From positions 1 to 55,196 of the forward strand of contig CALMKX010000054.1 of the NCBI GenBank assembly GCA_937867335.1: 55,196 bases of DNA, written 5' to 3'. This document shows, piece by piece, positions 1 to 55,196 of the stretch (its first letter is position 1; the number at the start of each line of letters is the position of its first letter). The DNA is from an uncultured Acidobacteriota bacterium (GTDB lineage Bacteria; Acidobacteriota; Thermoanaerobaculia; Multivoradales; SZUA-115). The notes below the pieces were generated by a model. It was not told the origin of the DNA. It saw nothing but the letters and a program-made list of their open reading frames with translations, and ran no database searches. Position numbers and translations under genes: made by a program.

Positions 1-1302
1 GAGCGCCTGGACAACGGCGGGGTGCGCCTCGTGGGGCTGCCGGAGCGCTTCGACTGTGACATCGGGGTCCGCCTGCAGGAGATGGACGAACTCGGCGTGG
101 ACGTCGCGCTGCTGTCCCTGTCGACCCCCTACCGGGTCGAGTGCCTGCCCCCGGCGGAAGCGCTGGCCCTGTGCCGGGTGTTCAACGACGATGCCGCCGA
201 GGCGTGCCGGGCGCATCCGGACCGCCTGAAGGCCCTCGCCGTGCCGGACGAGCTGGACAGGATCTACAACCGCGCCGGGGTGAGCGCCGTCAACGCCTTC
301 ACCACCCGCGATGCCTCGGTGTACGTGGCCTCGGTGCCGGCCGAGAAGCTCGAGTTGTGGTTCTGGCTGGAGTCCGATCGACTGCTCTCGCCGGTGTTCC
401 GGGAGCTCGCCGCCGAGCGCGAGGTGATCCGCGAGGAGCAGCGCCGCAGCGCCGCCACGCCGCTTTCAGCCCTGGACGAGGAGATCGACGCCGCCTTCTG
501 GCAGAGCCATCCTTACCGGCGCTCGCGCTGGGGCTGGCCTGGAGAGCTCGAGAGCCTCGGCACGGCCGATGCCCGCCGCTACTTCGAGGAGCATTACGGC
601 GCCGGGCACCTCACGGCCCTGCTGCTGGGCCGCTTCGACCGCACCCAGGTGGAGGCGCTCGCCCGGCGCTACTTCGGCCGCCTGCCGGCCCGCCCTTCGA
701 GCACCGGGCTGCCGCCGCGGGAGGCTCCCCAGAGCTTCGAGCGTCGCCTCGCCGGTACCACCTCGGGCGCCGCCAAGCTGCTGGTGCGCTTCCACACGGT
801 GCCGCTTCGCCACGCCGACACACCGGCTCTCGAAGTGCTCACCGGGCTCCTGGCCGGCGAGAACGGCCGCCTGGCCCGCGAGCTGGTGGCGAGCGGACTC
901 GCCCGGCAGGCGATCGCGGAGCATTTCCCTGCGGCGAGCGCCGGCTATCTCTCTTTCCGCCTGGAAGCGGCGGCCCTGGCCACCCCGCCGGCGGAGCTCG
1001 AGGCCAGGCTCGGGGCCGTGCTCGCGAGCCTCAAGGAAGCGGCTCCCGGCGAGGACGAGCTCGAGCGGGTGAAGAACCGCCTGGTGGCGGATGGCTATCG
1101 CCGGCTGGCGAACCCTTATTTCCTGGGCGGCCAGCTGCTGCTCTACGCGGCGATGGGGGTACCGCACTGGCTCGAGGAACGCGGAGCGGGGATCTCGCAG
1201 GTGCACGGCGCGGACGTTCAGCGCGTGGCCGCGGCCTATCTCCGGGGGGAGAACTCGCTGGTGGTGAGCCTCGCCCCGAAGGCGGAAGGAGCCAAGCCAT
1301 GA
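1..1302 (+). CDS. Chimeric ORF: amidohydrolase N-terminal piece joined to M16 peptidase lacking its zinc site (5' partial)
   Basis: The frame is open to the window edge. Roughly codons 1-80 read like an amidohydrolase-2/ACMSD family protein (MDELGVDVALLSLS, then NDDAAEACRAHPDRLKALAV). From about nt 245 the text changes to an M16 peptidase (DELDRIYNRAG, NAFTTRDASVYVASVPAEKL, LELWFWLESDRLLSPVFREL) and continues to the end with a second M16 half. The M16 HxxEH zinc motif, which would lie just before the join, is missing, so this product should not be a metallopeptidase. The stop overlaps the start of the next M16 gene (ATGA), the usual arrangement of M16B pairs. Either a genomic deletion fused two genes or the contig is misjoined; the sequence alone cannot decide. 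The M16 assignment of the 3' part is firm. Confidence 0.75.
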   Translation, partial: ERLDNGGVRLVGLPERFDCDIGVRLQEMDELGVDVALLSLSTPYRVECLPPAEALALCRVFNDDAAEACRAHPDRLKALAVPDELDRIYNRAGVSAVNAFTTRDASVYVASVPAEKLELWFWLESDRLLSPVFRELAAEREVIREEQRRSAATPLSALDEEIDAAFWQSHPYRRSRWGWPGELESLGTADARRYFEEHYGAGHLTALLLGRFDRTQVEALARRYFGRLPARPSSTGLPPREAPQSFERRLAGTTSGAAKLLVRFHTVPLRHADTPALEVLTGLLAGENGRLARELVASGLARQAIAEHFPAASAGYLSFRLEAAALATPPAELEARLGAVLASLKEAAPGEDELERVKNRLVADGYRRLANPYFLGGQLLLYAAMGVPHWLEERGAGISQVHGADVQRVAAAYLRGENSLVVSLAPKAEGAKP

Positions 1303-2717
1303 AGCTCGCCCTGCTCGCCGCCCTGCTCTGCGCTTCCGGCTCGCCGGAGGGGATCCCCTCCCGGCCGGAAGAGCTTCATTTCGCCGCCGCCGAAGTCCGG
1401 CTCGGCTCTCCGGCCGAGCATCGCCACCGCCTGCCGAACGGCGCTGTGGTCTACGTGATCGAGAACCACAGCCTGCCGCTGGTGGATGTGATGGTGCTCG
1501 CCCCCCTGGGCAGCGCCCTCGACCCGCCGGGCAGAGCGGGCCTTGCCACCCTCACGGCCCGGCTGTTGCGGCGGGGCGCCAGCGCGAAGCACAGCGCCGC
1601 CGAGCTGGGGGACGCTTTCGATCGCCTGGCGGCGCGGCGGGAGGTCGTAGCCGGCGAGGTGCTCACCACCGCCAGCCTCAACCTCCTGAGCGGCAGCCTC
1701 GAAGCCGGGCTGCCCCTCTTCTTCGAGAGCCTGCGCGAGCCGGCCTTCGCCGAAGACGCCCTCGCGAGCGAGAGGGAAGCCCTGCTCACCGAGCTCGGCC
1801 GCCGGGCGAACGATCCCGCGGCGCTCGCCGACCGCGGCTGGCGGAATCTGCTCTACGGAGCCGAGGTCGTGTCGGCCCAGACGCCCACGGCGGGAAGCCT
1901 CGGCGGGATCCGCCGCGAGGACTTGCTCGAGCTCCATCGCCGCACCTTCGCGGCGTCGGGACTGGTGGTGGCCGTGGCCGGGGATGTCAGCACTCCGGCC
2001 GTGTTGAAGGCGCTCGAGGCCGAGCTCTCCCGCTTTCCGGGCGGTCGTCGGGCGCCCCTGCGGCTGCCCGCTGGGGCCGCCCCCAAGGCCTCGCCGGGGG
2101 TGTACTTCCAGGCGGCTGGCGGGAGCCAGGACTCGGTGATCCTGGGCCAGCCGGGTTGGAGCTGGCAGGGTCGCTTCGCGGACGCCGACCTCTACGCCTG
2201 GATGCTGCTCCACGAAGTGCTGGTGGGCGGGGAGCTCTCCTCGCGGCTGGTGCGCTCTCTACGCAGCGAAGAGGGGCTGGTCTACTACCCGAGCTCGGAT
2301 CCTGGCCTCGCGCTGGCCACCCAGGGCACCTTCCAGATTCGCTTTCGCACCCGGCCGGAGAAGGTGGCGCTCGCGGTCGAGAAAGTCCGTGCCGAGATCG
2401 CCCGGCTGGCTTCCGAGCCCCCCAGCGCGGACGAGACCGAGATCGCCCGTGCCTCGCTGCTCTCCCGGCTGGGGCGAACTTTCGAGTCCCCGAAGGACCT
2501 CGCCACCCTCTTCGCCCAGGACGAGGCGCTCGGCCGGCCTGCCGGCTTCTGGCCCGGAGCGCCGGCGCGCTACCGGCAGCTCACCCCGGCGGACCTCGCC
2601 CGGGTGGCCGCCAAGATGCTGCGCAGTGAAGAGCTGACCGTCTTGATCTCCGGGCCGAGCCCGCCCCCGGCCGACCTCTCCAGGCTCGGGGCCGTCACTC
2701 TGGCGGCTGCGCCGTAA
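1299..2717 (+). CDS. M16 family peptidase-like subunit, catalytically degenerate
   Basis: 472-residue exported protein with a short signal-like N-terminus (MKLALLAALLCASG). It starts at an ATG that overlaps the stop of the preceding M16 ORF and follows a strong GGAAGGAG ribosome site. It has the M16 fold signatures: LPNGAVVYVIENHSLPLV in the first domain and VAVAGDVS at the end of it, followed by the inactive C-terminal domain with RSLRSEEGLVYYPSS. Where active members have HLLEHM, this one has TARLLRRGAS, so HxxEH is absent. In M16B heterodimers one partner is naturally inactive and helps bind substrate, and this gene fits that role. Its expected active partner is the chimeric upstream ORF, which has also lost the site. 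The 3' end overlaps the convergent oxidoreductase gene by 23 bp. Confidence 0.9.
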   Translation: MKLALLAALLCASGSPEGIPSRPEELHFAAAEVRLGSPAEHRHRLPNGAVVYVIENHSLPLVDVMVLAPLGSALDPPGRAGLATLTARLLRRGASAKHSAAELGDAFDRLAARREVVAGEVLTTASLNLLSGSLEAGLPLFFESLREPAFAEDALASEREALLTELGRRANDPAALADRGWRNLLYGAEVVSAQTPTAGSLGGIRREDLLELHRRTFAASGLVVAVAGDVSTPAVLKALEAELSRFPGGRRAPLRLPAGAAPKASPGVYFQAAGGSQDSVILGQPGWSWQGRFADADLYAWMLLHEVLVGGELSSRLVRSLRSEEGLVYYPSSDPGLALATQGTFQIRFRTRPEKVALAVEKVRAEIARLASEPPSADETEIARASLLSRLGRTFESPKDLATLFAQDEALGRPAGFWPGAPARYRQLTPADLARVAAKMLRSEELTVLISGPSPPPADLSRLGAVTLAAAP

Positions 2718-3747
2718 GCTCGAACGGGGCCCGGGCCCCGGCCGCCGGCCGGACTCCCGGGCGCAGGATCAGCTTCCCGAAGGTGGCGCGGGACTCGAGA
2801 GCCTGGTGGGCGGCGGCTACATGGTGGAGCGGGAAGATCTCGCCCACCACCGGCCGGAGCCCATGGCACTCCACGAACGACACCAGCTCGCGCCAGGCGC
2901 TCTGCCGGCGCGGGTAATCGAGGTTCTCGAGGTTGAGGCCAGAAACCGAGATGGAGCGGTGGAAGAGCTCCAGGAGGTGGAGGGTGGGCAGAGCCCCGCG
3001 GTAGTCGCGGTCGATCGAGGAAAAACCCACCGAGACCAGGCGCCCGAGGGGAGCGAGGAGTTCGAGGGCGAGATCGAGCACCGAGCCACCTACCGAGTCC
3101 AGCACCAGGTCGATCCCGCGGCCGGCCGTGAGGGAACGAATGCGGGTCCCGAGCTGGTCGCCGGCGGTCTCGAAGCAGGCGTGAGCCCCCAGTCGCTCCT
3201 CGACGAAGCGGCATTTGGCGCCGCTGCCCGCCAGGCCGATCACCGGTTCGAGGCCGAGGGCGCGCGCGAGCGCGACGGCCGCCGAGCCCAGGGCGCCGGC
3301 GGCGGCGGTGATCAAGATCGCCTCGCCTCGCCGTGCCCGCATCTGCTCCACCAGGGCATACCAGGCGGTGGCGAAACTGTTGGCGAAGGCAGCGAGCTCT
3401 TCGAAGCCGTAGCTCGCCGGGCCCCGCAGGAGCTGATGGGGCGAGGCGGCGAAGTAGTCCGCATAGCAGCCGCCGGCGAAGCTCACCACGATCACCGTCT
3501 CGCCCAGCTCGAAGTCGCGGGCGCCCGGCCCGCGGTCGACGATCACCCCCGCGGCTTCCTTGCCGAGCACGGCGGGGAGCTGCTGTTCCCGCCGGTAGCG
3601 CCCCCGTCGCTCGACGATCTCGGCGAAGTTGACACCGATCGCCCGCAGCTCCACCAGATAGCCCTCGGCCGGCGGCGCCGGTACTTCGACCTCCTGGATC
3701 TCGAGGACTTCAGGGCCGCCGAAGGCAGCCAGGCGAACCTGTCGCAC
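2695..3747 (-). CDS. NAD(P)H:quinone oxidoreductase / zeta-crystallin-type medium-chain reductase
   Basis: 350-residue cytoplasmic MDR-superfamily enzyme. The N-terminal GroES-like half has the usual GVNFAEIVERRGRY and LGKEAAGVIVDRG motifs. The nucleotide-binding Rossmann half has ITAAAGALGSAAVALARALG at about residues 145-165, the zeta-crystallin form of the glycine motif. Catalytic and structural zinc ligands of alcohol dehydrogenases are not apparent, so an NADPH-dependent reduction of a quinone or enoyl-type substrate is the likely reaction; the substrate is unknown. It lies 22 bp downstream of the KAS III gene on the same strand, so the two are probably co-transcribed and may act on acyl intermediates. 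The C-terminal tail overlaps the convergent M16 gene. Confidence 0.9.
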   Translation of the reverse strand: MRQVRLAAFGGPEVLEIQEVEVPAPPAEGYLVELRAIGVNFAEIVERRGRYRREQQLPAVLGKEAAGVIVDRGPGARDFELGETVIVVSFAGGCYADYFAASPHQLLRGPASYGFEELAAFANSFATAWYALVEQMRARRGEAILITAAAGALGSAAVALARALGLEPVIGLAGSGAKCRFVEERLGAHACFETAGDQLGTRIRSLTAGRGIDLVLDSVGGSVLDLALELLAPLGRLVSVGFSSIDRDYRGALPTLHLLELFHRSISVSGLNLENLDYPRRQSAWRELVSFVECHGLRPVVGEIFPLHHVAAAHQALESRATFGKLILRPGVRPAAGARAPFELTAQPPE

Positions 3748-3769
3748 GGCGCCAGGTGGAGCGCGGAGC

Positions 3770-4807
3770 TCAGGGCCCCGCGGCGACCGCGGCGGCTTGA
3801 GAGGGGGGTTCCACTGCGAGCTCGCTCGCGCGGGCGACCTGGTTCGTGCGCTGGCTCTCGCCCACCCAGCGCAAGAGAACGCTGCCGCTGGTGAAGCCGG
3901 CGCCGAAGACGGTCAAGAGGAAGAGATCCCCCTTGTCGAGCTGGGTGGCGCGTTGGGCGACCCGGGTGCAGAAGGTGGTGATCACCCCGGCCGAGCCCTG
4001 GTTGCCGATCCAGCGCACATTGGACCAATGCTGCTCTTCCGAAAGGCCCAGCCGGTTCACCACCTGCTCGAGCAGGCGGAGGTTGGCCTGGTGGCCCACG
4101 AAGGCGCGCAGGTCCTTGGGGCGAACGTCGTTTCTCTCGAGGATCTCGCTCGCGCTACGGTAGAAATGCCGCAGGGCGTAATCCTTCACCTTGCGGCCGT
4201 CCTGGACGAAGTAGCCGCCGAGCGGAATCTGCACGTACTCGGTGCCTTCGTTGCAGCTGGCAAGGGCGAGATCCACGATCTCGAAGCCCACGGCCGGGCG
4301 CTCGCGCTCGAGCAGCACGGTGGCCGAGCTGTCGCCGAAGAAGATCGCCGAGCGGCGATCCTGGTAGTCGGTGACCTTGGTGAACTTCTCGGCGTTGCAC
4401 AGCGCAGCCCGCCGGAAGCCCATATGGGCCATCATCGAGGCGGCGGTCGCCAGGCCGAAGACGAAGCCCGAGCAGGCCGCGTTCAGGTCGAAGCAGATCG
4501 GGTCGATGCCCAGCTTGCGGCCGATCAAGGCGGCCGTCGAGGGAACCTGGGTGTCCGGAGTGCAGGTGGCGCAGATCAGCAGCTCGAGCTCTTCGCGCGG
4601 CCAGCGGGCCGCGGCGAGGGCGCTCCTCGTGGCATCCACCCCGAGGTCGCTGGTATCCACCTCGGTGTTGGCCCGCCGGCGCTCGAGGATGCCGGTATGG
4701 GCCTCGATCCACTCCTCGCTGGTGTCGAGGGTCTTGATCAGTTCCTGATTGGTCAGCCGCTCTTTGGGGATGCTGCAGCCCATCCCGGCAATGTAGATCG
4801 GCATCAT
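3770..4807 (-). CDS. 3-oxoacyl-ACP synthase III (KAS III / FabH-like)
   Basis: 345-residue thiolase-fold condensing enzyme. The catalytic triad is visible: Cys112 in DLNAACSGF, His239 in VGHQANLRLLE and Asn269 in IGNQGSAG. The Asn loop differs from the common GNTSAAS text. The N-terminus IAGMGCSIPKERLTN and HTGILERR are typical of FabH-like enzymes. FabH condenses acetyl-CoA with malonyl-ACP to begin fatty-acid synthesis, but a lone copy away from fabD/fabG/acpP is often a paralogue using other starter acyl groups (branched acids, alkylquinolones, olefin pathways). Two adjacent ATG codons (4807, 4804) are possible starts, with a GAGGGAG site upstream. It is the first gene of a two-gene unit with the downstream quinone-reductase-like gene. 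Confidence 0.9.
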   Translation of the reverse strand: MMPIYIAGMGCSIPKERLTNQELIKTLDTSEEWIEAHTGILERRRANTEVDTSDLGVDATRSALAAARWPREELELLICATCTPDTQVPSTAALIGRKLGIDPICFDLNAACSGFVFGLATAASMMAHMGFRRAALCNAEKFTKVTDYQDRRSAIFFGDSSATVLLERERPAVGFEIVDLALASCNEGTEYVQIPLGGYFVQDGRKVKDYALRHFYRSASEILERNDVRPKDLRAFVGHQANLRLLEQVVNRLGLSEEQHWSNVRWIGNQGSAGVITTFCTRVAQRATQLDKGDLFLLTVFGAGFTSGSVLLRWVGESQRTNQVARASELAVEPPSQAAAVAAGP

Positions 4808-4925
4808 CGGAGTCGATCTCCCTCGGGGGCCGAACCCCCAACAAGAGGTTCTGGGGCCTCAAGGGCTCTCGACCGGGGATCAGACCCGACCGAGAGCCGG
4901 TGGAGGCGAGAGCTCGTTCGAACGC

Positions 4926-5750
4926 CTACTTCGCAGCGATGACGCCCAGGGTCTTGGGCGACAGCGGCTCGTGGCGAACGACTTCGCGGAACTTCACGAT
5001 GCCGGAGGTCAGGGTGCCAACCTCGCGGCCGTTGGACAGCATGCGGATCGGGTCCACCGTCACCGAGGCCTGGTGGCCGACCGGCGGAATGGTGGAAACC
5101 TCGGAGTACCACACCGCATGATCCTTGGTGGTCATCTCGAGGCCGAGCTGCGGCATCGAAACGTTCACCGCTACCGGAGCGCGGCAAACCGCCAGCACCT
5201 CGATGTCCTGAGCGGAATCGGCCTGATCGGCAGAGGCGCTGTTGGTGGCATCCGCCTTGGCGGCGGTCAGGGCGTAGTGGGCCTTCTCAGGAGCGGTGAT
5301 CCGGCCGACCTTGCCAACCGCGGGGCGGGTGGAGTCGAGAGTCACGCGGACCGGGCCGAAAACCTTGCTGTTGCCCTCAAGGTTCATCGCCACGAACTGC
5401 GTGTCGGTGACAGCCGTGTTCCAGTTGCCCGTCGTGGGCTGGCCATGGGTGACGGCGATCCAGCCGGTCAGAGCCACGGTGTCCTCACCGATGCCGTCGA
5501 TGGTGTAGCTCTCTTCGAGCTGGACACGCATCACGTCGACACCCGGCTGGGGCAGCGTGTACGGCTTGGGCGGAATGGCTTCCATCGCGGCGAGCTGCAC
5601 CTGGTTCGTCGCGTTCATCTGATTGACGACCGCGGCGATGGTCAGATCGTCGCTGTTACCGGCGGCCGAAACGGTACCGGCGAAGAAGAAGACCGCACCC
5701 GTCACGAGGGCGATAGCCAGGCCTGCGAGCATCCAACGGTTCGTTCTCAC
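4926..5750 (-). CDS. Exported protein of unknown function
   Basis: 274 residues from the GTG at 5750, chosen because an AAGGAG sits 9 nt upstream and the product then begins with a classical signal/anchor (basic MRTNR, then a hydrophobic stretch to about residue 27 ending in VSAAG). An in-frame ATG at 5858, also behind a good AAGGAGG, would add 36 residues in front of the hydrophobic segment and cannot be excluded. The mature part has no motif I recognise. It looks like a beta-rich domain with evenly spread Thr/Val/Asp (LTGWIAVTHGQ, VFGPVRVTLDSTRP) and a short Ala/Asp-rich low-complexity stretch around residue 190. The leader and composition suggest a periplasmic or surface protein. It is separated from the flanking genes by 118 and 235 bp, so it is probably its own transcript. 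Confidence 0.75.
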   Translation of the reverse strand: MRTNRWMLAGLAIALVTGAVFFFAGTVSAAGNSDDLTIAAVVNQMNATNQVQLAAMEAIPPKPYTLPQPGVDVMRVQLEESYTIDGIGEDTVALTGWIAVTHGQPTTGNWNTAVTDTQFVAMNLEGNSKVFGPVRVTLDSTRPAVGKVGRITAPEKAHYALTAAKADATNSASADQADSAQDIEVLAVCRAPVAVNVSMPQLGLEMTTKDHAVWYSEVSTIPPVGHQASVTVDPIRMLSNGREVGTLTSGIVKFREVVRHEPLSPKTLGVIAAK

Positions 5751-5985
5751 GCTTTGATCTCCTTGGGATTGCGTTGTTGATCCTGCAATGAGGCCGTATT
5801 CGACGCGCCGAAAGCCGCGCGTCCAGCGGATGAGCGAGTCCTTGCTCGCAGCGTCCATCGTCCGGCTACCCTCCTTTCCGAGCTCCGGCACGAGCCGGGC
5901 CCGAGCAGCCCCGAACAACCGCGGCGAGCCTTGGGGCTGGTTCTAGCTCGCTGCGGAAACAGCTTCGAAAGCGTCGGGCGGGCGC

Positions 5986-7881
5986 TCATCGGCGACCTCC
6001 CGAAGGTCTGGCTCCGGCCGCCGGCAGGGGCGGCGCGGCCTGTTCGAAGTCCGGCAGTCCGTCGCCGTTCTGATCGGCGAGCGCCGTCAAGGTCTCGCCG
6101 TAGGCTTCGGCCTGATTATTGAGCAGGTACGAAAAGAAACGGTCACCATCCGGGCCATCCGTCCAGCCCCGGTAGACTGGGGTGTGGGCGAAGAGCAGCT
6201 CGGGGAAGAAGCGTTCCGGGCCCATCTCGTGGCCGCTGCGGGTCCAGGCCTCGGCGACCTTGCCGTCGCCATCCAGGTCCGTGGGCAGGACATCCGGCTG
6301 GTAGAGCACCAGCGAGCGCAGGAAGGCGATCAGGGCCGAGCGATCCGCCTCGGACGCCTGGCGGTAGGCCTCGGCGGAGCTCTCCGCCTCGCCGCCGTGG
6401 CGGCGGATCACGTCGTCCAGGCCGGGGCTCCTGCCGTCGTGGCCGTAGGGCGCGGTGGAGCCCACGCCCCAGAGCGGCTGCGTGCGGAACCGCGAGAGCG
6501 GAATCAGCTTGCCCTGGTAGTAGTAGCGCTCGGTGAAGCGCTCGCCGAGGTCGTGGTGGCGCAGGTCCGAGTACAAGCCCTCCACCTTGAAGGCGCCGTA
6601 GCGAGGCTGGCGGAGCTTCTGGCCGCCCGGGCCGGCGGCGACTCGGCTGAGATCCTCCACCCGGCCCTCGAAGCGGCTCTTCTCGTCGTTCCAGGTCACG
6701 GCGAGATTGAAGAAGCGGCGGTCCCCGGCCAAGCCCTTCCGGGCGTCGGCCGCCTGGATCTGCCAGTCGGGGACGTGGCAGCTCTCGCAGCCCATCTCGG
6801 CGAGCAGCTGGCGGCCGCGGCGAGTTTCGGCGTCCTGCGGGCCCACGGCGGGAGCGGGGTGGTTGAGCAGGTACCACTCGATGAGGTCCACCTCGCCCTC
6901 GCTCATGGTGCCGGGAGTGCCCGGCTGCATGCGCGAGAGGGCCTCGAGAGTGGAGGGCAGCAGGGGCGGATTCGGCTGCAGGCTGCCGGCGTTCGAGCGC
7001 CGGGCCCAGACCTGCTGCGGGGCGCGCTCGGCATCCTTGCCCAGGCCCTGGAGACACGTGGGGTCGTCGGCGGTGATGCCCATCACGGTGCGCAGCACGC
7101 CGTTCTGGAAGATCCGCAGCGAGGGGAATTGGTGGTCCCCGGCCGAGGAGGCGAAGACGCCGAAGCCCAGGTCGAAGCCGACCACGCCCGCGTCGGTGAG
7201 GCGCACCCGGCGGCTGCCCGGGGCCGGCCGGACCGCCTGGCCCTGGGCGTCGACGAAGGTCACCTGGAGGGTGGGATTGAGGTCCGGCAGGCCGTCCCCG
7301 TTGTCGTCGGCGAGCGAGCCGAAGTCTACTTTCACGCCCGGCGTGGCCTCGATCACCAGCCGCTGGCCCGCGGTCTCCGCTGGCACGTCGAGGAAGCCGT
7401 TGCCGTTGCGGTCGAAGCTGGCCATCGCCTCGGCGCGCATCTGCTGGCCGATCATCTCGATCAGGCCGGCGCCGAAGAGGTGCGGCGTGTTGCGGCCGTA
7501 GCCCACGGGCTCGGCGGTGTTGCCGCCCGAGCCCGGGCTTCTGAACGGTAGGTTGTGGCACATGCCGCAGGAAGTGGTGGTGGCGGCGGCGATGCGCGAG
7601 GTGGCCACCGCGAAGACACCCTCGTCCTTGCCCCACTCGTGGAAGAAGTAGGAGCGGCCCCGCTCGTAGGCCAGCCAGGGATCGGCCTGCTGCAGGTTCA
7701 TCGAGGTGCCCGGAACTTCCGGCGTGCTGGCGTGCATCACCCGCACCCGGCGCTCGCGGATCGAGAAGCCGGAGGGGTCGTCCGGGCGCACCGAGATCTG
7801 CGCCAGGGCACCGACGGCCAAGCCGCCGGCGGCCAGGGCGAGGACGGCGCTAGCGGGCCGGAGTCGCCGAAGCGGGCTCAT
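5986..7881 (-). CDS. Di-heme oxidoreductase (DHOR family, putative c-type cytochrome peroxidase-like)
   Basis: 631-residue exported protein with an N-terminal signal (hydrophobic residues 11-28, ending AQ). Two CxxCH haem-binding sites, C105GMCH and C365ESCH, place it in the di-haem oxidoreductase group related to MauG/CcpA peroxidases. Family landmarks include GYGRNTPHLFGAGLIEMI after haem 1 and LWGVGSTAPYGHDGRSPGLD in the C-terminal domain. Several DxNGDGxxD-type loops (DRNGNGFLD at about 157, DDNGDGLPD at about 192, DLDGDGKV and DQNGDGLPD near the C-terminus) look like calcium-binding or dockerin-like loops. Electron donor and substrate are unknown. The start overlaps the end of its paralogue upstream by 32 bp, so the two are translationally linked. 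Confidence 0.9.
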   Translation of the reverse strand: MSPLRRLRPASAVLALAAGGLAVGALAQISVRPDDPSGFSIRERRVRVMHASTPEVPGTSMNLQQADPWLAYERGRSYFFHEWGKDEGVFAVATSRIAAATTTSCGMCHNLPFRSPGSGGNTAEPVGYGRNTPHLFGAGLIEMIGQQMRAEAMASFDRNGNGFLDVPAETAGQRLVIEATPGVKVDFGSLADDNGDGLPDLNPTLQVTFVDAQGQAVRPAPGSRRVRLTDAGVVGFDLGFGVFASSAGDHQFPSLRIFQNGVLRTVMGITADDPTCLQGLGKDAERAPQQVWARRSNAGSLQPNPPLLPSTLEALSRMQPGTPGTMSEGEVDLIEWYLLNHPAPAVGPQDAETRRGRQLLAEMGCESCHVPDWQIQAADARKGLAGDRRFFNLAVTWNDEKSRFEGRVEDLSRVAAGPGGQKLRQPRYGAFKVEGLYSDLRHHDLGERFTERYYYQGKLIPLSRFRTQPLWGVGSTAPYGHDGRSPGLDDVIRRHGGEAESSAEAYRQASEADRSALIAFLRSLVLYQPDVLPTDLDGDGKVAEAWTRSGHEMGPERFFPELLFAHTPVYRGWTDGPDGDRFFSYLLNNQAEAYGETLTALADQNGDGLPDFEQAAPPLPAAGARPSGGRR

Positions 7882-9799
7882 CGCTCTTCACCAGTCCTTT
7901 CCGTTGCGGGTCGGGGTCCACCAGATCCGGGAAGCCGTCCTCGTCGCTGTCCAGGCGATAGGCGAGAGCGGTCTTGTAGGCGGCGTCCAGGTTGTCGATC
8001 AGCATCAGCGGCCGCCGCGCGCCGTCCGGGCCGGCCACGCGGTCGAGCACCCGGAACTGCGGCAGGGTGGCGAACAGGAAGCGGGGGTCGAAGCGCTCCT
8101 GGCCCACGTCCACTCCGGCCACCAGGAAGCTCTCGGCCACCTTGCCATCGCCGTCGATATCGGCCGGCAGGTGGTCGTAGTCGGGCAGCACCAGGGACTC
8201 CAGGTACGCCTGCAGCCTCTTCTTGTCGGCGGCGGCGAGGGCCCGATAGGCCGTGGCTTCCGCGGTCGCCTCGCCGCCATGGGCGGAAATCACGGCATCC
8301 AGGCTGTAGAAGCGACCGGCCCGGCCATAGGGAGCGGTGGAGCCCACACCCCACAGAGGCGTGGTGCGGTGCTCCTTCTGCAGCGAGCCGTCGAAGCGGC
8401 GCTCCCAGAACTCGCTGCCGATGTCCCATTGCTTGAAGTCGGTGTAGATGCGCTCCACCACGAAGCTGCCGCCCTGGGGCACTCGTTCCCCCGAGGGCAG
8501 CACGCGGTCCAGGCGCACCAGCTGAGCCACCAGCTGGGTCCGGCCGTCGGCGCTCTGCTCGCTCCGGGCCTCGAGGTGGAAGAAGCGGCGGTCTCCCGGC
8601 CAGCCGTGGGCGGGGTCCGCGGCCTCGATCTGCCAGCTCTCGACGTGGCAGCGGGTGCAGCCCACCGTCTGGAGCACGGCACGCCCGGCCTCGCTCGAGG
8701 GAGTGGCCAGAACCGCCGGCGGCGGCGCGTGCAGCATGGCGAACTCGGCGGCGTCCACATCGCCTTCGGTCAGCTCGTCGAAGTGGCCGTCGCCGTCCGG
8801 ATCGTCGAGCGAGAGGCCGGTCGCGGTCTGCTTCTGGCCGAGGTCCGGCGAGCCGCCGAGGTCGTACTGCTGGGCGCCCGAGAGCGAGCGACGGGCGAGG
8901 CCGCCGGTGGTGGCGAGCTGCGTGGGGTCGAAGGCCTGGAGGCCCATGTGGACGTCCGCGGCGCCGGTGTAGAAGCCGCGCAGGGTGGTGGCCTCGCCGC
9001 CCTCCGAGAGCCGGTGGCCGGCCACCAGGCGGGTGCCCCGGCCCCAGCCGAAGGGCTGCATCACCAGGCGGAAGCCGGCCACTCGGGGGTCGTTCAGGCT
9101 GGTGGCGTCGGCCACGGCGGCGCCGCTCGCATCGACGTACCACACCCGGAACACCGGGTTGGTCCGCGGCACGCCGTTCGCGTCCGGCGAGAGGTCGCCG
9201 TACTGGATCTCCGGGGCTCCGGGCATCGGCCGCACGGCGAGCGGGCTCGGCTCCGGCACCTCGGAGCGCTGGAACGTGCCGTCGTGGTTCTTGTCGTAGC
9301 GCTCGAGGGTCTGCCAGAGCACCTGCTCGCCCAGCATCTCCACCAGGCCGCCGCCGTAGAAATGCGGCGTGTTGCGGCCCTCGCCGCCGGTCGAGGCGAT
9401 GGTCTGCCCGGCTCCCGGCTGGCGGTAGGGGATCGAGTGGCAGAAGCCGCAGCTCGCGGTGTGGTCCCGGGCCAGCCGGGCCGAGCCGCCGTGCGCGGGA
9501 ATCGCCGCGCGATCGATGTAGAGCGGCACACTCTTCTCGCCGGTGCGCCCGTAGACCCCCTGCTCGAGCCGGAACTGCCGGTTCACCAGGTCCTGTCCCA
9601 GCTGATAGAAGAGGAAGGGATCGTCGTTGCGCAGCTCGCCGGTGGCGCCGGCCCAGCTGCGATCCGCCGAGTGCACCAGGTGGCTGAACTTGTAGGGAAT
9701 CGATACCCCGGTGGGGTCTTCCCGGCTCTCGGCGATCTGCGCCTTAGCGGGAGCGGCCAGCAGCAGCAGGCCCAGCGCGACTTTGGCCGGGGCGCTCAT
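7850..9799 (-). CDS. Di-heme oxidoreductase (DHOR family), paralogue
   Basis: 649-residue exported protein, clearly homologous to the next gene in the operon. It has a signal peptide (to about residue 20, PAKAQ) and two CxxCH sites, C117GFCH and C381TRCH. GEGRNTPHFYGGGLVEMLGEQ and LWGVGSTAPYGRAGRFYSLD match the paralogue position for position. Asp/Gly-rich loops (DKNHDGTF, DPDGDGHFDE, DIDGDGKV, DSDEDGFPD) are likely Ca-binding. It overlaps the LolA-like gene upstream by 4 bp (ATGA) and the second DHOR gene by 32 bp, giving a tight three-gene unit. The paired paralogues may form a periplasmic heterodimer or electron-transfer pair; that is inference. Confidence 0.9.
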   Translation of the reverse strand: MSAPAKVALGLLLLAAPAKAQIAESREDPTGVSIPYKFSHLVHSADRSWAGATGELRNDDPFLFYQLGQDLVNRQFRLEQGVYGRTGEKSVPLYIDRAAIPAHGGSARLARDHTASCGFCHSIPYRQPGAGQTIASTGGEGRNTPHFYGGGLVEMLGEQVLWQTLERYDKNHDGTFQRSEVPEPSPLAVRPMPGAPEIQYGDLSPDANGVPRTNPVFRVWYVDASGAAVADATSLNDPRVAGFRLVMQPFGWGRGTRLVAGHRLSEGGEATTLRGFYTGAADVHMGLQAFDPTQLATTGGLARRSLSGAQQYDLGGSPDLGQKQTATGLSLDDPDGDGHFDELTEGDVDAAEFAMLHAPPPAVLATPSSEAGRAVLQTVGCTRCHVESWQIEAADPAHGWPGDRRFFHLEARSEQSADGRTQLVAQLVRLDRVLPSGERVPQGGSFVVERIYTDFKQWDIGSEFWERRFDGSLQKEHRTTPLWGVGSTAPYGRAGRFYSLDAVISAHGGEATAEATAYRALAAADKKRLQAYLESLVLPDYDHLPADIDGDGKVAESFLVAGVDVGQERFDPRFLFATLPQFRVLDRVAGPDGARRPLMLIDNLDAAYKTALAYRLDSDEDGFPDLVDPDPQRKGLVKSDEPASATPAR

Positions 9800-10695
9800 C
9801 GACCGGCCTCCGGGCGCGGGCTCGCGGGCAGCGTGGCCAGCCGTTCGGCGAGGCTCGGCAGGGCGGCCGGAGTGAACATCTCGGCGAGGGCCTGGCCGTA
9901 GCTGGGCTCGAAGCCCTCGAGGGTGAGGACCGAAGAGTGGCCCTCGCCGGCGGTCATCACCATGCGCGTCTCGGTCCAGGCTCCGGCCACCTGCGAGAGC
10001 CCGCCCACGCGCATTCGCCGCACCACCTGGGGGGCGCCGCCGGGCACCGCCTCGAGGTGGTCGATGCCGAGGAGCAGGGCCGGGTTCTCCGACAGGTAGT
10101 AGCGGGTGCGACGGGGGCTGGCCGGGTCCTCGCTCACCGCTTCGAGCACCAGGACCGGCCGGCCGAGCAGGCGATCCTTGCCCACGACCGAGTACTTCCA
10201 GCCGGCCACGGGCAGCTGCAGGCGCAGATCCCGATAGCCGAAGTCCGAGCCCAGGAGCCCCTCGTCGAAGCTCCCCGGCCGCACCGTGAGCACCTTGCGT
10301 TCCCCGGCCGGCAGGTGGAGGTAGACCTCCATGCCGGCGGGAGAGCTCGGATCCTCCACCAGGAGGTAGTTGGTGCCGGCCAGGCCGCGGGGCTCATGGA
10401 GGATGAAGAGCGTGCGGGTGATGCCGTCGTCCTTGCGCCAGAGGTTGCTCACTTCGAAGGTGCGGGTCACCACGTCCCCCGAGTAGAGCTCCAGGCGGAC
10501 GTGGCGCCGGCCGGGGTTGCCGAAGCTCCTCGAGTTGTAGGCCTCCACCCGGGCGAGCGCAGCGTCGGTGGCTCGAGCCGGCGCCGGTCCGGCCGCCAGC
10601 AGCGACGACAGGGGCCAGAGCAGGCCGAGAGCCGCGAGCCCCAGCTTCGAGAGCCGCCGTGCGTTCTGTGAAGGACCACCGAGCCGGTACCGCAT
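9796..10695 (-). CDS. Outer-membrane lipoprotein-sorting (LolA-like) protein
   Basis: 299-residue protein with a long cationic signal region (hydrophobic core about residues 18-36). The mature part matches the LolA-like lipoprotein-sorting group usually found beside MMPL/RND exporters: RRHVRLELYSGDVVTRTFEV, LWRKDDGITRTLFILHEPRG, GTNYLLVEDPSS, MEVYLHLPAGERKVLTV and DFGYRDL. It is predicted to bind lipid or lipoprotein in the periplasm and hand it on. The MMPL exporter lies 246 bp upstream on the same strand, but a sigma-54 promoter in the gap suggests separate control. It is the first gene of the operon with the two DHOR genes. Confidence 0.88.
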   Translation of the reverse strand: MRYRLGGPSQNARRLSKLGLAALGLLWPLSSLLAAGPAPARATDAALARVEAYNSRSFGNPGRRHVRLELYSGDVVTRTFEVSNLWRKDDGITRTLFILHEPRGLAGTNYLLVEDPSSPAGMEVYLHLPAGERKVLTVRPGSFDEGLLGSDFGYRDLRLQLPVAGWKYSVVGKDRLLGRPVLVLEAVSEDPASPRRTRYYLSENPALLLGIDHLEAVPGGAPQVVRRMRVGGLSQVAGAWTETRMVMTAGEGHSSVLTLEGFEPSYGQALAEMFTPAALPSLAERLATLPASPRPEAGR

Positions 10696-10865
10696 GAGTC
10701 CTCGCCCTCGTCAGCCTTGGTGAAGCGCTCTTCGTTGAGCGACACCTCCGGCATGCGGGGCCACTCCGCGTTCTGCGCTCGGGCGATTCGCTCGACCGTG
10801 GCGCTCGAAACGTTTCTGTGTCCCCGCGCCGTGGCGGGTGCCAAGGTGATGGCGGCTCATGAAAC

Positions 10866-10881
10866 AGCAAGGGCTGTGCCA
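10866..10881 (-). promoter_or_regulatory. Sigma-54 (RpoN) promoter
   Basis: On the minus strand the text TGGCACAGCCCTTGCT matches the RpoN consensus TGGCAC-N5-TTGCW, with the invariant GG and GC exactly 10 bases apart. Transcription would begin near 10855 and run into the LolA-like gene (start 10695) and the two DHOR genes. A sigma-54 activator gene lies about 6 kb away at 17061, a plausible regulator. No enhancer site was identified. Confidence 0.7.
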
Positions 10882-10941
10882 TGGCCCGGGGCCAGCATTG
10901 CTGCGGTTTTTTCGGCTTTGTAGCGCTTTGCGAGTAGGGGC

Positions 10942-13398
10942 TTACACGCGCGAGCGAAGCGAATTACTCAGGGCCCGAGACGGCTCGTTCGCGGCAGGGA
11001 GGCTTCGCTTCGAGCTGAGAATCAGCGCGGGAACCAGCAACAAGGTGGCAACGGCGCAGATGGTGAGGCTCAAGCACACCAGGAGGCCCAGCTGAAGGTT
11101 GGGCAGCACTTCGGAGAGCAACAGCACGGCCAGCCCGCAGGAGATCGCGGTGGCGCTCTTGACGATCGCCGGGGCGGTCGCCTCGAAGGCCTGGCGGAAA
11201 GCTTCGTCGCGGGGGAGGCCCCTTGCCGCGTTGCGGCGCTGCTGGCTTACCAGGTGAATCGAGTAGTCCACACCGATGCCGAGGGCGATGGCGGCGAACA
11301 TCGAGTTGGCGATGCCGAGCGGTGTGCCGGTGGTGGCCAGCACGGCGAACACCGCCACCACGCAGAGGGTGATCGGCGCGAGCGCCACCAGCGTGGGCCC
11401 GGGCGAGCGGAACAACAGGAAAAGCAGCAGTGCGTTGGCCAGGAGGGCGAAGCCCACCGACTGCATCTGCCCTACCACCAGCAGGCGCACCGCCACGTAG
11501 CTCACCCAGCCGTCGCCGAAAGGCTTGATGGCGAAGCCGCCGGCGGCGTTTCGGGCCACGGCCAGCAGGTGGTCGATCCGCGAGTAGCTGGCGGAGTTGA
11601 TCAGCGTGGTGATGCGGGTGCGATGGTAAGTGCCCTCGATCCGTTCCTCGAGGGGCGAGTTGCGCAGGCTGCCCAGGAGCAGCAGCGCCTGCTCCACCGC
11701 CGTGCGGCTCAGCCGGGCGCGGCCGCTCTGCACCTCGGGGGCGAGCTCGCGGTACGAGGTGCCGCGCAGCGCGGCCTCCACCCGTACCACGTCGCCGAAC
11801 ACGCTCTCCACCGCGCCCACGTGCGGCACCGCGGCGAGCTCGCTCGCCAGCCGGCCCAGCCGGGCGAGCTCCTCCGGGTCGAGGAAGCCGTCCGGCTGCT
11901 GGCTCTCCACCAGGAACTCCACCCGGGTGGTGCCGGCCATGCGCCGGTTGAGCTCGCGGTCGCCGCGGGCGATATCGCTTTGCGGCGGCAGATTGCGCAC
12001 CCAGTTGTCCTCGATGGTCAGGGTGCGGGCCAAGTACACGCTCGCGATTCCCACGGCCGCGAGCGCCACCACCAGCCGGCGATAGCCGAGGCGGCCCAAG
12101 AAGGCGAGCCAGCGGCTGGGCCAGCCCCAGGCAGCGCCTTCCTCGGGCTCCTCGTGGCGCACTGCCGGCGGCTGCGGCCGCAGCAGGCAGAGCATCGCCG
12201 GCACCAGCGTGAAGGTGGCCACCGTGGAGGCGAGCAGGGCGAAGCCGCCGTAGAGGCCGAAGATGCGCTGCGGCTCGAGCGGAGTCGCGAGCAGGCTGAG
12301 CAGGCCCACGATGGTGGTGAGGGCGGTGAAGAGAATCGGCCGGGCCACCGAGCCGAAGCTTTCCACCACCAGCTCCTCGACGCTCTTGCCGGGGTGCTGG
12401 CGGGCGTGATGGAAGTAGTGGTTCAAGGCATAGACGTCGTCCGAGACGCCGATCACGATCAGGATCACCGGCAGAACCAGCGTGGTCACGAAGATCGGCT
12501 CGCGCGAGAGGGCCAAGAGGCCGACGGTGGAAGTGAGGCTGACGCCGATCTCGGCCAGCGAGGCGAGGGCCGGCACCGGGTGGCGGAACACCACCATCAG
12601 CACCACCGCCAGCACCAGGATCACCCCGGGAACCAGCTTGGCGAGGTCGCGCGCCGCCGCCAGGCCGAGAGTGGCCTGGGCGAGCGCCGTGCCCGAGAGA
12701 AAGACCTCGGCGCCTTCGGAACCGGCGGTGGCCAGCACCCGGCGCAGGTCGCCGAGCACTTGATAGCGGTCCGCCCCGTCCGTCACCTCGGCGACGATCG
12801 CCGTCGCCTGACCATCGGGGGTCACCAGCAGGCCGTCGTCGAGCCCGAGGCTGGCCGTTTCCCGGCGAAGGCGTGCGGCGGTTTCCGGGCTGGTGGCACC
12901 CGAGCCGGCGAGGAGTGGCGTGGTGTCCAGGGTATCGGCCTCGATGGCCAGGCGGGGCAGAGTGGCGAGGCTCGCCACCGAGCCCGGAACCACGCCCGGG
13001 ATGTTGGCGATGCCGTGGCTCAGCCGGCGCAGCAGCTCGAGATGATGGGGCTGGTAGATGCCGCCTTGCGGGTCGGCCAGGCCTACCACCAGAACGTCGC
13101 GCAGATGGAACTCGCGGGCCGCGGCGTCGCTCGCTGCCAGGGACGGATGGCCTGCGGGGATCAGCGAGCGGCCGTCGAGCCGCGGGTGGATGCGCGGCAG
13201 GCCGAGGAGCGAAACCACCGCCAGAGCGAGGGAAAGGGCGACCACCCAGCGCGGATGGGCCACCGAGAAGCGCAGCAGCGCCTCGATCTGGGCCTCGCCG
13301 AGGCCGCGTTGGCCGGCTCCCTCGCCGGGCTCCCGGCGCCAGCGCGCCCAGAGCCGACCCAGCCGACCGGGCGAGCGCCCTGGCGTTTCTGGGCTCAA
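10942..13398 (-). CDS. MMPL/RND superfamily exporter
   Basis: 818-residue inner-membrane transporter. After a cytoplasmic N-terminus comes TM1 (WVVALSLALAVVSLLG), a large periplasmic loop, then a five-TM bundle containing GVSDDVYALNHYFHHAR. A second periplasmic loop and a second bundle with ALGIGVDYSIHL follow: two MMPL domains related by internal duplication, with acidic residues in TM segments for proton coupling. Such proteins move lipids, hopanoids or lipoproteins. Start is TTG at 13398 with a GAGG site 7 nt upstream. It follows the SRPBCC gene by 13 bp and ends the ADOP-SRPBCC-MMPL unit. The LolA-like gene downstream is the typical functional partner of this exporter class. Confidence 0.92.
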   Translation of the reverse strand: MSPETPGRSPGRLGRLWARWRREPGEGAGQRGLGEAQIEALLRFSVAHPRWVVALSLALAVVSLLGLPRIHPRLDGRSLIPAGHPSLAASDAAAREFHLRDVLVVGLADPQGGIYQPHHLELLRRLSHGIANIPGVVPGSVASLATLPRLAIEADTLDTTPLLAGSGATSPETAARLRRETASLGLDDGLLVTPDGQATAIVAEVTDGADRYQVLGDLRRVLATAGSEGAEVFLSGTALAQATLGLAAARDLAKLVPGVILVLAVVLMVVFRHPVPALASLAEIGVSLTSTVGLLALSREPIFVTTLVLPVILIVIGVSDDVYALNHYFHHARQHPGKSVEELVVESFGSVARPILFTALTTIVGLLSLLATPLEPQRIFGLYGGFALLASTVATFTLVPAMLCLLRPQPPAVRHEEPEEGAAWGWPSRWLAFLGRLGYRRLVVALAAVGIASVYLARTLTIEDNWVRNLPPQSDIARGDRELNRRMAGTTRVEFLVESQQPDGFLDPEELARLGRLASELAAVPHVGAVESVFGDVVRVEAALRGTSYRELAPEVQSGRARLSRTAVEQALLLLGSLRNSPLEERIEGTYHRTRITTLINSASYSRIDHLLAVARNAAGGFAIKPFGDGWVSYVAVRLLVVGQMQSVGFALLANALLLFLLFRSPGPTLVALAPITLCVVAVFAVLATTGTPLGIANSMFAAIALGIGVDYSIHLVSQQRRNAARGLPRDEAFRQAFEATAPAIVKSATAISCGLAVLLLSEVLPNLQLGLLVCLSLTICAVATLLLVPALILSSKRSLPAANEPSRALSNSLRSRV

Positions 13399-13411
13399 GG
13401 CTCGGCCTCGC

Positions 13412-14017
13412 TCAGCGGGTCGAGACGTCGGTCTTCTTGCTCGGCGCGGCCACGCCGCCCAGGTGCAGGCAACGCTGCTCGAGAGCGCCCATCACGGACT
13501 TCCAGGCGTTCTGGAAGAAAACATAGGCCTCCTCCCAGGTGCCGCCGGTACCGAAGCCGTAGTGCTCGAGAGAAATGCGGGTCGAGCCGCGCTCGCCCAC
13601 CACCGGCGCGAAGTGCAGCTCCACCCAGGTGGGCAGCGGCTGCGCGTTCATCTCCACCATGTTCTGGCGGCCCCTCCACTCGAAGGCGAGGAAGCGGTTG
13701 GGCTCGATCGCCAGGATCCGCGCCCCCTTGGTGCCGTCGCGCTCGCCGTCGGGATCGTGCTCGGGGTCGAACATCAGCTCGTAGCGGCCGCCCACCACCG
13801 GCTCCACGCGGGCGGCCGGGGCGAAGAAGCTGCGGATGCCCTCGGCGGACATCCACAGCTGGTAGACCTTGTCGGCCGGGGCCTCGACCACCCGCTCGAT
13901 CCGGATCGAGCGGTCGGTCTTCACCTTGCCCCTCCACAGATCCTGGTCGCCGGCGGCTCGGGCCGGGTGGGAGGTGCAAAGACAGCCGAGTGAGAGCAGC
14001 AGGGCGATGACTCTCAT
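13412..14017 (-). CDS. SRPBCC (AHSA1-like) domain protein with signal peptide
   Basis: 201-residue protein. Start is the ATG at 14017 because it has an AAGGGAG site and yields a proper signal peptide (MRVIALLLSLGCLCTSHPARA). The mature part is an AHSA1/START-type hydrophobic-ligand domain: IERVVEAPADKVYQLWMS, GGRYELMF, ILAIEPNRFLAFEWRG, and a C-terminal helix GTWEEAYVFFQNAWKSVMGAL. Most AHSA1-like proteins are cytoplasmic, so the exported form is unusual. It lies between an ADOP permease and an MMPL exporter (gaps 16 and 13 bp), which suggests a role in handling a lipophilic substrate in the envelope; that is inference. Confidence 0.85.
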   Translation of the reverse strand: MRVIALLLSLGCLCTSHPARAAGDQDLWRGKVKTDRSIRIERVVEAPADKVYQLWMSAEGIRSFFAPAARVEPVVGGRYELMFDPEHDPDGERDGTKGARILAIEPNRFLAFEWRGRQNMVEMNAQPLPTWVELHFAPVVGERGSTRISLEHYGFGTGGTWEEAYVFFQNAWKSVMGALEQRCLHLGGVAAPSKKTDVSTR

Positions 14018-14033
14018 GGTGGTTGGGCTCCCT

Positions 14034-16421
14034 TCATCCTTCCCGCCGCAGGGCCTGGGCGGGATCCTCGTGGGTGGCGCGGCGCGCCGGGGAGGCGATC
14101 GCCGCGATCGTCGTTGCCAGTAACAGGGCCAGGGCACCTGCGAGAGCCGCCGGCTCGAAGGAGCGCAAGCCATAGAGTACCTTGACCAGCACTCGGCCAG
14201 TAGCGATCGCTCCGAGCAGGCCCAGGGCCGCCCCGGCTCCCACGGTGGCGACGCCATGCCGGACCACCAGGGCGGCCACCTCCCGGCGTCCGGCGCCCAG
14301 GGCCATGCGGATCCCCAGCTCCCGGCTGCGGCGTTCGAAGACGTGGCGCAGCACGCCGTAGATGCCGAGGCCGGCCAGAGCGAGCGCGAGGCCCGCGAAC
14401 AGGGCCAGCACCAGGCTGCCGTAGCGAGGCCGCGCGAGAGCCGCGGAGACCGCCTCGTCGAGGGGGGCCAGGTGGCGCATCGGGAGCGCCGGGTCGAGCG
14501 AGCGCAGCAGGGCCGGCAGGGCCGAAGCGATCGCCAGGGGGTCGCCCTGGGTGCGGATCAAGACGGCGGTGTCCCGGGCGGGCTGCTGGGCCATGGGGAA
14601 GAACACCTCCGGGGCGATCTCGCTGTCGATGCGGGCCTGGCGGGCGTCGGCCACCACGCCCACGATGGTCCAGGCGCCGCCGTGCTCGAAGTCCGGCTGG
14701 TCGAAGCTCAGGCGTTTGCCGACGGCGCTGCCGCCGGGCCAGACTCCGCGGGCGAAGGTCTGGTTCACCAGCACCACCCGCTGGGCGGTGGCATCGTCGG
14801 CCCCCGAGAGCCGTCGCCCCTCGAGCAAGGGCACGTGCATCAGCTCGAGGTAGTCGGGGGAGATGGTGCGGGTGAGCGCCGCCTGGCGTTCGGTGGTGCT
14901 GGCGGCTTCGGCGTAAAAGCTGCGTCGCGGGCTCTGGCCGGAGAGCATCTTGGGCGAGGTGAGGGCCACTCGGCTCGCCCCCGGCAAGGCCTCGAGCTTC
15001 GCGAGCAGGCGCTGGTAGAGCTCCACCTGGTCGCTCGCGCTGGCGTAAGAGCCGGCCGGCAGGGCGATCTCGAAGCCCAGCACTCCCTTGGGCTCGAAGC
15101 CCAGCTCGGCGCGGCTCAGCCGCCCGAAGTGCACCAGGGTGAGCCCGGCCGCGGTGACCAGCACCAGGGCGAGCGCCACCTGCAGAGACACCAGCAGGCG
15201 GCGAAGCGCGAGGCCGCTGCGGCCCTCGATGGGGCGCGAGGCCATCGAGCCCGTCAGACTGCGGGAAAGCGCCAGGCGCAGGGGCAAGAGGCTGCAGCCC
15301 AGAGTGACGAGCAGGGCGATGGCCGCCGCGCAGAAGAGCACGGGCCGGCCGAGGCCGAGCTCGCCGATGCGCGGAATGGCTTCCAGCCGGGCCGCGGACA
15401 GGGCCCGGGTGAGCAAGAAGGCGATGCCGAGCCCGGCGAGGGTGGCGAGGGCGACGAAGAGGGCGGTCTCGCCCAGCAGGGCCCGGGCGAGGTCTCGCGG
15501 GCGGGCGCCCAGGGCGGCGCAGATGGCGGTTTCTCGCTCGCGGGCCACGGCCCTTGCGAGCAGCAGGCTGGTGACGTTCGCCGCCGCCAGCAGCAGCATC
15601 AAGAAGCCCACACCCTCGAGCCCGAAAAGCGCCGGCTTCAAGCTGGCGAAGATGCGGTCGAGCAAAGGGTCCACGGCGATCTTCGCGTGCGGGTTCTCCT
15701 TGGGGTAGGCAGCGGCCAGGCGGGAGGCGATCAAGCCCATCTCCTCGCGGGCCTGGGCGAGGGTCACGCCGGGGGCGAGTTCGGCGAAGACACCGAGGGA
15801 GCGCCGGCCGCGGGAGGCCGAATGCGGGTCGAGCGGCAACGGCACCCAGAGGTCGTGGAGCGAGAGGAAGTTGGCCTTGGCGATACCCACCACCTGATGA
15901 GCTCGGCCGTCGATCTCCACCTTCTCGCCCACCAGGTCGGGATTGCCGCCGAGCCAGCGCCGCCAGGCTCCCTCGTTGAGCACCACCACCGGTGTCGCCC
16001 CCTGCTGCATCTCCTCGGGCAGGAAGCCGCGCCCGGCCACCATCTCGAGGTTCGCGACCTGGAAGTAGTCCTCCGAGACGCGAGCGCCGTCCAGGGCGAT
16101 CGGCTCGCCCTTGCCGGTCAGGCTGAAGGAGTCGAATTCCACCGCCGAAAGGTGGTCGAAAGAACGGCTCTCGGCCCGCCAGTCGAGGAAATTCGCCGGC
16201 GAGACCGGCGAGCTCCGGTTGCCGAACTCGGGAATCACCTCGGTCAGAAGCACCAGGCGGTCTGGATGGTGTACTGGCAGAGGTGCGAAAAGAACAGTTT
16301 GTACCAGAGAGAACAAGGTGAGAGCCGGAGCGGTGCCGAGGGTCAGAGTTCCCACCACGGCCAAAGCGTGGACCGGGTGCCGATGGAGAATTCGCCAGGC
16401 GCTCTTCGCGGCTCGCAACAA
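14034..16421 (-). CDS. ADOP-family permease (FtsX/MacB-like, no ATPase)
   Basis: 795-residue membrane protein of the Acidobacterial Duplicated Orphan Permease type. TM1 is near the N-terminus (ALAVVGTLTLGTAPALTLFSLV), followed by a MacB-like periplasmic domain (SPANFLDWRAESRSFDHL, VSEDYFQVANLEMVAGRGF, VVVLNEGAWRRWLGGNPDLV) and a first FtsX domain with ERETAICAALGARPRDLARA. A second periplasmic domain and second FtsX domain (SRELGIRMALGAGRREVAAL) complete the duplicated layout. No ABC ATPase is adjacent. Start is TTG at 16421 (or 16418) with GAGG 9 nt upstream; no in-frame ATG nearby is better. It leads the minus-strand unit with the SRPBCC and MMPL genes. Confidence 0.9.
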   Translation of the reverse strand: MLRAAKSAWRILHRHPVHALAVVGTLTLGTAPALTLFSLVQTVLFAPLPVHHPDRLVLLTEVIPEFGNRSSPVSPANFLDWRAESRSFDHLSAVEFDSFSLTGKGEPIALDGARVSEDYFQVANLEMVAGRGFLPEEMQQGATPVVVLNEGAWRRWLGGNPDLVGEKVEIDGRAHQVVGIAKANFLSLHDLWVPLPLDPHSASRGRRSLGVFAELAPGVTLAQAREEMGLIASRLAAAYPKENPHAKIAVDPLLDRIFASLKPALFGLEGVGFLMLLLAAANVTSLLLARAVARERETAICAALGARPRDLARALLGETALFVALATLAGLGIAFLLTRALSAARLEAIPRIGELGLGRPVLFCAAAIALLVTLGCSLLPLRLALSRSLTGSMASRPIEGRSGLALRRLLVSLQVALALVLVTAAGLTLVHFGRLSRAELGFEPKGVLGFEIALPAGSYASASDQVELYQRLLAKLEALPGASRVALTSPKMLSGQSPRRSFYAEAASTTERQAALTRTISPDYLELMHVPLLEGRRLSGADDATAQRVVLVNQTFARGVWPGGSAVGKRLSFDQPDFEHGGAWTIVGVVADARQARIDSEIAPEVFFPMAQQPARDTAVLIRTQGDPLAIASALPALLRSLDPALPMRHLAPLDEAVSAALARPRYGSLVLALFAGLALALAGLGIYGVLRHVFERRSRELGIRMALGAGRREVAALVVRHGVATVGAGAALGLLGAIATGRVLVKVLYGLRSFEPAALAGALALLLATTIAAIASPARRATHEDPAQALRREG

Positions 16422-17060
16422 TCTCGAGAACCTCGCTCCCTGATGATTCCTCTGGCTTAACTGTGCGCAGCAATGATCGTATTTCCACGCACAACGAAAC
16501 CAGACAAAGCCCTGCCGCTCTCGAAGAAAGGCTTCGAAAGCAAGATGCCCCCAGGGCAGAGCTCAGCAGGTGCTCTGGGTGGCAGCACGCAGATAGCAAG
16601 AAGGGTGCCGCGCGCCTCACCCAACGTTCGAGCGCGGCTTGGATCGAGCCAAGAGCGCTCTGGAGCCGCTCTGGGCAAGGCTTTTCTCTTCGATGGGTAA
16701 GGCGTTTCCCGCTCCGAGGCGGCCCTTCCAGGCAGGCCTTCTTCGCCATGCGAAACGTTTTCCGGCGAGGCTCCATCTCTCGGTCGAGGCCCGCCTCGAG
16801 CGTCCGAGGCGTCCTTCTCCTCGGATTCGAGAGCCTCTGCAGGTCCCCGTTGATCGCAGAGTTGGCTTGAGTGTCCCACTATCGTTGGATGGCGCACTTA
16901 AGGAGAAACGCTGGCTGATCGAGTCGCGATCGTTCCAGCCCGTTGGCAAGCGAAGTCACAGCAGCTGGGGGGAAGACTGCGACGAAGCGGGCTCGTGGTG
17001 TGAGGCCGCCGGGGTGAAAGTGTCTTTGACGCACAGGGTTGCAACCTGGGACTGGAGCCT
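16422..17060. other. Intergenic region without a convincing gene (639 bp)
   Basis: Divergent intergenic region between the ADOP gene and the sigma-54 activator, so it should hold promoters for both. I see an inverted repeat TGTGCG (16462-16467) / CGCACA (16488-16493) just upstream of the ADOP start, possibly an operator, and a short palindrome GGTTGCAACC about 15 nt before the activator gene. Open frames here have atypical composition and no recognisable motif. No clear sigma-70 or sigma-54 element was found. Confidence 0.5.
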
Positions 17061-18452
<1,392 letters not shown>

Positions 18453-18502
18453 AGATCGTCGCGCCCCCGCCGGGCGCTGGCCGACCGACCTGATGTCCTG
18501 AT

Positions 18503-18526
18503 GTAGGGGCGGGGTTTCCCCGCCCT
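18503..18526. repeat. REP-like hairpin, GTAGGGGCG type
   Basis: GTAGGGGCGGGG, a TTT loop and CCCCGCCC form an 8-9 bp stem just downstream of the activator gene. The opening GTAGGGGCG is shared with another hairpin at 39691-39713 (read on the minus strand). Both lie right after genes, suggesting a dispersed intergenic palindromic element that may also stop transcription. Two copies are too few to prove a family. Confidence 0.4.
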
Positions 18527-18688
18527 GGTCCGGGCGAAGCCTCTGCTACCGGACCGGCCGCGGATGCGGACCCGGGCGCGGAAACCGCACCCCTGCTCGC
18601 TCTGGGGCCTCCCCTGTCACTCGGCCGGCACCGGGGCCGGGCCCGGGCGGCGTAGAATGCGCCTCCACCCACCTCTGGGAGGCATTCG

Positions 18689-20326
18689 ATGAAATCCTTG
18701 AGCCCGACCCGCTTCCGAGCCGCTGCCTGGCTCTTCCCTCTGCTCTTTGTTGCGGGCGGCTGCCAGAAGCCGGCGCCACCGCCGCCGGACGCCCCTCGGC
18801 TGGTGCTCTTCCTGGTGGTGGACCAGATGCGCGCGGATTACCTGGAACGCTTCCAGCCGCTGTGGACGGGCGGTTTCGCCCGGTTGCTCGCCGAGTCGAA
18901 CGACTTCGTGGCCGCCTACCATGAGCACGCCGTGACCACCACCTCCCCCGGCCACACCACACTCGCCACCGGCCTGTTTCCCAGCCACCACGGGGTGATC
19001 GACAACAACTGGTACGACGCCCGGGAGAAGGACGAGGTCTACGCGGTGGAGGACGAAGAGGGCACCCTCTCGCCGCGACGGCTGCTCGGCACCGGCCTCA
19101 CTCAGTGGCTGAAGGCCCGTTATCCGAGCTCCCGAGCCTTCTCGTTCTCGGGCAAGGACCGCGCGGCCATCCTGATGGGCGGCCCCCAGGTGGACGGCGC
19201 CTTCTGGTTCGACCGCAAGAAGGGCGGCTTCGGCTCCAGCAAGTTCTATCGCCTGGCCAAGCCCTCCTGGCTCAAGGACCTCAACCGCAACCGGCCGGCC
19301 GCGGCCGCCTTCGGCCAACCCTGGCAGCCCTGCGAGGCCGCGGCCAAGGTGCTGGCGGACCCCGCCGAGCGTGCCCGTTTCGGCATCGTGGAGCCCAGCC
19401 ACGGCGCTTTCGCCGCCGGCTTCCCCCACGCCGTGGGCGGCTTCTCCTCCGGCCCGGATTCGGACTACTACAACGCCCTCTACACCACCCCGCGCATCGA
19501 CGAGCTCACCGGAGAGGCCGCCGCGGCGGCGCTCAAGGCCGAGAAGCTGGGCCAGGGCCCCACGCCGGATGTGCTCTTCGTGTCCTTCACCGCGGTGGAT
19601 ACCGTGGGCCATGCCTATGGGCCGGCGAGCCCCGAGGTTCTCGACACGCTGCTGCGCCTGGACGCCGTGCTCGGCCACTTGCTCGAAGCCGTGGACAGCG
19701 CCGTGGGCCTCGACCACGTGGTGATCTCCCTCTCGGCGGACCACGGCGTGGTGCCCCTGCCGGAAGCCGAAGCCGCCGCCGGGCGCCCCGCCCACCGGCT
19801 CACGGCGCAGGAGCTCAGCTGCTTCCAGGGGGTGGAGGCGCGGCTCGAGAAGCGCTGGGGCGAAGGCCCGTGGCTCAACGAGTTCTGGGTGCTCGACGCC
19901 AAGGCCCTGGCCAAGAAGGGCCTGGCGGCGGCGGAGGCCCAGAAGGGAGTGGCCGAGGAGTTGGCTACTTGCCCCGGTGTGGCGCGGGTGTGGACTCGTG
20001 CGGAACTGGCCACGCCGGCGGCCGAGGCCGATCCGCGGGGCCGTCTCTTCGCCCGCAGCCTCGCCCCGGGCCGCGGGCCGGATGTGATGATCGATTGGCA
20101 GCCCGGCTTCCTCGCCCTGCTGGGCACCGGCACCACCCACGGCACGCCAGCGGTGGAGGACTCCCATGTGCCCTGGCTCCTGCGCCTGCCCGGCGGCCAC
20201 GGCCAGAAGCTCGAAGAGCGCGTGGCCACGGTGGACGTGGCCCCCACCCTGGCCAGCCTCACCGGCGTGCCCATCCCCCCCGACCGCGACGGCCAAGACC
20301 GCTCGGCCCTGCTGCGGAAAAAGTGA
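18689..20326 (+). CDS. Alkaline phosphatase / nucleotide pyrophosphatase family lipoprotein
   Basis: 545-residue metal-dependent phosphohydrolase of the alkaline phosphatase superfamily (PafA/NPP-like). The N-terminus has a hydrophobic signal ending in AGGC25, a probable lipoprotein cleavage site, followed by a Pro-rich linker. Two-metal site residues can be followed: Asp45 in VVDQMRADY, Thr85 as likely nucleophile in TTTSPGH, Asp and His in AVDTVGHAYG, SADHGVV, and a late His in TTHGTP. It probably cleaves phosphate mono- or diesters outside the inner membrane and could supply phosphate to the Pst system encoded 11 kb away. Monophosphoesterase versus diesterase activity cannot be told from sequence alone. 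Confidence 0.9.
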   Translation: MKSLSPTRFRAAAWLFPLLFVAGGCQKPAPPPPDAPRLVLFLVVDQMRADYLERFQPLWTGGFARLLAESNDFVAAYHEHAVTTTSPGHTTLATGLFPSHHGVIDNNWYDAREKDEVYAVEDEEGTLSPRRLLGTGLTQWLKARYPSSRAFSFSGKDRAAILMGGPQVDGAFWFDRKKGGFGSSKFYRLAKPSWLKDLNRNRPAAAAFGQPWQPCEAAAKVLADPAERARFGIVEPSHGAFAAGFPHAVGGFSSGPDSDYYNALYTTPRIDELTGEAAAAALKAEKLGQGPTPDVLFVSFTAVDTVGHAYGPASPEVLDTLLRLDAVLGHLLEAVDSAVGLDHVVISLSADHGVVPLPEAEAAAGRPAHRLTAQELSCFQGVEARLEKRWGEGPWLNEFWVLDAKALAKKGLAAAEAQKGVAEELATCPGVARVWTRAELATPAAEADPRGRLFARSLAPGRGPDVMIDWQPGFLALLGTGTTHGTPAVEDSHVPWLLRLPGGHGQKLEERVATVDVAPTLASLTGVPIPPDRDGQDRSALLRKK

Positions 20327-20362
20327 TCAGGCGCGGAGCGCCCGGCGAGTCGAGTAGGGACG

Positions 20363-20388
20363 CCTGGCTCGACTCAGCCAGGTCTTCT
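20363..20388. terminator. Terminator-like hairpin between convergent genes
   Basis: CCTGGCT / AGCCAGG stem (7 bp, 6-nt loop) followed by TCTTCT. It lies 36 bp after the phosphatase stop and touches the stop of the convergent antitoxin gene. A partly overlapping 8-bp inverted repeat GAGTCGAG/CTCGACTC offers an alternative fold. Confidence 0.5.
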
Positions 20389-20659
20389 AGGCTGCAGACC
20401 GAGTCTTGGCGCGGAGGGCCTCGGTAACGAACGCGTGGAGTCCCACGCCTCTCGCGTGCGCTTGAGAGTTGAGAGCCTGGATCAGGTCCGCATCGACCTC
20501 GATCAGATAGCGGCGCCTCTCGAGGCGGGCATCGACCGGAACCTCTTCGGTGAACTCCAGATAGTCCGTCGTGTCGTGTTGCTCCCAGAACTCGGCCGCT
20601 TCCTCTTCGGTGGCGAATTCCTCCGGCAGCGCATCGACCTCACGTTGCATGGCCTTCAT
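20387..20659 (-). CDS. CopG/BrnA-type antitoxin
   Basis: 90-residue protein matching the CopG-antitoxin pattern: acidic N-terminal segment EEAAEFWEQHDTTDYLEF (toxin-binding) and a C-terminal ribbon-helix-helix-like part (RRYLIEVDADLIQALNSQAHARGVGLHAFVTEAL) for DNA binding and autoregulation. It overlaps the end of the BrnT-like toxin gene by 20 bp; toxin-first order is normal for BrnTA-type modules. It should neutralise the toxin and repress the operon. The end of the gene touches the terminator hairpin at 20363-20388. Confidence 0.85.
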   Translation of the reverse strand: MKAMQREVDALPEEFATEEEAAEFWEQHDTTDYLEFTEEVPVDARLERRRYLIEVDADLIQALNSQAHARGVGLHAFVTEALRAKTRSAA

Positions 20660-20930
20660 AGTACCGCCTTTCGGAATGGGTCATCTCCCGAGCTGAGATC
20701 GGCAAGGCAGCTTCGTGCCCCTTGAGAAGGAAGAACACTACGAGAAAGCGCTGGGCATCCGTTCGCCCATAGGCCAGGTAGAGATCCTCTCCTGGCACCC
20801 TCCCGCGCTGCAGTCGGCGCGTATGGGGTCTGGCGAAGAGCACTTCTTCCACTTCCTCCGGGGAGACTCCGTGCTTCGCTTCGAGCTTGTCGATCACCCT
20901 GTCTTTCCAGATGACCTCGCGGAGCCTCAT
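20640..20930 (-). CDS. BrnT-like toxin of a type II toxin-antitoxin module
   Basis: 96-residue protein. The text fits BrnT/RelE-fold toxins: VIWKDRVIDKLEAKHGVSPEEVEEVLF at the N-terminus, then a beta sheet (GEDLYLAYGRTDAQRFLVVFF) and the typical tail ISAREMTHSERRYYE. BrnT toxins are ribosome-linked RNases; the precise activity here is untested. The ATG at 20930 overlaps the esterase stop by one base (TGATG) and the 3' end overlaps the antitoxin gene by 20 bp, so expression of all three genes is likely translationally coupled. Confidence 0.8.
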   Translation of the reverse strand: MRLREVIWKDRVIDKLEAKHGVSPEEVEEVLFARPHTRRLQRGRVPGEDLYLAYGRTDAQRFLVVFFLLKGHEAALPISAREMTHSERRYYEGHAT

Positions 20931-21592
20931 CAGCCCGTCTCTCTCCCAAGCGCCCGCTCGAGGAGCCAGTGCTGGATCACTTCGAGGGCGCTCGGGCGGA
21001 TCTCGTGGGCCATGGGGAACTCGCGGTAGGTGAGGGTCACGCCGTAGGGCCGGAGCGTCTCGCGGGACTCTCGGGCTCGCTCCACCGGCACCACGAAGTC
21101 CTCCGTGCCGTGGATCATCAGCACCGGGAAGCCCTCGTGCTCCGGCCGCGCCGGCACTGCCTCGGCGAGCTGGGGCGGAAACCACGTGGAGAGCGCGGCG
21201 ATGCCGGCGAAGCGTGATGTCTCTCGCAGGCCCAGCTCGTAGGCCATCACTCCGCCCTGCGAGAAGCCGAGGAGAGCCACCCGCTCCAGGTCCGCCGGAT
21301 AGTGCGCAAGGGCCGCGAGCACGAACTGGCGCAGTTCCTCGGCGCTCGCGAGCACCTCGCTCGGGTCGGGCATCAGGCCGCTGCGCAGCGGGAACCAGCC
21401 GTAACCCAGAGCTCCCGGGCCGATCGGCACTTCCACCTGCCCCTGCGGGCAGATCACCATCGCTTCGCCGTCGAGAAAATAAGGGGCGAGACCCAGAAGA
21501 TCGTGTGCCGAAGCACCCCAGCCGTGAATCGCGATCACCGTGGGAAAGGGTCCCTCTCCCGCGGGCACATGGACGGTATGAAGGAGGTTCAT
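20930..21592 (-). CDS. Phospholipase/carboxylesterase-type alpha/beta hydrolase
   Basis: 220-residue alpha/beta hydrolase of the carboxylesterase (EstB/LYPLA-like) type. The oxyanion region is VIAIHGWGAS, the nucleophile elbow is GFSQGG with catalytic Ser, the acid is in LMIHGTEDFVVPVERA, and the catalytic His is in PMAHEIRPSAL. Substrates are probably short acyl esters; no signal peptide is seen, so it is cytoplasmic. The ATG at 21592 is the first Met before homology begins. It has no close ribosome site, but a TACAAT hexamer about 10 nt upstream would allow a leaderless transcript. It is coupled to the toxin-antitoxin pair downstream. Confidence 0.88.
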   Translation of the reverse strand: MNLLHTVHVPAGEGPFPTVIAIHGWGASAHDLLGLAPYFLDGEAMVICPQGQVEVPIGPGALGYGWFPLRSGLMPDPSEVLASAEELRQFVLAALAHYPADLERVALLGFSQGGVMAYELGLRETSRFAGIAALSTWFPPQLAEAVPARPEHEGFPVLMIHGTEDFVVPVERARESRETLRPYGVTLTYREFPMAHEIRPSALEVIQHWLLERALGRETG

Positions 21593-21826
21593 CGCGGGCG
21601 GATTGTAGGCGAGGGCCCTCCTCCTTGGCGAGTCGAGTCGGCGCCGCAGAAGCCCTGCACGAGGGAGGCGGCGTGGGCTCCCCGAACGAGTGATCGACCA
21701 CGCCGAGAGCAGCTGGATCGGGGGCGCGGTGGACTTCGTCGGCAACGGTGAGGACGGCCAAGGCTCTCTCCGGGCGATTGCTGTCAGTCCGTCGTCTCGA
21801 GGGTCGGCCCCGAATCATTCTCGCTG

Positions 21827-24800
21827 TCAGAGAGCGCGCAGGACGGCCGCGAACTCTGCGATGACTTGGACATGCTCCGCGTCGTCGCGGGTCAGGACGA
21901 TCGGATCAAAGGTCGGATTGGTGGGCTCGAGAATTACCCGCGTGTGTCGCCAGGCACCATCTCCAACCGCTTCCTTCACGGAGGAGTACCGCTTCACCGT
22001 GAAGGAACCGCCGGTCTCCGGGTCGGCTGGTCCGCGGTACTGGGCGAGGACGATTCTTCCTTGCCGCGTTCCAGCGGGCTGAGCGCGGAAGACCACGTAG
22101 TCGCCGTCGTGGATCACCGGTTCCATCGAACGGCCCACCGCTCGGCAGACGAACATCCGATCGTCGAGCCGACCAACGCCTTCGACCTCCACCCATCCCT
22201 CAGGCTCCACGGCCTCGCCGTTGCTGAAGTACCCCGCCGCCGCCTTGAGCGAATAGAGCGGCAGCAGCGTTTTGAACGCATCGCGCTTCACGCGCTCGTC
22301 CTCGAGCGAGATGAGGCGGAACTGGGATTCGGGACGAGCCCGCACGAGCGAATCCGCAAGCTCGGCGAGCGACGAGGCGCCCGCCGCCAGCGCCGCTTCG
22401 AACTTCTTCTGATGAGCAAGAAGGTACCGCCACTGCCCGTGCCGGGTGCCGCTCATCTTCTCGCACCACAGCCGCGCGGCCTCGCTCTTTAGCCCGGTAT
22501 TGGGGCGGACCTCCCCCTTCGTCTCCGCCAGCCACATCCCTTCCCGCCCGTCCTTGTCGCGGGCGGCAATGATGAAATCGGGGTAGTACTGCCGCGGTCG
22601 GTTGCTCTCGTAGTACGTCACCGAGAACCCGAACCGCTCGTTCTTGAAGTAGCGCACCACGTCCGTGGCGCCGTCCAGGAAGTCCGCGAAGCGCTTCTCC
22701 AGGTCAGTGTGGCACGGCACCTTGTTGGTGTGGCAGCGCTTACCCTCGGCTACGACGCCGGTCCACTGGAAGCGGCGCAGGTTTGCAGAGTCGAGCCACT
22801 CCGGGCTGCCGAGGATCGGCACCGCCTCCACGTCCACGGTGCCTGCACCGCGGATCGCCGTATCCAGTGCATCCAGCGCCTGCCGGCGCCAGTAGTAGAT
22901 GCCGACGTCCCGCACGTCGCTCTTGAGGCCGCCGGCTTCCAGCGGCGTGACGCGCGAGTCGAGAAACCGCTGCGAGACCTCGAGCAGCTCGTCGAAGGTC
23001 GGCCCGATGCCGAGGTCGCTCGCCGAGCCCGGGTTCGTCTCCTGGTACAGCTCCTCGGCCATGAGGAACGCCGTGCGCAGCACCGGCCATTCCTTGCGCA
23101 CCTCCTCGAGCGTCATCACCGCTTCGGGCGCACCACCCACGACCGGCCGCACGTGCACGTCGGGCGGCGTCTCCTTCGGGTTGAGCCGGAGCTGCGGCAG
23201 GTCGTCCACCTGGATGCGGTCGGCCAGCGAATCTGTCACGCCCACCGCCCAGGAACGGACGTTGGGCACCTGCACGCGGAACTTGGCCTTCTTGGGGTCG
23301 GCCTCGATCGTCACCGGCTTCTGGCCCCACTCGCCGGTCTTCGGGCGCTTGCGCTTCTCGACCGGGAAACCGACGAACGGGATGCCGAACGCGTCCACCG
23401 TCTCGTCGCTGCCCTCGGGTCGCTCGGCGAGCGGTTGGTTGAGCACGTCGTAGTTTGTGCGCCGCAGGCCGCGGCCGATGATCTGCTCGGTGAGCAGCGG
23501 CGAGCCGAAGGCGCGCAGGCCGAGGATGTGCGTCACGCTCTTCACATCCCAGCCTTCGGAGAGCATGTTCACGCTGATGATGGCGCGCACGTGCTCGCCG
23601 GGCTTGCCCTTCGAGCCGACCGTGTTGACCATCTCGCGCAGCACAGCCTCGTTGCCCTTGTCGGCATCGAAGACCTTGGAGTCGATCGGGATCGTCACCC
23701 AGCGCGACCGGTCGTCGTCGTCCGGGTTGCGCAGCAGCTCGTACTCGCGCGTCAGGTGCTCGAAGAGCCAGGCGGCCCGCTGCGCGCTGTCGGCCACGCA
23801 CAGCAGCACGGGAGCCGGCCCGCGCGCGAACTCGAACGATCCGGCCCACTCGTCGTGGTCCTTCTTCCACGACGAGTAGATGCTCGCAATCGCCCCTTTG
23901 CAGGCGCGCAGGTATTCCTCCTTGGTCTTGGCTCCCTTCACCAGATCCCACAGGTCGAGGTAGACGCGCCCCTGCTCGTCCGGGTCCGGCAGGCGCACCA
24001 CCTTGACCAGCCCAGACTCGAAGGCGTCGTACACCGAGAAGTCCGAGACCAACCACTCGAAGAGCGTGCCCTCTGGTTTGGGTGATCCCGATCCGTACCA
24101 GGGCGTGGCTGAGAGATCGACCACCAGGCTTACCCGCGCGGCCCTTCCGATGCGCTCGAGGATCTTGCTCCACTTGATGTGCTCGGGGTCGTCGCCCGCA
24201 CGCGTCCGCTTCTCGCCGTAGACATGGTGCGCCTCGTCGTTGATCACCACGAGGTCGCGCCAGCCGCCGAGCAGGCGCCTGATCGGCGCGTTCGGGTCCT
24301 GCTTTGCGCGGCGCTGCATCGCGCGCAGCACCGCCTGCGGGATGAAGCGCCCTTCCTCCAGCGGCACCTCGCCCTCGCCGATCCAGTCCTCGCGCTTGTT
24401 CTCGAGCTGGATGCTCTGCCAGTTGCGCACCAGCACGTTCGGGTGGAACTCCTCCCGGTACTCGGGCGGCACCATCTCGAAAGCGCCGTACAGGTTGTGC
24501 TCGCCCGCCGGGTCCAGCCCGTCACCGCGAGGCTGCCCGCTCACGCGGTCGCGCACCGTGAGGTTGGGCACCAGCACCAGGAAGTTCGTCGAAAGCGACG
24601 ATCCGCTCACCTTGCGCTTGTGCAGTGTGGCCCAGGTGACGAAGAGCGCCATCACCACCGTCTTGCCGGTACCGGTGGCGAGCTTGAGCGCATAGCGCAG
24701 CAAGTCGCCGGTCTCGGGCATGCGGCGGCGGTTCTGCACCTCGTAGAGGTAGATGACCGTTTCCACCGCCTCCTGTTGGCAGAAGAAGAAGCGCTTGCCC

Positions 24801-25147
24801 ACGGCGCGGCGCTCCTCGTCGCGCTCGAACCACCACTCGATCAGCCGCCGCGTGACCACCGCCGTAACCGGCCAGCCCGCCTCGCGCCAGTCACGCACTT
24901 CGCCGCGGAGCTGGTTGACGAACTCGTTCCTTTCCGCACCGGCAGCCGAGAGGTCGTCGAAGAGTCCCGCCTGGCGCCCAACGATACCGGTGATGCCGCC
25001 CTTCATGTCCCTGGCGGAAGCGAGGAACCGCATCGACGGCCGCCGGGCCGGCACGCGCCGCGACCGACCGCCGGGCAGCAACTCGTAGTGCACATCCGGC
25101 TCGCGGAAGGCATCGCAGATGACGACGCGGTCGACGACGTAAGCCAT
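21827..25147 (-). CDS. res: Type III restriction Res subunit fused to a LexA/UmuD-like S24 self-cleaving domain
   Basis: 1106 residues from the ATG at 25147 (GGAG site upstream; 13 bp after mod). Helicase motifs: Walker A ATGTGKT (157-163), DEAH (304-307), LSATPW (345-350), then MLSEGWDVKSVTH and QIIGRGLRR (motifs V and VI). A PD-ExK nuclease follows, with Asp857 in YYPDF, Glu875 and Lys877 in LAETKGE; this is where Res subunits cut. Beyond about residue 960 comes an extra domain with all marks of peptidase family S24: Ala971-Gly972 in SLKAAAGYF (cleavage site), Ser1007 in GRSMEPVIHDGD and Lys1052 in FTVKRYSS. G972 to S1007 is 35 residues, against 34 in E. coli LexA. Self-cleavage would remove about 135 C-terminal residues and leave helicase and nuclease intact. 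No helix-turn-helix is present. Confidence 0.9.
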   Translation of the reverse strand: MAYVVDRVVICDAFREPDVHYELLPGGRSRRVPARRPSMRFLASARDMKGGITGIVGRQAGLFDDLSAAGAERNEFVNQLRGEVRDWREAGWPVTAVVTRRLIEWWFERDEERRAVGKRFFFCQQEAVETVIYLYEVQNRRRMPETGDLLRYALKLATGTGKTVVMALFVTWATLHKRKVSGSSLSTNFLVLVPNLTVRDRVSGQPRGDGLDPAGEHNLYGAFEMVPPEYREEFHPNVLVRNWQSIQLENKREDWIGEGEVPLEEGRFIPQAVLRAMQRRAKQDPNAPIRRLLGGWRDLVVINDEAHHVYGEKRTRAGDDPEHIKWSKILERIGRAARVSLVVDLSATPWYGSGSPKPEGTLFEWLVSDFSVYDAFESGLVKVVRLPDPDEQGRVYLDLWDLVKGAKTKEEYLRACKGAIASIYSSWKKDHDEWAGSFEFARGPAPVLLCVADSAQRAAWLFEHLTREYELLRNPDDDDRSRWVTIPIDSKVFDADKGNEAVLREMVNTVGSKGKPGEHVRAIISVNMLSEGWDVKSVTHILGLRAFGSPLLTEQIIGRGLRRTNYDVLNQPLAERPEGSDETVDAFGIPFVGFPVEKRKRPKTGEWGQKPVTIEADPKKAKFRVQVPNVRSWAVGVTDSLADRIQVDDLPQLRLNPKETPPDVHVRPVVGGAPEAVMTLEEVRKEWPVLRTAFLMAEELYQETNPGSASDLGIGPTFDELLEVSQRFLDSRVTPLEAGGLKSDVRDVGIYYWRRQALDALDTAIRGAGTVDVEAVPILGSPEWLDSANLRRFQWTGVVAEGKRCHTNKVPCHTDLEKRFADFLDGATDVVRYFKNERFGFSVTYYESNRPRQYYPDFIIAARDKDGREGMWLAETKGEVRPNTGLKSEAARLWCEKMSGTRHGQWRYLLAHQKKFEAALAAGASSLAELADSLVRARPESQFRLISLEDERVKRDAFKTLLPLYSLKAAAGYFSNGEAVEPEGWVEVEGVGRLDDRMFVCRAVGRSMEPVIHDGDYVVFRAQPAGTRQGRIVLAQYRGPADPETGGSFTVKRYSSVKEAVGDGAWRHTRVILEPTNPTFDPIVLTRDDAEHVQVIAEFAAVLRAL

Positions 25148-25160
25148 GGCGCCGCGCTCC

Positions 25161-27689
25161 TCAGCCCAGGTCCCGCACGACAACCGACTCGTTGCCGTAC
25201 ACATCCACCACCTTCACTGCCACGCGCTTGTAGCCGCGCACCGGGAAGGGCTCGGAGCTGAGCTTGAGGGTGAACTCCTCCGGGTCCACTTCGGCCTTAA
25301 GCGCGGCCTTGATGTTGGGCGTCTTCTTGAAATCGAAGAACATCTGGCAGTCGACGAAGCAGTCGCCGTCGTAATCCTCGTCGAGGTACCAGGCCGATAC
25401 GTAGCCGGAGTCCGCGCGCTTGTACTCGGTGCGCCGGTTCTTGCGGTCGAAGAGCGCCACGCCGTTCAGCGTGACGCGCACCTGCTTCTCTTTTCCGTTC
25501 TTCGCGGTCGCGAGTTCGATGTCCGGCAGCGCGAGCGGCGAGAACAGCATCTCCGGCTTCGTCGCCTTGAGCCCCTCGGCCAGCGTGTCCGGGCGGATCA
25601 TGATCAGCTCCACCTTGACCTTGCCGCGCTTCTCCAGCGCCGACTTCACCTCGCCGACGTTGGCCTCGAACGCCCAGCCGAGCACGTGTACCTCGAGGAT
25701 GCCCGAAGACAGTGCGTCCTGCAGGGCATCGTTGATCTGCTTGGCGGTCACGCGCCCCGACAGCGGCCCGACCGAGATCGCGATCTTCTGCTTCTCGCTC
25801 TCCGCCACCGCGTGCACGAGCCCGTTGGCGCCCTGGATCGCCGCGTCCTTGCGGTAGAGGCGGCAGATCACCTCGATGTAGTTCTCGAGCTTGGCCGCCT
25901 CGCCGAGGCCGGGCTCGCGAACGACGTAACCTTTCCAGTCCTCGACCGAGTAGCGGCCGAGCGACGCGACCTCGAAGGGGCCGCAGACGCGGACCGCGTC
26001 TTTGTCCACCTCGGGTTGGTCCACCAGTTCGACCTTCTCCGGCTCGAGGTCGTAGGCGAGGCTCTTGAGGGTGACGCGGTTGACGGTCTTGTAGAGGAAG
26101 TTCCCTGAGACTTTGCCGTTGCGGGTCCTATAGTGCTCGAACGTTCCCGCGATCAGCCGCTTGCGGGCGACGTTGACAGCCACGCGCGATGTGTCGCAGG
26201 TGATCCACCGGCGGCCTAGTCGTTCAGCGCAGTAGGCCGTCGTGCCGGAGCCGCACGTGGGGTCGAAAACGAGGTCGCCGGGATCGGTGGTCATGGCGAT
26301 GCAGCGCAGCACTACCTTCGTACCGGTTTGGACAGCGTACACCTTGGGCTCGGTGAAAGACCCCGTTCCAGTGTCGAGCCAGATGTTGGCGATTGGCGAG
26401 GCCGGGAAGTCATCGTGGAAACGAACGTACGCGACGCTTGATCCAGAAACCGCGATGCGCCTCTTATCGGCGAGACGCCGCAGGCCCTCGACCTTGGCCT
26501 TCCAATGGCTATTGGCAGCTGGGTAATACGTCTTGCCCTCGAACTCGAACGGCTGGGGCTCCTTGGCTTCTCCCTGCGAGCCGAGATCGCTGAGGCGGAA
26601 CACGCGCCAGTCGGAGGGAAGGCAGTCCATTGCCTCCAGTTCATCCGCTGTCAGTCGACGTCGAGTTCCATCAGGCAGCTCCACCTTCGTGTACACGCCC
26701 GCACCTTCGAGTCCGATCGCCTTGGGTTGGTAGAGCTGGCGATACTTGACATGCTCGATGTTTCGCGCGTACCACACGAGGCAGTCGTAGACGCTCGACA
26801 TCCGCTGGTCCGTGAACCCCGTCGTCTTGTTGAATGCGACGGTAGCGAAGTGGTTTTTTGCCCCGAACACCTCGTCCATCAGCGCCCGGACCAGGTGCAC
26901 ATTGTCGTCGTTGATCTGGACAAGAACCGACCCCGACTCCGTCAGAAGTTCGCGGCACAAGTACAAGCGCTCGCGCAGGTACGATAGGTAGGAGTGAATC
27001 CCCAGCGCCCACGTATCCCGGAACGCTTTGATCGTCAGCACATCATCCGCCGCGTCCTTCTCCTCGTTCTTCGTCGAATCCACCCGCTGCTGGAAGTTTG
27101 AGTCGTACTTGATGCCGTACGGCGGGTCGATGTAGATCATCTGCACCTTGCCGCGCAGGTTCTCGTAGTGCAGCAGCGACTCCATCACGTGCAGCGAGTC
27201 GCCGCAGATGAGCTTGTTCTTCCAACCTTCCTCGTGGGTGTAGAACTCGACGCGCTTGCCCTTGTCGCTCTCGCGCAGCGTCTTCTCGAGGTCGGCAAAC
27301 AGGTACCCTTGCCGCGCCGCGCCTGACTTCTCCTCGGCTGCCCGTCGCGCCCGTTCAATGATCTGCGCGATGCGTGACTCGGACACGATCTCGTTCCTCT
27401 GAAGCGGCAGCACCGGCACCTGGCGCCGGTTGCGCTTGCCGGCCCAGAAGAGCACTGGGTCGGCCGCCGGGTCCATGTCCACCACCACGGGGCGCTCGTC
27501 GCCCTCGGGCAGCTTGCCCACTTGGATGGCCTTGCTCCAGCCGTTGTCCATCGGCAGCGTGACGACCCGCTCTTCCGCCGGCAGCAGCGGCGTGTGGCCG
27601 GTTTCGGGCGTGCGCGGCTCGCGGATGTCTTCGTAGGTGTAGCGGGTGACCTTTTTCTCGGTCTTGGGCTTCTTGGGTGCGTTCGCCAT
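25161..27689 (-). CDS. mod: Type III restriction-modification DNA methyltransferase (Mod), N6-adenine
   Basis: 842 residues, longer than the usual 600-700 of Mod. It is a beta-class amino-methyltransferase: DPPY (188-191) precedes the SAM-binding motif FDPTCGSGTT (475-484). The 285-residue stretch between them holds the target-recognition domain and is visibly poorer in GC than its surroundings. The N-terminal 150 residues and about 300 residues after motif I are extra; the tail (from about residue 600) may be a docking or accessory domain. Mod sets the recognition sequence for both methylation and restriction. It begins at an ATG with GAGAGG upstream, 18 bp after the helicase-nuclease gene, and is followed by res. 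Confidence 0.92.
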   Translation of the reverse strand: MANAPKKPKTEKKVTRYTYEDIREPRTPETGHTPLLPAEERVVTLPMDNGWSKAIQVGKLPEGDERPVVVDMDPAADPVLFWAGKRNRRQVPVLPLQRNEIVSESRIAQIIERARRAAEEKSGAARQGYLFADLEKTLRESDKGKRVEFYTHEEGWKNKLICGDSLHVMESLLHYENLRGKVQMIYIDPPYGIKYDSNFQQRVDSTKNEEKDAADDVLTIKAFRDTWALGIHSYLSYLRERLYLCRELLTESGSVLVQINDDNVHLVRALMDEVFGAKNHFATVAFNKTTGFTDQRMSSVYDCLVWYARNIEHVKYRQLYQPKAIGLEGAGVYTKVELPDGTRRRLTADELEAMDCLPSDWRVFRLSDLGSQGEAKEPQPFEFEGKTYYPAANSHWKAKVEGLRRLADKRRIAVSGSSVAYVRFHDDFPASPIANIWLDTGTGSFTEPKVYAVQTGTKVVLRCIAMTTDPGDLVFDPTCGSGTTAYCAERLGRRWITCDTSRVAVNVARKRLIAGTFEHYRTRNGKVSGNFLYKTVNRVTLKSLAYDLEPEKVELVDQPEVDKDAVRVCGPFEVASLGRYSVEDWKGYVVREPGLGEAAKLENYIEVICRLYRKDAAIQGANGLVHAVAESEKQKIAISVGPLSGRVTAKQINDALQDALSSGILEVHVLGWAFEANVGEVKSALEKRGKVKVELIMIRPDTLAEGLKATKPEMLFSPLALPDIELATAKNGKEKQVRVTLNGVALFDRKNRRTEYKRADSGYVSAWYLDEDYDGDCFVDCQMFFDFKKTPNIKAALKAEVDPEEFTLKLSSEPFPVRGYKRVAVKVVDVYGNESVVVRDLG

Positions 27690-27707
27690 GGGAAATCGGT
27701 CCTCTCG

Positions 27708-30464
27708 CTACGTGGCTGTTGCCTCTCGGCCGGCCGTGCACATGCCCCAGTAGTCGCAGGCGCGGCATTTGTTCGGTGCGGCGGTGGCCGTCAACGTGCC
27801 GGCGCGCAGACTTTCCGCAGCGGTGCGGGTCTGCGCCTTGACGTCGGCGATGAAGTCGTCGTCCACCGATCGCGGCCTGCGCTTGCCCTCGTCCAATTCG
27901 TAGATCTCGACGTAGTCGGGGCGACGCCCGGTCAGCTCCTGGTAGCCGAGCGCGTAGACGTGCAGCTGAGTCTCGGTGACCTCCTCGGCCTGGGCGCGAT
28001 CGCTGGACTTCAGGTCGACGATGGTCGTCTCACCCGTGTCGATGCGTCGCACGAGGTCGATGCGGCCCACCACGCTGACGCCGTCGCCAAGGTTGATCTC
28101 GATCTGCTTCTCGGAGAACTCGATCTTGTCGAAGAGGGCCTGATTCTGCTTCAGGTACTCGCGGATCACCCGTTCAGCGCTTGCTTCTAGCTGCTGCCGT
28201 AGTGCGGGGTAGGCGTATGGCGTGTGCATGTGAGTCTCAAGAAGGCGGGGCACCTCGGCAGCGTCGGCTACGTCGCCGCGGATCGCGCGGGCGTGCACCT
28301 CCGCGAGAGCGTCGTGCAGCGATTTGCCATATCCAAGCGCCTCGTGGATCGGCGCGTTGAAGCCGTACAGCACGCGCAGCTTGAATTGGTAGGGGCACTC
28401 GAAGAAGTACTTCAGGTCCGAGAACGAGAACACCACGTTCGAGACCCCCGCCCGTGGTTGTGGCGGGAGCCGCTTGCGCGAAGAGTAGTCGGGCATCTTG
28501 CGCTTAACGTGCTTCGAGACGAGGACGTTGTCCCAGAACTCCGACGCGCGCACGTAGCGATTGTTCTTGCCGGCAATCGGCGCCCACGTCATGTGCAGGA
28601 ACTTCTGCGCGCGCGTCATAGCGACATAGAAAAGGCGCCGCTCGTCCTCTACGGTCCCTTCGAATCGCGACTGACCTCTGATGCCGCTGCGCGGGAGTAG
28701 GTGCCAGACGCCTCGGCCGCCGATCCTCGCCGCCGGGAAGCGGTTCCTCAGCAGCGCAGGCACGAACACCACCGGCCACTGCATCCCTTTGGCCTGGTGG
28801 ATGGTCATGACCCGCACCGCGTCGGGGTTCGCGTACTGGTTGTCCTGCCAGCCCTCGGGGTAAGCGTCCTCGGCGCGGTACTGGAGAAAACTGGCGAAGG
28901 AGCCGTACTTCTCGGCGGGCTTGGACTGGAAGTGGATCGCTTCGAAGTCGGAGATCACCTGGCTGAACTTGCCGAGGTTGTAGAAGACGACCTCACCGCG
29001 GTCGCAAGGGACCCCCTCCTCGCGGATTCCCGCCTGATCGAGAAAGTTGAGGAACACCCGCTGGATCGAGTACTGGCCCCACCGCTTCTGGTCCGGATCG
29101 GCGAGCGCCGCCTTGGCGAGCGCGGCACCGCGCAGGGCTCTGCGTAGCGCGGCCGGGTCCAGCCCGAGGTCGGCCGACAACCAAGCCTGCTCGACGGCTG
29201 CCGAGTCTGGGCCAGTGTCAGCCATGAAGTAGAACAGTTGGCGCGCCGCTTCGGCCTCGGCAGTGCCAAAGAGGTTGCTCATGCCCGTGACGACGAAGGG
29301 AATGCCGGCCGCCCGCAACGCTTGGGTGATCGGCTCGGCGTTGGCCTTCACGCTTCGGAGCAAGACCGCCATGTCCGACCACGCGAGTCCGCGCCCCTTG
29401 CCGTCTTCCGTGAAGGCAACGCCCCGCAAGGCCTGCGCCGTGTTGACGATGTGCTGCGCTTCCTCGCCGGGGCCGGTGAACGCCAGCGCCGCGATGTCGC
29501 CGGGCTCGTAGGGCTGTGCTCCCGTCGGCTTCATCGCCTTCGACAGGCGGGCGGTGTTCTGCTCGATAAACGGGCGTGCGGTTTCGACGATGCCGTCGCT
29601 GGAGCGGAAGTTCTCTTCGATAGGGATCGCGTCTACGTCGGGGTAACGCTTCGCGAACGAGAGGATGTTCTCGACATCGCTGCCGCGCCACTGGTAGATG
29701 GTCTGGTCGTCGTCGCCGACCACACAGATCCGCGCGCCGAGCTCGTGCAGCGACCAGACGATCGCCTCCTGAACAGGGTTGACATCCTGGTACTCGTCCA
29801 CGACGACGTACTTCACGCGCTCGCGAAGCCGGGCTCGAAACCCATCGTCGTTGGTCGTGAGAATGACCGCTTCCTCCAGGATCGCCGAATAATCGAGGTA
29901 GCTGTTGTCGTCGAGCAAGCTCTGATAGGCCGCAAGACCGGCGAGCAGGGAACAGCCTTCGACATGGGCGTCGACTCGCTCCGCTTCACGCAGGATGGAC
30001 AGTGCTGTGACGTAGTGAGGAGTGTCGCGGTAGCGCTTCAGGGCCGCGCCCCCGAGATCCGTGGAAGTCGTCAGTCCGCTCTTGCTGCTATTTCGATCGA
30101 CGAAGAGCCCTTGCTGCACCTCGTTGAGGAGCTCGAACTTGAGATGCTTCGGCGAATCGGACTTCAGCAGCTCGAGGCAGAAAGCGTGGATGGTGCCGAC
30201 GAACATCTCCGCCATGCCGGGGATCTCGCCCAGGGCCTGGCGGGTGCGCGTAACGATCCGCTCCTTCAGCTCGGCTGCGGCTTTGTCGGTGAACGTGAAA
30301 GCGATGATGTTGCGTGGTGCGAGGGAGTCGGCACGCCCCGGGGTTAGCAGGTGAACGACGCGACGCGCCACCACCTCGGTCTTGCCGGACCCCGCGCAGG
30401 CGATCAGCTGGAGGTTCTTCCCGGCGTGCTCGATAGCCTTCTGCTGAGAAGGCGTGAGCTTCAT
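27708..30464 (-). CDS. UvrD/AddA-like helicase with PD-(D/E)XK nuclease and Fe-S cysteines
   Basis: 918 residues from the ATG at 30464, which has AGGAG 8 nt upstream; a GTG at 30500 would add 12 residues. SF1A motifs: ACAGSGKT (22-29), FTDKAAAELKERI, DEYQD (223-227), GDDDQTIYQWRGSD, and RVMTIHQAKGMQWPVVFVP and YVAMTRAQ in the second half. The C-terminal nuclease resembles AddB/RecB: His at about 717, GRID Asp803, Asp817 and Lys819 in VDLKSS. Cys690 (FECPYQF) and C900xxC903x5C909 form the 1+3 set that binds a 4Fe-4S cluster in AddB-type nucleases. It should unwind and degrade DNA ends. First gene of a three-gene unit with mod and res, which is not the usual chromosomal repair context (addAB, recBCD). 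Confidence 0.92.
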   Translation of the reverse strand: MKLTPSQQKAIEHAGKNLQLIACAGSGKTEVVARRVVHLLTPGRADSLAPRNIIAFTFTDKAAAELKERIVTRTRQALGEIPGMAEMFVGTIHAFCLELLKSDSPKHLKFELLNEVQQGLFVDRNSSKSGLTTSTDLGGAALKRYRDTPHYVTALSILREAERVDAHVEGCSLLAGLAAYQSLLDDNSYLDYSAILEEAVILTTNDDGFRARLRERVKYVVVDEYQDVNPVQEAIVWSLHELGARICVVGDDDQTIYQWRGSDVENILSFAKRYPDVDAIPIEENFRSSDGIVETARPFIEQNTARLSKAMKPTGAQPYEPGDIAALAFTGPGEEAQHIVNTAQALRGVAFTEDGKGRGLAWSDMAVLLRSVKANAEPITQALRAAGIPFVVTGMSNLFGTAEAEAARQLFYFMADTGPDSAAVEQAWLSADLGLDPAALRRALRGAALAKAALADPDQKRWGQYSIQRVFLNFLDQAGIREEGVPCDRGEVVFYNLGKFSQVISDFEAIHFQSKPAEKYGSFASFLQYRAEDAYPEGWQDNQYANPDAVRVMTIHQAKGMQWPVVFVPALLRNRFPAARIGGRGVWHLLPRSGIRGQSRFEGTVEDERRLFYVAMTRAQKFLHMTWAPIAGKNNRYVRASEFWDNVLVSKHVKRKMPDYSSRKRLPPQPRAGVSNVVFSFSDLKYFFECPYQFKLRVLYGFNAPIHEALGYGKSLHDALAEVHARAIRGDVADAAEVPRLLETHMHTPYAYPALRQQLEASAERVIREYLKQNQALFDKIEFSEKQIEINLGDGVSVVGRIDLVRRIDTGETTIVDLKSSDRAQAEEVTETQLHVYALGYQELTGRRPDYVEIYELDEGKRRPRSVDDDFIADVKAQTRTAAESLRAGTLTATAAPNKCRACDYWGMCTAGREATAT

Positions 30465-30808
30465 GCCCACAGCTCCTGCCGCGAGCAGAGGTTCCTGCAC
30501 TTCCGACAGTCGCCTTGTGCGTGAGTCACCGTCGGAACTCGGGGGATCCGTGGTTCTTGCCTTGGCTTAGCTTTCGTTCCAGATCTCGAACTCCATCCGG
30601 CGCACGCGCCACTACCCGCGGACCTTGAAAGCGGATAATCCTCTCCCCTACACAATCGAGTACACGCTCTTATCGGCCTGCTTCAGAAGAGCGGCTATCT
30701 CCTCAGTCAACGGAACCATACTCCAACGCCGCCGCGCTCGCCAGCCGGTCGCGATCTGTGGACCAGGAGATTCACTGCGCCGAGCTACCCGTGTTGCGCT
30801 CCTCCCAC
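30465..30808. other. Intergenic region upstream of the restriction operon
   Basis: About 340 bp with no gene I can support. It contains the interrupted palindrome described separately and an inverted repeat TTCCGAC/GTCGGAA (24-nt spacer) near 30492-30535 on the operon side. No unambiguous promoter hexamers were found. It should hold the promoter of the helicase-mod-res operon. Confidence 0.5.
30576..30591. promoter_or_regulatory. Interrupted palindrome, possible operator of the restriction operon
   Basis: GTTCCAGATCTCGAAC is symmetric except for one base on each side: GTTC-n-AGATCT-n-GAAC. It lies 112 bp upstream of the first gene of the operon. GTTC/GAAC half-sites occur in LexA boxes of some phyla, though with different spacing and orientation, so a LexA link is only a possibility. 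Confidence 0.35.
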
Positions 30809-31021
30809 GCGGTCGTCTACTGACGGGTGTCCAGCCACGAGCAGCTCAAGGGCCTGAGCTTCAAGACGCAGCCGAAGGCCTGCATCGACTGCTGCCGTTC
30901 GCAGGGGATGGAGGTGGTGCAGCCGATCGACGACCGGGAAGCTGAGGACGTCATCCTGGCGGCGTTCAACGAGCTCGACAGCAACTTCCGCCGGGAGCGC
31001 TGGTCTTCCCTCCGCCGCTAG
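30809..31021 (+). pseudogene. Serine recombinase (resolvase/invertase) remnant
   Basis: Reads AVVY, stop (TGA at 30821-30823), RVSSHEQLKGLSFKTQPKA, then CIDCCRSQGMEVV. This is the N-terminal catalytic start of a serine recombinase (consensus xxxYxRVSTxxQ...GLSLxxQ). The stop replaces the residue before RVSS, and the Ser after Val would be the nucleophile. It then jumps to DVILAAFNELDSNFRRER, which resembles the later LLAAFAELERELIRER segment, so an internal deletion removed the middle of the domain. The DNA-binding part is gone. It lies between the restriction operon and tRNA-Ala and is probably a leftover of the element that brought the operon in. Confidence 0.55.
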
Positions 31022-31187
31022 ACCAGCGGGTGGCCCTCAAGGCTGACGGCTCCAAGGCGGTCGAGCAGCGCTTCCAGAAGCTGTTCTTTTCCGAGGGCCT
31101 ACAGCTTCGGGGGCGAAGAGCCTCGCGCCCCCCGGACCGGTTCATGATCTATGAAGCTCGAAGGGAATCCGCGCCCGATGAGTGGAA

Positions 31188-31263
31188 TGGTGGAGCAGAA
31201 GGGATTCGAACCCTCGACCCCCACGTTGCGAACGTGGTGCTCTCCCAGCTGAGCTACTGCCCC
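31188..31263 (-). tRNA. tRNA-Ala (anticodon CGC)
   Basis: 76-nt cloverleaf on the minus strand. Acceptor GGGGCAG pairs with CTGCTCC and includes the G3-U70 pair that defines alanine tRNAs. D-arm GCTCAGCTGGGAGAGC; anticodon stem-loop CCACG-TTCGCAA-CGTGG gives CGC (codon GCG); T-arm GAGGG-TTCGAAT-CCCTT; encoded discriminator A and CCA end. The 3' end faces the recombinase remnant and restriction operon. Confidence 0.97.
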
Positions 31264-31386
31264 GGGGCAAACCGCAGGAGGGCATAGTGTACCCGCCGCT
31301 GCGGAGAGCGGCAAGCCGAGTTTGAAGGCGGGGCCCCTCTCGGGCCGGCTCGGCCCCTGGTGCCTCCTGTCTCCTCCCCCTCCCCC

Positions 31387-31415
31387 CTGTCACCTCGCCG
31401 TCACGTCTGTGTCGC
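31387..31415 (+). promoter_or_regulatory. Pho-box-like repeats upstream of the phosphate porin
   Basis: CTGTCAC (31387), CCGTCAC (31398) and a weaker GTGTCGC (31409) recur at exact 11-bp steps, the spacing of PhoB boxes (CTGTCAT-N4-CTGTCAT). They lie about 150 bp upstream of the porin start. A CATATC at 31435-31440 could be the -10 element. Confidence 0.6.
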
Positions 31416-31539
31416 GGCTTCGCCGGGTGTGGCTCATATCGTGCCCGCCGGGAAGGAGGACCGGCGGTTCAGCGGGTTGGCTTGCTGCGCGGCCTCCTCA
31501 TGCCTCGAATCCCTTCGTTCTCAATTGAGGAGACTGCCA

Positions 31540-32877
31540 ATGCGCAAGCTTTTCGTGTTTCGGGCCGTGCTGGCCGTGGCCCTGCTGGTGGGTCTGGCCG
31601 GGGCGGCGAGCGGCCAGGTGACGGGCCTCTACTACAAGGAGGTCGAGAAGGACGGCCGGGTCTACGTGTTCAACACTCCGGAGCGTTACCAGTCGTTCAC
31701 GGCCGGTGGCGAGATGGGCACTGCGGTGACCCTGATCGGGCAGGCCGAGGGTGGCAAGACCCTGGTGGCGGAGAACGAGACCGCCGCCGACCTCTACCTC
31801 TTCAAGCACAACCTGCCCGCCTACGAGCGGCCCACCCCCAAGCCGCCCACGCCGGCCTTCGATGTCAGCTGGAAGGACGGCAAGACCAGCATCAAGAGCA
31901 AGAGCGCCGAGCTCACCATCTCGAACCGTGGTCAGCTGCGGTTCACCGAGGAGATGCCAGAGGTTGGCAAGGACGTGGGCTCGTTCCGGGTTCGGCGGTT
32001 CAAGACGAAGTTCGAAGGCTGGGCCTACACCAAAGACCTCACCTACGAGCTGCAGATGAACTGGGCGGACACCACCAACGCCCTCGAAGACGCCAACATC
32101 AACTACGACTTCTCCCACGGCAAGAAGGCCTTCCAGCTCAAGGCCGGCCAGTTCAAGGTGCCGTTCGGCCGCCAGGAGCTGACCTCCTCGGGTAGCCAGC
32201 AGTTCGTCGACCGCGCCACGGACTACGGCCGCTTCGCCCGTGGCCGCGATATCGGCGTGCAGCTGTGGGGCCAGCCGGCCGGCGGCAAGCTGGACTGGCG
32301 GGTGGGCATCTTCAACGGCAACGGCCGCAACGTCACCCGCAACGACAACGACAAGTTCCAGCTCAACGCCCGCCTGACCTACCAGCCCTTCGGCGATACG
32401 AAGTACTCCGAGGGCGACTTCGAGAGCGCCGACAAGCCGCTGCTGGCGGTGTCGCTCGAGTACGAGTCGAACGAGCGCCCGGTGGCGGCCGCCGGCTCCA
32501 CCCCGGCGCACAGCGTGGATCGCGAGATCGTGGGCGAGGACGTTTCCTTCAAGTACAAGGGCCTGTCGATCTTCGTCGAGCACTTCGACGCCACCAACGA
32601 CCGCAGCAACGGCGTCTCGGACTTCGACGAGGAGTACTTGATCGGCCAGGTGGGCTACTTCGTGGTGCCCAAGACTTTCGAGGTGGCGCTGCGCTTCGCC
32701 ACGCTCGACCCCAACAAGGACAAGTCCAACGACGACCGCGAAGAGCGCGGCCTGGTGCTCGGCTACTTCTTCAACAAGCACGCCCACAAACTGCAGGCCG
32801 ACTACCGCCAGATCGAAGACAAGTCCACCAAGCGCACGGACGACGAGATCCGCATCCAGTACCAGATCATCTTCTAG
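31540..32877 (+). CDS. Phosphate-selective porin (OprO/OprP family)
   Basis: 445-residue outer-membrane beta barrel. Start ATG at 31540 follows GAGGAG by 8 nt and gives a signal peptide (MRKLFVFRAVLAVALLVGLA, cleaved near ASGQ). After about 130 residues of periplasmic or linker sequence the barrel shows alternating strands: GQLRFTEEMP, FRVRRFKTKFEGWAYTKDL, AFQLKAGQFKVPFGRQELTS, DIGVQLWG. It ends in IRIQYQIIF with the C-terminal Phe needed for BAM assembly. OprP-type porins pass phosphate or polyphosphate. Pho-box repeats upstream and phoU-pstSCAB downstream support the phosphate role; a terminator hairpin separates it from phoU. Confidence 0.88.
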   Translation: MRKLFVFRAVLAVALLVGLAGAASGQVTGLYYKEVEKDGRVYVFNTPERYQSFTAGGEMGTAVTLIGQAEGGKTLVAENETAADLYLFKHNLPAYERPTPKPPTPAFDVSWKDGKTSIKSKSAELTISNRGQLRFTEEMPEVGKDVGSFRVRRFKTKFEGWAYTKDLTYELQMNWADTTNALEDANINYDFSHGKKAFQLKAGQFKVPFGRQELTSSGSQQFVDRATDYGRFARGRDIGVQLWGQPAGGKLDWRVGIFNGNGRNVTRNDNDKFQLNARLTYQPFGDTKYSEGDFESADKPLLAVSLEYESNERPVAAAGSTPAHSVDREIVGEDVSFKYKGLSIFVEHFDATNDRSNGVSDFDEEYLIGQVGYFVVPKTFEVALRFATLDPNKDKSNDDREERGLVLGYFFNKHAHKLQADYRQIEDKSTKRTDDEIRIQYQIIF

Positions 32878-32890
32878 AAGCTGCTGGCTC

Positions 32891-32935
32891 GCCCCGGTGC
32901 CGCCAGCCCCCCGGCGGCACCGGGGCCCCTTTTCT
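32891..32935 (+). terminator. Rho-independent terminator after the porin gene
   Basis: Perfect 14-bp stem GCCCCGGTGCCGCC / GGCGGCACCGGGGC with an 8-nt loop, followed by CCCTTTTCT. It starts 13 bp after the porin stop and 35 bp before phoU, so porin mRNA would mostly end here with limited read-through. Confidence 0.8.
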
Positions 32936-32969
32936 CCGGCCCACTTCGAGCCAGAACGGAAGCCTGCTG

Positions 32970-33662
32970 ATGGAACGACACCGCGACCAGGATCTCGAGC
33001 GTATCCGGCACACCCTGCTGGCCATGGGGGGAGTGGTGGAGCGCATGATCTCCGAAGCGATGCGCGCGCTGGTGACCCACGACGCCGAACGGGCGGGAGC
33101 GATCATCGCTGCGGACCAGGAGGTCAACGACCTCGAGAAGAGCCTGGACGAGCAATGCCGCGAGATGCTCGCTCTTCAGCAGCCCACGGCGGTGGACCTG
33201 CGCTTCCTGGTGGCGGTGATGAAGATCGGCGGCGACCTCGAGCGCATGGGGGATTCCGCGGTGAACGTCGCCCAGGCGGTGCAAGTGCTGTCGGCCGAGC
33301 CGCAGCTCAAGGCGTACATCGACCTGCCGCGGCTCGCCGAGCTCACCCAGGGCATGGTGCGCGACGCGCTGGACAGCTTCGTGCGCATGGATGCACGGCT
33401 GGCTCTCGAGGTGTGCCAGCGGGACGACTCGGTGGACGACCTCTACAAGCAGCTGTTCCGGGAGCTTCTGACCTACATGATCGAGGACCCGCGGACGGTG
33501 ACTCGAGCCCTCCACCTGCTCCTGGTGGCACGCAACTACGAGCGCATCGCCGACCACGCCACCAACATCGCCGAGGACGTGATCTTCTACGTGGAGGGGC
33601 GGGACATCCGCCATATCAAGCCGGATCTCCTGAGCGGCAGCCCCCGCTCGGGAGCGAGATAG
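32970..33662 (+). CDS. phoU: Phosphate-specific transport system accessory protein PhoU
   Basis: 230-residue cytoplasmic protein made of two PhoU three-helix repeats. Metal-site motifs are in both halves: [20 protein letters not shown] in the first and [19 protein letters not shown] in the second, each with the E/DxxxD pattern that binds Fe/Zn clusters. PhoU damps phosphate signalling between the Pst transporter and the PhoR kinase. It precedes pstS here rather than following pstB as in E. coli. The ATG at 32970 has only a weak upstream site. No phoB/phoR is in the window. Confidence 0.92.
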
Positions 33663-33675
33663 AGCCTTGCCGGGC

Positions 33676-33693
33676 TGTAACACCGTTGTCACA
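33676..33693 (+). promoter_or_regulatory. Pho-box-like direct repeat upstream of pstS
   Basis: CTGTAAC (33676) and TTGTCAC (33687) are spaced exactly 11 bp, as in PhoB binding sites, about 100 bp upstream of the pstS start and just after the phoU stop. It suggests pstSCAB has its own PhoB-dependent promoter. Confidence 0.6.
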
Positions 33694-33789
33694 CGCCCTT
33701 TCGGTGCTTGCCAAACTCGATTGCAAAGCTTCGCCCGCCGCTACCGGGTCTTGAAGGCCTTTAGCGGCGCGAAAAGGAGGATCACAACC

Positions 33790-34758
33790 ATGAAATCGAC
33801 GCGCTTCCTCGCCCTGCTGGGCGCCGCCAGCCTGGTGGCGGCCACTCTCCAGGCCCAGCCGGCGAAGGTGGATGCCGGCATCTCCCCGTACTCGAAAGCG
33901 AGCGGAATCTCCGGCAACTTGAGCTCGGTGGGCTCGGACACCCTCAACAACCTGATGACCTTCTGGGCCGAGAACTTCCAGAAGCTCTACCCCAGCGTGC
34001 GCATCCAGATCGAGGGCAAGGGCTCGTCCACCGCGCCGCCCGCGCTGATCGCCGGCACCGCCCAGCTCGGCCCGATGAGCCGTGAGATGAAGGCGGAGGA
34101 GATCGACCAGTTCGAGAAGAAGTACGGCTACAAGCCGCTGACCATCCGGGTAGCGGTGGACGGCCTGGCAGTGTACGTGAACAAGGACAACCCGCTCGAG
34201 CAGCTCACTCTGGCCCAGGTGGACGGCATCTTCTCGAAGACCCGCAAGAGCGGTGGCAAGGACATCAAGACCTGGGGCGAGCTCGGCGTCAGCGGCGAGT
34301 GGAGCTCCAAGCCGATCAGCCTCTACGGCCGCAACTCGGCCTCCGGCACCTACGGCTTCTTCAAAGAGAACGCCCTCTTCAAGGGCGACTACAAGGACAC
34401 CGTGAAGGAGCAGCCGGGTTCGGCCTCGGTGGTGCAGGGCGTCACCGAGGACAAGTTCGGCATCGGCTACAGCGGCATCGGCTACCGCACCTCGGGGGTG
34501 AAGGCGCTGCGCCTGGCCCGCAAGGCCGGCGACGCCTTCTACACCACCGACGTCACGGACGTGCTCTCCGGCAAATACCCCCTGGCCCGCTTCCTCTACA
34601 TCAACGTCAACAAGGCCCCGGGCAAGCCGCTCGATCCGCTGGTTCGCGAGCTGCTGCGCTTCGTACTGTCGCGGGAAGGTCAGGAGCTGGTGGTGAAGGA
34701 CGGCTACATCCCTGTGCCCGCCGCTGTGGCCGCCGAAGAGCTCGGCAAACTCAACTAG
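33790..34758 (+). CDS. pstS: Phosphate ABC transporter substrate-binding protein PstS
   Basis: 322-residue periplasmic protein. Start ATG 33790 follows AAGGAGG; signal peptide [20 protein letters not shown], cleaved near QAQ. Phosphate-binding loops are recognisable: [42 protein letters not shown] and [18 protein letters not shown]. It delivers phosphate to PstCA. A strong ribosome site, its own Pho-box-like repeat and a terminator-like hairpin just downstream suggest it is made in excess over the membrane subunits. Confidence 0.95.
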
Positions 34759-34778
34759 GCAGGCGCCGCCCCCTCACC

Positions 34779-34815
34779 GGCCACCCGCCGAGCCTCCTCG
34801 CGGGTGGCCTTCTTG
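34779..34815 (+). terminator. Attenuating terminator between pstS and pstC
   Basis: Stem GGCCACCCGC / GCGGGTGGCC (10 bp, 11-nt loop) followed by TTCTTGCTCT. It starts 20 bp after the pstS stop and ends 41 bp before pstC. Partial termination here would keep PstS levels above those of the permease. Confidence 0.6.
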
Positions 34816-34855
34816 CTCTGGCGAACTTCCCGCCCGGAAGGTAGGCTGACTCCTT

Positions 34856-37138
34856 ATGGCCCTCGAGCCCGTGATGGACCGACCCACCGACGCTCCGAGC
34901 CGCGAGGCCCGGCGCCGCTGGCTGGCCGGGGAAACCACCGCGAAGCGGCGCTTGATCGCGGATCGCGGCGCTCGCTGGCTGGTGACGGCCGGGGGCATGG
35001 CGATCATCGCCAGCATCCTGGGCATCCTGGTGTTCATCCTGCTCGAAGTAGTGCCGCTGCTGCGCCCTGCGCGGGTGAGCCTGGCGCGTAGCCTGGAGGC
35101 AGCGGGCGGAGCTCGCGCCCTGGCGGTGGACGAGTACCAGGAGAGCGGCGTCCTTCTGGGCGAGGACGGCCGGGTGCGAGTGCTCGGCCTCCCCACCGGC
35201 AAGGTGCTGGCCGAGACTTCTCTTCTCGAGTCTGTGCCGGCTCTGGGCACCGAGGGCCCACCTAGGATCGCCAGCGTGGCGCTGCGCCCGGGGGATCGCG
35301 CGCTGGCCGGAGCCACCTCGGACGGCCGGTTGGTGGTGAGGCCGTTCAGCTTCGAGCCCCATTTCGACGCTGCCGGCGCCCGCACCGTGGAAGCCAGCGT
35401 GGGCGCTCCGCTGGTCCTCGAGCTGGATGAGCAGCACCGTCCACTGGGCGCCTGGAGCGTCCACCTCTCCGGGACCGAGAAGCTCGCCGCCGCGGCCCAG
35501 CTGGCCGATGGGCGGCTGGTGGTGATGACCCGCGAGGCCACGCGCAACGCCTTCACCGGCGAGGTCGAGGAGTCGAGCGACCGCCACGAGCTGGCCGCGG
35601 CTCCTCCCTTGAGCAGGCTGCTGCTCGACCAGGAGGGCGCGAACCTCTTCGCCGGCTCGGCGGCGGGCGAGCTCTACTGGTGGCGCCTGGGCTCGGCCGA
35701 GGAAACCGCTCCGCAGAAGGTCGCCGCCGGCGCGGCGATCACCGCCCTGGCCTTTCTGATCGGCGACCGCTCCCTGGTGGTGGGGCAGCAGAGCGGCGCC
35801 CTCTCGGTGTGGTTCCCCCTGCGCCAGGGAGACGACAGCTTCCGCCTGGCGCGCATCCACGACTTCCCGGCCCATGCCGCGGCGATCACCGAGCTCGCCC
35901 CGTCGGCGCGGAACCGCTCTTTCCTGGCGATCGACGCCCAGGGCGGGCTGGGCCTCTACTACTCCACCTCCGAGCGCACCCTGTGGCAGGGCAAGAGCCC
36001 GGTAGGGGCGCCGGCGGCGATCGCCTTCTCGCCCAAGGGAGACGGTGCCTGGCTCGCCGGGGAGCGCGAGCTCGCCGGCCTGAGCATCGACAACCCGCAC
36101 CCGGAAATCTCCTGGAAAGCGCTCTTCGGCAAAGTGGCCTACGAGGGCTACGAGCGACCCTCCTACTCCTGGCAGTCGAGTGGCGGGAGCGACGATTTCG
36201 AGCCCAAGCTCTCGCTCACGCCGCTGGTGGTGGGCACGCTCAAGGGCACCTTCTACTCCCTGCTGCTGGCGATTCCCCTCGGGGTGCTCGGCGCGCTCTT
36301 CGCGTCGCAGTTCCTGCATCCCCGCCTGCTCGGCTACATCAAGCCCACGGTGGAGATCATGGCCGCCCTGCCCAGCGTGGTGCTCGGCTTCCTCGCCGGG
36401 CTGTGGCTGGCGCCGCTTCTCGAGCGCACCTTCCCGGCGCTGATCCTGGGGGTGGTGCTGTTGCCTCTGGCAGTGTGGTTGGCGGGCGTCGCCTGGGGCC
36501 AGGTGCCGCTCGCCCGGCGCAACCGCTGGCCGAGCGGGGTGGAGGTCTTCCTCTACCTGGTGGTGGTGGCTTTCACCCTCTGGCTGTGCGGAGCCCTCTC
36601 GCCCGCCTTCGAGCGGCTGGCCTTCGGCGGTAGCTTCCCGAGCTGGTTGCTGGCCACGACCGGCTTGCGCTACGACCAGCGCAACGCCGTGGTGGTAGGC
36701 CTGGCGATGGGCTTCGCGGTGATTCCGATCATCTTCGCCATCGCCGAGGACGCCCTCGCCAACGTGCCCAAGACCCTGGTGGCCGGCTCCCTCGCCCTGG
36801 GGGCCAACCGCTGGCAGACGGTGACCCGGGTGGTGCTGCCCACGGCCTCGCCGGGGATCTTCTCCGCGGTGATGATCGGCTTCGGCCGAGCCGTGGGCGA
36901 GACCATGATCGTGCTGATGGCGACCGGCAACACGCCCATCCTCGAGCTTTCGGCCTTCAACGGCTTCCGCACCCTCTCCGCCAACATCGCGGTGGAGATC
37001 CCCGAGGCCCCGCACGGCGGCACGCTCTACCGCACGCTCTTCCTGGCCGCCCTGCTGCTCTTCCTGATCACCTTCGCCGTCAACACCCTGGCCGAGCTGG
37101 TGCGCCAACGCCTGCGCCGCCGCTACGCGCAGCTGTAG
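34856..37138 (+). CDS. pstC: Phosphate ABC transporter permease PstC with large periplasmic insert
   Basis: 760 residues, more than twice the size of E. coli PstC. TM1 (about 40-68, VTAGGMAIIASILGILVFIL) is followed by some 360 extracytoplasmic residues with beta-propeller-like repeats (GVLLGEDGRVRVLGLPTGK, NLFAGSAAGELYWWRLGSAE, SLVVGQQSGALSVWFPLRQG). The permease core resumes near residue 455: LVVGTLKGTFYSLLLAIPLG, PTVEIMAALPSVVLGFLAG, and the cytoplasmic coupling loop VAGSLALGANRWQTVTRVVLP, where PstB docks. Large PstC forms with propeller-like inserts occur in some gamma-proteobacteria; the insert may contact PstS. It ends 12 bp before pstA. Confidence 0.92.
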   Translation: MALEPVMDRPTDAPSREARRRWLAGETTAKRRLIADRGARWLVTAGGMAIIASILGILVFILLEVVPLLRPARVSLARSLEAAGGARALAVDEYQESGVLLGEDGRVRVLGLPTGKVLAETSLLESVPALGTEGPPRIASVALRPGDRALAGATSDGRLVVRPFSFEPHFDAAGARTVEASVGAPLVLELDEQHRPLGAWSVHLSGTEKLAAAAQLADGRLVVMTREATRNAFTGEVEESSDRHELAAAPPLSRLLLDQEGANLFAGSAAGELYWWRLGSAEETAPQKVAAGAAITALAFLIGDRSLVVGQQSGALSVWFPLRQGDDSFRLARIHDFPAHAAAITELAPSARNRSFLAIDAQGGLGLYYSTSERTLWQGKSPVGAPAAIAFSPKGDGAWLAGERELAGLSIDNPHPEISWKALFGKVAYEGYERPSYSWQSSGGSDDFEPKLSLTPLVVGTLKGTFYSLLLAIPLGVLGALFASQFLHPRLLGYIKPTVEIMAALPSVVLGFLAGLWLAPLLERTFPALILGVVLLPLAVWLAGVAWGQVPLARRNRWPSGVEVFLYLVVVAFTLWLCGALSPAFERLAFGGSFPSWLLATTGLRYDQRNAVVVGLAMGFAVIPIIFAIAEDALANVPKTLVAGSLALGANRWQTVTRVVLPTASPGIFSAVMIGFGRAVGETMIVLMATGNTPILELSAFNGFRTLSANIAVEIPEAPHGGTLYRTLFLAALLLFLITFAVNTLAELVRQRLRRRYAQL

Positions 37139-37150
37139 AGAGGCAAGACC

Positions 37151-38779
37151 ATGGCGCCAAGCAGCCACGCCCGGCGAGAGCTCCTCGGCCTCTCCTTCAC
37201 CGCCCTCTGCGGCGGTGCTCTGGCCCTCGATCTGCTGTTGATCCTCGGCCTGCTCGGCCTGATCGGCTACTACGGCGGCAGGACCTTCTGGCAGCAGAAC
37301 CTGGTGGAGCTCGAGCTCGCCGACGGCCGCAAGCTCTTGGGCGAGGTGCATCGCCGGGAAGCCGTGCCGGCAGCCCAGGGCGGCGGTTCACGCCTCCAGC
37401 TGCGGGTGGGCAACCGAGACCTCTCCGGCGCCGATTTTCTCTGGGTGGACGAAAAGGACGTGGTGCGCCGTTGCGAGCCGGCCGATGCGGTGCTCCTCGA
37501 GCGGCTCGAGTGGGGCGGCTTCTACGGCCGGCTGATCGAGCTCAAGAAGGGCGAGCAGAGCCTCGCCTCCGGCCCGGGCCTCGAAGCCGCGTTCGAGCGG
37601 CTCCACGAGCAGAAGCTCGCCGAGGGCGAAGAGGTCCGCCGCCTGGAGAAGGGTGCGATCGGCCGCGTGAATCGGGCCCTCGAGGAGCTGCGGCTGGCCG
37701 GCAAGAGGCTGGAGCTCGAAGCGCCTCCGGCCGCCGAGAGGGCTCGGAGGCAGGCCGAGCTCGAGGGCCGCACCGCCGAGAAGCAGGCTGAGTACGAGCA
37801 GCTGGCGAGCGAGCTCGGGGCCCTGCGCGAGAAGCTCTCGGCGGAAACCCTGGTGGCCGAGGCCGCGGACGGCACGCACAAAGAGATCCCGGTCGGGGCC
37901 GTGGTGCGGGCGATCTACCCCAATCGGCTGGGGACGGCGGGCAAGCTCGGGCTTTACCTCTCGCGGGTGTGGGAGTTCGTCTCCGGCGACCCCCGCGAGT
38001 CGAACACCGAGGGTGGCATCTTCCCGGCGATCTTCGGCACGGTGATGATGGTGTTCCTGATGTCGATCGCGGTGGTGCCGCTCGGAGTGCTCGCCGCCCT
38101 CTACCTGCGCGAGTACGCCAAGCAAGGGCCGCTGGTACGCATGGTGCGCATCGCGGTGAACAACCTGGCGGGCGTGCCGTCGATCGTCTTCGGCGTCTTC
38201 GGCCTCGGCTTCTTCGTCTACACTGTGGGCGGCACACTCGACCGCCTGTTCTTCCCGGAAGCCCTGCCCACGCCCACTTTCGGCACCGGCGGCATCCTCT
38301 GGGCCGCCCTCACGCTCGCTCTGCTCACCGTGCCGGTGGTGATCGTGGCCACCGAGGAGGGGCTCGCCGCGGTGCCGAGAATCGTCCGGGAAGGCTCTCT
38401 CGCCCTGGGTGCCACCCAGTTCGAGACCACCTTCCGGGTGGTGCTGCCGGCGGCGGCTCCGGGCATTCTCACCGGCTTGATCCTGGCCATGGCTCGGGCC
38501 GCGGGCGAGGTGGCGCCGCTGATGATCGTGGGCATGGTGAAGCTCGCGCCCACCCTGCCGGTGGACACCCAGGCGCCCTTCGTCCACTTCGAGCGCAAGT
38601 TCATGCACCTGGGCTTCCACATCTACGACGTGGGCTTCCAGAGCCCCAACGTCGATGCCACCAAGCCGCTGGTGTTCACCACCGCCCTGCTGTTGATCGC
38701 CGTGGTGACTGCTATCAACCTGGTGGCGATCTCGATTCGCAACCGTCTGCGGAAGAGATATGCCGGTAGCGCCGTCTGA
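37151..38779 (+). CDS. pstA: Phosphate ABC transporter permease PstA with coiled-coil insert
   Basis: 542 residues, nearly double the typical PstA. TM1 (about 17-43) is followed by about 240 extracytoplasmic residues: a small beta part ([20 protein letters not shown]) and a charged heptad-rich coil at about 145-233 ([20 protein letters not shown] and onward). The permease core begins near residue 290: [40 protein letters not shown], and coupling loop [20 protein letters not shown]. The coil could pair with the PstC insert in the periplasm (inference). The end overlaps one possible start of pstB. Confidence 0.92.
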
Positions 38780-38804
38780 GCCCGTCGTCGAGGAGCCTCG
38801 CGAG

Positions 38805-39668
38805 ATGAATTCGACCCTCACCCTGGCCCCGAGCCCAGCCGCACCGCCGGCCGAGCCGGCCGTCGCTCCGGAGCCCGCCGCGGAGCGGGATCCGGCGCTG
38901 AGCCCCGTGATCGAAAAGCCGATCGTCGAGATCGACCGGCTGGATCTCTTCTACGGCACCAAGCAGGCCTTGAAGTCGATCTCGCTGGCCATTCCGGAGA
39001 AGCAGATCACCGCTTTCATCGGCCCCTCGGGCTGCGGCAAGTCCACGCTGCTGCGCTGCATCAACCGCCTGAACGATCTAGTGGACGGTGTGCGGATCGA
39101 AGGCCAGATCCGCTTCGAAGGGCGCAACATCTTCGATCCCAAGGTGGACATCAACGCCCTGCGCAAGCGGATCGGCATGGTGTTCCAGAAGTCGAATCCC
39201 TTTCCCAAATCGATCTACGAAAACGTCGCCTATGGGCTGCGCATCCAGGGCATCAACAAGAAGGGCACGCTCGACGAGATCGTGGAAAAATCGCTCAAAG
39301 GCGCAGCGCTCTGGGACGAGGTGAAGGATCGCCTGGACGACAGCGCTCTCGGCATGTCCGGAGGCCAGCAACAGCGGCTGTGCATCGCCCGGGCGATCGC
39401 CGTGGAGCCGGAAGTGATCCTCTTCGACGAGCCCTGCTCGGCGCTCGATCCGATCGCCACCGCCAAGATCGAAGAGCTGATGGAAGACCTGAAGAAGGAC
39501 TTCACCCTAGTGGTGGTCACCCACAACATGCAGCAGGCCTCGCGGATCTCGGATCTGACGGCCTTCCTCTACCTGGGCGAATTGATCGAATACGGCCCCA
39601 CCAAGAAGCTGTTCATCAAACCGGCCAAGAAGCAGACCGAGGATTACATCACCGGCCGTTTCGGGTAG
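38805..39668 (+). CDS. pstB: Phosphate ABC transporter ATPase PstB
   Basis: 287 residues from ATG 38805, chosen because GAGGAG lies 9 nt upstream; an ATG at 38760 inside the pstA end would add 15 residues with a poorer site. A Pro/Ala-rich tail of about 38 residues precedes the ATPase. Motifs: Walker [10 protein letters not shown] (73-81), Q-loop in [20 protein letters not shown], signature MSGGQQQRL, Walker [14 protein letters not shown], and switch His in [12 protein letters not shown]. It powers phosphate import through PstCA. Convergent cobA follows after 60 bp, with a palindrome between. Confidence 0.95.
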
Positions 39669-39690
39669 GGACGCCGAACCCAGGGCCATA

Positions 39691-39713
39691 GGCGCAGCAT
39701 GCTGCGCCCCTAC
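39691..39713. repeat. Palindromic REP-like element between pstB and cobA
   Basis: Perfect 18-bp palindrome GGCGCAGCATGCTGCGCC (39691-39708); extended to CCCTAC on the right it reads GTAGGGGCGCAGC on the minus strand, sharing GTAGGGGCG with the hairpin at 18503. It lies between two convergent genes and could end transcription from both sides. Confidence 0.45.
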
Positions 39714-39728
39714 GATCTCCGCCTGCCG

Positions 39729-40535
39729 CTAGCCGGCCACCAGCTCCGGCACCTCGATCTCGAGGTTCTCGAGGAGGCTTGCCAGGCTGCCGGGTTCGTG
39801 GGGGCGGTAGAGCCGCACTACCTCGCCGATGAGGGCGATGGCGGGGGGGCGGATGGCGGCCTCCAGGGCGCGGAAGGGGAGGTCCTCCACGGGGCTCAGC
39901 AGGGCCCGCTCTTCGGCCCAGGTGCCGCGCTCCACGATCGCCGCCGGCCGGCCCGCGGGCAGGCCCGCTTCGATCAGCCTGCGGGTGACCTGGGGCAGGG
40001 CCTCGACGCCCATCATCACCACCAGGGTGTCCAGCCGGGCGAGCGCTTGCCAGTCGGCCTTGGCGAGATCCTCCGGCCGGTGGGCGGTGAACACGCCGAA
40101 GGAGCGGGCGAGGCCCCGATGCGTGAGCGGGATACCGGCGGCCGTCGCCACGCCGATGGCGCTCGACACGCCGGGCACCACCTCGCAGGGGATGCCCGCG
40201 GCGCGGCAGGCCTCGAGCTCCTCGCCGCCTCGGCCGAAGACAAACGGATCCCCGCCCTTCAGCCGCACCACCACCCGACCCTTCTGGGCGCGGTCGATCA
40301 GAATCTCCTGGATCCACCCTTGCTCGCAGCTCGCCCCGTGGGGCACCTTGCCGGCGAAGATCCGCTCGGCCGTGGCCGGCACTTCGTCGAGCAGGCGGGG
40401 GTGGATCAGGCGGTCGTAGACCACCACCTGGGCGGCGTGCAGGCAGCGCAAGCCCTTGACGGTGATGAGCTCCGGGTCCCCGGGGCCGGCGCCCACGAGA
40501 ACCACCCGGCCGCGACTGGAAGCGACTGTGCTCAT
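39729..40535 (-). CDS. cobA: Uroporphyrinogen-III C-methyltransferase (SUMT)
   Basis: 268-residue SAM-dependent enzyme that methylates uroporphyrinogen III at C2 and C7 to precorrin-2. Family motifs: VVLVGAGPGDPELITVKGL at the N-terminus, YDRLIHPRLL, VVVRLKGGDPFVFGRGGEE, GIPCEVVPGVSSAIG, GIPLTHRGLARSF, and VVMMGVEALP. It is the CysG C-terminal half as a separate protein. Its start overlaps the end of the precorrin-2 dehydrogenase gene by 4 bp. Together they make sirohaem for the sulfite/nitrite reductase encoded earlier in the same operon. Confidence 0.95.
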   Translation of the reverse strand: MSTVASSRGRVVLVGAGPGDPELITVKGLRCLHAAQVVVYDRLIHPRLLDEVPATAERIFAGKVPHGASCEQGWIQEILIDRAQKGRVVVRLKGGDPFVFGRGGEELEACRAAGIPCEVVPGVSSAIGVATAAGIPLTHRGLARSFGVFTAHRPEDLAKADWQALARLDTLVVMMGVEALPQVTRRLIEAGLPAGRPAAIVERGTWAEERALLSPVEDLPFRALEAAIRPPAIALIGEVVRLYRPHEPGSLASLLENLEIEVPELVAG

Positions 40536-41212
40536 GCCGCGTGGGAGCTGCGAGGAGCCTTCGGGTTCGGGAGCAGGACTCCGGTGATCTCCTGCACCCG
40601 CCGGCGGGCGGAGTCGGTTTCGCCCCGCTCGAGCAGTTCGAGGACGTCCGAGTCCACCAGGCGGTACCAGATCTCCCGCCGCACGCCGAAACGGGGATGA
40701 AGCAGAGCCAGGGGCTTACGCAGCGCGCTCGCCCACTCCAGGAAGCGGGCATACTCGTGGCCGATCAGCCCTTCCAGGCGCTCCTTCAGGCGCACCGCCA
40801 GGGCCGGGGCCGAGCCGCCGGTGGAGATCGCCACGGCGAGGTCCCCACGGCGGAAGATCGCCGGCGCGATGAAGCTGCAGCGCTCGGTGTCGTCCATCAC
40901 ATTGGCCGGGATGCCGAGCGCCTCGGCCTCCTCCCAGAACACCTGGTTGACTTCCGGGTCCGCCAGCACGGAAAGGGCGAGGAAGGCGCCCTCGAGATCC
41001 CCGCGGCGATAGGGCCGGGCCACGTGCTCGATGCGCCCTTGCTGCACCAGCAGGGAGAGCGTGGGCGTGAGGCAGCGGGTGACCAGCCGCACCCGGGCGC
41101 TCGCCTCGAGCAGCCCCTGCACTTTGGCCTCGCCGGGCTGGTGCCCGCCCACCACGACCGCCAGACGGCTGTGCAGGTCGAGATAGACCGGGTAATGGCG
41201 GGCGACGGCCAT
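40532..41212 (-). CDS. Precorrin-2 dehydrogenase / sirohydrochlorin ferrochelatase (CysG N-terminal/Met8-like)
   Basis: 226 residues. NAD-binding start YPVYLDLHSRLAVVVGGHQP differs from the usual VVGGGxVA in its His-Gln, but the following EAKVQGLLEASARV is normal. FWEEAEALGIPANVMDDTERC followed by SFIAPAIFRRGDLAVAISTG is the classic central motif with the catalytic Asp (VMDD). The C-terminal part (LKERLEGLIGHEYARFLEWA) is the CysG dimerisation region. It oxidises precorrin-2 and probably inserts iron to give sirohaem. The start shares one base with the stop of the unknown upstream gene. Confidence 0.9.
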   Translation of the reverse strand: MAVARHYPVYLDLHSRLAVVVGGHQPGEAKVQGLLEASARVRLVTRCLTPTLSLLVQQGRIEHVARPYRRGDLEGAFLALSVLADPEVNQVFWEEAEALGIPANVMDDTERCSFIAPAIFRRGDLAVAISTGGSAPALAVRLKERLEGLIGHEYARFLEWASALRKPLALLHPRFGVRREIWYRLVDSDVLELLERGETDSARRRVQEITGVLLPNPKAPRSSHAA

Positions 41213-41670
41213 CAGCGTTCCACCGTCACCGAGCGGGGATGGGGGCCATTGCGGTCGAGCTCGAGCTCAAGCTGGCAGCTGCCGGCCTCGATCGCGAGGC
41301 GCAGCAGGCCGGGTCGGACCAAGGCGATGGTCAGCCCTTCGATGCGCTCTCCCACCAGGGCCCGCAGGGCTTCGTTGGTGTTCGCCACGGCCTGGTCGAT
41401 CGCCTGGCCCCGCGGCGTGGTGCGAAACAAGGTGAAAGCCGTCTGCTCGCCGGCCGGTCCGTGGAAGTGACGCACCGCACCGCTCTCGATCGAGAGCTCG
41501 AGCAGCTCGGAGAAGGCCGAGCCGAGGTCGTCGCCGATCTCTCCAGCCTCGATCGCCCGGCGCAGCGCGAGATAGGGCTCGCGGCGAGCCGGTGCGGAGA
41601 AGGCGGGAGCGAAGCGCTCCGCCTCGTCGCGCAACAGCTCCTGGTGCCGGGGCTCGAGGTGCCAGCTCAT
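41212..41670 (-). CDS. Uncharacterised small protein in the sulfate-assimilation operon
   Basis: 152 residues, no signal peptide or TM. It begins at ATG 41670, which overlaps the cysH stop (4 bp, ATGA), and its stop shares a base with the next gene, so it is fully embedded in the operon. I do not recognise a family. The N-terminal half is helical and acidic (RHQELLRDEAERFAPAF, LRRAIEAGEIGDDLGSAFSE); the C-terminal half is beta-like (QTAFTLFRTTPRG, LTIALVRPGLLRLAIEAGSC). One Cys (AGSCQLELE) lies near the end. Context suggests a helper in sulfite reduction or sirohaem supply; that is inference only. Confidence 0.7.
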   Translation of the reverse strand: MSWHLEPRHQELLRDEAERFAPAFSAPARREPYLALRRAIEAGEIGDDLGSAFSELLELSIESGAVRHFHGPAGEQTAFTLFRTTPRGQAIDQAVANTNEALRALVGERIEGLTIALVRPGLLRLAIEAGSCQLELELDRNGPHPRSVTVER

Positions 41671-42515
41671 TGCGTCACGCCTCGAGGGCCGGCCCCCTCG
41701 GTCATGCCGCTTCCGGGCAGCAGAGCCTCGAGCTCGTGCTCCATGCCGCCGGTCTCGATTGGGCAGTGGATGCCGCATTCCTTGGGAGCGTTCTTCTCCC
41801 ACCACCAGCGGCCGGCACGGGGGTCCTCTCCCGGCGCCGTGGCGCGCGTGCAGGGAGCGCAGCCGATCGAGGTGAAGCCCTTGTTGTAGAGCGGATGGGC
41901 CGGTACGTCGTACTTCTCGTTGTACTCCCAGACGTCTTCCTGGGTCCAGTCGGCGAGCGGCGAGATCTTGGCCAGACCGCCGTGATCGTGATCGATCTCG
42001 ATCTTGCGGATGTTGGCCCGGCTGGCCCATTGATCCCGCCGGAGCCCGGTGATCCAGGCGTCGAAGCCTTCGAGGGCCCGCCGAATGGGCTCCACCTTGC
42101 GAGCGTTGCAGCAGTAGAGGCGCGCCGCCACCGACTTGTAGAACAGATTCGGGCCGAAGCGGGCGGTCATCAGCTCGATGTCCTCGGCGTTCGGGAAGTA
42201 GACCTCGATCGGGATCCCGTAGCGCTCGCGCACCGTCTCGATGATCTCGTAGGTCTCCTGTGGCAGGCGGCCGGTGTCGACGGTGAAGACGCGCACATCC
42301 GGCTTGATCCGCCAGGCCATATCGAGCAGGGCCATGCCTTCGGCCTGGAAGCTGGTGCACAGGCCCACTCGGTCTCCCCAGCGTTCCAGGCACCATTCCA
42401 GGATGCCCTGGGGAGATTCGTCGTCCAGCTCGACGGCCAGCTGTCCGGCCTCGAACTCGTCGAGAAGGTCACGCTCGATGTGGCGAAGGGTTGCGGCGGC
42501 TGAAGTCGTTGACAT
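41667..42515 (-). CDS. cysH: Adenylylsulfate (APS) reductase, CysH family
   Basis: 282 residues. Fe-S ligands Cys135-Cys136 (YCCNARK) and Cys219/Cys222 (GCAPC) identify the APS-reducing, 4Fe-4S-containing form rather than the cluster-free PAPS form. Catalytic Cys247 is in KECGIH near the C-terminus. FTVDTGRLPQETYE and WITGLRRDQWASRAN are substrate-loop motifs. It reduces APS to sulfite using thioredoxin. It lies 30 bp after the reductase gene and overlaps the next gene by 4 bp. No sulfate adenylyltransferase is in the window. Confidence 0.95.
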   Translation of the reverse strand: MSTTSAAATLRHIERDLLDEFEAGQLAVELDDESPQGILEWCLERWGDRVGLCTSFQAEGMALLDMAWRIKPDVRVFTVDTGRLPQETYEIIETVRERYGIPIEVYFPNAEDIELMTARFGPNLFYKSVAARLYCCNARKVEPIRRALEGFDAWITGLRRDQWASRANIRKIEIDHDHGGLAKISPLADWTQEDVWEYNEKYDVPAHPLYNKGFTSIGCAPCTRATAPGEDPRAGRWWWEKNAPKECGIHCPIETGGMEHELEALLPGSGMTEGAGPRGVTQ

Positions 42516-42545
42516 CTCTCGGGGCTCTCCTCACTCGGCTGTCGG

Positions 42546-44180
42546 TCAAACTGCCACGTCCGCTTCGACCCCCTGGCTGACGTCGAAGCCACCCAGGCTG
42601 AGCAGGTCTTGGTCACTCATTCTCTGGAAGAATTGCTGCACGCTCTCCTCGCCCTGGCGTCGGTCGAAGTAGCCGGCGAGCAGCTTCTCGATCACCTGGT
42701 GCACTTCCTCGGCGCTCACCCGGCGAAACACCGGCCGGCCGATGGCGGCGTTGGCGCCCAGGCCGCCGCGCAGGAAGAGGTCGTAGCCGCGGAGCCGTTC
42801 TCCCGCCGGTCCCCGCTCGCGCAGCGTGGTGCCCTGGAGCCCGATGTCGCCGATCCAGTGGTGGGCGCAGGAATGGGGACAGCCGTCCAGGTTGAGGCGT
42901 AGGCCGGCCACTCGCTCGCCGAAGGTGGCTTCGAGGTGCTCTACGATTTCGGCCAACTTGTGCTTGGTCTCGGCCACCGAGAAGTTGCAGAAAGGTTCGC
43001 CGGTGCAAGCGATGGAGGAGGCCCGCAGGCCGCCGCCGTCGATCCGGAAGCCGAGCTCCTCCACCCGCCCCACCACCTCTTGGAGGCGCTTCTCGGGGAT
43101 GTCCGTCAGGATGAAGTTCTGCCGCCGGGTGAGGCGGATGCCGCCGCCGTAGCCCTCGGCGACCTCGGCGATCGCCGCTAGTTGATCGGCGTTGGCGAGG
43201 CCCAGGAACACCGGGAAGCCAGCCAGGAAAAGCCCCTCCTGCCTCTGGGGCGCGATGCCGATGTGGTCGTGCTCGGCGGCCGGCGGAGGAGCCGGTGCGC
43301 CGTCGGTCAAGGGCGCGCCGAGGCGCTCCTCGATGCGCCCGCGGAAGCCGGCCGGGCCCACGCGGTCCACCATGAACTTGAGCCGCGCCTTGGCCCGCGA
43401 GCGGCGGCTCTCGAGGTCCTCTTTCCAGAGGTCGAGGATGGCCCGGAGCACCGGCAAGGTGTCGGCCAGGGGAACGAACACTCCAAGATCGTCCGAGATC
43501 CGCGGCCAGGTGGAGAGGCCGCCCCCTACCCGCAGGGAGAAGCCCGGCTCGCCGTCGCGGAGCAAGCCGGAGAGGGCCACGCAGTGGATCTCCGGGGCGT
43601 TGCACTGATGAGGGCAGGCCGAGATGGTGATCTTGTGCTTGCGGGGCAGATCGCTGTACTCGCGGTTGCCGGTGAAGAAGCGGGCCACCTCGGCGACGAT
43701 CGGCCGGGTGTCGAAGAGCTCGTCCTTGGCCAGGCCGGAGACCGGGCAGCCGGTGACGTTGCGTACCGCATCGCCGCAGGCGCCCAGGGTGGTGAGGCCG
43801 CCGGCGCGCAGCACGTCGAGGATCTCCGGCAACGCGCCGAATTCGAGGCTGTGCAGCTGGATGTTCTGCCGGGTGGTGAGCTCGCCGTAGCTACCGCCGT
43901 ACTGGCGGGAGACTTCCGAGATGGTGCGCAGCTCGGCTGGGGTCAGAATGCCGCCGGGAGTCTTCACCCGGAGCATGAAACGGCCCACCTTGGGCTTGTC
44001 GTGGTAGAGGCCGAACCACTGCAGGCGAACGATGTCTTCCTCGGAGACGTCCTCGTAGCCGCGGGCAGTGAGCTCGGGAAGCTCGCCGGCGAGGTCGAGG
44101 GGCTGCTTTTCGAACTTGAGCCGCTCGACGTAGTTCTTCTTGCGAATCAGCTCCCAGCTTAACTCGGGCGAGTCGGCCAT
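42546..44180 (-). CDS. Ferredoxin-type sulfite/nitrite reductase (sirohaem, 4Fe-4S)
   Basis: 544 residues. The ATG at 44180 has GGGAG 8 nt upstream; an in-frame TTG at 44195 is less likely. Two half-repeats are present, each with a ferrodoxin-like and a sirohaem-binding part: GRFMLRVKTPGGILT and TTRQNIQLHSLEFG, then GIRLTRRQNFILTDIPE. Coupled cluster/sirohaem Cys: C392 and C398 (ACTGEPFCNF), C434 and C438 (GCPHSCAHH). Context (cysH, sirohaem genes) favours sulfite as substrate, although NirA-type nitrite reductases look alike. First gene of a five-gene operon. Confidence 0.93.
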   Translation of the reverse strand: MADSPELSWELIRKKNYVERLKFEKQPLDLAGELPELTARGYEDVSEEDIVRLQWFGLYHDKPKVGRFMLRVKTPGGILTPAELRTISEVSRQYGGSYGELTTRQNIQLHSLEFGALPEILDVLRAGGLTTLGACGDAVRNVTGCPVSGLAKDELFDTRPIVAEVARFFTGNREYSDLPRKHKITISACPHQCNAPEIHCVALSGLLRDGEPGFSLRVGGGLSTWPRISDDLGVFVPLADTLPVLRAILDLWKEDLESRRSRAKARLKFMVDRVGPAGFRGRIEERLGAPLTDGAPAPPPAAEHDHIGIAPQRQEGLFLAGFPVFLGLANADQLAAIAEVAEGYGGGIRLTRRQNFILTDIPEKRLQEVVGRVEELGFRIDGGGLRASSIACTGEPFCNFSVAETKHKLAEIVEHLEATFGERVAGLRLNLDGCPHSCAHHWIGDIGLQGTTLRERGPAGERLRGYDLFLRGGLGANAAIGRPVFRRVSAEEVHQVIEKLLAGYFDRRQGEESVQQFFQRMSDQDLLSLGGFDVSQGVEADVAV

Positions 44181-44200
44181 CGACACGTCTCCCAAACCCT

Positions 44201-44217
44201 GTGAGCCCAGGGCTCAC
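44201..44217 (-). promoter_or_regulatory. Palindrome next to the reductase ribosome site
   Basis: GTGAGCC-CAG-GGCTCAC, 7-bp arms, ending about 20 nt upstream of the reductase ATG. As DNA it could be an operator; as RNA a hairpin close enough to the ribosome site to affect translation. A second small stem CCGCC/GGCGG is at 44266-44280. Confidence 0.4.
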
Positions 44218-44288
44218 GAGGATTCGCTCAAGTGCGCGCCGACGTGGAAGAGGCAGGTTCGAACGCCGCCCGGGGGGCGGACGGAGAG

Positions 44289-44384
44289 CTACGTAGCACC
44301 CACCTCGCCGCAATCCCGGTCGGCGAAGTTCTCGACCTCGCCGTTCGTGCGAGCTTGCTCCAGCGGCGAAGCATCCAGGTTCAT
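44289..44384 (-). CDS. Possible leader peptide ORF of the sulfate-assimilation operon
   Basis: 31 codons from ATG 44384 to TAG 44289: begins MNLDASPLEQARTNGEVENF and contains a single Cys near the end (DRDCGEV). The ATG is only a few bases from the predicted transcription start of the promoter at 44395-44423, so translation would be leaderless. It is acidic and has no hydrophobic segment. Two small hairpins lie between its stop and the reductase gene, so a role in attenuation is possible, but there is no run of Cys codons. It may also be chance. Confidence 0.3.
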   Translation of the reverse strand: MNLDASPLEQARTNGEVENFADRDCGEVGAT

Positions 44385-44394
44385 CACGGGCCTA

Positions 44395-44423
44395 ATTGTG
44401 AGTGAAACGATCCAGAATGTCAA
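44395..44423 (-). promoter_or_regulatory. Sigma-70 promoter of the sulfate-assimilation operon
   Basis: On the minus strand a consensus TTGACA (44418-44423) is followed after exactly 17 bp by CACAAT (44395-44400; 4 of 6 to TATAAT). The local sequence is markedly AT-richer than its surroundings. Transcription would start near 44388 and leave a leader of about 205 nt before the reductase ATG. Confidence 0.65.
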
Positions 44424-44477
44424 GTTACTCGTGGCGAACTCTGCAAGAGTCGACGGCAGGCGCTGGGGCTCGGGTTC

Positions 44478-45230
44478 TCATCGCTTGGCCAAGGGCGCCG
44501 CCCGGGCTGCCAAGGCCTGGCTCACTGCGGCAGCCTGGGGATGCTCGGGGTGGGCTTCGGCCCATCGGCAGAGCAGGTCGGCCAGCCGGTCCGCTCGGCT
44601 CGGCTTGGCCTTGGCGAAGCTCCGGTAGGTATCGAGCGCCTCGGGGATCTCGTCCAGGGCCAGAAGGCCGCGCAGCAGGCATTGAGCGGCGGGCAAGTGG
44701 GTGGGGGCCTGGCGGAAGGCCGGCTCGCAGGCCCGCACGGCGGCGGCGTTCTCATCGAGGCCCAGGTAGGCCCGGCCGAGGCCGGCGAGGGCGTCGAGGT
44801 GGCCCGGCCAGCGCTCGAGAGCGCGCTGGAAGAGGGCCGTGGCGCGCTCGAACTCCGCCGTCGTCTTGGCCGAGGGCAGGGCGGAGGCGTTGACTTTGCG
44901 CTCTTTGGCGAGCAGGCGTTCGGCCCGCCCCAGGTGGGCTTCGGCGCGAGCGAGGTCTCGGGCGGTGGGGTCCGCCATCCGGCTGTCGAAGGGGCGGAGC
45001 TGCTGGCTCGGGGGTGCTTTCGGCAGCGGCTGAGCGAGGGCCGGCAGGCCGGTCGCCAGGAGGAATGAAGAAACGGCCAGCCACCTGCCGGGCCCGAACT
45101 CGGGCCGCGAACGCAGAGGGTGGCGAGGCTTACGGGGGAATCGTGGCAGCGAGTCTGGGAGGCGCGGGCTCGGCCGCCGGGCTTCGGGTACCGGCCCGTC
45201 CGCAAGGAGGAGGCCCGGAGCCGGCGGCAT
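44478..45230 (-). CDS. Tetratricopeptide-repeat protein, probably exported
   Basis: 250 residues from ATG 45230, 9 nt after the rpsN stop. The first ~50 residues are Pro/Arg-rich; a hydrophobic segment WLAVSSFLLATGLPALAQ follows, which looks like a signal peptide, so the true start may be further in (no good alternative codon is visible). The rest is helical with TPR repeats: ATALFQRALERWPGHLDALA, AAVRACEPAFRQAPTHLPAA, and DTYRSFAKAKPSRADRLADL. TPRs mediate protein-protein contacts; no partner is evident. Probably transcribed with rpsN. Confidence 0.7.
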   Translation of the reverse strand: MPPAPGLLLADGPVPEARRPSPRLPDSLPRFPRKPRHPLRSRPEFGPGRWLAVSSFLLATGLPALAQPLPKAPPSQQLRPFDSRMADPTARDLARAEAHLGRAERLLAKERKVNASALPSAKTTAEFERATALFQRALERWPGHLDALAGLGRAYLGLDENAAAVRACEPAFRQAPTHLPAAQCLLRGLLALDEIPEALDTYRSFAKAKPSRADRLADLLCRWAEAHPEHPQAAAVSQALAARAAPLAKR

Positions 45231-45239
45231 GGTCTCGCG

Positions 45240-45545
45240 CTACCAGCTGGCCTTGATCACACCGGGCAGGTAGCCCTGGAGGGCGAGATCGCGCAGCGCC
45301 AGACGGGACAGGCCGAACTTGCGGAAGTAGCCGCGGGGCCGGCCGGTCAACTCGCAACGGTTGCGCACGCGCACGGCGCTGGAGTTGCGGGGCATCTTGC
45401 GCAGGCGGCGGGCCGCCGCCTCTCGCTCTTCGGGGGGAATCGCCGCGTTGAGGATGACCGCCTTGAGCTCAGCTCGCTTGGCGGCATGCTTCTTCACCAG
45501 CTTCTTGCGGTGCTCGTTGTGAGCGACCTTCGCCGTCGTAGCCAC
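45240..45545 (-). CDS. rpsN: 30S ribosomal protein S14, zinc-independent type
   Basis: 101 residues from GTG 45545 (GGAG site upstream), the same length as E. coli S14. [20 protein letters not shown] and [20 protein letters not shown] are the hallmark C-terminal motifs. The CxxC zinc knuckle of the short S14 form is absent, so this is the C-minus type. It stands alone rather than between rplE and rpsH, which suggests either an S14 paralogue used under zinc limitation or a relocated sole copy. No obvious Zur box was found. Confidence 0.95.
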
Positions 45546-45697
45546 AAAAGACTCCTCGAAACAGGGGGTTCCGCTTGAAATCTCGCTGCAAGCCGGCAAG
45601 GCAAGGCCAGGCCGTCTCAAGCTCGGAGCACGGCAGGATAACCGATCTCGGAGCAAAAGTCATCCCGGGCACGCCGCTCCGGGCCTCAGGGCCGGCA

Positions 45698-45762
45698 AAC
45701 TAAGATAAGTCGACTTTCTCTAGTTGGTCTGGACGCGTGTTAAGCTAAGTCGACTTAGCTTA
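45698..45762. promoter_or_regulatory. Twin palindromic operators upstream of the ATPase gene
   Basis: Two palindromes share the core AAGTCGACTT with centres 40 bp apart, about four helical turns. The right one (45741-45762) is a perfect 22-bp palindrome. The left one (45698-45725) keeps the core and outer AACTA/TAGTT arms. The right copy ends 14 bp before the ATPase ATG and probably overlaps the promoter, so a dimeric regulator could repress the gene. Their AT-rich text stands out from the surroundings. Confidence 0.55.
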
Positions 45763-45775
45763 GTTGGGGGGCGCC

Positions 45776-47209
45776 ATGCAGGAGGTACCTAAGCAGAAGA
45801 TCCTCAGTCGCATTGCTCTGGAGAACCCCTGGTGGGATGAAGCCGCCGCGGTGCCCTCGACGTTCACGGCCCTGCGCCCTCGGCCCTACATCAACCTCCT
45901 GTACCCTCTGGTGCGGGACCGCGCCGTCCGTCGCGCACCGGTGCTGATGGGGCCGCGCCGGGTCGGGAAGACCTACCTAATCCACCACTGCATCGACCGC
46001 CTGCTGCGGGACGGCGTGGATCCGAAGCATGTCTGCTACATCTCGGTGGATGTTCCAACCTACGTGAATCTATCCCTGGAGCGCTTCCTGGAGCTGTACG
46101 CTGAAGCGACCGGCGTGTCTGTCCAGAACGAGCCAACCTACATCTTCTTCGACGAGATCCAGTACCTGCGAGAGTGGGAACGGCACCTGAAGACTCTGGT
46201 CGACACCTTTCCGCTCGCCAAGTTCGTGGCCTCCGGATCGGCCGCCGCGGCCCTGCGTTTGAAGAGCCGCGAGTCTGGCGCGGGCCGCCTGACGGACTTC
46301 CTGCTGCCGCCCCTGACCTTCTTCGAGTACCTAGACTTGCTGGGCGAGACCGACCTGGTGGAAGTGGACACTCCGAGCCGTGGCCTTCGTTACAGCACGG
46401 AGGAGATCTCGGCCCTCAACGAGCGCTTCGTGGCCTATGTGAACTTCGGGGGCTACCCCGAGGTGGCCGTGTCGCCGGAGATCCAGGCCGACCCCGAACG
46501 GTTCATCAAGCGGGACATCATCGACAAGGTCTTGTTGCGGGATCTGCCCTCTCTCTACGGCATCGCGGATATTCAGGAGCTCAATGCCCTGTTCACTTCG
46601 CTCGCCTTCAACACTGCTCAGGAGTTGGCGCTGGAGGACCTGGCTCAGAAAAGCGGAGTCGCCAAGCCGACCATCAAGCGCTACATCGAGTATCTCGAGG
46701 CGGCCTTCTTGATCCGCGTGGTGCATCGCCTCGACGAGACGGCGAGGCGCTTCCAGCGTGCCCGCAACTTCAAGGTGTACTTGACCAATCCGTCGCTGCG
46801 AACAGCCCTCTTCGGCAGCACCGAGCCGAGCGATGCCAGCTTCGGCCCGTTGGTCGAAACCGCGATTTTCGCCCAGTGGTTCCACGATGAAGGCCAGCAG
46901 CTCCACTATGCGCGATGGAAGAACGGAGAGGTCGATCTCGTGAGCCTCAAGGCCGGCCAGAGGATCGACTGGGCCGTGGAAGTGAAGTGGAGCGATCGGG
47001 CGGTGGCGAAGCCCGAGGTCCTTCGACCGATCTTGGACTTCTGCTCCCAGAACGGCCTGAGACAGGTGACGGTCACCACCAAAACCATCAATTCCCACCA
47101 GCGTCTCGCCAACGTGGATGTGCTGTTCTGGCCGGCGGCTCTCTATGCCTTCGCCGCCGGCCACAGCATCCTCAACTCGAAGGTCTGGCCCTTGAGAGAG
47201 GCCAGCTAG
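45776..47209 (+). CDS. AAA ATPase with DUF4143-type C-terminal domain
   Basis: 477 residues from ATG 45776. N-terminal ATPase: Walker A GPRRVGKT (59-66), Walker B IFFDEIQY (123-130), sensor ASGSAAAAL. RYSTEEISALNERFVAYVNF starts the middle region with the winged-helix-like ELALEDLAQKSGVAKPTIKR. The C-terminal DUF4143 has a nuclease-fold signature, GEVDLV and Glu402/Lys404 in VEVKWSD. Such proteins are widespread, often laterally transferred, and mostly uncharacterised. The upstream palindromes suggest autoregulation. Its stop and the convergent transporter stop share the same CTAG. Confidence 0.93.
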   Translation: MQEVPKQKILSRIALENPWWDEAAAVPSTFTALRPRPYINLLYPLVRDRAVRRAPVLMGPRRVGKTYLIHHCIDRLLRDGVDPKHVCYISVDVPTYVNLSLERFLELYAEATGVSVQNEPTYIFFDEIQYLREWERHLKTLVDTFPLAKFVASGSAAAALRLKSRESGAGRLTDFLLPPLTFFEYLDLLGETDLVEVDTPSRGLRYSTEEISALNERFVAYVNFGGYPEVAVSPEIQADPERFIKRDIIDKVLLRDLPSLYGIADIQELNALFTSLAFNTAQELALEDLAQKSGVAKPTIKRYIEYLEAAFLIRVVHRLDETARRFQRARNFKVYLTNPSLRTALFGSTEPSDASFGPLVETAIFAQWFHDEGQQLHYARWKNGEVDLVSLKAGQRIDWAVEVKWSDRAVAKPEVLRPILDFCSQNGLRQVTVTTKTINSHQRLANVDVLFWPAALYAFAAGHSILNSKVWPLREAS

Positions 47210-48417
47210 AGCAGCAAGCCGGCGATCACGGCGGTCTGGAAGCAGGCCAGGGAGCCGGCCACCATGGCCCGGAGACCAAGTTTGGCGAGGTCGGCCTTGC
47301 GCTCGGGGGCCATGCTGCCGATGCCGCCGATCTGGATGGCGATCGAGGAGAAGTTCGAGAAGCCACACAGGGAGTAGATGGCGATCACCTGGGCCTTCTC
47401 GGAGAGGGCCCCGGGGCCCTGGGTCATCGGAGCCAGCTGCTGGTAGGCCACGAACTCGTTGACCACCGTCTTGATGCCGATGATCGAGCCCACTTTGTCG
47501 GCCTCGGCCCAGGGTGTTCCCATCACCCAGGCGAGGGGCCGGCAGATGAAGCCCAACAGGTACTCGAGGGAGAGCTGGGGGAAAGAGATCCAGCCGCCGA
47601 ACAGCTTGAGCAGGGCGTTGACGGCGGCGATCAGGGCGATGAAGGCGAGCAGCATGGCGCCCACGTTCAAGGCCAGCTTGAGGCCATCCGAGGCGCCACT
47701 CGCGGCGGCGTCGATCACGTTCGCCCAGGGTCGGTCGATCTCGATCGAGACCTGGCCGCGTGTCTTGCTCACCTCGGTTTCGGGGTACATGATCTTGGCC
47801 ATCACCAGCGCCGCCGGCGCCGACATCACGCTCGCCGCGAGCAGGTGGCCTGCGGAGATTCCCATCGCCACGTAGGCGGCCATCACACCGCCGGCGATGG
47901 TGGCGAAGCCGCCCACCATCACGGCCATGAGCTCGGAGTTGGTCATGGTGGGAACGTAGGGGCGGATCAGGAGGGGGGCCTCGGTCTGGCCGACGAAGAT
48001 GTTGGCGGAGGCCGAGAGCGACTCGGCGCCGGAGGTGCCCATCAGCCGCACCATTAGCCAGGCGAACACTTTGACGATCGCCTGCAGCACGCCGAAGTAG
48101 TAGAGCACGGTGATGAAGCTCGAGAAGAAGACGATGGTGGGAAGCACTTTGAAGGCGAAGAGGTGGTCCGCGAAGTGCTCGCCGAAGATGAACTTCGAGC
48201 CCTCGCCGGTGAAGTCGAGGAAGGCCGTGATGGCGTCGCTCGCCCCCGCGAAGACTGCCTTGCCGAACTGGGTCTTGAGGATGATCAGGGCGAACACGAA
48301 CTGGAAGAGGGTGCCCATCACCACCGGGCGCCAGTTGATCGCCTTGCGGTTGTTGGAAAGCAGGTAGGCGATCCCCAGCAGCACGACCAGGCCCAGCAAG
48401 CCGATCCAGCGATCCAT
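47206..48417 (-). CDS. Concentrative nucleoside transporter (CNT/NupC family)
   Basis: 403 residues from ATG 48417 (GAGGGGG site upstream). Integral membrane protein with the CNT signatures GQTEAPLLIRPY, GIKTVVNEFVAYQQL and SLCGFSNFSSIAIQIGGIG, which form the nucleoside and cation sites in known structures. It imports nucleosides with Na+ or H+. The N-terminus MDRWIGLLGLVVLLGIAYLL is TM1. Monocistronic: convergent with the ATPase and followed upstream by 179 bp of intergenic DNA. Confidence 0.93.
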   Translation of the reverse strand: MDRWIGLLGLVVLLGIAYLLSNNRKAINWRPVVMGTLFQFVFALIILKTQFGKAVFAGASDAITAFLDFTGEGSKFIFGEHFADHLFAFKVLPTIVFFSSFITVLYYFGVLQAIVKVFAWLMVRLMGTSGAESLSASANIFVGQTEAPLLIRPYVPTMTNSELMAVMVGGFATIAGGVMAAYVAMGISAGHLLAASVMSAPAALVMAKIMYPETEVSKTRGQVSIEIDRPWANVIDAAASGASDGLKLALNVGAMLLAFIALIAAVNALLKLFGGWISFPQLSLEYLLGFICRPLAWVMGTPWAEADKVGSIIGIKTVVNEFVAYQQLAPMTQGPGALSEKAQVIAIYSLCGFSNFSSIAIQIGGIGSMAPERKADLAKLGLRAMVAGSLACFQTAVIAGLLL

Positions 48418-48545
48418 ACGGGTCCCCCTCGGAAATTTCGCCAACACTAGCCGAGGGGGAGTTCCCTGGCAAGGAGCGCGGACTCAGGCCCGCGAGCGGA
48501 GTCTCGAGCCCCTGCTAGTGGGAGGTTGAAGCTGGGAGGGTGGGG

Positions 48546-48583
48546 AAAGCAGGCGCCCCGCGGGTTCTGGCCTCGGGGCGCCC
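48546..48583 (-). terminator. Terminator after the 512-residue BNR protein gene
   Basis: On the minus strand a stem GGCGCCCCG / CGGGGCGCC (9 bp, 13-nt loop) is followed by TGCTTTCCCC, starting 14 bp after the stop codon. Confidence 0.6.
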
Positions 48584-48596
48584 GTTCTGGCTGGTG

Positions 48597-50135
48597 TTAC
48601 GGAGCGCGATCGGTCCAGACGTCCGGCGTGCCGTCGCGGTCGCTGGCCCACTGGATCACGGTGCCGGTGTCGGTCACAAGGGACATGTCGTAGTCGCCGT
48701 GATAGCAGGTGGCGAGGTTCCCATCGAGCACCACCGGGCTGTTGACGTCGCTCACCCGCACGTTGGCACCCCAGGTGAGGCCGCTGTCGGTCGAGGTCCG
48801 CTCGTAGTAGTCGTAGCGGGTGTTGGCGGCGTCGTTGCGGCGGTCGTACCAGCCGGCCACCACCGTGTTGCCACGGGATTGGACGGTGGGGAAGAACTGA
48901 TCGTTGGTGCCCACGTCGTTGAGCTGGAACTGAGTGCTCCAGGTGGAGCCGCTGTTGGTGGAGCGCCGGTAGTAGACGTTCACCACGTCACCACTGTTGA
49001 ACACGCCGTCCGGGTCGCGGTTGTAGACCACATGCAGCACGCCGTCCGAGGTCACCGTGATCTGCGGCGAGGCGAGGAAGCGGATGTTGCCCTTCAAGGC
49101 CGGGCGGCCGCAGGAGGTGCTGGCGGCGGAGTCGCGGGGCGAGACCACGTTGGACAGCGGCGCGGTCACCACCGAGTAGCTGGTGCCACCGTTGATCGAC
49201 CGGGCCACGCGCACGCTGATGTTGCCGTTCGGGAAGCTCGCGTAGCGCAGCCAGGCCACGAAGACGTCGCCGTTCGGGGCCACGGCCGGCCAGGCGCCCT
49301 GCACCGTGCCGCCGTTGCTGATGGTGGTGGCGGCAGACCAGGTGATGCCGGCGTTGGTGGAGCGCTTGCCCTGGATGGGCGCGGTGCCGAGCGAGAAGTT
49401 GGTCCAGACCAGGTAGAGGTTGCCGTAGTTCGGGCTGGTGGGGGTGTTGTCGACGGCCAGGATCTCCTTGTCGTCGCTGCCCGTTGCCGACGGCGTCGCG
49501 ATCTGCGTGAAAGTGGTGCAGTCGTCGTCCGAGCGCCACAGGGCGAGGCCGCCACCCGAGTCGAGGGTGGCCAGGTAGAACTTGCCGTCCACCTTGCGCC
49601 ACACCAGGCTGGGGTCGCCGAAGGAGTTGGCGCCCACCGCGCCGCGATCGGTCCAGGTGGCGCCGCCGTCCGTGGAGCGGGCGAAGCCGGTGAAGCCGCC
49701 GCCACCGCCCGCGCCGAAGAACTCCCAGGAGTCGTTGTAGCTGGAGCAGATGGTGCCGGTGTCGTCGTTGCGAGCGATCGAGGTCTCGCTCTGGGTGCGC
49801 GAGCCGGAGGTCTCAGGTGCCGTGTTGTTCACCTTCACGTCCGTGGTGGCGAGGTTGAAGTCCGGCAAGGACGCGTCCTCGAGGCCTTCCACCTTCATCT
49901 TGGCCAGCATGTCCTGGCGGCCGCAGGACCAGATCAGGTTCCACAGCAGACCGTCCATCCTGGATACAGCGTTCTTGTCGTTGAGCAGGGCGCAAGCGGA
50001 AGCGGGTGCGGCTGTGATCACCGTCCGCGGAGACAGCTTCGGCAGCTGCTGCGCGGTCGCGGAGCTAGCCAGGACCCAGCCGCCCACCAGGGCGAGCGTT
50101 GAGACGGTGCACAACAGGCGGACTCTTCGAGCCAT
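48597..50135 (-). CDS. Exported BNR-repeat (sialidase-like) protein
   Basis: 512 residues from ATG 50135 (AGGAGG 6 nt upstream). Signal peptide MARRVRLLCTVSTLALVGGW, cleaved near ATAQ. The mature protein is a beta-propeller with Asp-box (BNR) motifs STDGGATWTD, STNAGITWSA, SINGGTSYS, STNSGSTWST and STDSGLTWGA. The N-terminal region QSETSIARNDDTGTICSSYN and the end HGDYDMSLVTDTGTVIQWAS match the 740-residue paralogue downstream. Asp-boxes mark the sialidase fold, but arginine-triad and Tyr/Glu nucleophile residues could not be assigned, so glycosidase activity is uncertain. It lacks the C-terminal domain of its paralogue. Confidence 0.85.
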   Translation of the reverse strand: MARRVRLLCTVSTLALVGGWVLASSATAQQLPKLSPRTVITAAPASACALLNDKNAVSRMDGLLWNLIWSCGRQDMLAKMKVEGLEDASLPDFNLATTDVKVNNTAPETSGSRTQSETSIARNDDTGTICSSYNDSWEFFGAGGGGGFTGFARSTDGGATWTDRGAVGANSFGDPSLVWRKVDGKFYLATLDSGGGLALWRSDDDCTTFTQIATPSATGSDDKEILAVDNTPTSPNYGNLYLVWTNFSLGTAPIQGKRSTNAGITWSAATTISNGGTVQGAWPAVAPNGDVFVAWLRYASFPNGNISVRVARSINGGTSYSVVTAPLSNVVSPRDSAASTSCGRPALKGNIRFLASPQITVTSDGVLHVVYNRDPDGVFNSGDVVNVYYRRSTNSGSTWSTQFQLNDVGTNDQFFPTVQSRGNTVVAGWYDRRNDAANTRYDYYERTSTDSGLTWGANVRVSDVNSPVVLDGNLATCYHGDYDMSLVTDTGTVIQWASDRDGTPDVWTDRAP

Positions 50136-50312
50136 CGTCGACCTCCTGGGTTTGGGGACCTCGACCTCCCAGGTCGAGGGCGGTCGAACCCTGCTGTCGC
50201 CTTTTCCGGAGGAGAAGGAGTACAGAAGGGAATGACCTACTGTAAAGAGTAGATTCAGACGCCAAAAACGGGACGAAAACATGGCTCCTGGCCTCAGCCG
50301 GCCGAGAGGGGG

Positions 50313-50345
50313 CCGGCTCCGCCTCTTCGAGCGAGGCGGAACCGG
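50313..50345 (-). terminator. Hairpin after the small exported protein gene
   Basis: 13-bp stem (one G-U pair) CCGGCTCCGCCTC / GAGGCGGAACCGG with a 7-nt loop, 10 bp beyond the stop at 50356. No strong T-run follows directly; a TTTT lies further on near 50276. Confidence 0.55.
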
Positions 50346-50355
50346 AGCCTGGGAC

Positions 50356-51069
50356 CTACGGGCAGAGCGCAGAGAGCGTGGAGGGGGAAGGGTTGGTGGT
50401 GCTGCTCAAGACGAAGCAGGCCTTGGTGACGCCGGAGCCGCTGGTCAGGTTGCCGCCCACCAGGCGGTTCAGGCCCACATACCAGCGGCCGGCGTCGGCG
50501 CCGGTGGGGTCCTCGGCGTCGGGCTCGTTGTAGGGCGGGGATTCGAAGCCGTACTGGGAGCGCAGCTCGAGGCGGGGCGCATCGGCCGGGTTGGCATCGT
50601 CGTCGTAGAGTAGCCGGCTCTCGAAGATCGTCCACTGCACCCGCGAGCAGCCGGAGGCGGCCACCAGGCCCGAGCCGGACTGGTAGATCTCCTCGAAGGC
50701 CGCTCGGGCGGCGTTGTAGGTGCTGTACATGTCGAGGAAGGTGCCGGTGAAGTAGGCCTCGGCGTCGTGTTCCGTGGTGCCGGCGTCGCGGCCACCGCCG
50801 TCGTTGGTGGGCGAGTCGGAGAGATGGATCCAGTTGCGGGCGGGGTTGCAGACGTCCACGAAGAGGTCCAGCCGCACGAAGCCGCCGAGGTCGATCCGGG
50901 CCACTCGCTGGGCTCCGCTGGAGGCGGTGACGGTGACGATGCCGTTCAGACAATCGGTGGTGTTGCCGTTGATGTCGACGGTGCACTGATAGGTGGCGAG
51001 CGGAGCTGCCGGTCCAGTGGCCGGCAGCAGCGCGAGCGAGAGCAGGGCGAGGCAGATCGAGCGAATCAT
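50356..51069 (-). CDS. Small exported protein homologous to the C-terminal domain of the 740-residue BNR protein
   Basis: 237 residues from ATG 51069 (GGAG site). Signal peptide MIRSICLALLSLALLPATGP. The mature part aligns from end to end with residues 524-740 of the neighbouring protein: YQCTVD / YRCVVD, VCNP in both, HLSDSPTNDGGGRDAGTT / HFADSPTCDGGGGDAGTT, SGCSRVQWTIFE / SGCHRVLWTIYE, RWYVGLNRLVG / LWYVGLNRTVG, KACFVLS / RACFVLS. Six cysteines are conserved and probably disulfide-bonded. I know no name for this domain. It is 32 bp downstream of the larger gene, so probably co-transcribed. Confidence 0.75.
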   Translation of the reverse strand: MIRSICLALLSLALLPATGPAAPLATYQCTVDINGNTTDCLNGIVTVTASSGAQRVARIDLGGFVRLDLFVDVCNPARNWIHLSDSPTNDGGGRDAGTTEHDAEAYFTGTFLDMYSTYNAARAAFEEIYQSGSGLVAASGCSRVQWTIFESRLLYDDDANPADAPRLELRSQYGFESPPYNEPDAEDPTGADAGRWYVGLNRLVGGNLTSGSGVTKACFVLSSTTNPSPSTLSALCP

Positions 51070-51101
51070 GGGACGTTCTCCTGATTCAGGGCCCGGCCCG
51101 C

Positions 51102-53324
51102 TCACGGCAAGCAGAGCTCGTTCAAGGTGGTGTACTCGAATTTCACGTTCCGGGAGAGCACGAAGCAGGCGCGGCGGGTGCCGGTACCTGTCAGAGCGGC
51201 GGAGCCCACGGTGCGGTTGAGCCCCACGTACCAGAGCTGGGAGTCCGCGCCGGCCGGGTCCTGGGTGTCGGGCTCGTCGTAGGGGGCGAGCTCGAAGCCG
51301 CCCAGCGTGGAAACGCGGATGCCCGGGAAGCGCCGGGTGACACCGCCCACCACGGCGTCGAAGTCCGGAGCGAAGAAGAGCTCGTTCTCGTAGATCGTCC
51401 ACAGCACCCGGTGGCAGCCGCTGGGCAGCGCGGCGTTCTTCTCGAATGCTGCCGGGTCCAGCCCTTCCGGCAAGGTGGGCGCCTCCATGCCCCAGAAGAG
51501 GAAGTCCGTGGCCTGCAGGTAGGCCTCGGCGTCGTGCTGGGTGGTGCCGGCATCCCCGCCGCCGCCGTCGCAGGTGGGAGAGTCGGCGAAGTGGTTCACG
51601 AAGCCGGTGGGGTTGCAGACCTCGATCACCGCGTCGAGCCGCACGTAGGCGTCTTCCAGGTTGACCGAGCCGACGGCCCTTCCGGAGGCCATCGTGAGAC
51701 TCACCGGCCCCTGGCAGTTGTTGGTGCCGGTAGTGAGATCCACCACGCAGCGGTAGCGGTTCGAGCCGACATCGGTGTAGACGTTCTGGTCCGGCTCGGA
51801 GGGAGAGCCGTAGCGGTCGTCCGCCCACTGGGAGATCTCGAGGTTGTTGCGGTTGAGGATCGATTGATCGTAGTCGCCGTGGTAGCAGCCGGCCAGGTAG
51901 CCGTCCAGGTGGATCGGCGTCGAGACGTCGCTCACCCGAACGCTGGCGTTCCAGGAGACGCCGCCGTTGTCCGAGGTGCGCTTGTAGTAGTCCTGGAGCA
52001 GGTTGGCCGGGTCGAGCCGGCGGTCGTACCAGGTGGCCAGGAGCGTCGAACCGCTCAGCGTGAGGGCGGGGAAGTACTGGTCGCGGCTGGTGTTGTCGTC
52101 GTTGAGCTTGACCTCCGTGCTCCAGCTCACGCCGCCGTCGATCGAGCGCCGGTAGTAGACGTTCACGGTGTCGCCCACGTTGGCGCCGTCCGGGTCGTAG
52201 CTGTAGACCACGTGCAGCACCTTGTTGCGGTCCACCACGATCTGCGGCGACGGCAGATAACGGATGTAGCCGTTCAAGGCGCCACGGCCGCACGCCGAGG
52301 AGGCTGCGGCATCCTGCGGGCTGGTGGCGTTGGTGAGCGGGCTGGCGATGGCCGAGAAGCTCGACCCGCCGTCGTGGGAAACCACGCCGTGGATGGAGAT
52401 CGGGCCGTTGTAGAAGTCGGCGTACTCGAGCCAGGCCACGAAGAGGTCGCCGTTGGGCGAAACCGCCGGCCAGGCCCCTTGCACCATCTGCGTGAAGTTG
52501 GCCGTCGCCAGCACCACCTCGGGCCCCCAGCTGGCGCCGCCGTCGCTCGAACGGACGGCGCGGATGGTGGTTTGCGGAAAGGCGTCGAAGTCCGTCCACA
52601 CCACATAGAGGCTGCCGAAGTGAGGGCTTCCGGGCTCGTTGTCGACCGCGAGGATCTCCTTGTCGTCGCCGCCCACGGAGGGGTTGCTGAGGAAGGTGAA
52701 CTCGCCGCATTTGTCCGACCGCCATAGGCCGAGCCCGGAGGAATGGAGCGCGGCGATGTAGAAAGTGGCGTCGCGCCGACTCCACACCAGGCTCGGGTCC
52801 CCGAAGGAGTCCGGGGAGAGGGCGCCGCGGTCCTCCCAGGTAGCGGCGCCGGTTTCTGAGCGGGCGAAGCCGGTGAAGCCGCCGCCGCCGGCCGGCCCGA
52901 AGTACTCCGCCGAATCGTTGAAGGCCGAGCAGAGAATGCCGGCATCCGGGTTCTCGGCGATCGAGGTTTCGCTCTGGGTTCTCGAGAAGCTATCGAGATC
53001 GAAGATCGGGTCGTTGACCTGCAGATCCCCTCCCTGTTTGCGGCCGTGGAGCGGGCCTCCCCGGGCCTCTTCACTCGCCACGCCGCCCAGCAGATCGAGG
53101 CGGCCGCAGCCCACGGCGAGTTTCACCAGGAGGCCGTCGAGGGCGCCGCGGAAGCCGCCGTCGTCGAGCTGGGTGCAGAGCTTGGCATCCACCTTCGGAA
53201 CCTTGGCGCGGGGTGAAAGCGCAGTGGGCGCCGGGCCGCCGGCCGAGGCCAGGCCCGTGGGCAGCAGCCCGATCGCCACCGCGATCCCCGCCGTGAGACA
53301 TCGCCACGGGTTGGGTCGAATCAT
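51102..53324 (-). CDS. Exported BNR-repeat protein with an extra cysteine-rich C-terminal domain
   Basis: 740 residues from ATG 53324 (GAGGAGGA site). Signal peptide to about residue 28 (GLASAG). Residues 30-520 match the 512-residue paralogue: SETSIAENPDAGILCSAFND, EYFGPAGGGGFTGFARSETG, SLVWSRRDATFYIAALHSSG, VQGAWPAVSPNGDLFVAWLE, Asp-boxes such as SSDGGASWGP and SIDGGVSWST, and HGDYDQSI. From residue 524 begins the second domain, which also exists as a separate gene downstream. First of a probable two-gene unit. Secreted or surface-bound; ligand unknown. Confidence 0.85.
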   Translation of the reverse strand: MIRPNPWRCLTAGIAVAIGLLPTGLASAGGPAPTALSPRAKVPKVDAKLCTQLDDGGFRGALDGLLVKLAVGCGRLDLLGGVASEEARGGPLHGRKQGGDLQVNDPIFDLDSFSRTQSETSIAENPDAGILCSAFNDSAEYFGPAGGGGFTGFARSETGAATWEDRGALSPDSFGDPSLVWSRRDATFYIAALHSSGLGLWRSDKCGEFTFLSNPSVGGDDKEILAVDNEPGSPHFGSLYVVWTDFDAFPQTTIRAVRSSDGGASWGPEVVLATANFTQMVQGAWPAVSPNGDLFVAWLEYADFYNGPISIHGVVSHDGGSSFSAIASPLTNATSPQDAAASSACGRGALNGYIRYLPSPQIVVDRNKVLHVVYSYDPDGANVGDTVNVYYRRSIDGGVSWSTEVKLNDDNTSRDQYFPALTLSGSTLLATWYDRRLDPANLLQDYYKRTSDNGGVSWNASVRVSDVSTPIHLDGYLAGCYHGDYDQSILNRNNLEISQWADDRYGSPSEPDQNVYTDVGSNRYRCVVDLTTGTNNCQGPVSLTMASGRAVGSVNLEDAYVRLDAVIEVCNPTGFVNHFADSPTCDGGGGDAGTTQHDAEAYLQATDFLFWGMEAPTLPEGLDPAAFEKNAALPSGCHRVLWTIYENELFFAPDFDAVVGGVTRRFPGIRVSTLGGFELAPYDEPDTQDPAGADSQLWYVGLNRTVGSAALTGTGTRRACFVLSRNVKFEYTTLNELCLP

Positions 53325-53487
53325 CGCGAGTTCCTCCTCTCGGCCCGAGGTCCGAGCAGGCAGGCTCCGCCCGGGAGCCGCCGGAGCGGGGCCCTGGCCT
53401 CGTGCCTCGGGTGATCTACTCAGAGGGGAGTCGACAACTGCGAACTTTAACCCCAGCTTCCCTGAAGTCGGGAATGAGGCCGGCGTC

Positions 53488-55119
53488 TCAGCCCTTGGCT
53501 TCGTACCAGCTGGGGCCGGAGGCCAGCTCCACGCTGAGCGGCACGGAGAGGCTCGCCACGCCCTCCATCTCCTCGCGCACCAGGGCGCCCACGGCAGCAG
53601 CCGTGCCCTCGGGAGCCTCGAGCACCAGCTCGTCGTGCACGGTCAGGAGCAGCCAAGCCTCCGGCTGCTCGGCACGCAGGCGCTTCTCGACGTGGATCAT
53701 TGCCAGCTTCAGCAGGTCCGCCGCGGTGCCCTGGATGCGGGCGTTGATCGCCATGCGGCGGGCGTTCTCGCGCAGATTCCAGTTCGAGGAGCCGATGTCC
53801 GGCAGGCGCCGCACGCGGCCGTAGAGGGTCTCCACTTGGCCGGTGCGGCGGGCGCTCTCCTCGGTTTCCTGCACGTAGCGCCGCACTCCGGGGTAGCGGT
53901 CCAGGTAGGCCTGGATGAAGCGGTCCGCCTCCTTGGGGCTCATGCCGCCCAGGTTCTGGGCCAAGCCGAAGCCGGAGATGCCGTAGAGGATGCCGAAGTT
54001 GATGGTCTTCGCCGCCCGGCGCTGCTCGGCGGTGACCAGCTCGGGGGCGACGCCGAAGACCACCGCGGCGGTGGCGCGGTGGATGTCCTCGCCGCGGCGG
54101 AAGGCCGCGATCAAGGTCTCTTCCTGGGCGATGTGGGCGAGGATGCGCAGTTCGATCTGGCTGTAGTCCGCCACCACCAGCTCGAAGCCCGGGCTGGCCA
54201 CGAAGGCGCGGCGGATGCGCTGGCCGAGCTCGGTGCGAATGGGGATGTTCTGCAGATTGGGGTTGGCCGAGGAGAGCCGGCCGGTCGCCGCCACGGCCTG
54301 GTTGAAGCGGGTGTGCAGGCGGCCGTCCGGCCCCACCAGGGCGGGCAGGGCGTCGACGTAGGTGGACTTGAGCTTGGCCACCTCGCGGAAGCGGAGGATT
54401 CGCTCCGGCAGCGGATAGCCGGCCCGGGCGAGCTCCTCCAGCACCTCGGCGCCGGTGGCGTAGCTCTTGGTCTTGGCGGTCTTCTTCTTGGCCGGGTAGC
54501 CGAGCTTCTCGAACAGGATGGTGCCCAGCTGCTGGGGCGAGTGGATGTTGAAGGCCTCGCCGGCGAGGCCGAAGATCTCGGTCTCCAGCCGCTCGAGGTC
54601 GCGGCCGAGGTCGCGGGACATCGCCTCGAGGAAGCCCACATCCAGCAGGACCCCTCGCTCCTCCATTCGCAGCAGCACCGGCACCAGCGGCTCCTCGATC
54701 TCGCGGTAGACCCGCTCGAGAGGGCTCGCCTCGAGGTCCCGGAGCAAGGCCGGCAGCAGCCGATGGACGAGCTCCACGCGCTCGCCGGCGTAGGCCAGAA
54801 GGGCGACGCTGCCGGGAGGGGGCTCGGCCCCCTTGTCCCAACCGGCTTCGCGGGGCGAGATCGGCTTCACATCCAGCCCCTCGAGGGCGAGCTCTTCGAG
54901 GCTATGCCCGGAAGCCGAGCGCAGCAGGTAGGAGAAGAGCATCAGGTCGAGGAGCCGGGCCTGGCAGGCGGCGCCCTCGGGGGTGAGGCGCAGCACCTCT
55001 TTCAAGTCGTGGCCCACCAGCTTGCGCGCCGGGTCGGCGAGCCAGCCTGCGAGGCTCGCCCGGGCCGCTTCGCTCAGGCCGGGCCGGCGGAAATCGGCCC
55101 ACAGCACCTCCTCGCCCAC
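53488..55119 (-). CDS. polA: DNA polymerase I, C-terminal part (5' truncated or interrupted)
   Basis: 543 residues from GTG 55119, though homology continues a little upstream (GCRPLGLALRVGEEVLWADF) until a TGA at 55162-55164. What is here is most of the 3'-5' exonuclease-like domain and the whole polymerase domain: motif A VVADYSQIELRILAHI, motif B RRAAKTINFGILYGISGFG with the Phe that excludes dideoxynucleotides, and motif C LLLTVHDELVLEAP. The proofreading motif II reads GHDLKEVLR instead of N-x3-Y/F-D, so proofreading is probably lost. The 5' nuclease domain is not in the window. The stop may reflect a one-base error in the CCCC run near 55138-55141 or a bad join at the contig edge. Confidence 0.88.
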   Translation of the reverse strand: MGEEVLWADFRRPGLSEAARASLAGWLADPARKLVGHDLKEVLRLTPEGAACQARLLDLMLFSYLLRSASGHSLEELALEGLDVKPISPREAGWDKGAEPPPGSVALLAYAGERVELVHRLLPALLRDLEASPLERVYREIEEPLVPVLLRMEERGVLLDVGFLEAMSRDLGRDLERLETEIFGLAGEAFNIHSPQQLGTILFEKLGYPAKKKTAKTKSYATGAEVLEELARAGYPLPERILRFREVAKLKSTYVDALPALVGPDGRLHTRFNQAVAATGRLSSANPNLQNIPIRTELGQRIRRAFVASPGFELVVADYSQIELRILAHIAQEETLIAAFRRGEDIHRATAAVVFGVAPELVTAEQRRAAKTINFGILYGISGFGLAQNLGGMSPKEADRFIQAYLDRYPGVRRYVQETEESARRTGQVETLYGRVRRLPDIGSSNWNLRENARRMAINARIQGTAADLLKLAMIHVEKRLRAEQPEAWLLLTVHDELVLEAPEGTAAAVGALVREEMEGVASLSVPLSVELASGPSWYEAKG

Positions 55120-55196
55120 CCGCAGGGCGAGGCCCAGGGGCCGGCAGCCAAGCTGGCGGCCTCAGCCGATGCCGAGCACGAGGCGCACACGCTGCT

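Follow-up and report, generated by a model that had tools for sequence, protein, structure and literature searches.

The S24 domains of LexA, UmuD and lambda CI (PF00717, MEROPS S24), carried on a DNA-binding domain or on a polymerase arm, dimerise and bind RecA filaments, and domains of the LexA type also cleave slowly on their own. In UmuD, cleavage is activation. The N-terminal fragment of cleaved LexA ends in ...RVAA, a known ClpXP signal. Some restriction enzymes, for their part, are subject to alleviation, among them type I systems, which are suppressed after DNA damage (PMC3874165). The HsdR subunit of EcoKI is degraded by ClpXP during translocation, the degron never having been found (PMC4231737); recombination that creates unmodified sites triggers alleviation without any need for LexA cleavage (PMC11109961). 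The protein described here, which we call Res-S24, has its closest described relatives among the type III-like Res subunits of the BPTD_3080 family (NF046055), and carries in addition a C-terminal module with the predicted fold of LexA, UmuD and lambda CI, their Ser–Lys dyad and an Ala–Gly pair about 36 residues before the serine, in the AAG context of LexA. Res-S24 and the two other genes of its operon are located in the Table within the window, by which we mean the whole 55,196-nucleotide stretch of DNA that was analysed.

Table. Features of the Res-S24 operon in window coordinates, with residues numbered along Res-S24.
Feature	Position	Strand	Basis
Res-S24, type III-like restriction subunit with C-terminal S24 module, 1106 aa	21827..25147	minus	ORF, Pfam, NCBIfam, homologue alignment
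SF2 helicase/translocase part, ResIII residues 123–349; Walker A ATGTGKT 157–163, DEAH 304–307	24101..24781	minus	Pfam; motifs invariant in homologue alignment
PD-(D/E)xK nuclease region, residues 809–896	22460..22723	minus	Pfam RE_endonuc, E 0.007, below cut-off; PADLOC REase_III; conservation
Variable linker between nuclease and module, residues 910–957	22277..22420	minus	Mean conservation 0.69, lowest of the protein
S24 self-cleavage module, residues 958–1106	21830..22276	minus	Pfam S24, module family, AF2 model, LexA fold
Ala971-Gly972, predicted cleavage site	22232..22237	minus	Conservation; aligned with LexA VAAG
Ser1007, predicted nucleophile	22127..22129	minus	Invariant in 72/72 modules
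Lys1052, predicted general base	21992..21994	minus	Invariant in 72/72 modules; aligned with LexA TVKR
Type III-like N6/N4 DNA methyltransferase (Mod), 842 aa	25161..27689	minus	Pfam N6_N4_Mtase, E 1e-29; PADLOC MTase_III, 452 bits
UvrD-type helicase with PD-ExK/Cas4-like nuclease, 930 aa, first operon gene	27708..30500	minus	Pfam

Judged from its sequence, Res-S24 is a type III-like Res subunit, combining an SF2 motor with a PD-ExK nuclease and adjoined by an N6 methyltransferase, Mod. The Pfam match to ResIII has an E value of 3.7e-11, those to Helicase_C and RE_endonuc are weak, and the nuclease residues D857, E875 and K877 are invariant across homologues. Translation is taken to start at the ATG at 25147 (MAYVVDRVV), which is conserved among homologues; a longer reading frame from 25204 is unsupported by them. 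Residues 1–910, and only these, align along the length of the plasmid-borne members of the BPTD_3080 family, at 27–30% identity. Because Res-S24 scores 571.4 bits against NF046055, below the curated cut-off of 800 bits, we regard it as a sister lineage and not a member of that family. The two differ further in that the matches to the family members found stop before the module, and in the UvrD-PDDEXK gene that the Res-S24 operon adds.

Mod adjoins Res in every homologous locus that reaches that far, and the ten related loci that extend far enough upstream all keep the order UvrD-Mod-Res, at 46–82% identity. A tRNA-Ala (CGC) gene at 31188–31263, a possible site of island insertion, immediately precedes the operon. 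On the other side, a minus-strand ORF at 20640–21818 has a BrnT-toxin-like match at its C-terminus and overlaps, in another frame, an esterase-like ORF (20930–21745).

A scan of genome contigs returned 16 related Res loci of 63–87% identity, and all the complete ones carry the module. Their hosts are metagenome-assembled genomes labelled Acidobacteria, Burkholderiales, Nitrospira, Binatia, Rhodanobacteraceae, Bacteroidetes and others, a list that is rough in so far as such labels may be wrong; Res-S24 has likely spread by transfer. We considered whether the S24 end might be a one-off fusion or an accident of annotation, and rejected this on finding 13 other intact homologues, in metagenome-assembled genomes assigned to several phyla, as well as unrelated enzymes that carry the module.

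At the C-terminus, Peptidase_S24 matches residues 990–1097 with an E value of 6e-9 and a score of 36.1 bits, where the cut-off is 23.3, and NCBIfam, independently of Pfam, places LexA (E 2.6e-5) and UmuD (E 3.2e-4) at the same end. The first-pass annotation had picked out Ala971-Gly972, Ser1007 and Lys1052 as the marks of an S24 protein, and all three are found at those numbers. In the 14 full-length homologues of 67–87% identity, Ala969, Ala970, Ala971, Ser1007 and Lys1052 are invariant and Gly972 is present in 13. The segment around the predicted cleavage site (residues 958–975) is among the most conserved stretches of the protein, with a mean conservation of 0.93 against 0.69 in the linker that precedes the module. 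The same annotation took the protein to have no DNA-binding domain, and searches of Pfam and NCBIfam returned no HTH or LexA_DNA_bind match, the N-terminus being Res. The possibility that the S24 end belongs to a repressor was discarded on this ground: Res-S24 is not a repressor.

An AF2 model of the module built from 68 sequences has a pLDDT of 87 and a pTM of 0.83. All 37 of its Foldseek matches with E ≤ 0.001 are LexA, lambda CI or UmuD, the entries 8gms, 8gmt and 8gmu among them, so that the S24 fold proposed at first pass is borne out by the top matches of the predicted structure. Against residues 71–199 of E. coli LexA the model gives a VIA Z of 11–12 with the cleavage-site segment included, whereas signal peptidases and unrelated folds reach only 5–6. 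The module profile, run against PDB sequences, returned LexA alone, with AAG, Ser and Lys aligned. The full-length model (1106 aa, 14 homologues), at a mean pLDDT of 41, is too low in confidence to judge how the module packs on the enzyme. Ala971 and Ser1007 are 36 positions apart (35 residues between them), and the corresponding Ala84 and Ser119 of LexA 35, which agrees with the near-LexA gap noted earlier. The serine and lysine are 45 positions apart, against 37 in LexA, owing to a loop insertion.

These features are retained across the family. The consensus reads L-x-[AVI]-A-A-G-x-F ... G-x-S-M ... T-V-K. Serine and lysine are invariant in all 72 distinct module proteins, whose partners are as distant as HsdR, DruE and SLFN helicases; of 71 sites that can be read, 68 have Ala–Gly, and in the remainder Gly gives way to Ser or Thr or, in one case, the row is misaligned. 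P1 is Ala in every readable row except one, which has Cys. The conservation of dyad and cleavage site, which the first-pass annotation had offered as a check, thus holds well beyond the close homologues. Otherwise intact modules with variant dipeptides are Ala-Ser in L038 and L006, Ala-Thr in L103 and Cys-Gly in L183. By predicted fold, dyad and Ala–Gly site the domain is a member of the S24 group, and its self-cleavage is a prediction. One might suppose instead that the S24 core serves mainly to dimerise the enzyme or to dock it on RecA filaments, placing or oligomerising it there. The known behaviour of LexA, UmuD and CI in both respects, and the presence of 8gms, 8gmt and 8gmu among the fold matches, would fit such a role. 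Dimerisation alone would not, however, keep the dyad and the Ala–Gly site so nearly constant, nor make the cleavage segment the best conserved part of the module region, and we consider a non-cleaving role quite unlikely.

Homologue searches with the whole protein also gave matches of 41–66% identity that cover only residues ~944–1103 and lie mostly in much larger, unrelated proteins. The partners of the module in these proteins are type I HsdR subunits (SWI2_SNF2, HSDR_N, T1RH-C), type ISP/IIG enzymes, Schlafen-group-3 helicases, DUF3037 proteins and DEAD+MZB helicases that PADLOC matches best to DruE. Wider searches extended the list by a helicase with a type IV enzyme as its top PADLOC match (L165), a HATPase_c_3 protein (L187) and further type III Res lineages, with 477 bits (L103) and 728 bits (L186) to the PADLOC type III models. 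In L158 a whole type I operon, hsdM-hsdS-hsdR-S24, is present, and in L184 an N6/N4 methyltransferase gene lies upstream of the module gene. In one ISP-type enzyme (L061:4649-9196) the module is internal (~1173–1321) and is followed by ~195 more residues, unlike in nearly all the others. The DUF3037 proteins with a module (L065, L066; ~260 aa) have no obvious place in a restriction system.

The wider searches also brought in two HTH repressors. These CI-like proteins (L181, L161) carry relatives of the module and would act through transcription, whereas enzymes of the Res-S24 type have no HTH. The gene in L181 (3931–4767), an HTH_3 domain followed by the module, is divergent from a 1186-aa ORF without a Pfam match and from a gene with a PAPS-reductase domain; its product is perhaps a trans-acting form of the same control.

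The abundance of the module was estimated with its profile at E ≤ 1e-15, each count including its seed genome. The phylum of the window gave 22 positive genomes out of 247, that of L036 26 out of 237 and that of L035 5 out of 299, so that in two of the phyla roughly one sampled genome in ten carries it. No scores fall between 1e-15 and 1e-37 in the window's phylum, which separates the family from LexA there; in the phylum of L036 scores continue down to 1e-17, and the edge of the family is less sharp. Close modules are nearly absent from plasmid and phage records: one plasmid record (Halomonas) has one, and the phages gave generic S24 repressors only. An HsdR-S24 (L102) and the classic type III Res-S24 of L103 are on IMG/VR contigs classed as viral, and may be defence genes borne by prophages or satellites.

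A maximum-likelihood tree of 68 modules requires at least 21 changes of partner class, with partners sorted into ten groups, or at least 18 when unknowns are left out; these counts are approximate, given a bootstrap that had not quite converged and the length of some rows. The starred branches alone require at least five changes for HsdR and at least three for SLFN, and the HsdR module of L158 nests with type III Res modules at 100/99. A natural counterpart without the module is provided by an HsdR in genome G244 (L213 / L217:8750-11779, G244:C6), which is 84% identical to the module-bearing HsdR of L058 over residues 6–1009 and ends no more than ~10 residues further on, where the module would start. 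An HsdM gene is nearby, and no trace of a module was found downstream of this HsdR. Because so near a relative ends cleanly before the module, we take it that gain or loss of the module leaves the core of the enzyme unharmed. We conclude from these comparisons of sequence that the module is a mobile unit, which a variable linker connects to the C-termini of ATP-dependent defence enzymes of many kinds. The first-pass annotation had rightly noted a Res that bears an S24 domain, and had missed this larger point.

The same observations bear on whether the module might cleave itself soon after synthesis, as a step of maturation with no damage signal. LexA-type domains do cleave slowly unaided, and nothing in the sequence reveals a trigger. 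Nevertheless, the HsdR of G244 does without the module, and a constant, removable tail fails to explain repeated capture by one class of enzyme; constitutive processing seems to us highly improbable. Nearly all of the partners are DNA-translocating or helicase engines, which is the class known to need alleviation. The intact self-cleavage apparatus, the variable linker upstream of the site and the predominance of ATP-driven DNA motors among the partners together make regulated removal of the motor the most likely function. We therefore lean, with slightly better than even confidence, towards reading Res-S24 as a type III-like Res in which a self-cleaving module of the LexA/UmuD type acts as a cis-acting control, its regulated removal amounting to built-in restriction alleviation.

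In the mechanism that we propose, a signal, most likely the RecA–ssDNA filament, would trigger the module to cut its own Ala971-Gly972 bond, releasing an intact helicase-nuclease (residues 1–971) from the S24 core. The new C-terminus, ...LKAAA, would then open the enzyme to proteolysis; destruction is proposed because it resembles the ...RVAA of cleaved LexA. When damage or recombination of the chromosome makes unmodified self sites, the translocating enzyme would in this manner be removed before it breaks the chromosome. We infer each of these elements, namely cleavage, its triggering by RecA, the ensuing degradation and a switch that turns the enzyme off. The genome of the window contains recA, clpX and lexA. 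The outcome would resemble that described for EcoKI, in which a restriction subunit that translocates DNA is lost when the cell's own DNA is endangered, with the difference that in EcoKI a protease acts in trans on an unidentified degron during translocation, whereas the switch of Res-S24 would be built into the enzyme.

The switch could also work in the opposite direction, the intact module restraining the enzyme until a RecA filament on damaged or phage-replicating DNA triggers cleavage and frees a more active nuclease. Conservation of the cleavage machinery is equally expected on this reading, UmuD is a precedent, and phage replication may be what the DruE-like and SLFN partners act upon; Druantia III is described as acting late, on replication intermediates that contain ssDNA (PMC13192584). 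The HsdR of G244, with its HsdM gene nearby, argues that the core can exist with no need of release, however, and the new C-terminus looks like a degron. Turning on chromosome-cutting engines during damage to the cell's own DNA would, moreover, be hazardous for restriction-modification enzymes. Activation by cleavage is in our judgement unlikely.

Several points weigh against built-in alleviation as well. Cleavage may be slow or lost where P1' has changed (Ser in L038, Thr in L103), and the AAA tail may be kept for protease specificity and not as a degron. The two readings of the tail are inseparable here because an IAAG also occurs in the LexA of this genome (L001). Alleviation in E. coli works without any S24 domain, and for type III systems no alleviation is, to our knowledge, established. 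By analogy with IrvR, a LexA-like protein that cleaves without RecA (PMC7101444), the module too might cleave in a RecA-free manner.

The wider proposition is that type I, type III, ISP/IIG, Druantia-like and Schlafen-helicase defence enzymes have independently acquired a transferable S24 cassette that cleaves itself, and that these fusions make up a general layer of post-translational control, in which the lifetime of immune motors that attack DNA depends on the RecA or DNA-damage state of the cell, through self-destruction or alleviation in cis; to this we would give an even chance. No description of S24 or LexA-like fusions to restriction enzymes, helicases, Druantia or defence was found in the open-access papers searched, and the impression at first pass that no restriction system of this build had been described agrees with this. 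What appears new is the combination of Res with an S24 module together with its repeated evolution.

It is understood only in part how bacteria prevent DNA-attacking immune enzymes from destroying a chromosome of their own that is damaged or undergoing recombination. The natural pair of HsdR proteins with and without the module, from L058 and G244, and the dipeptide variants offer natural material for judging cleavability and the effect of the module, which is itself a potential portable control part. The repeated attachment of this switch to unrelated defence enzymes suggests an undescribed way to shut them off, or on, when the DNA of the cell itself is compromised. If this is true, a module grafted many times onto such enzymes would connect the DNA-damage response directly to innate immunity.
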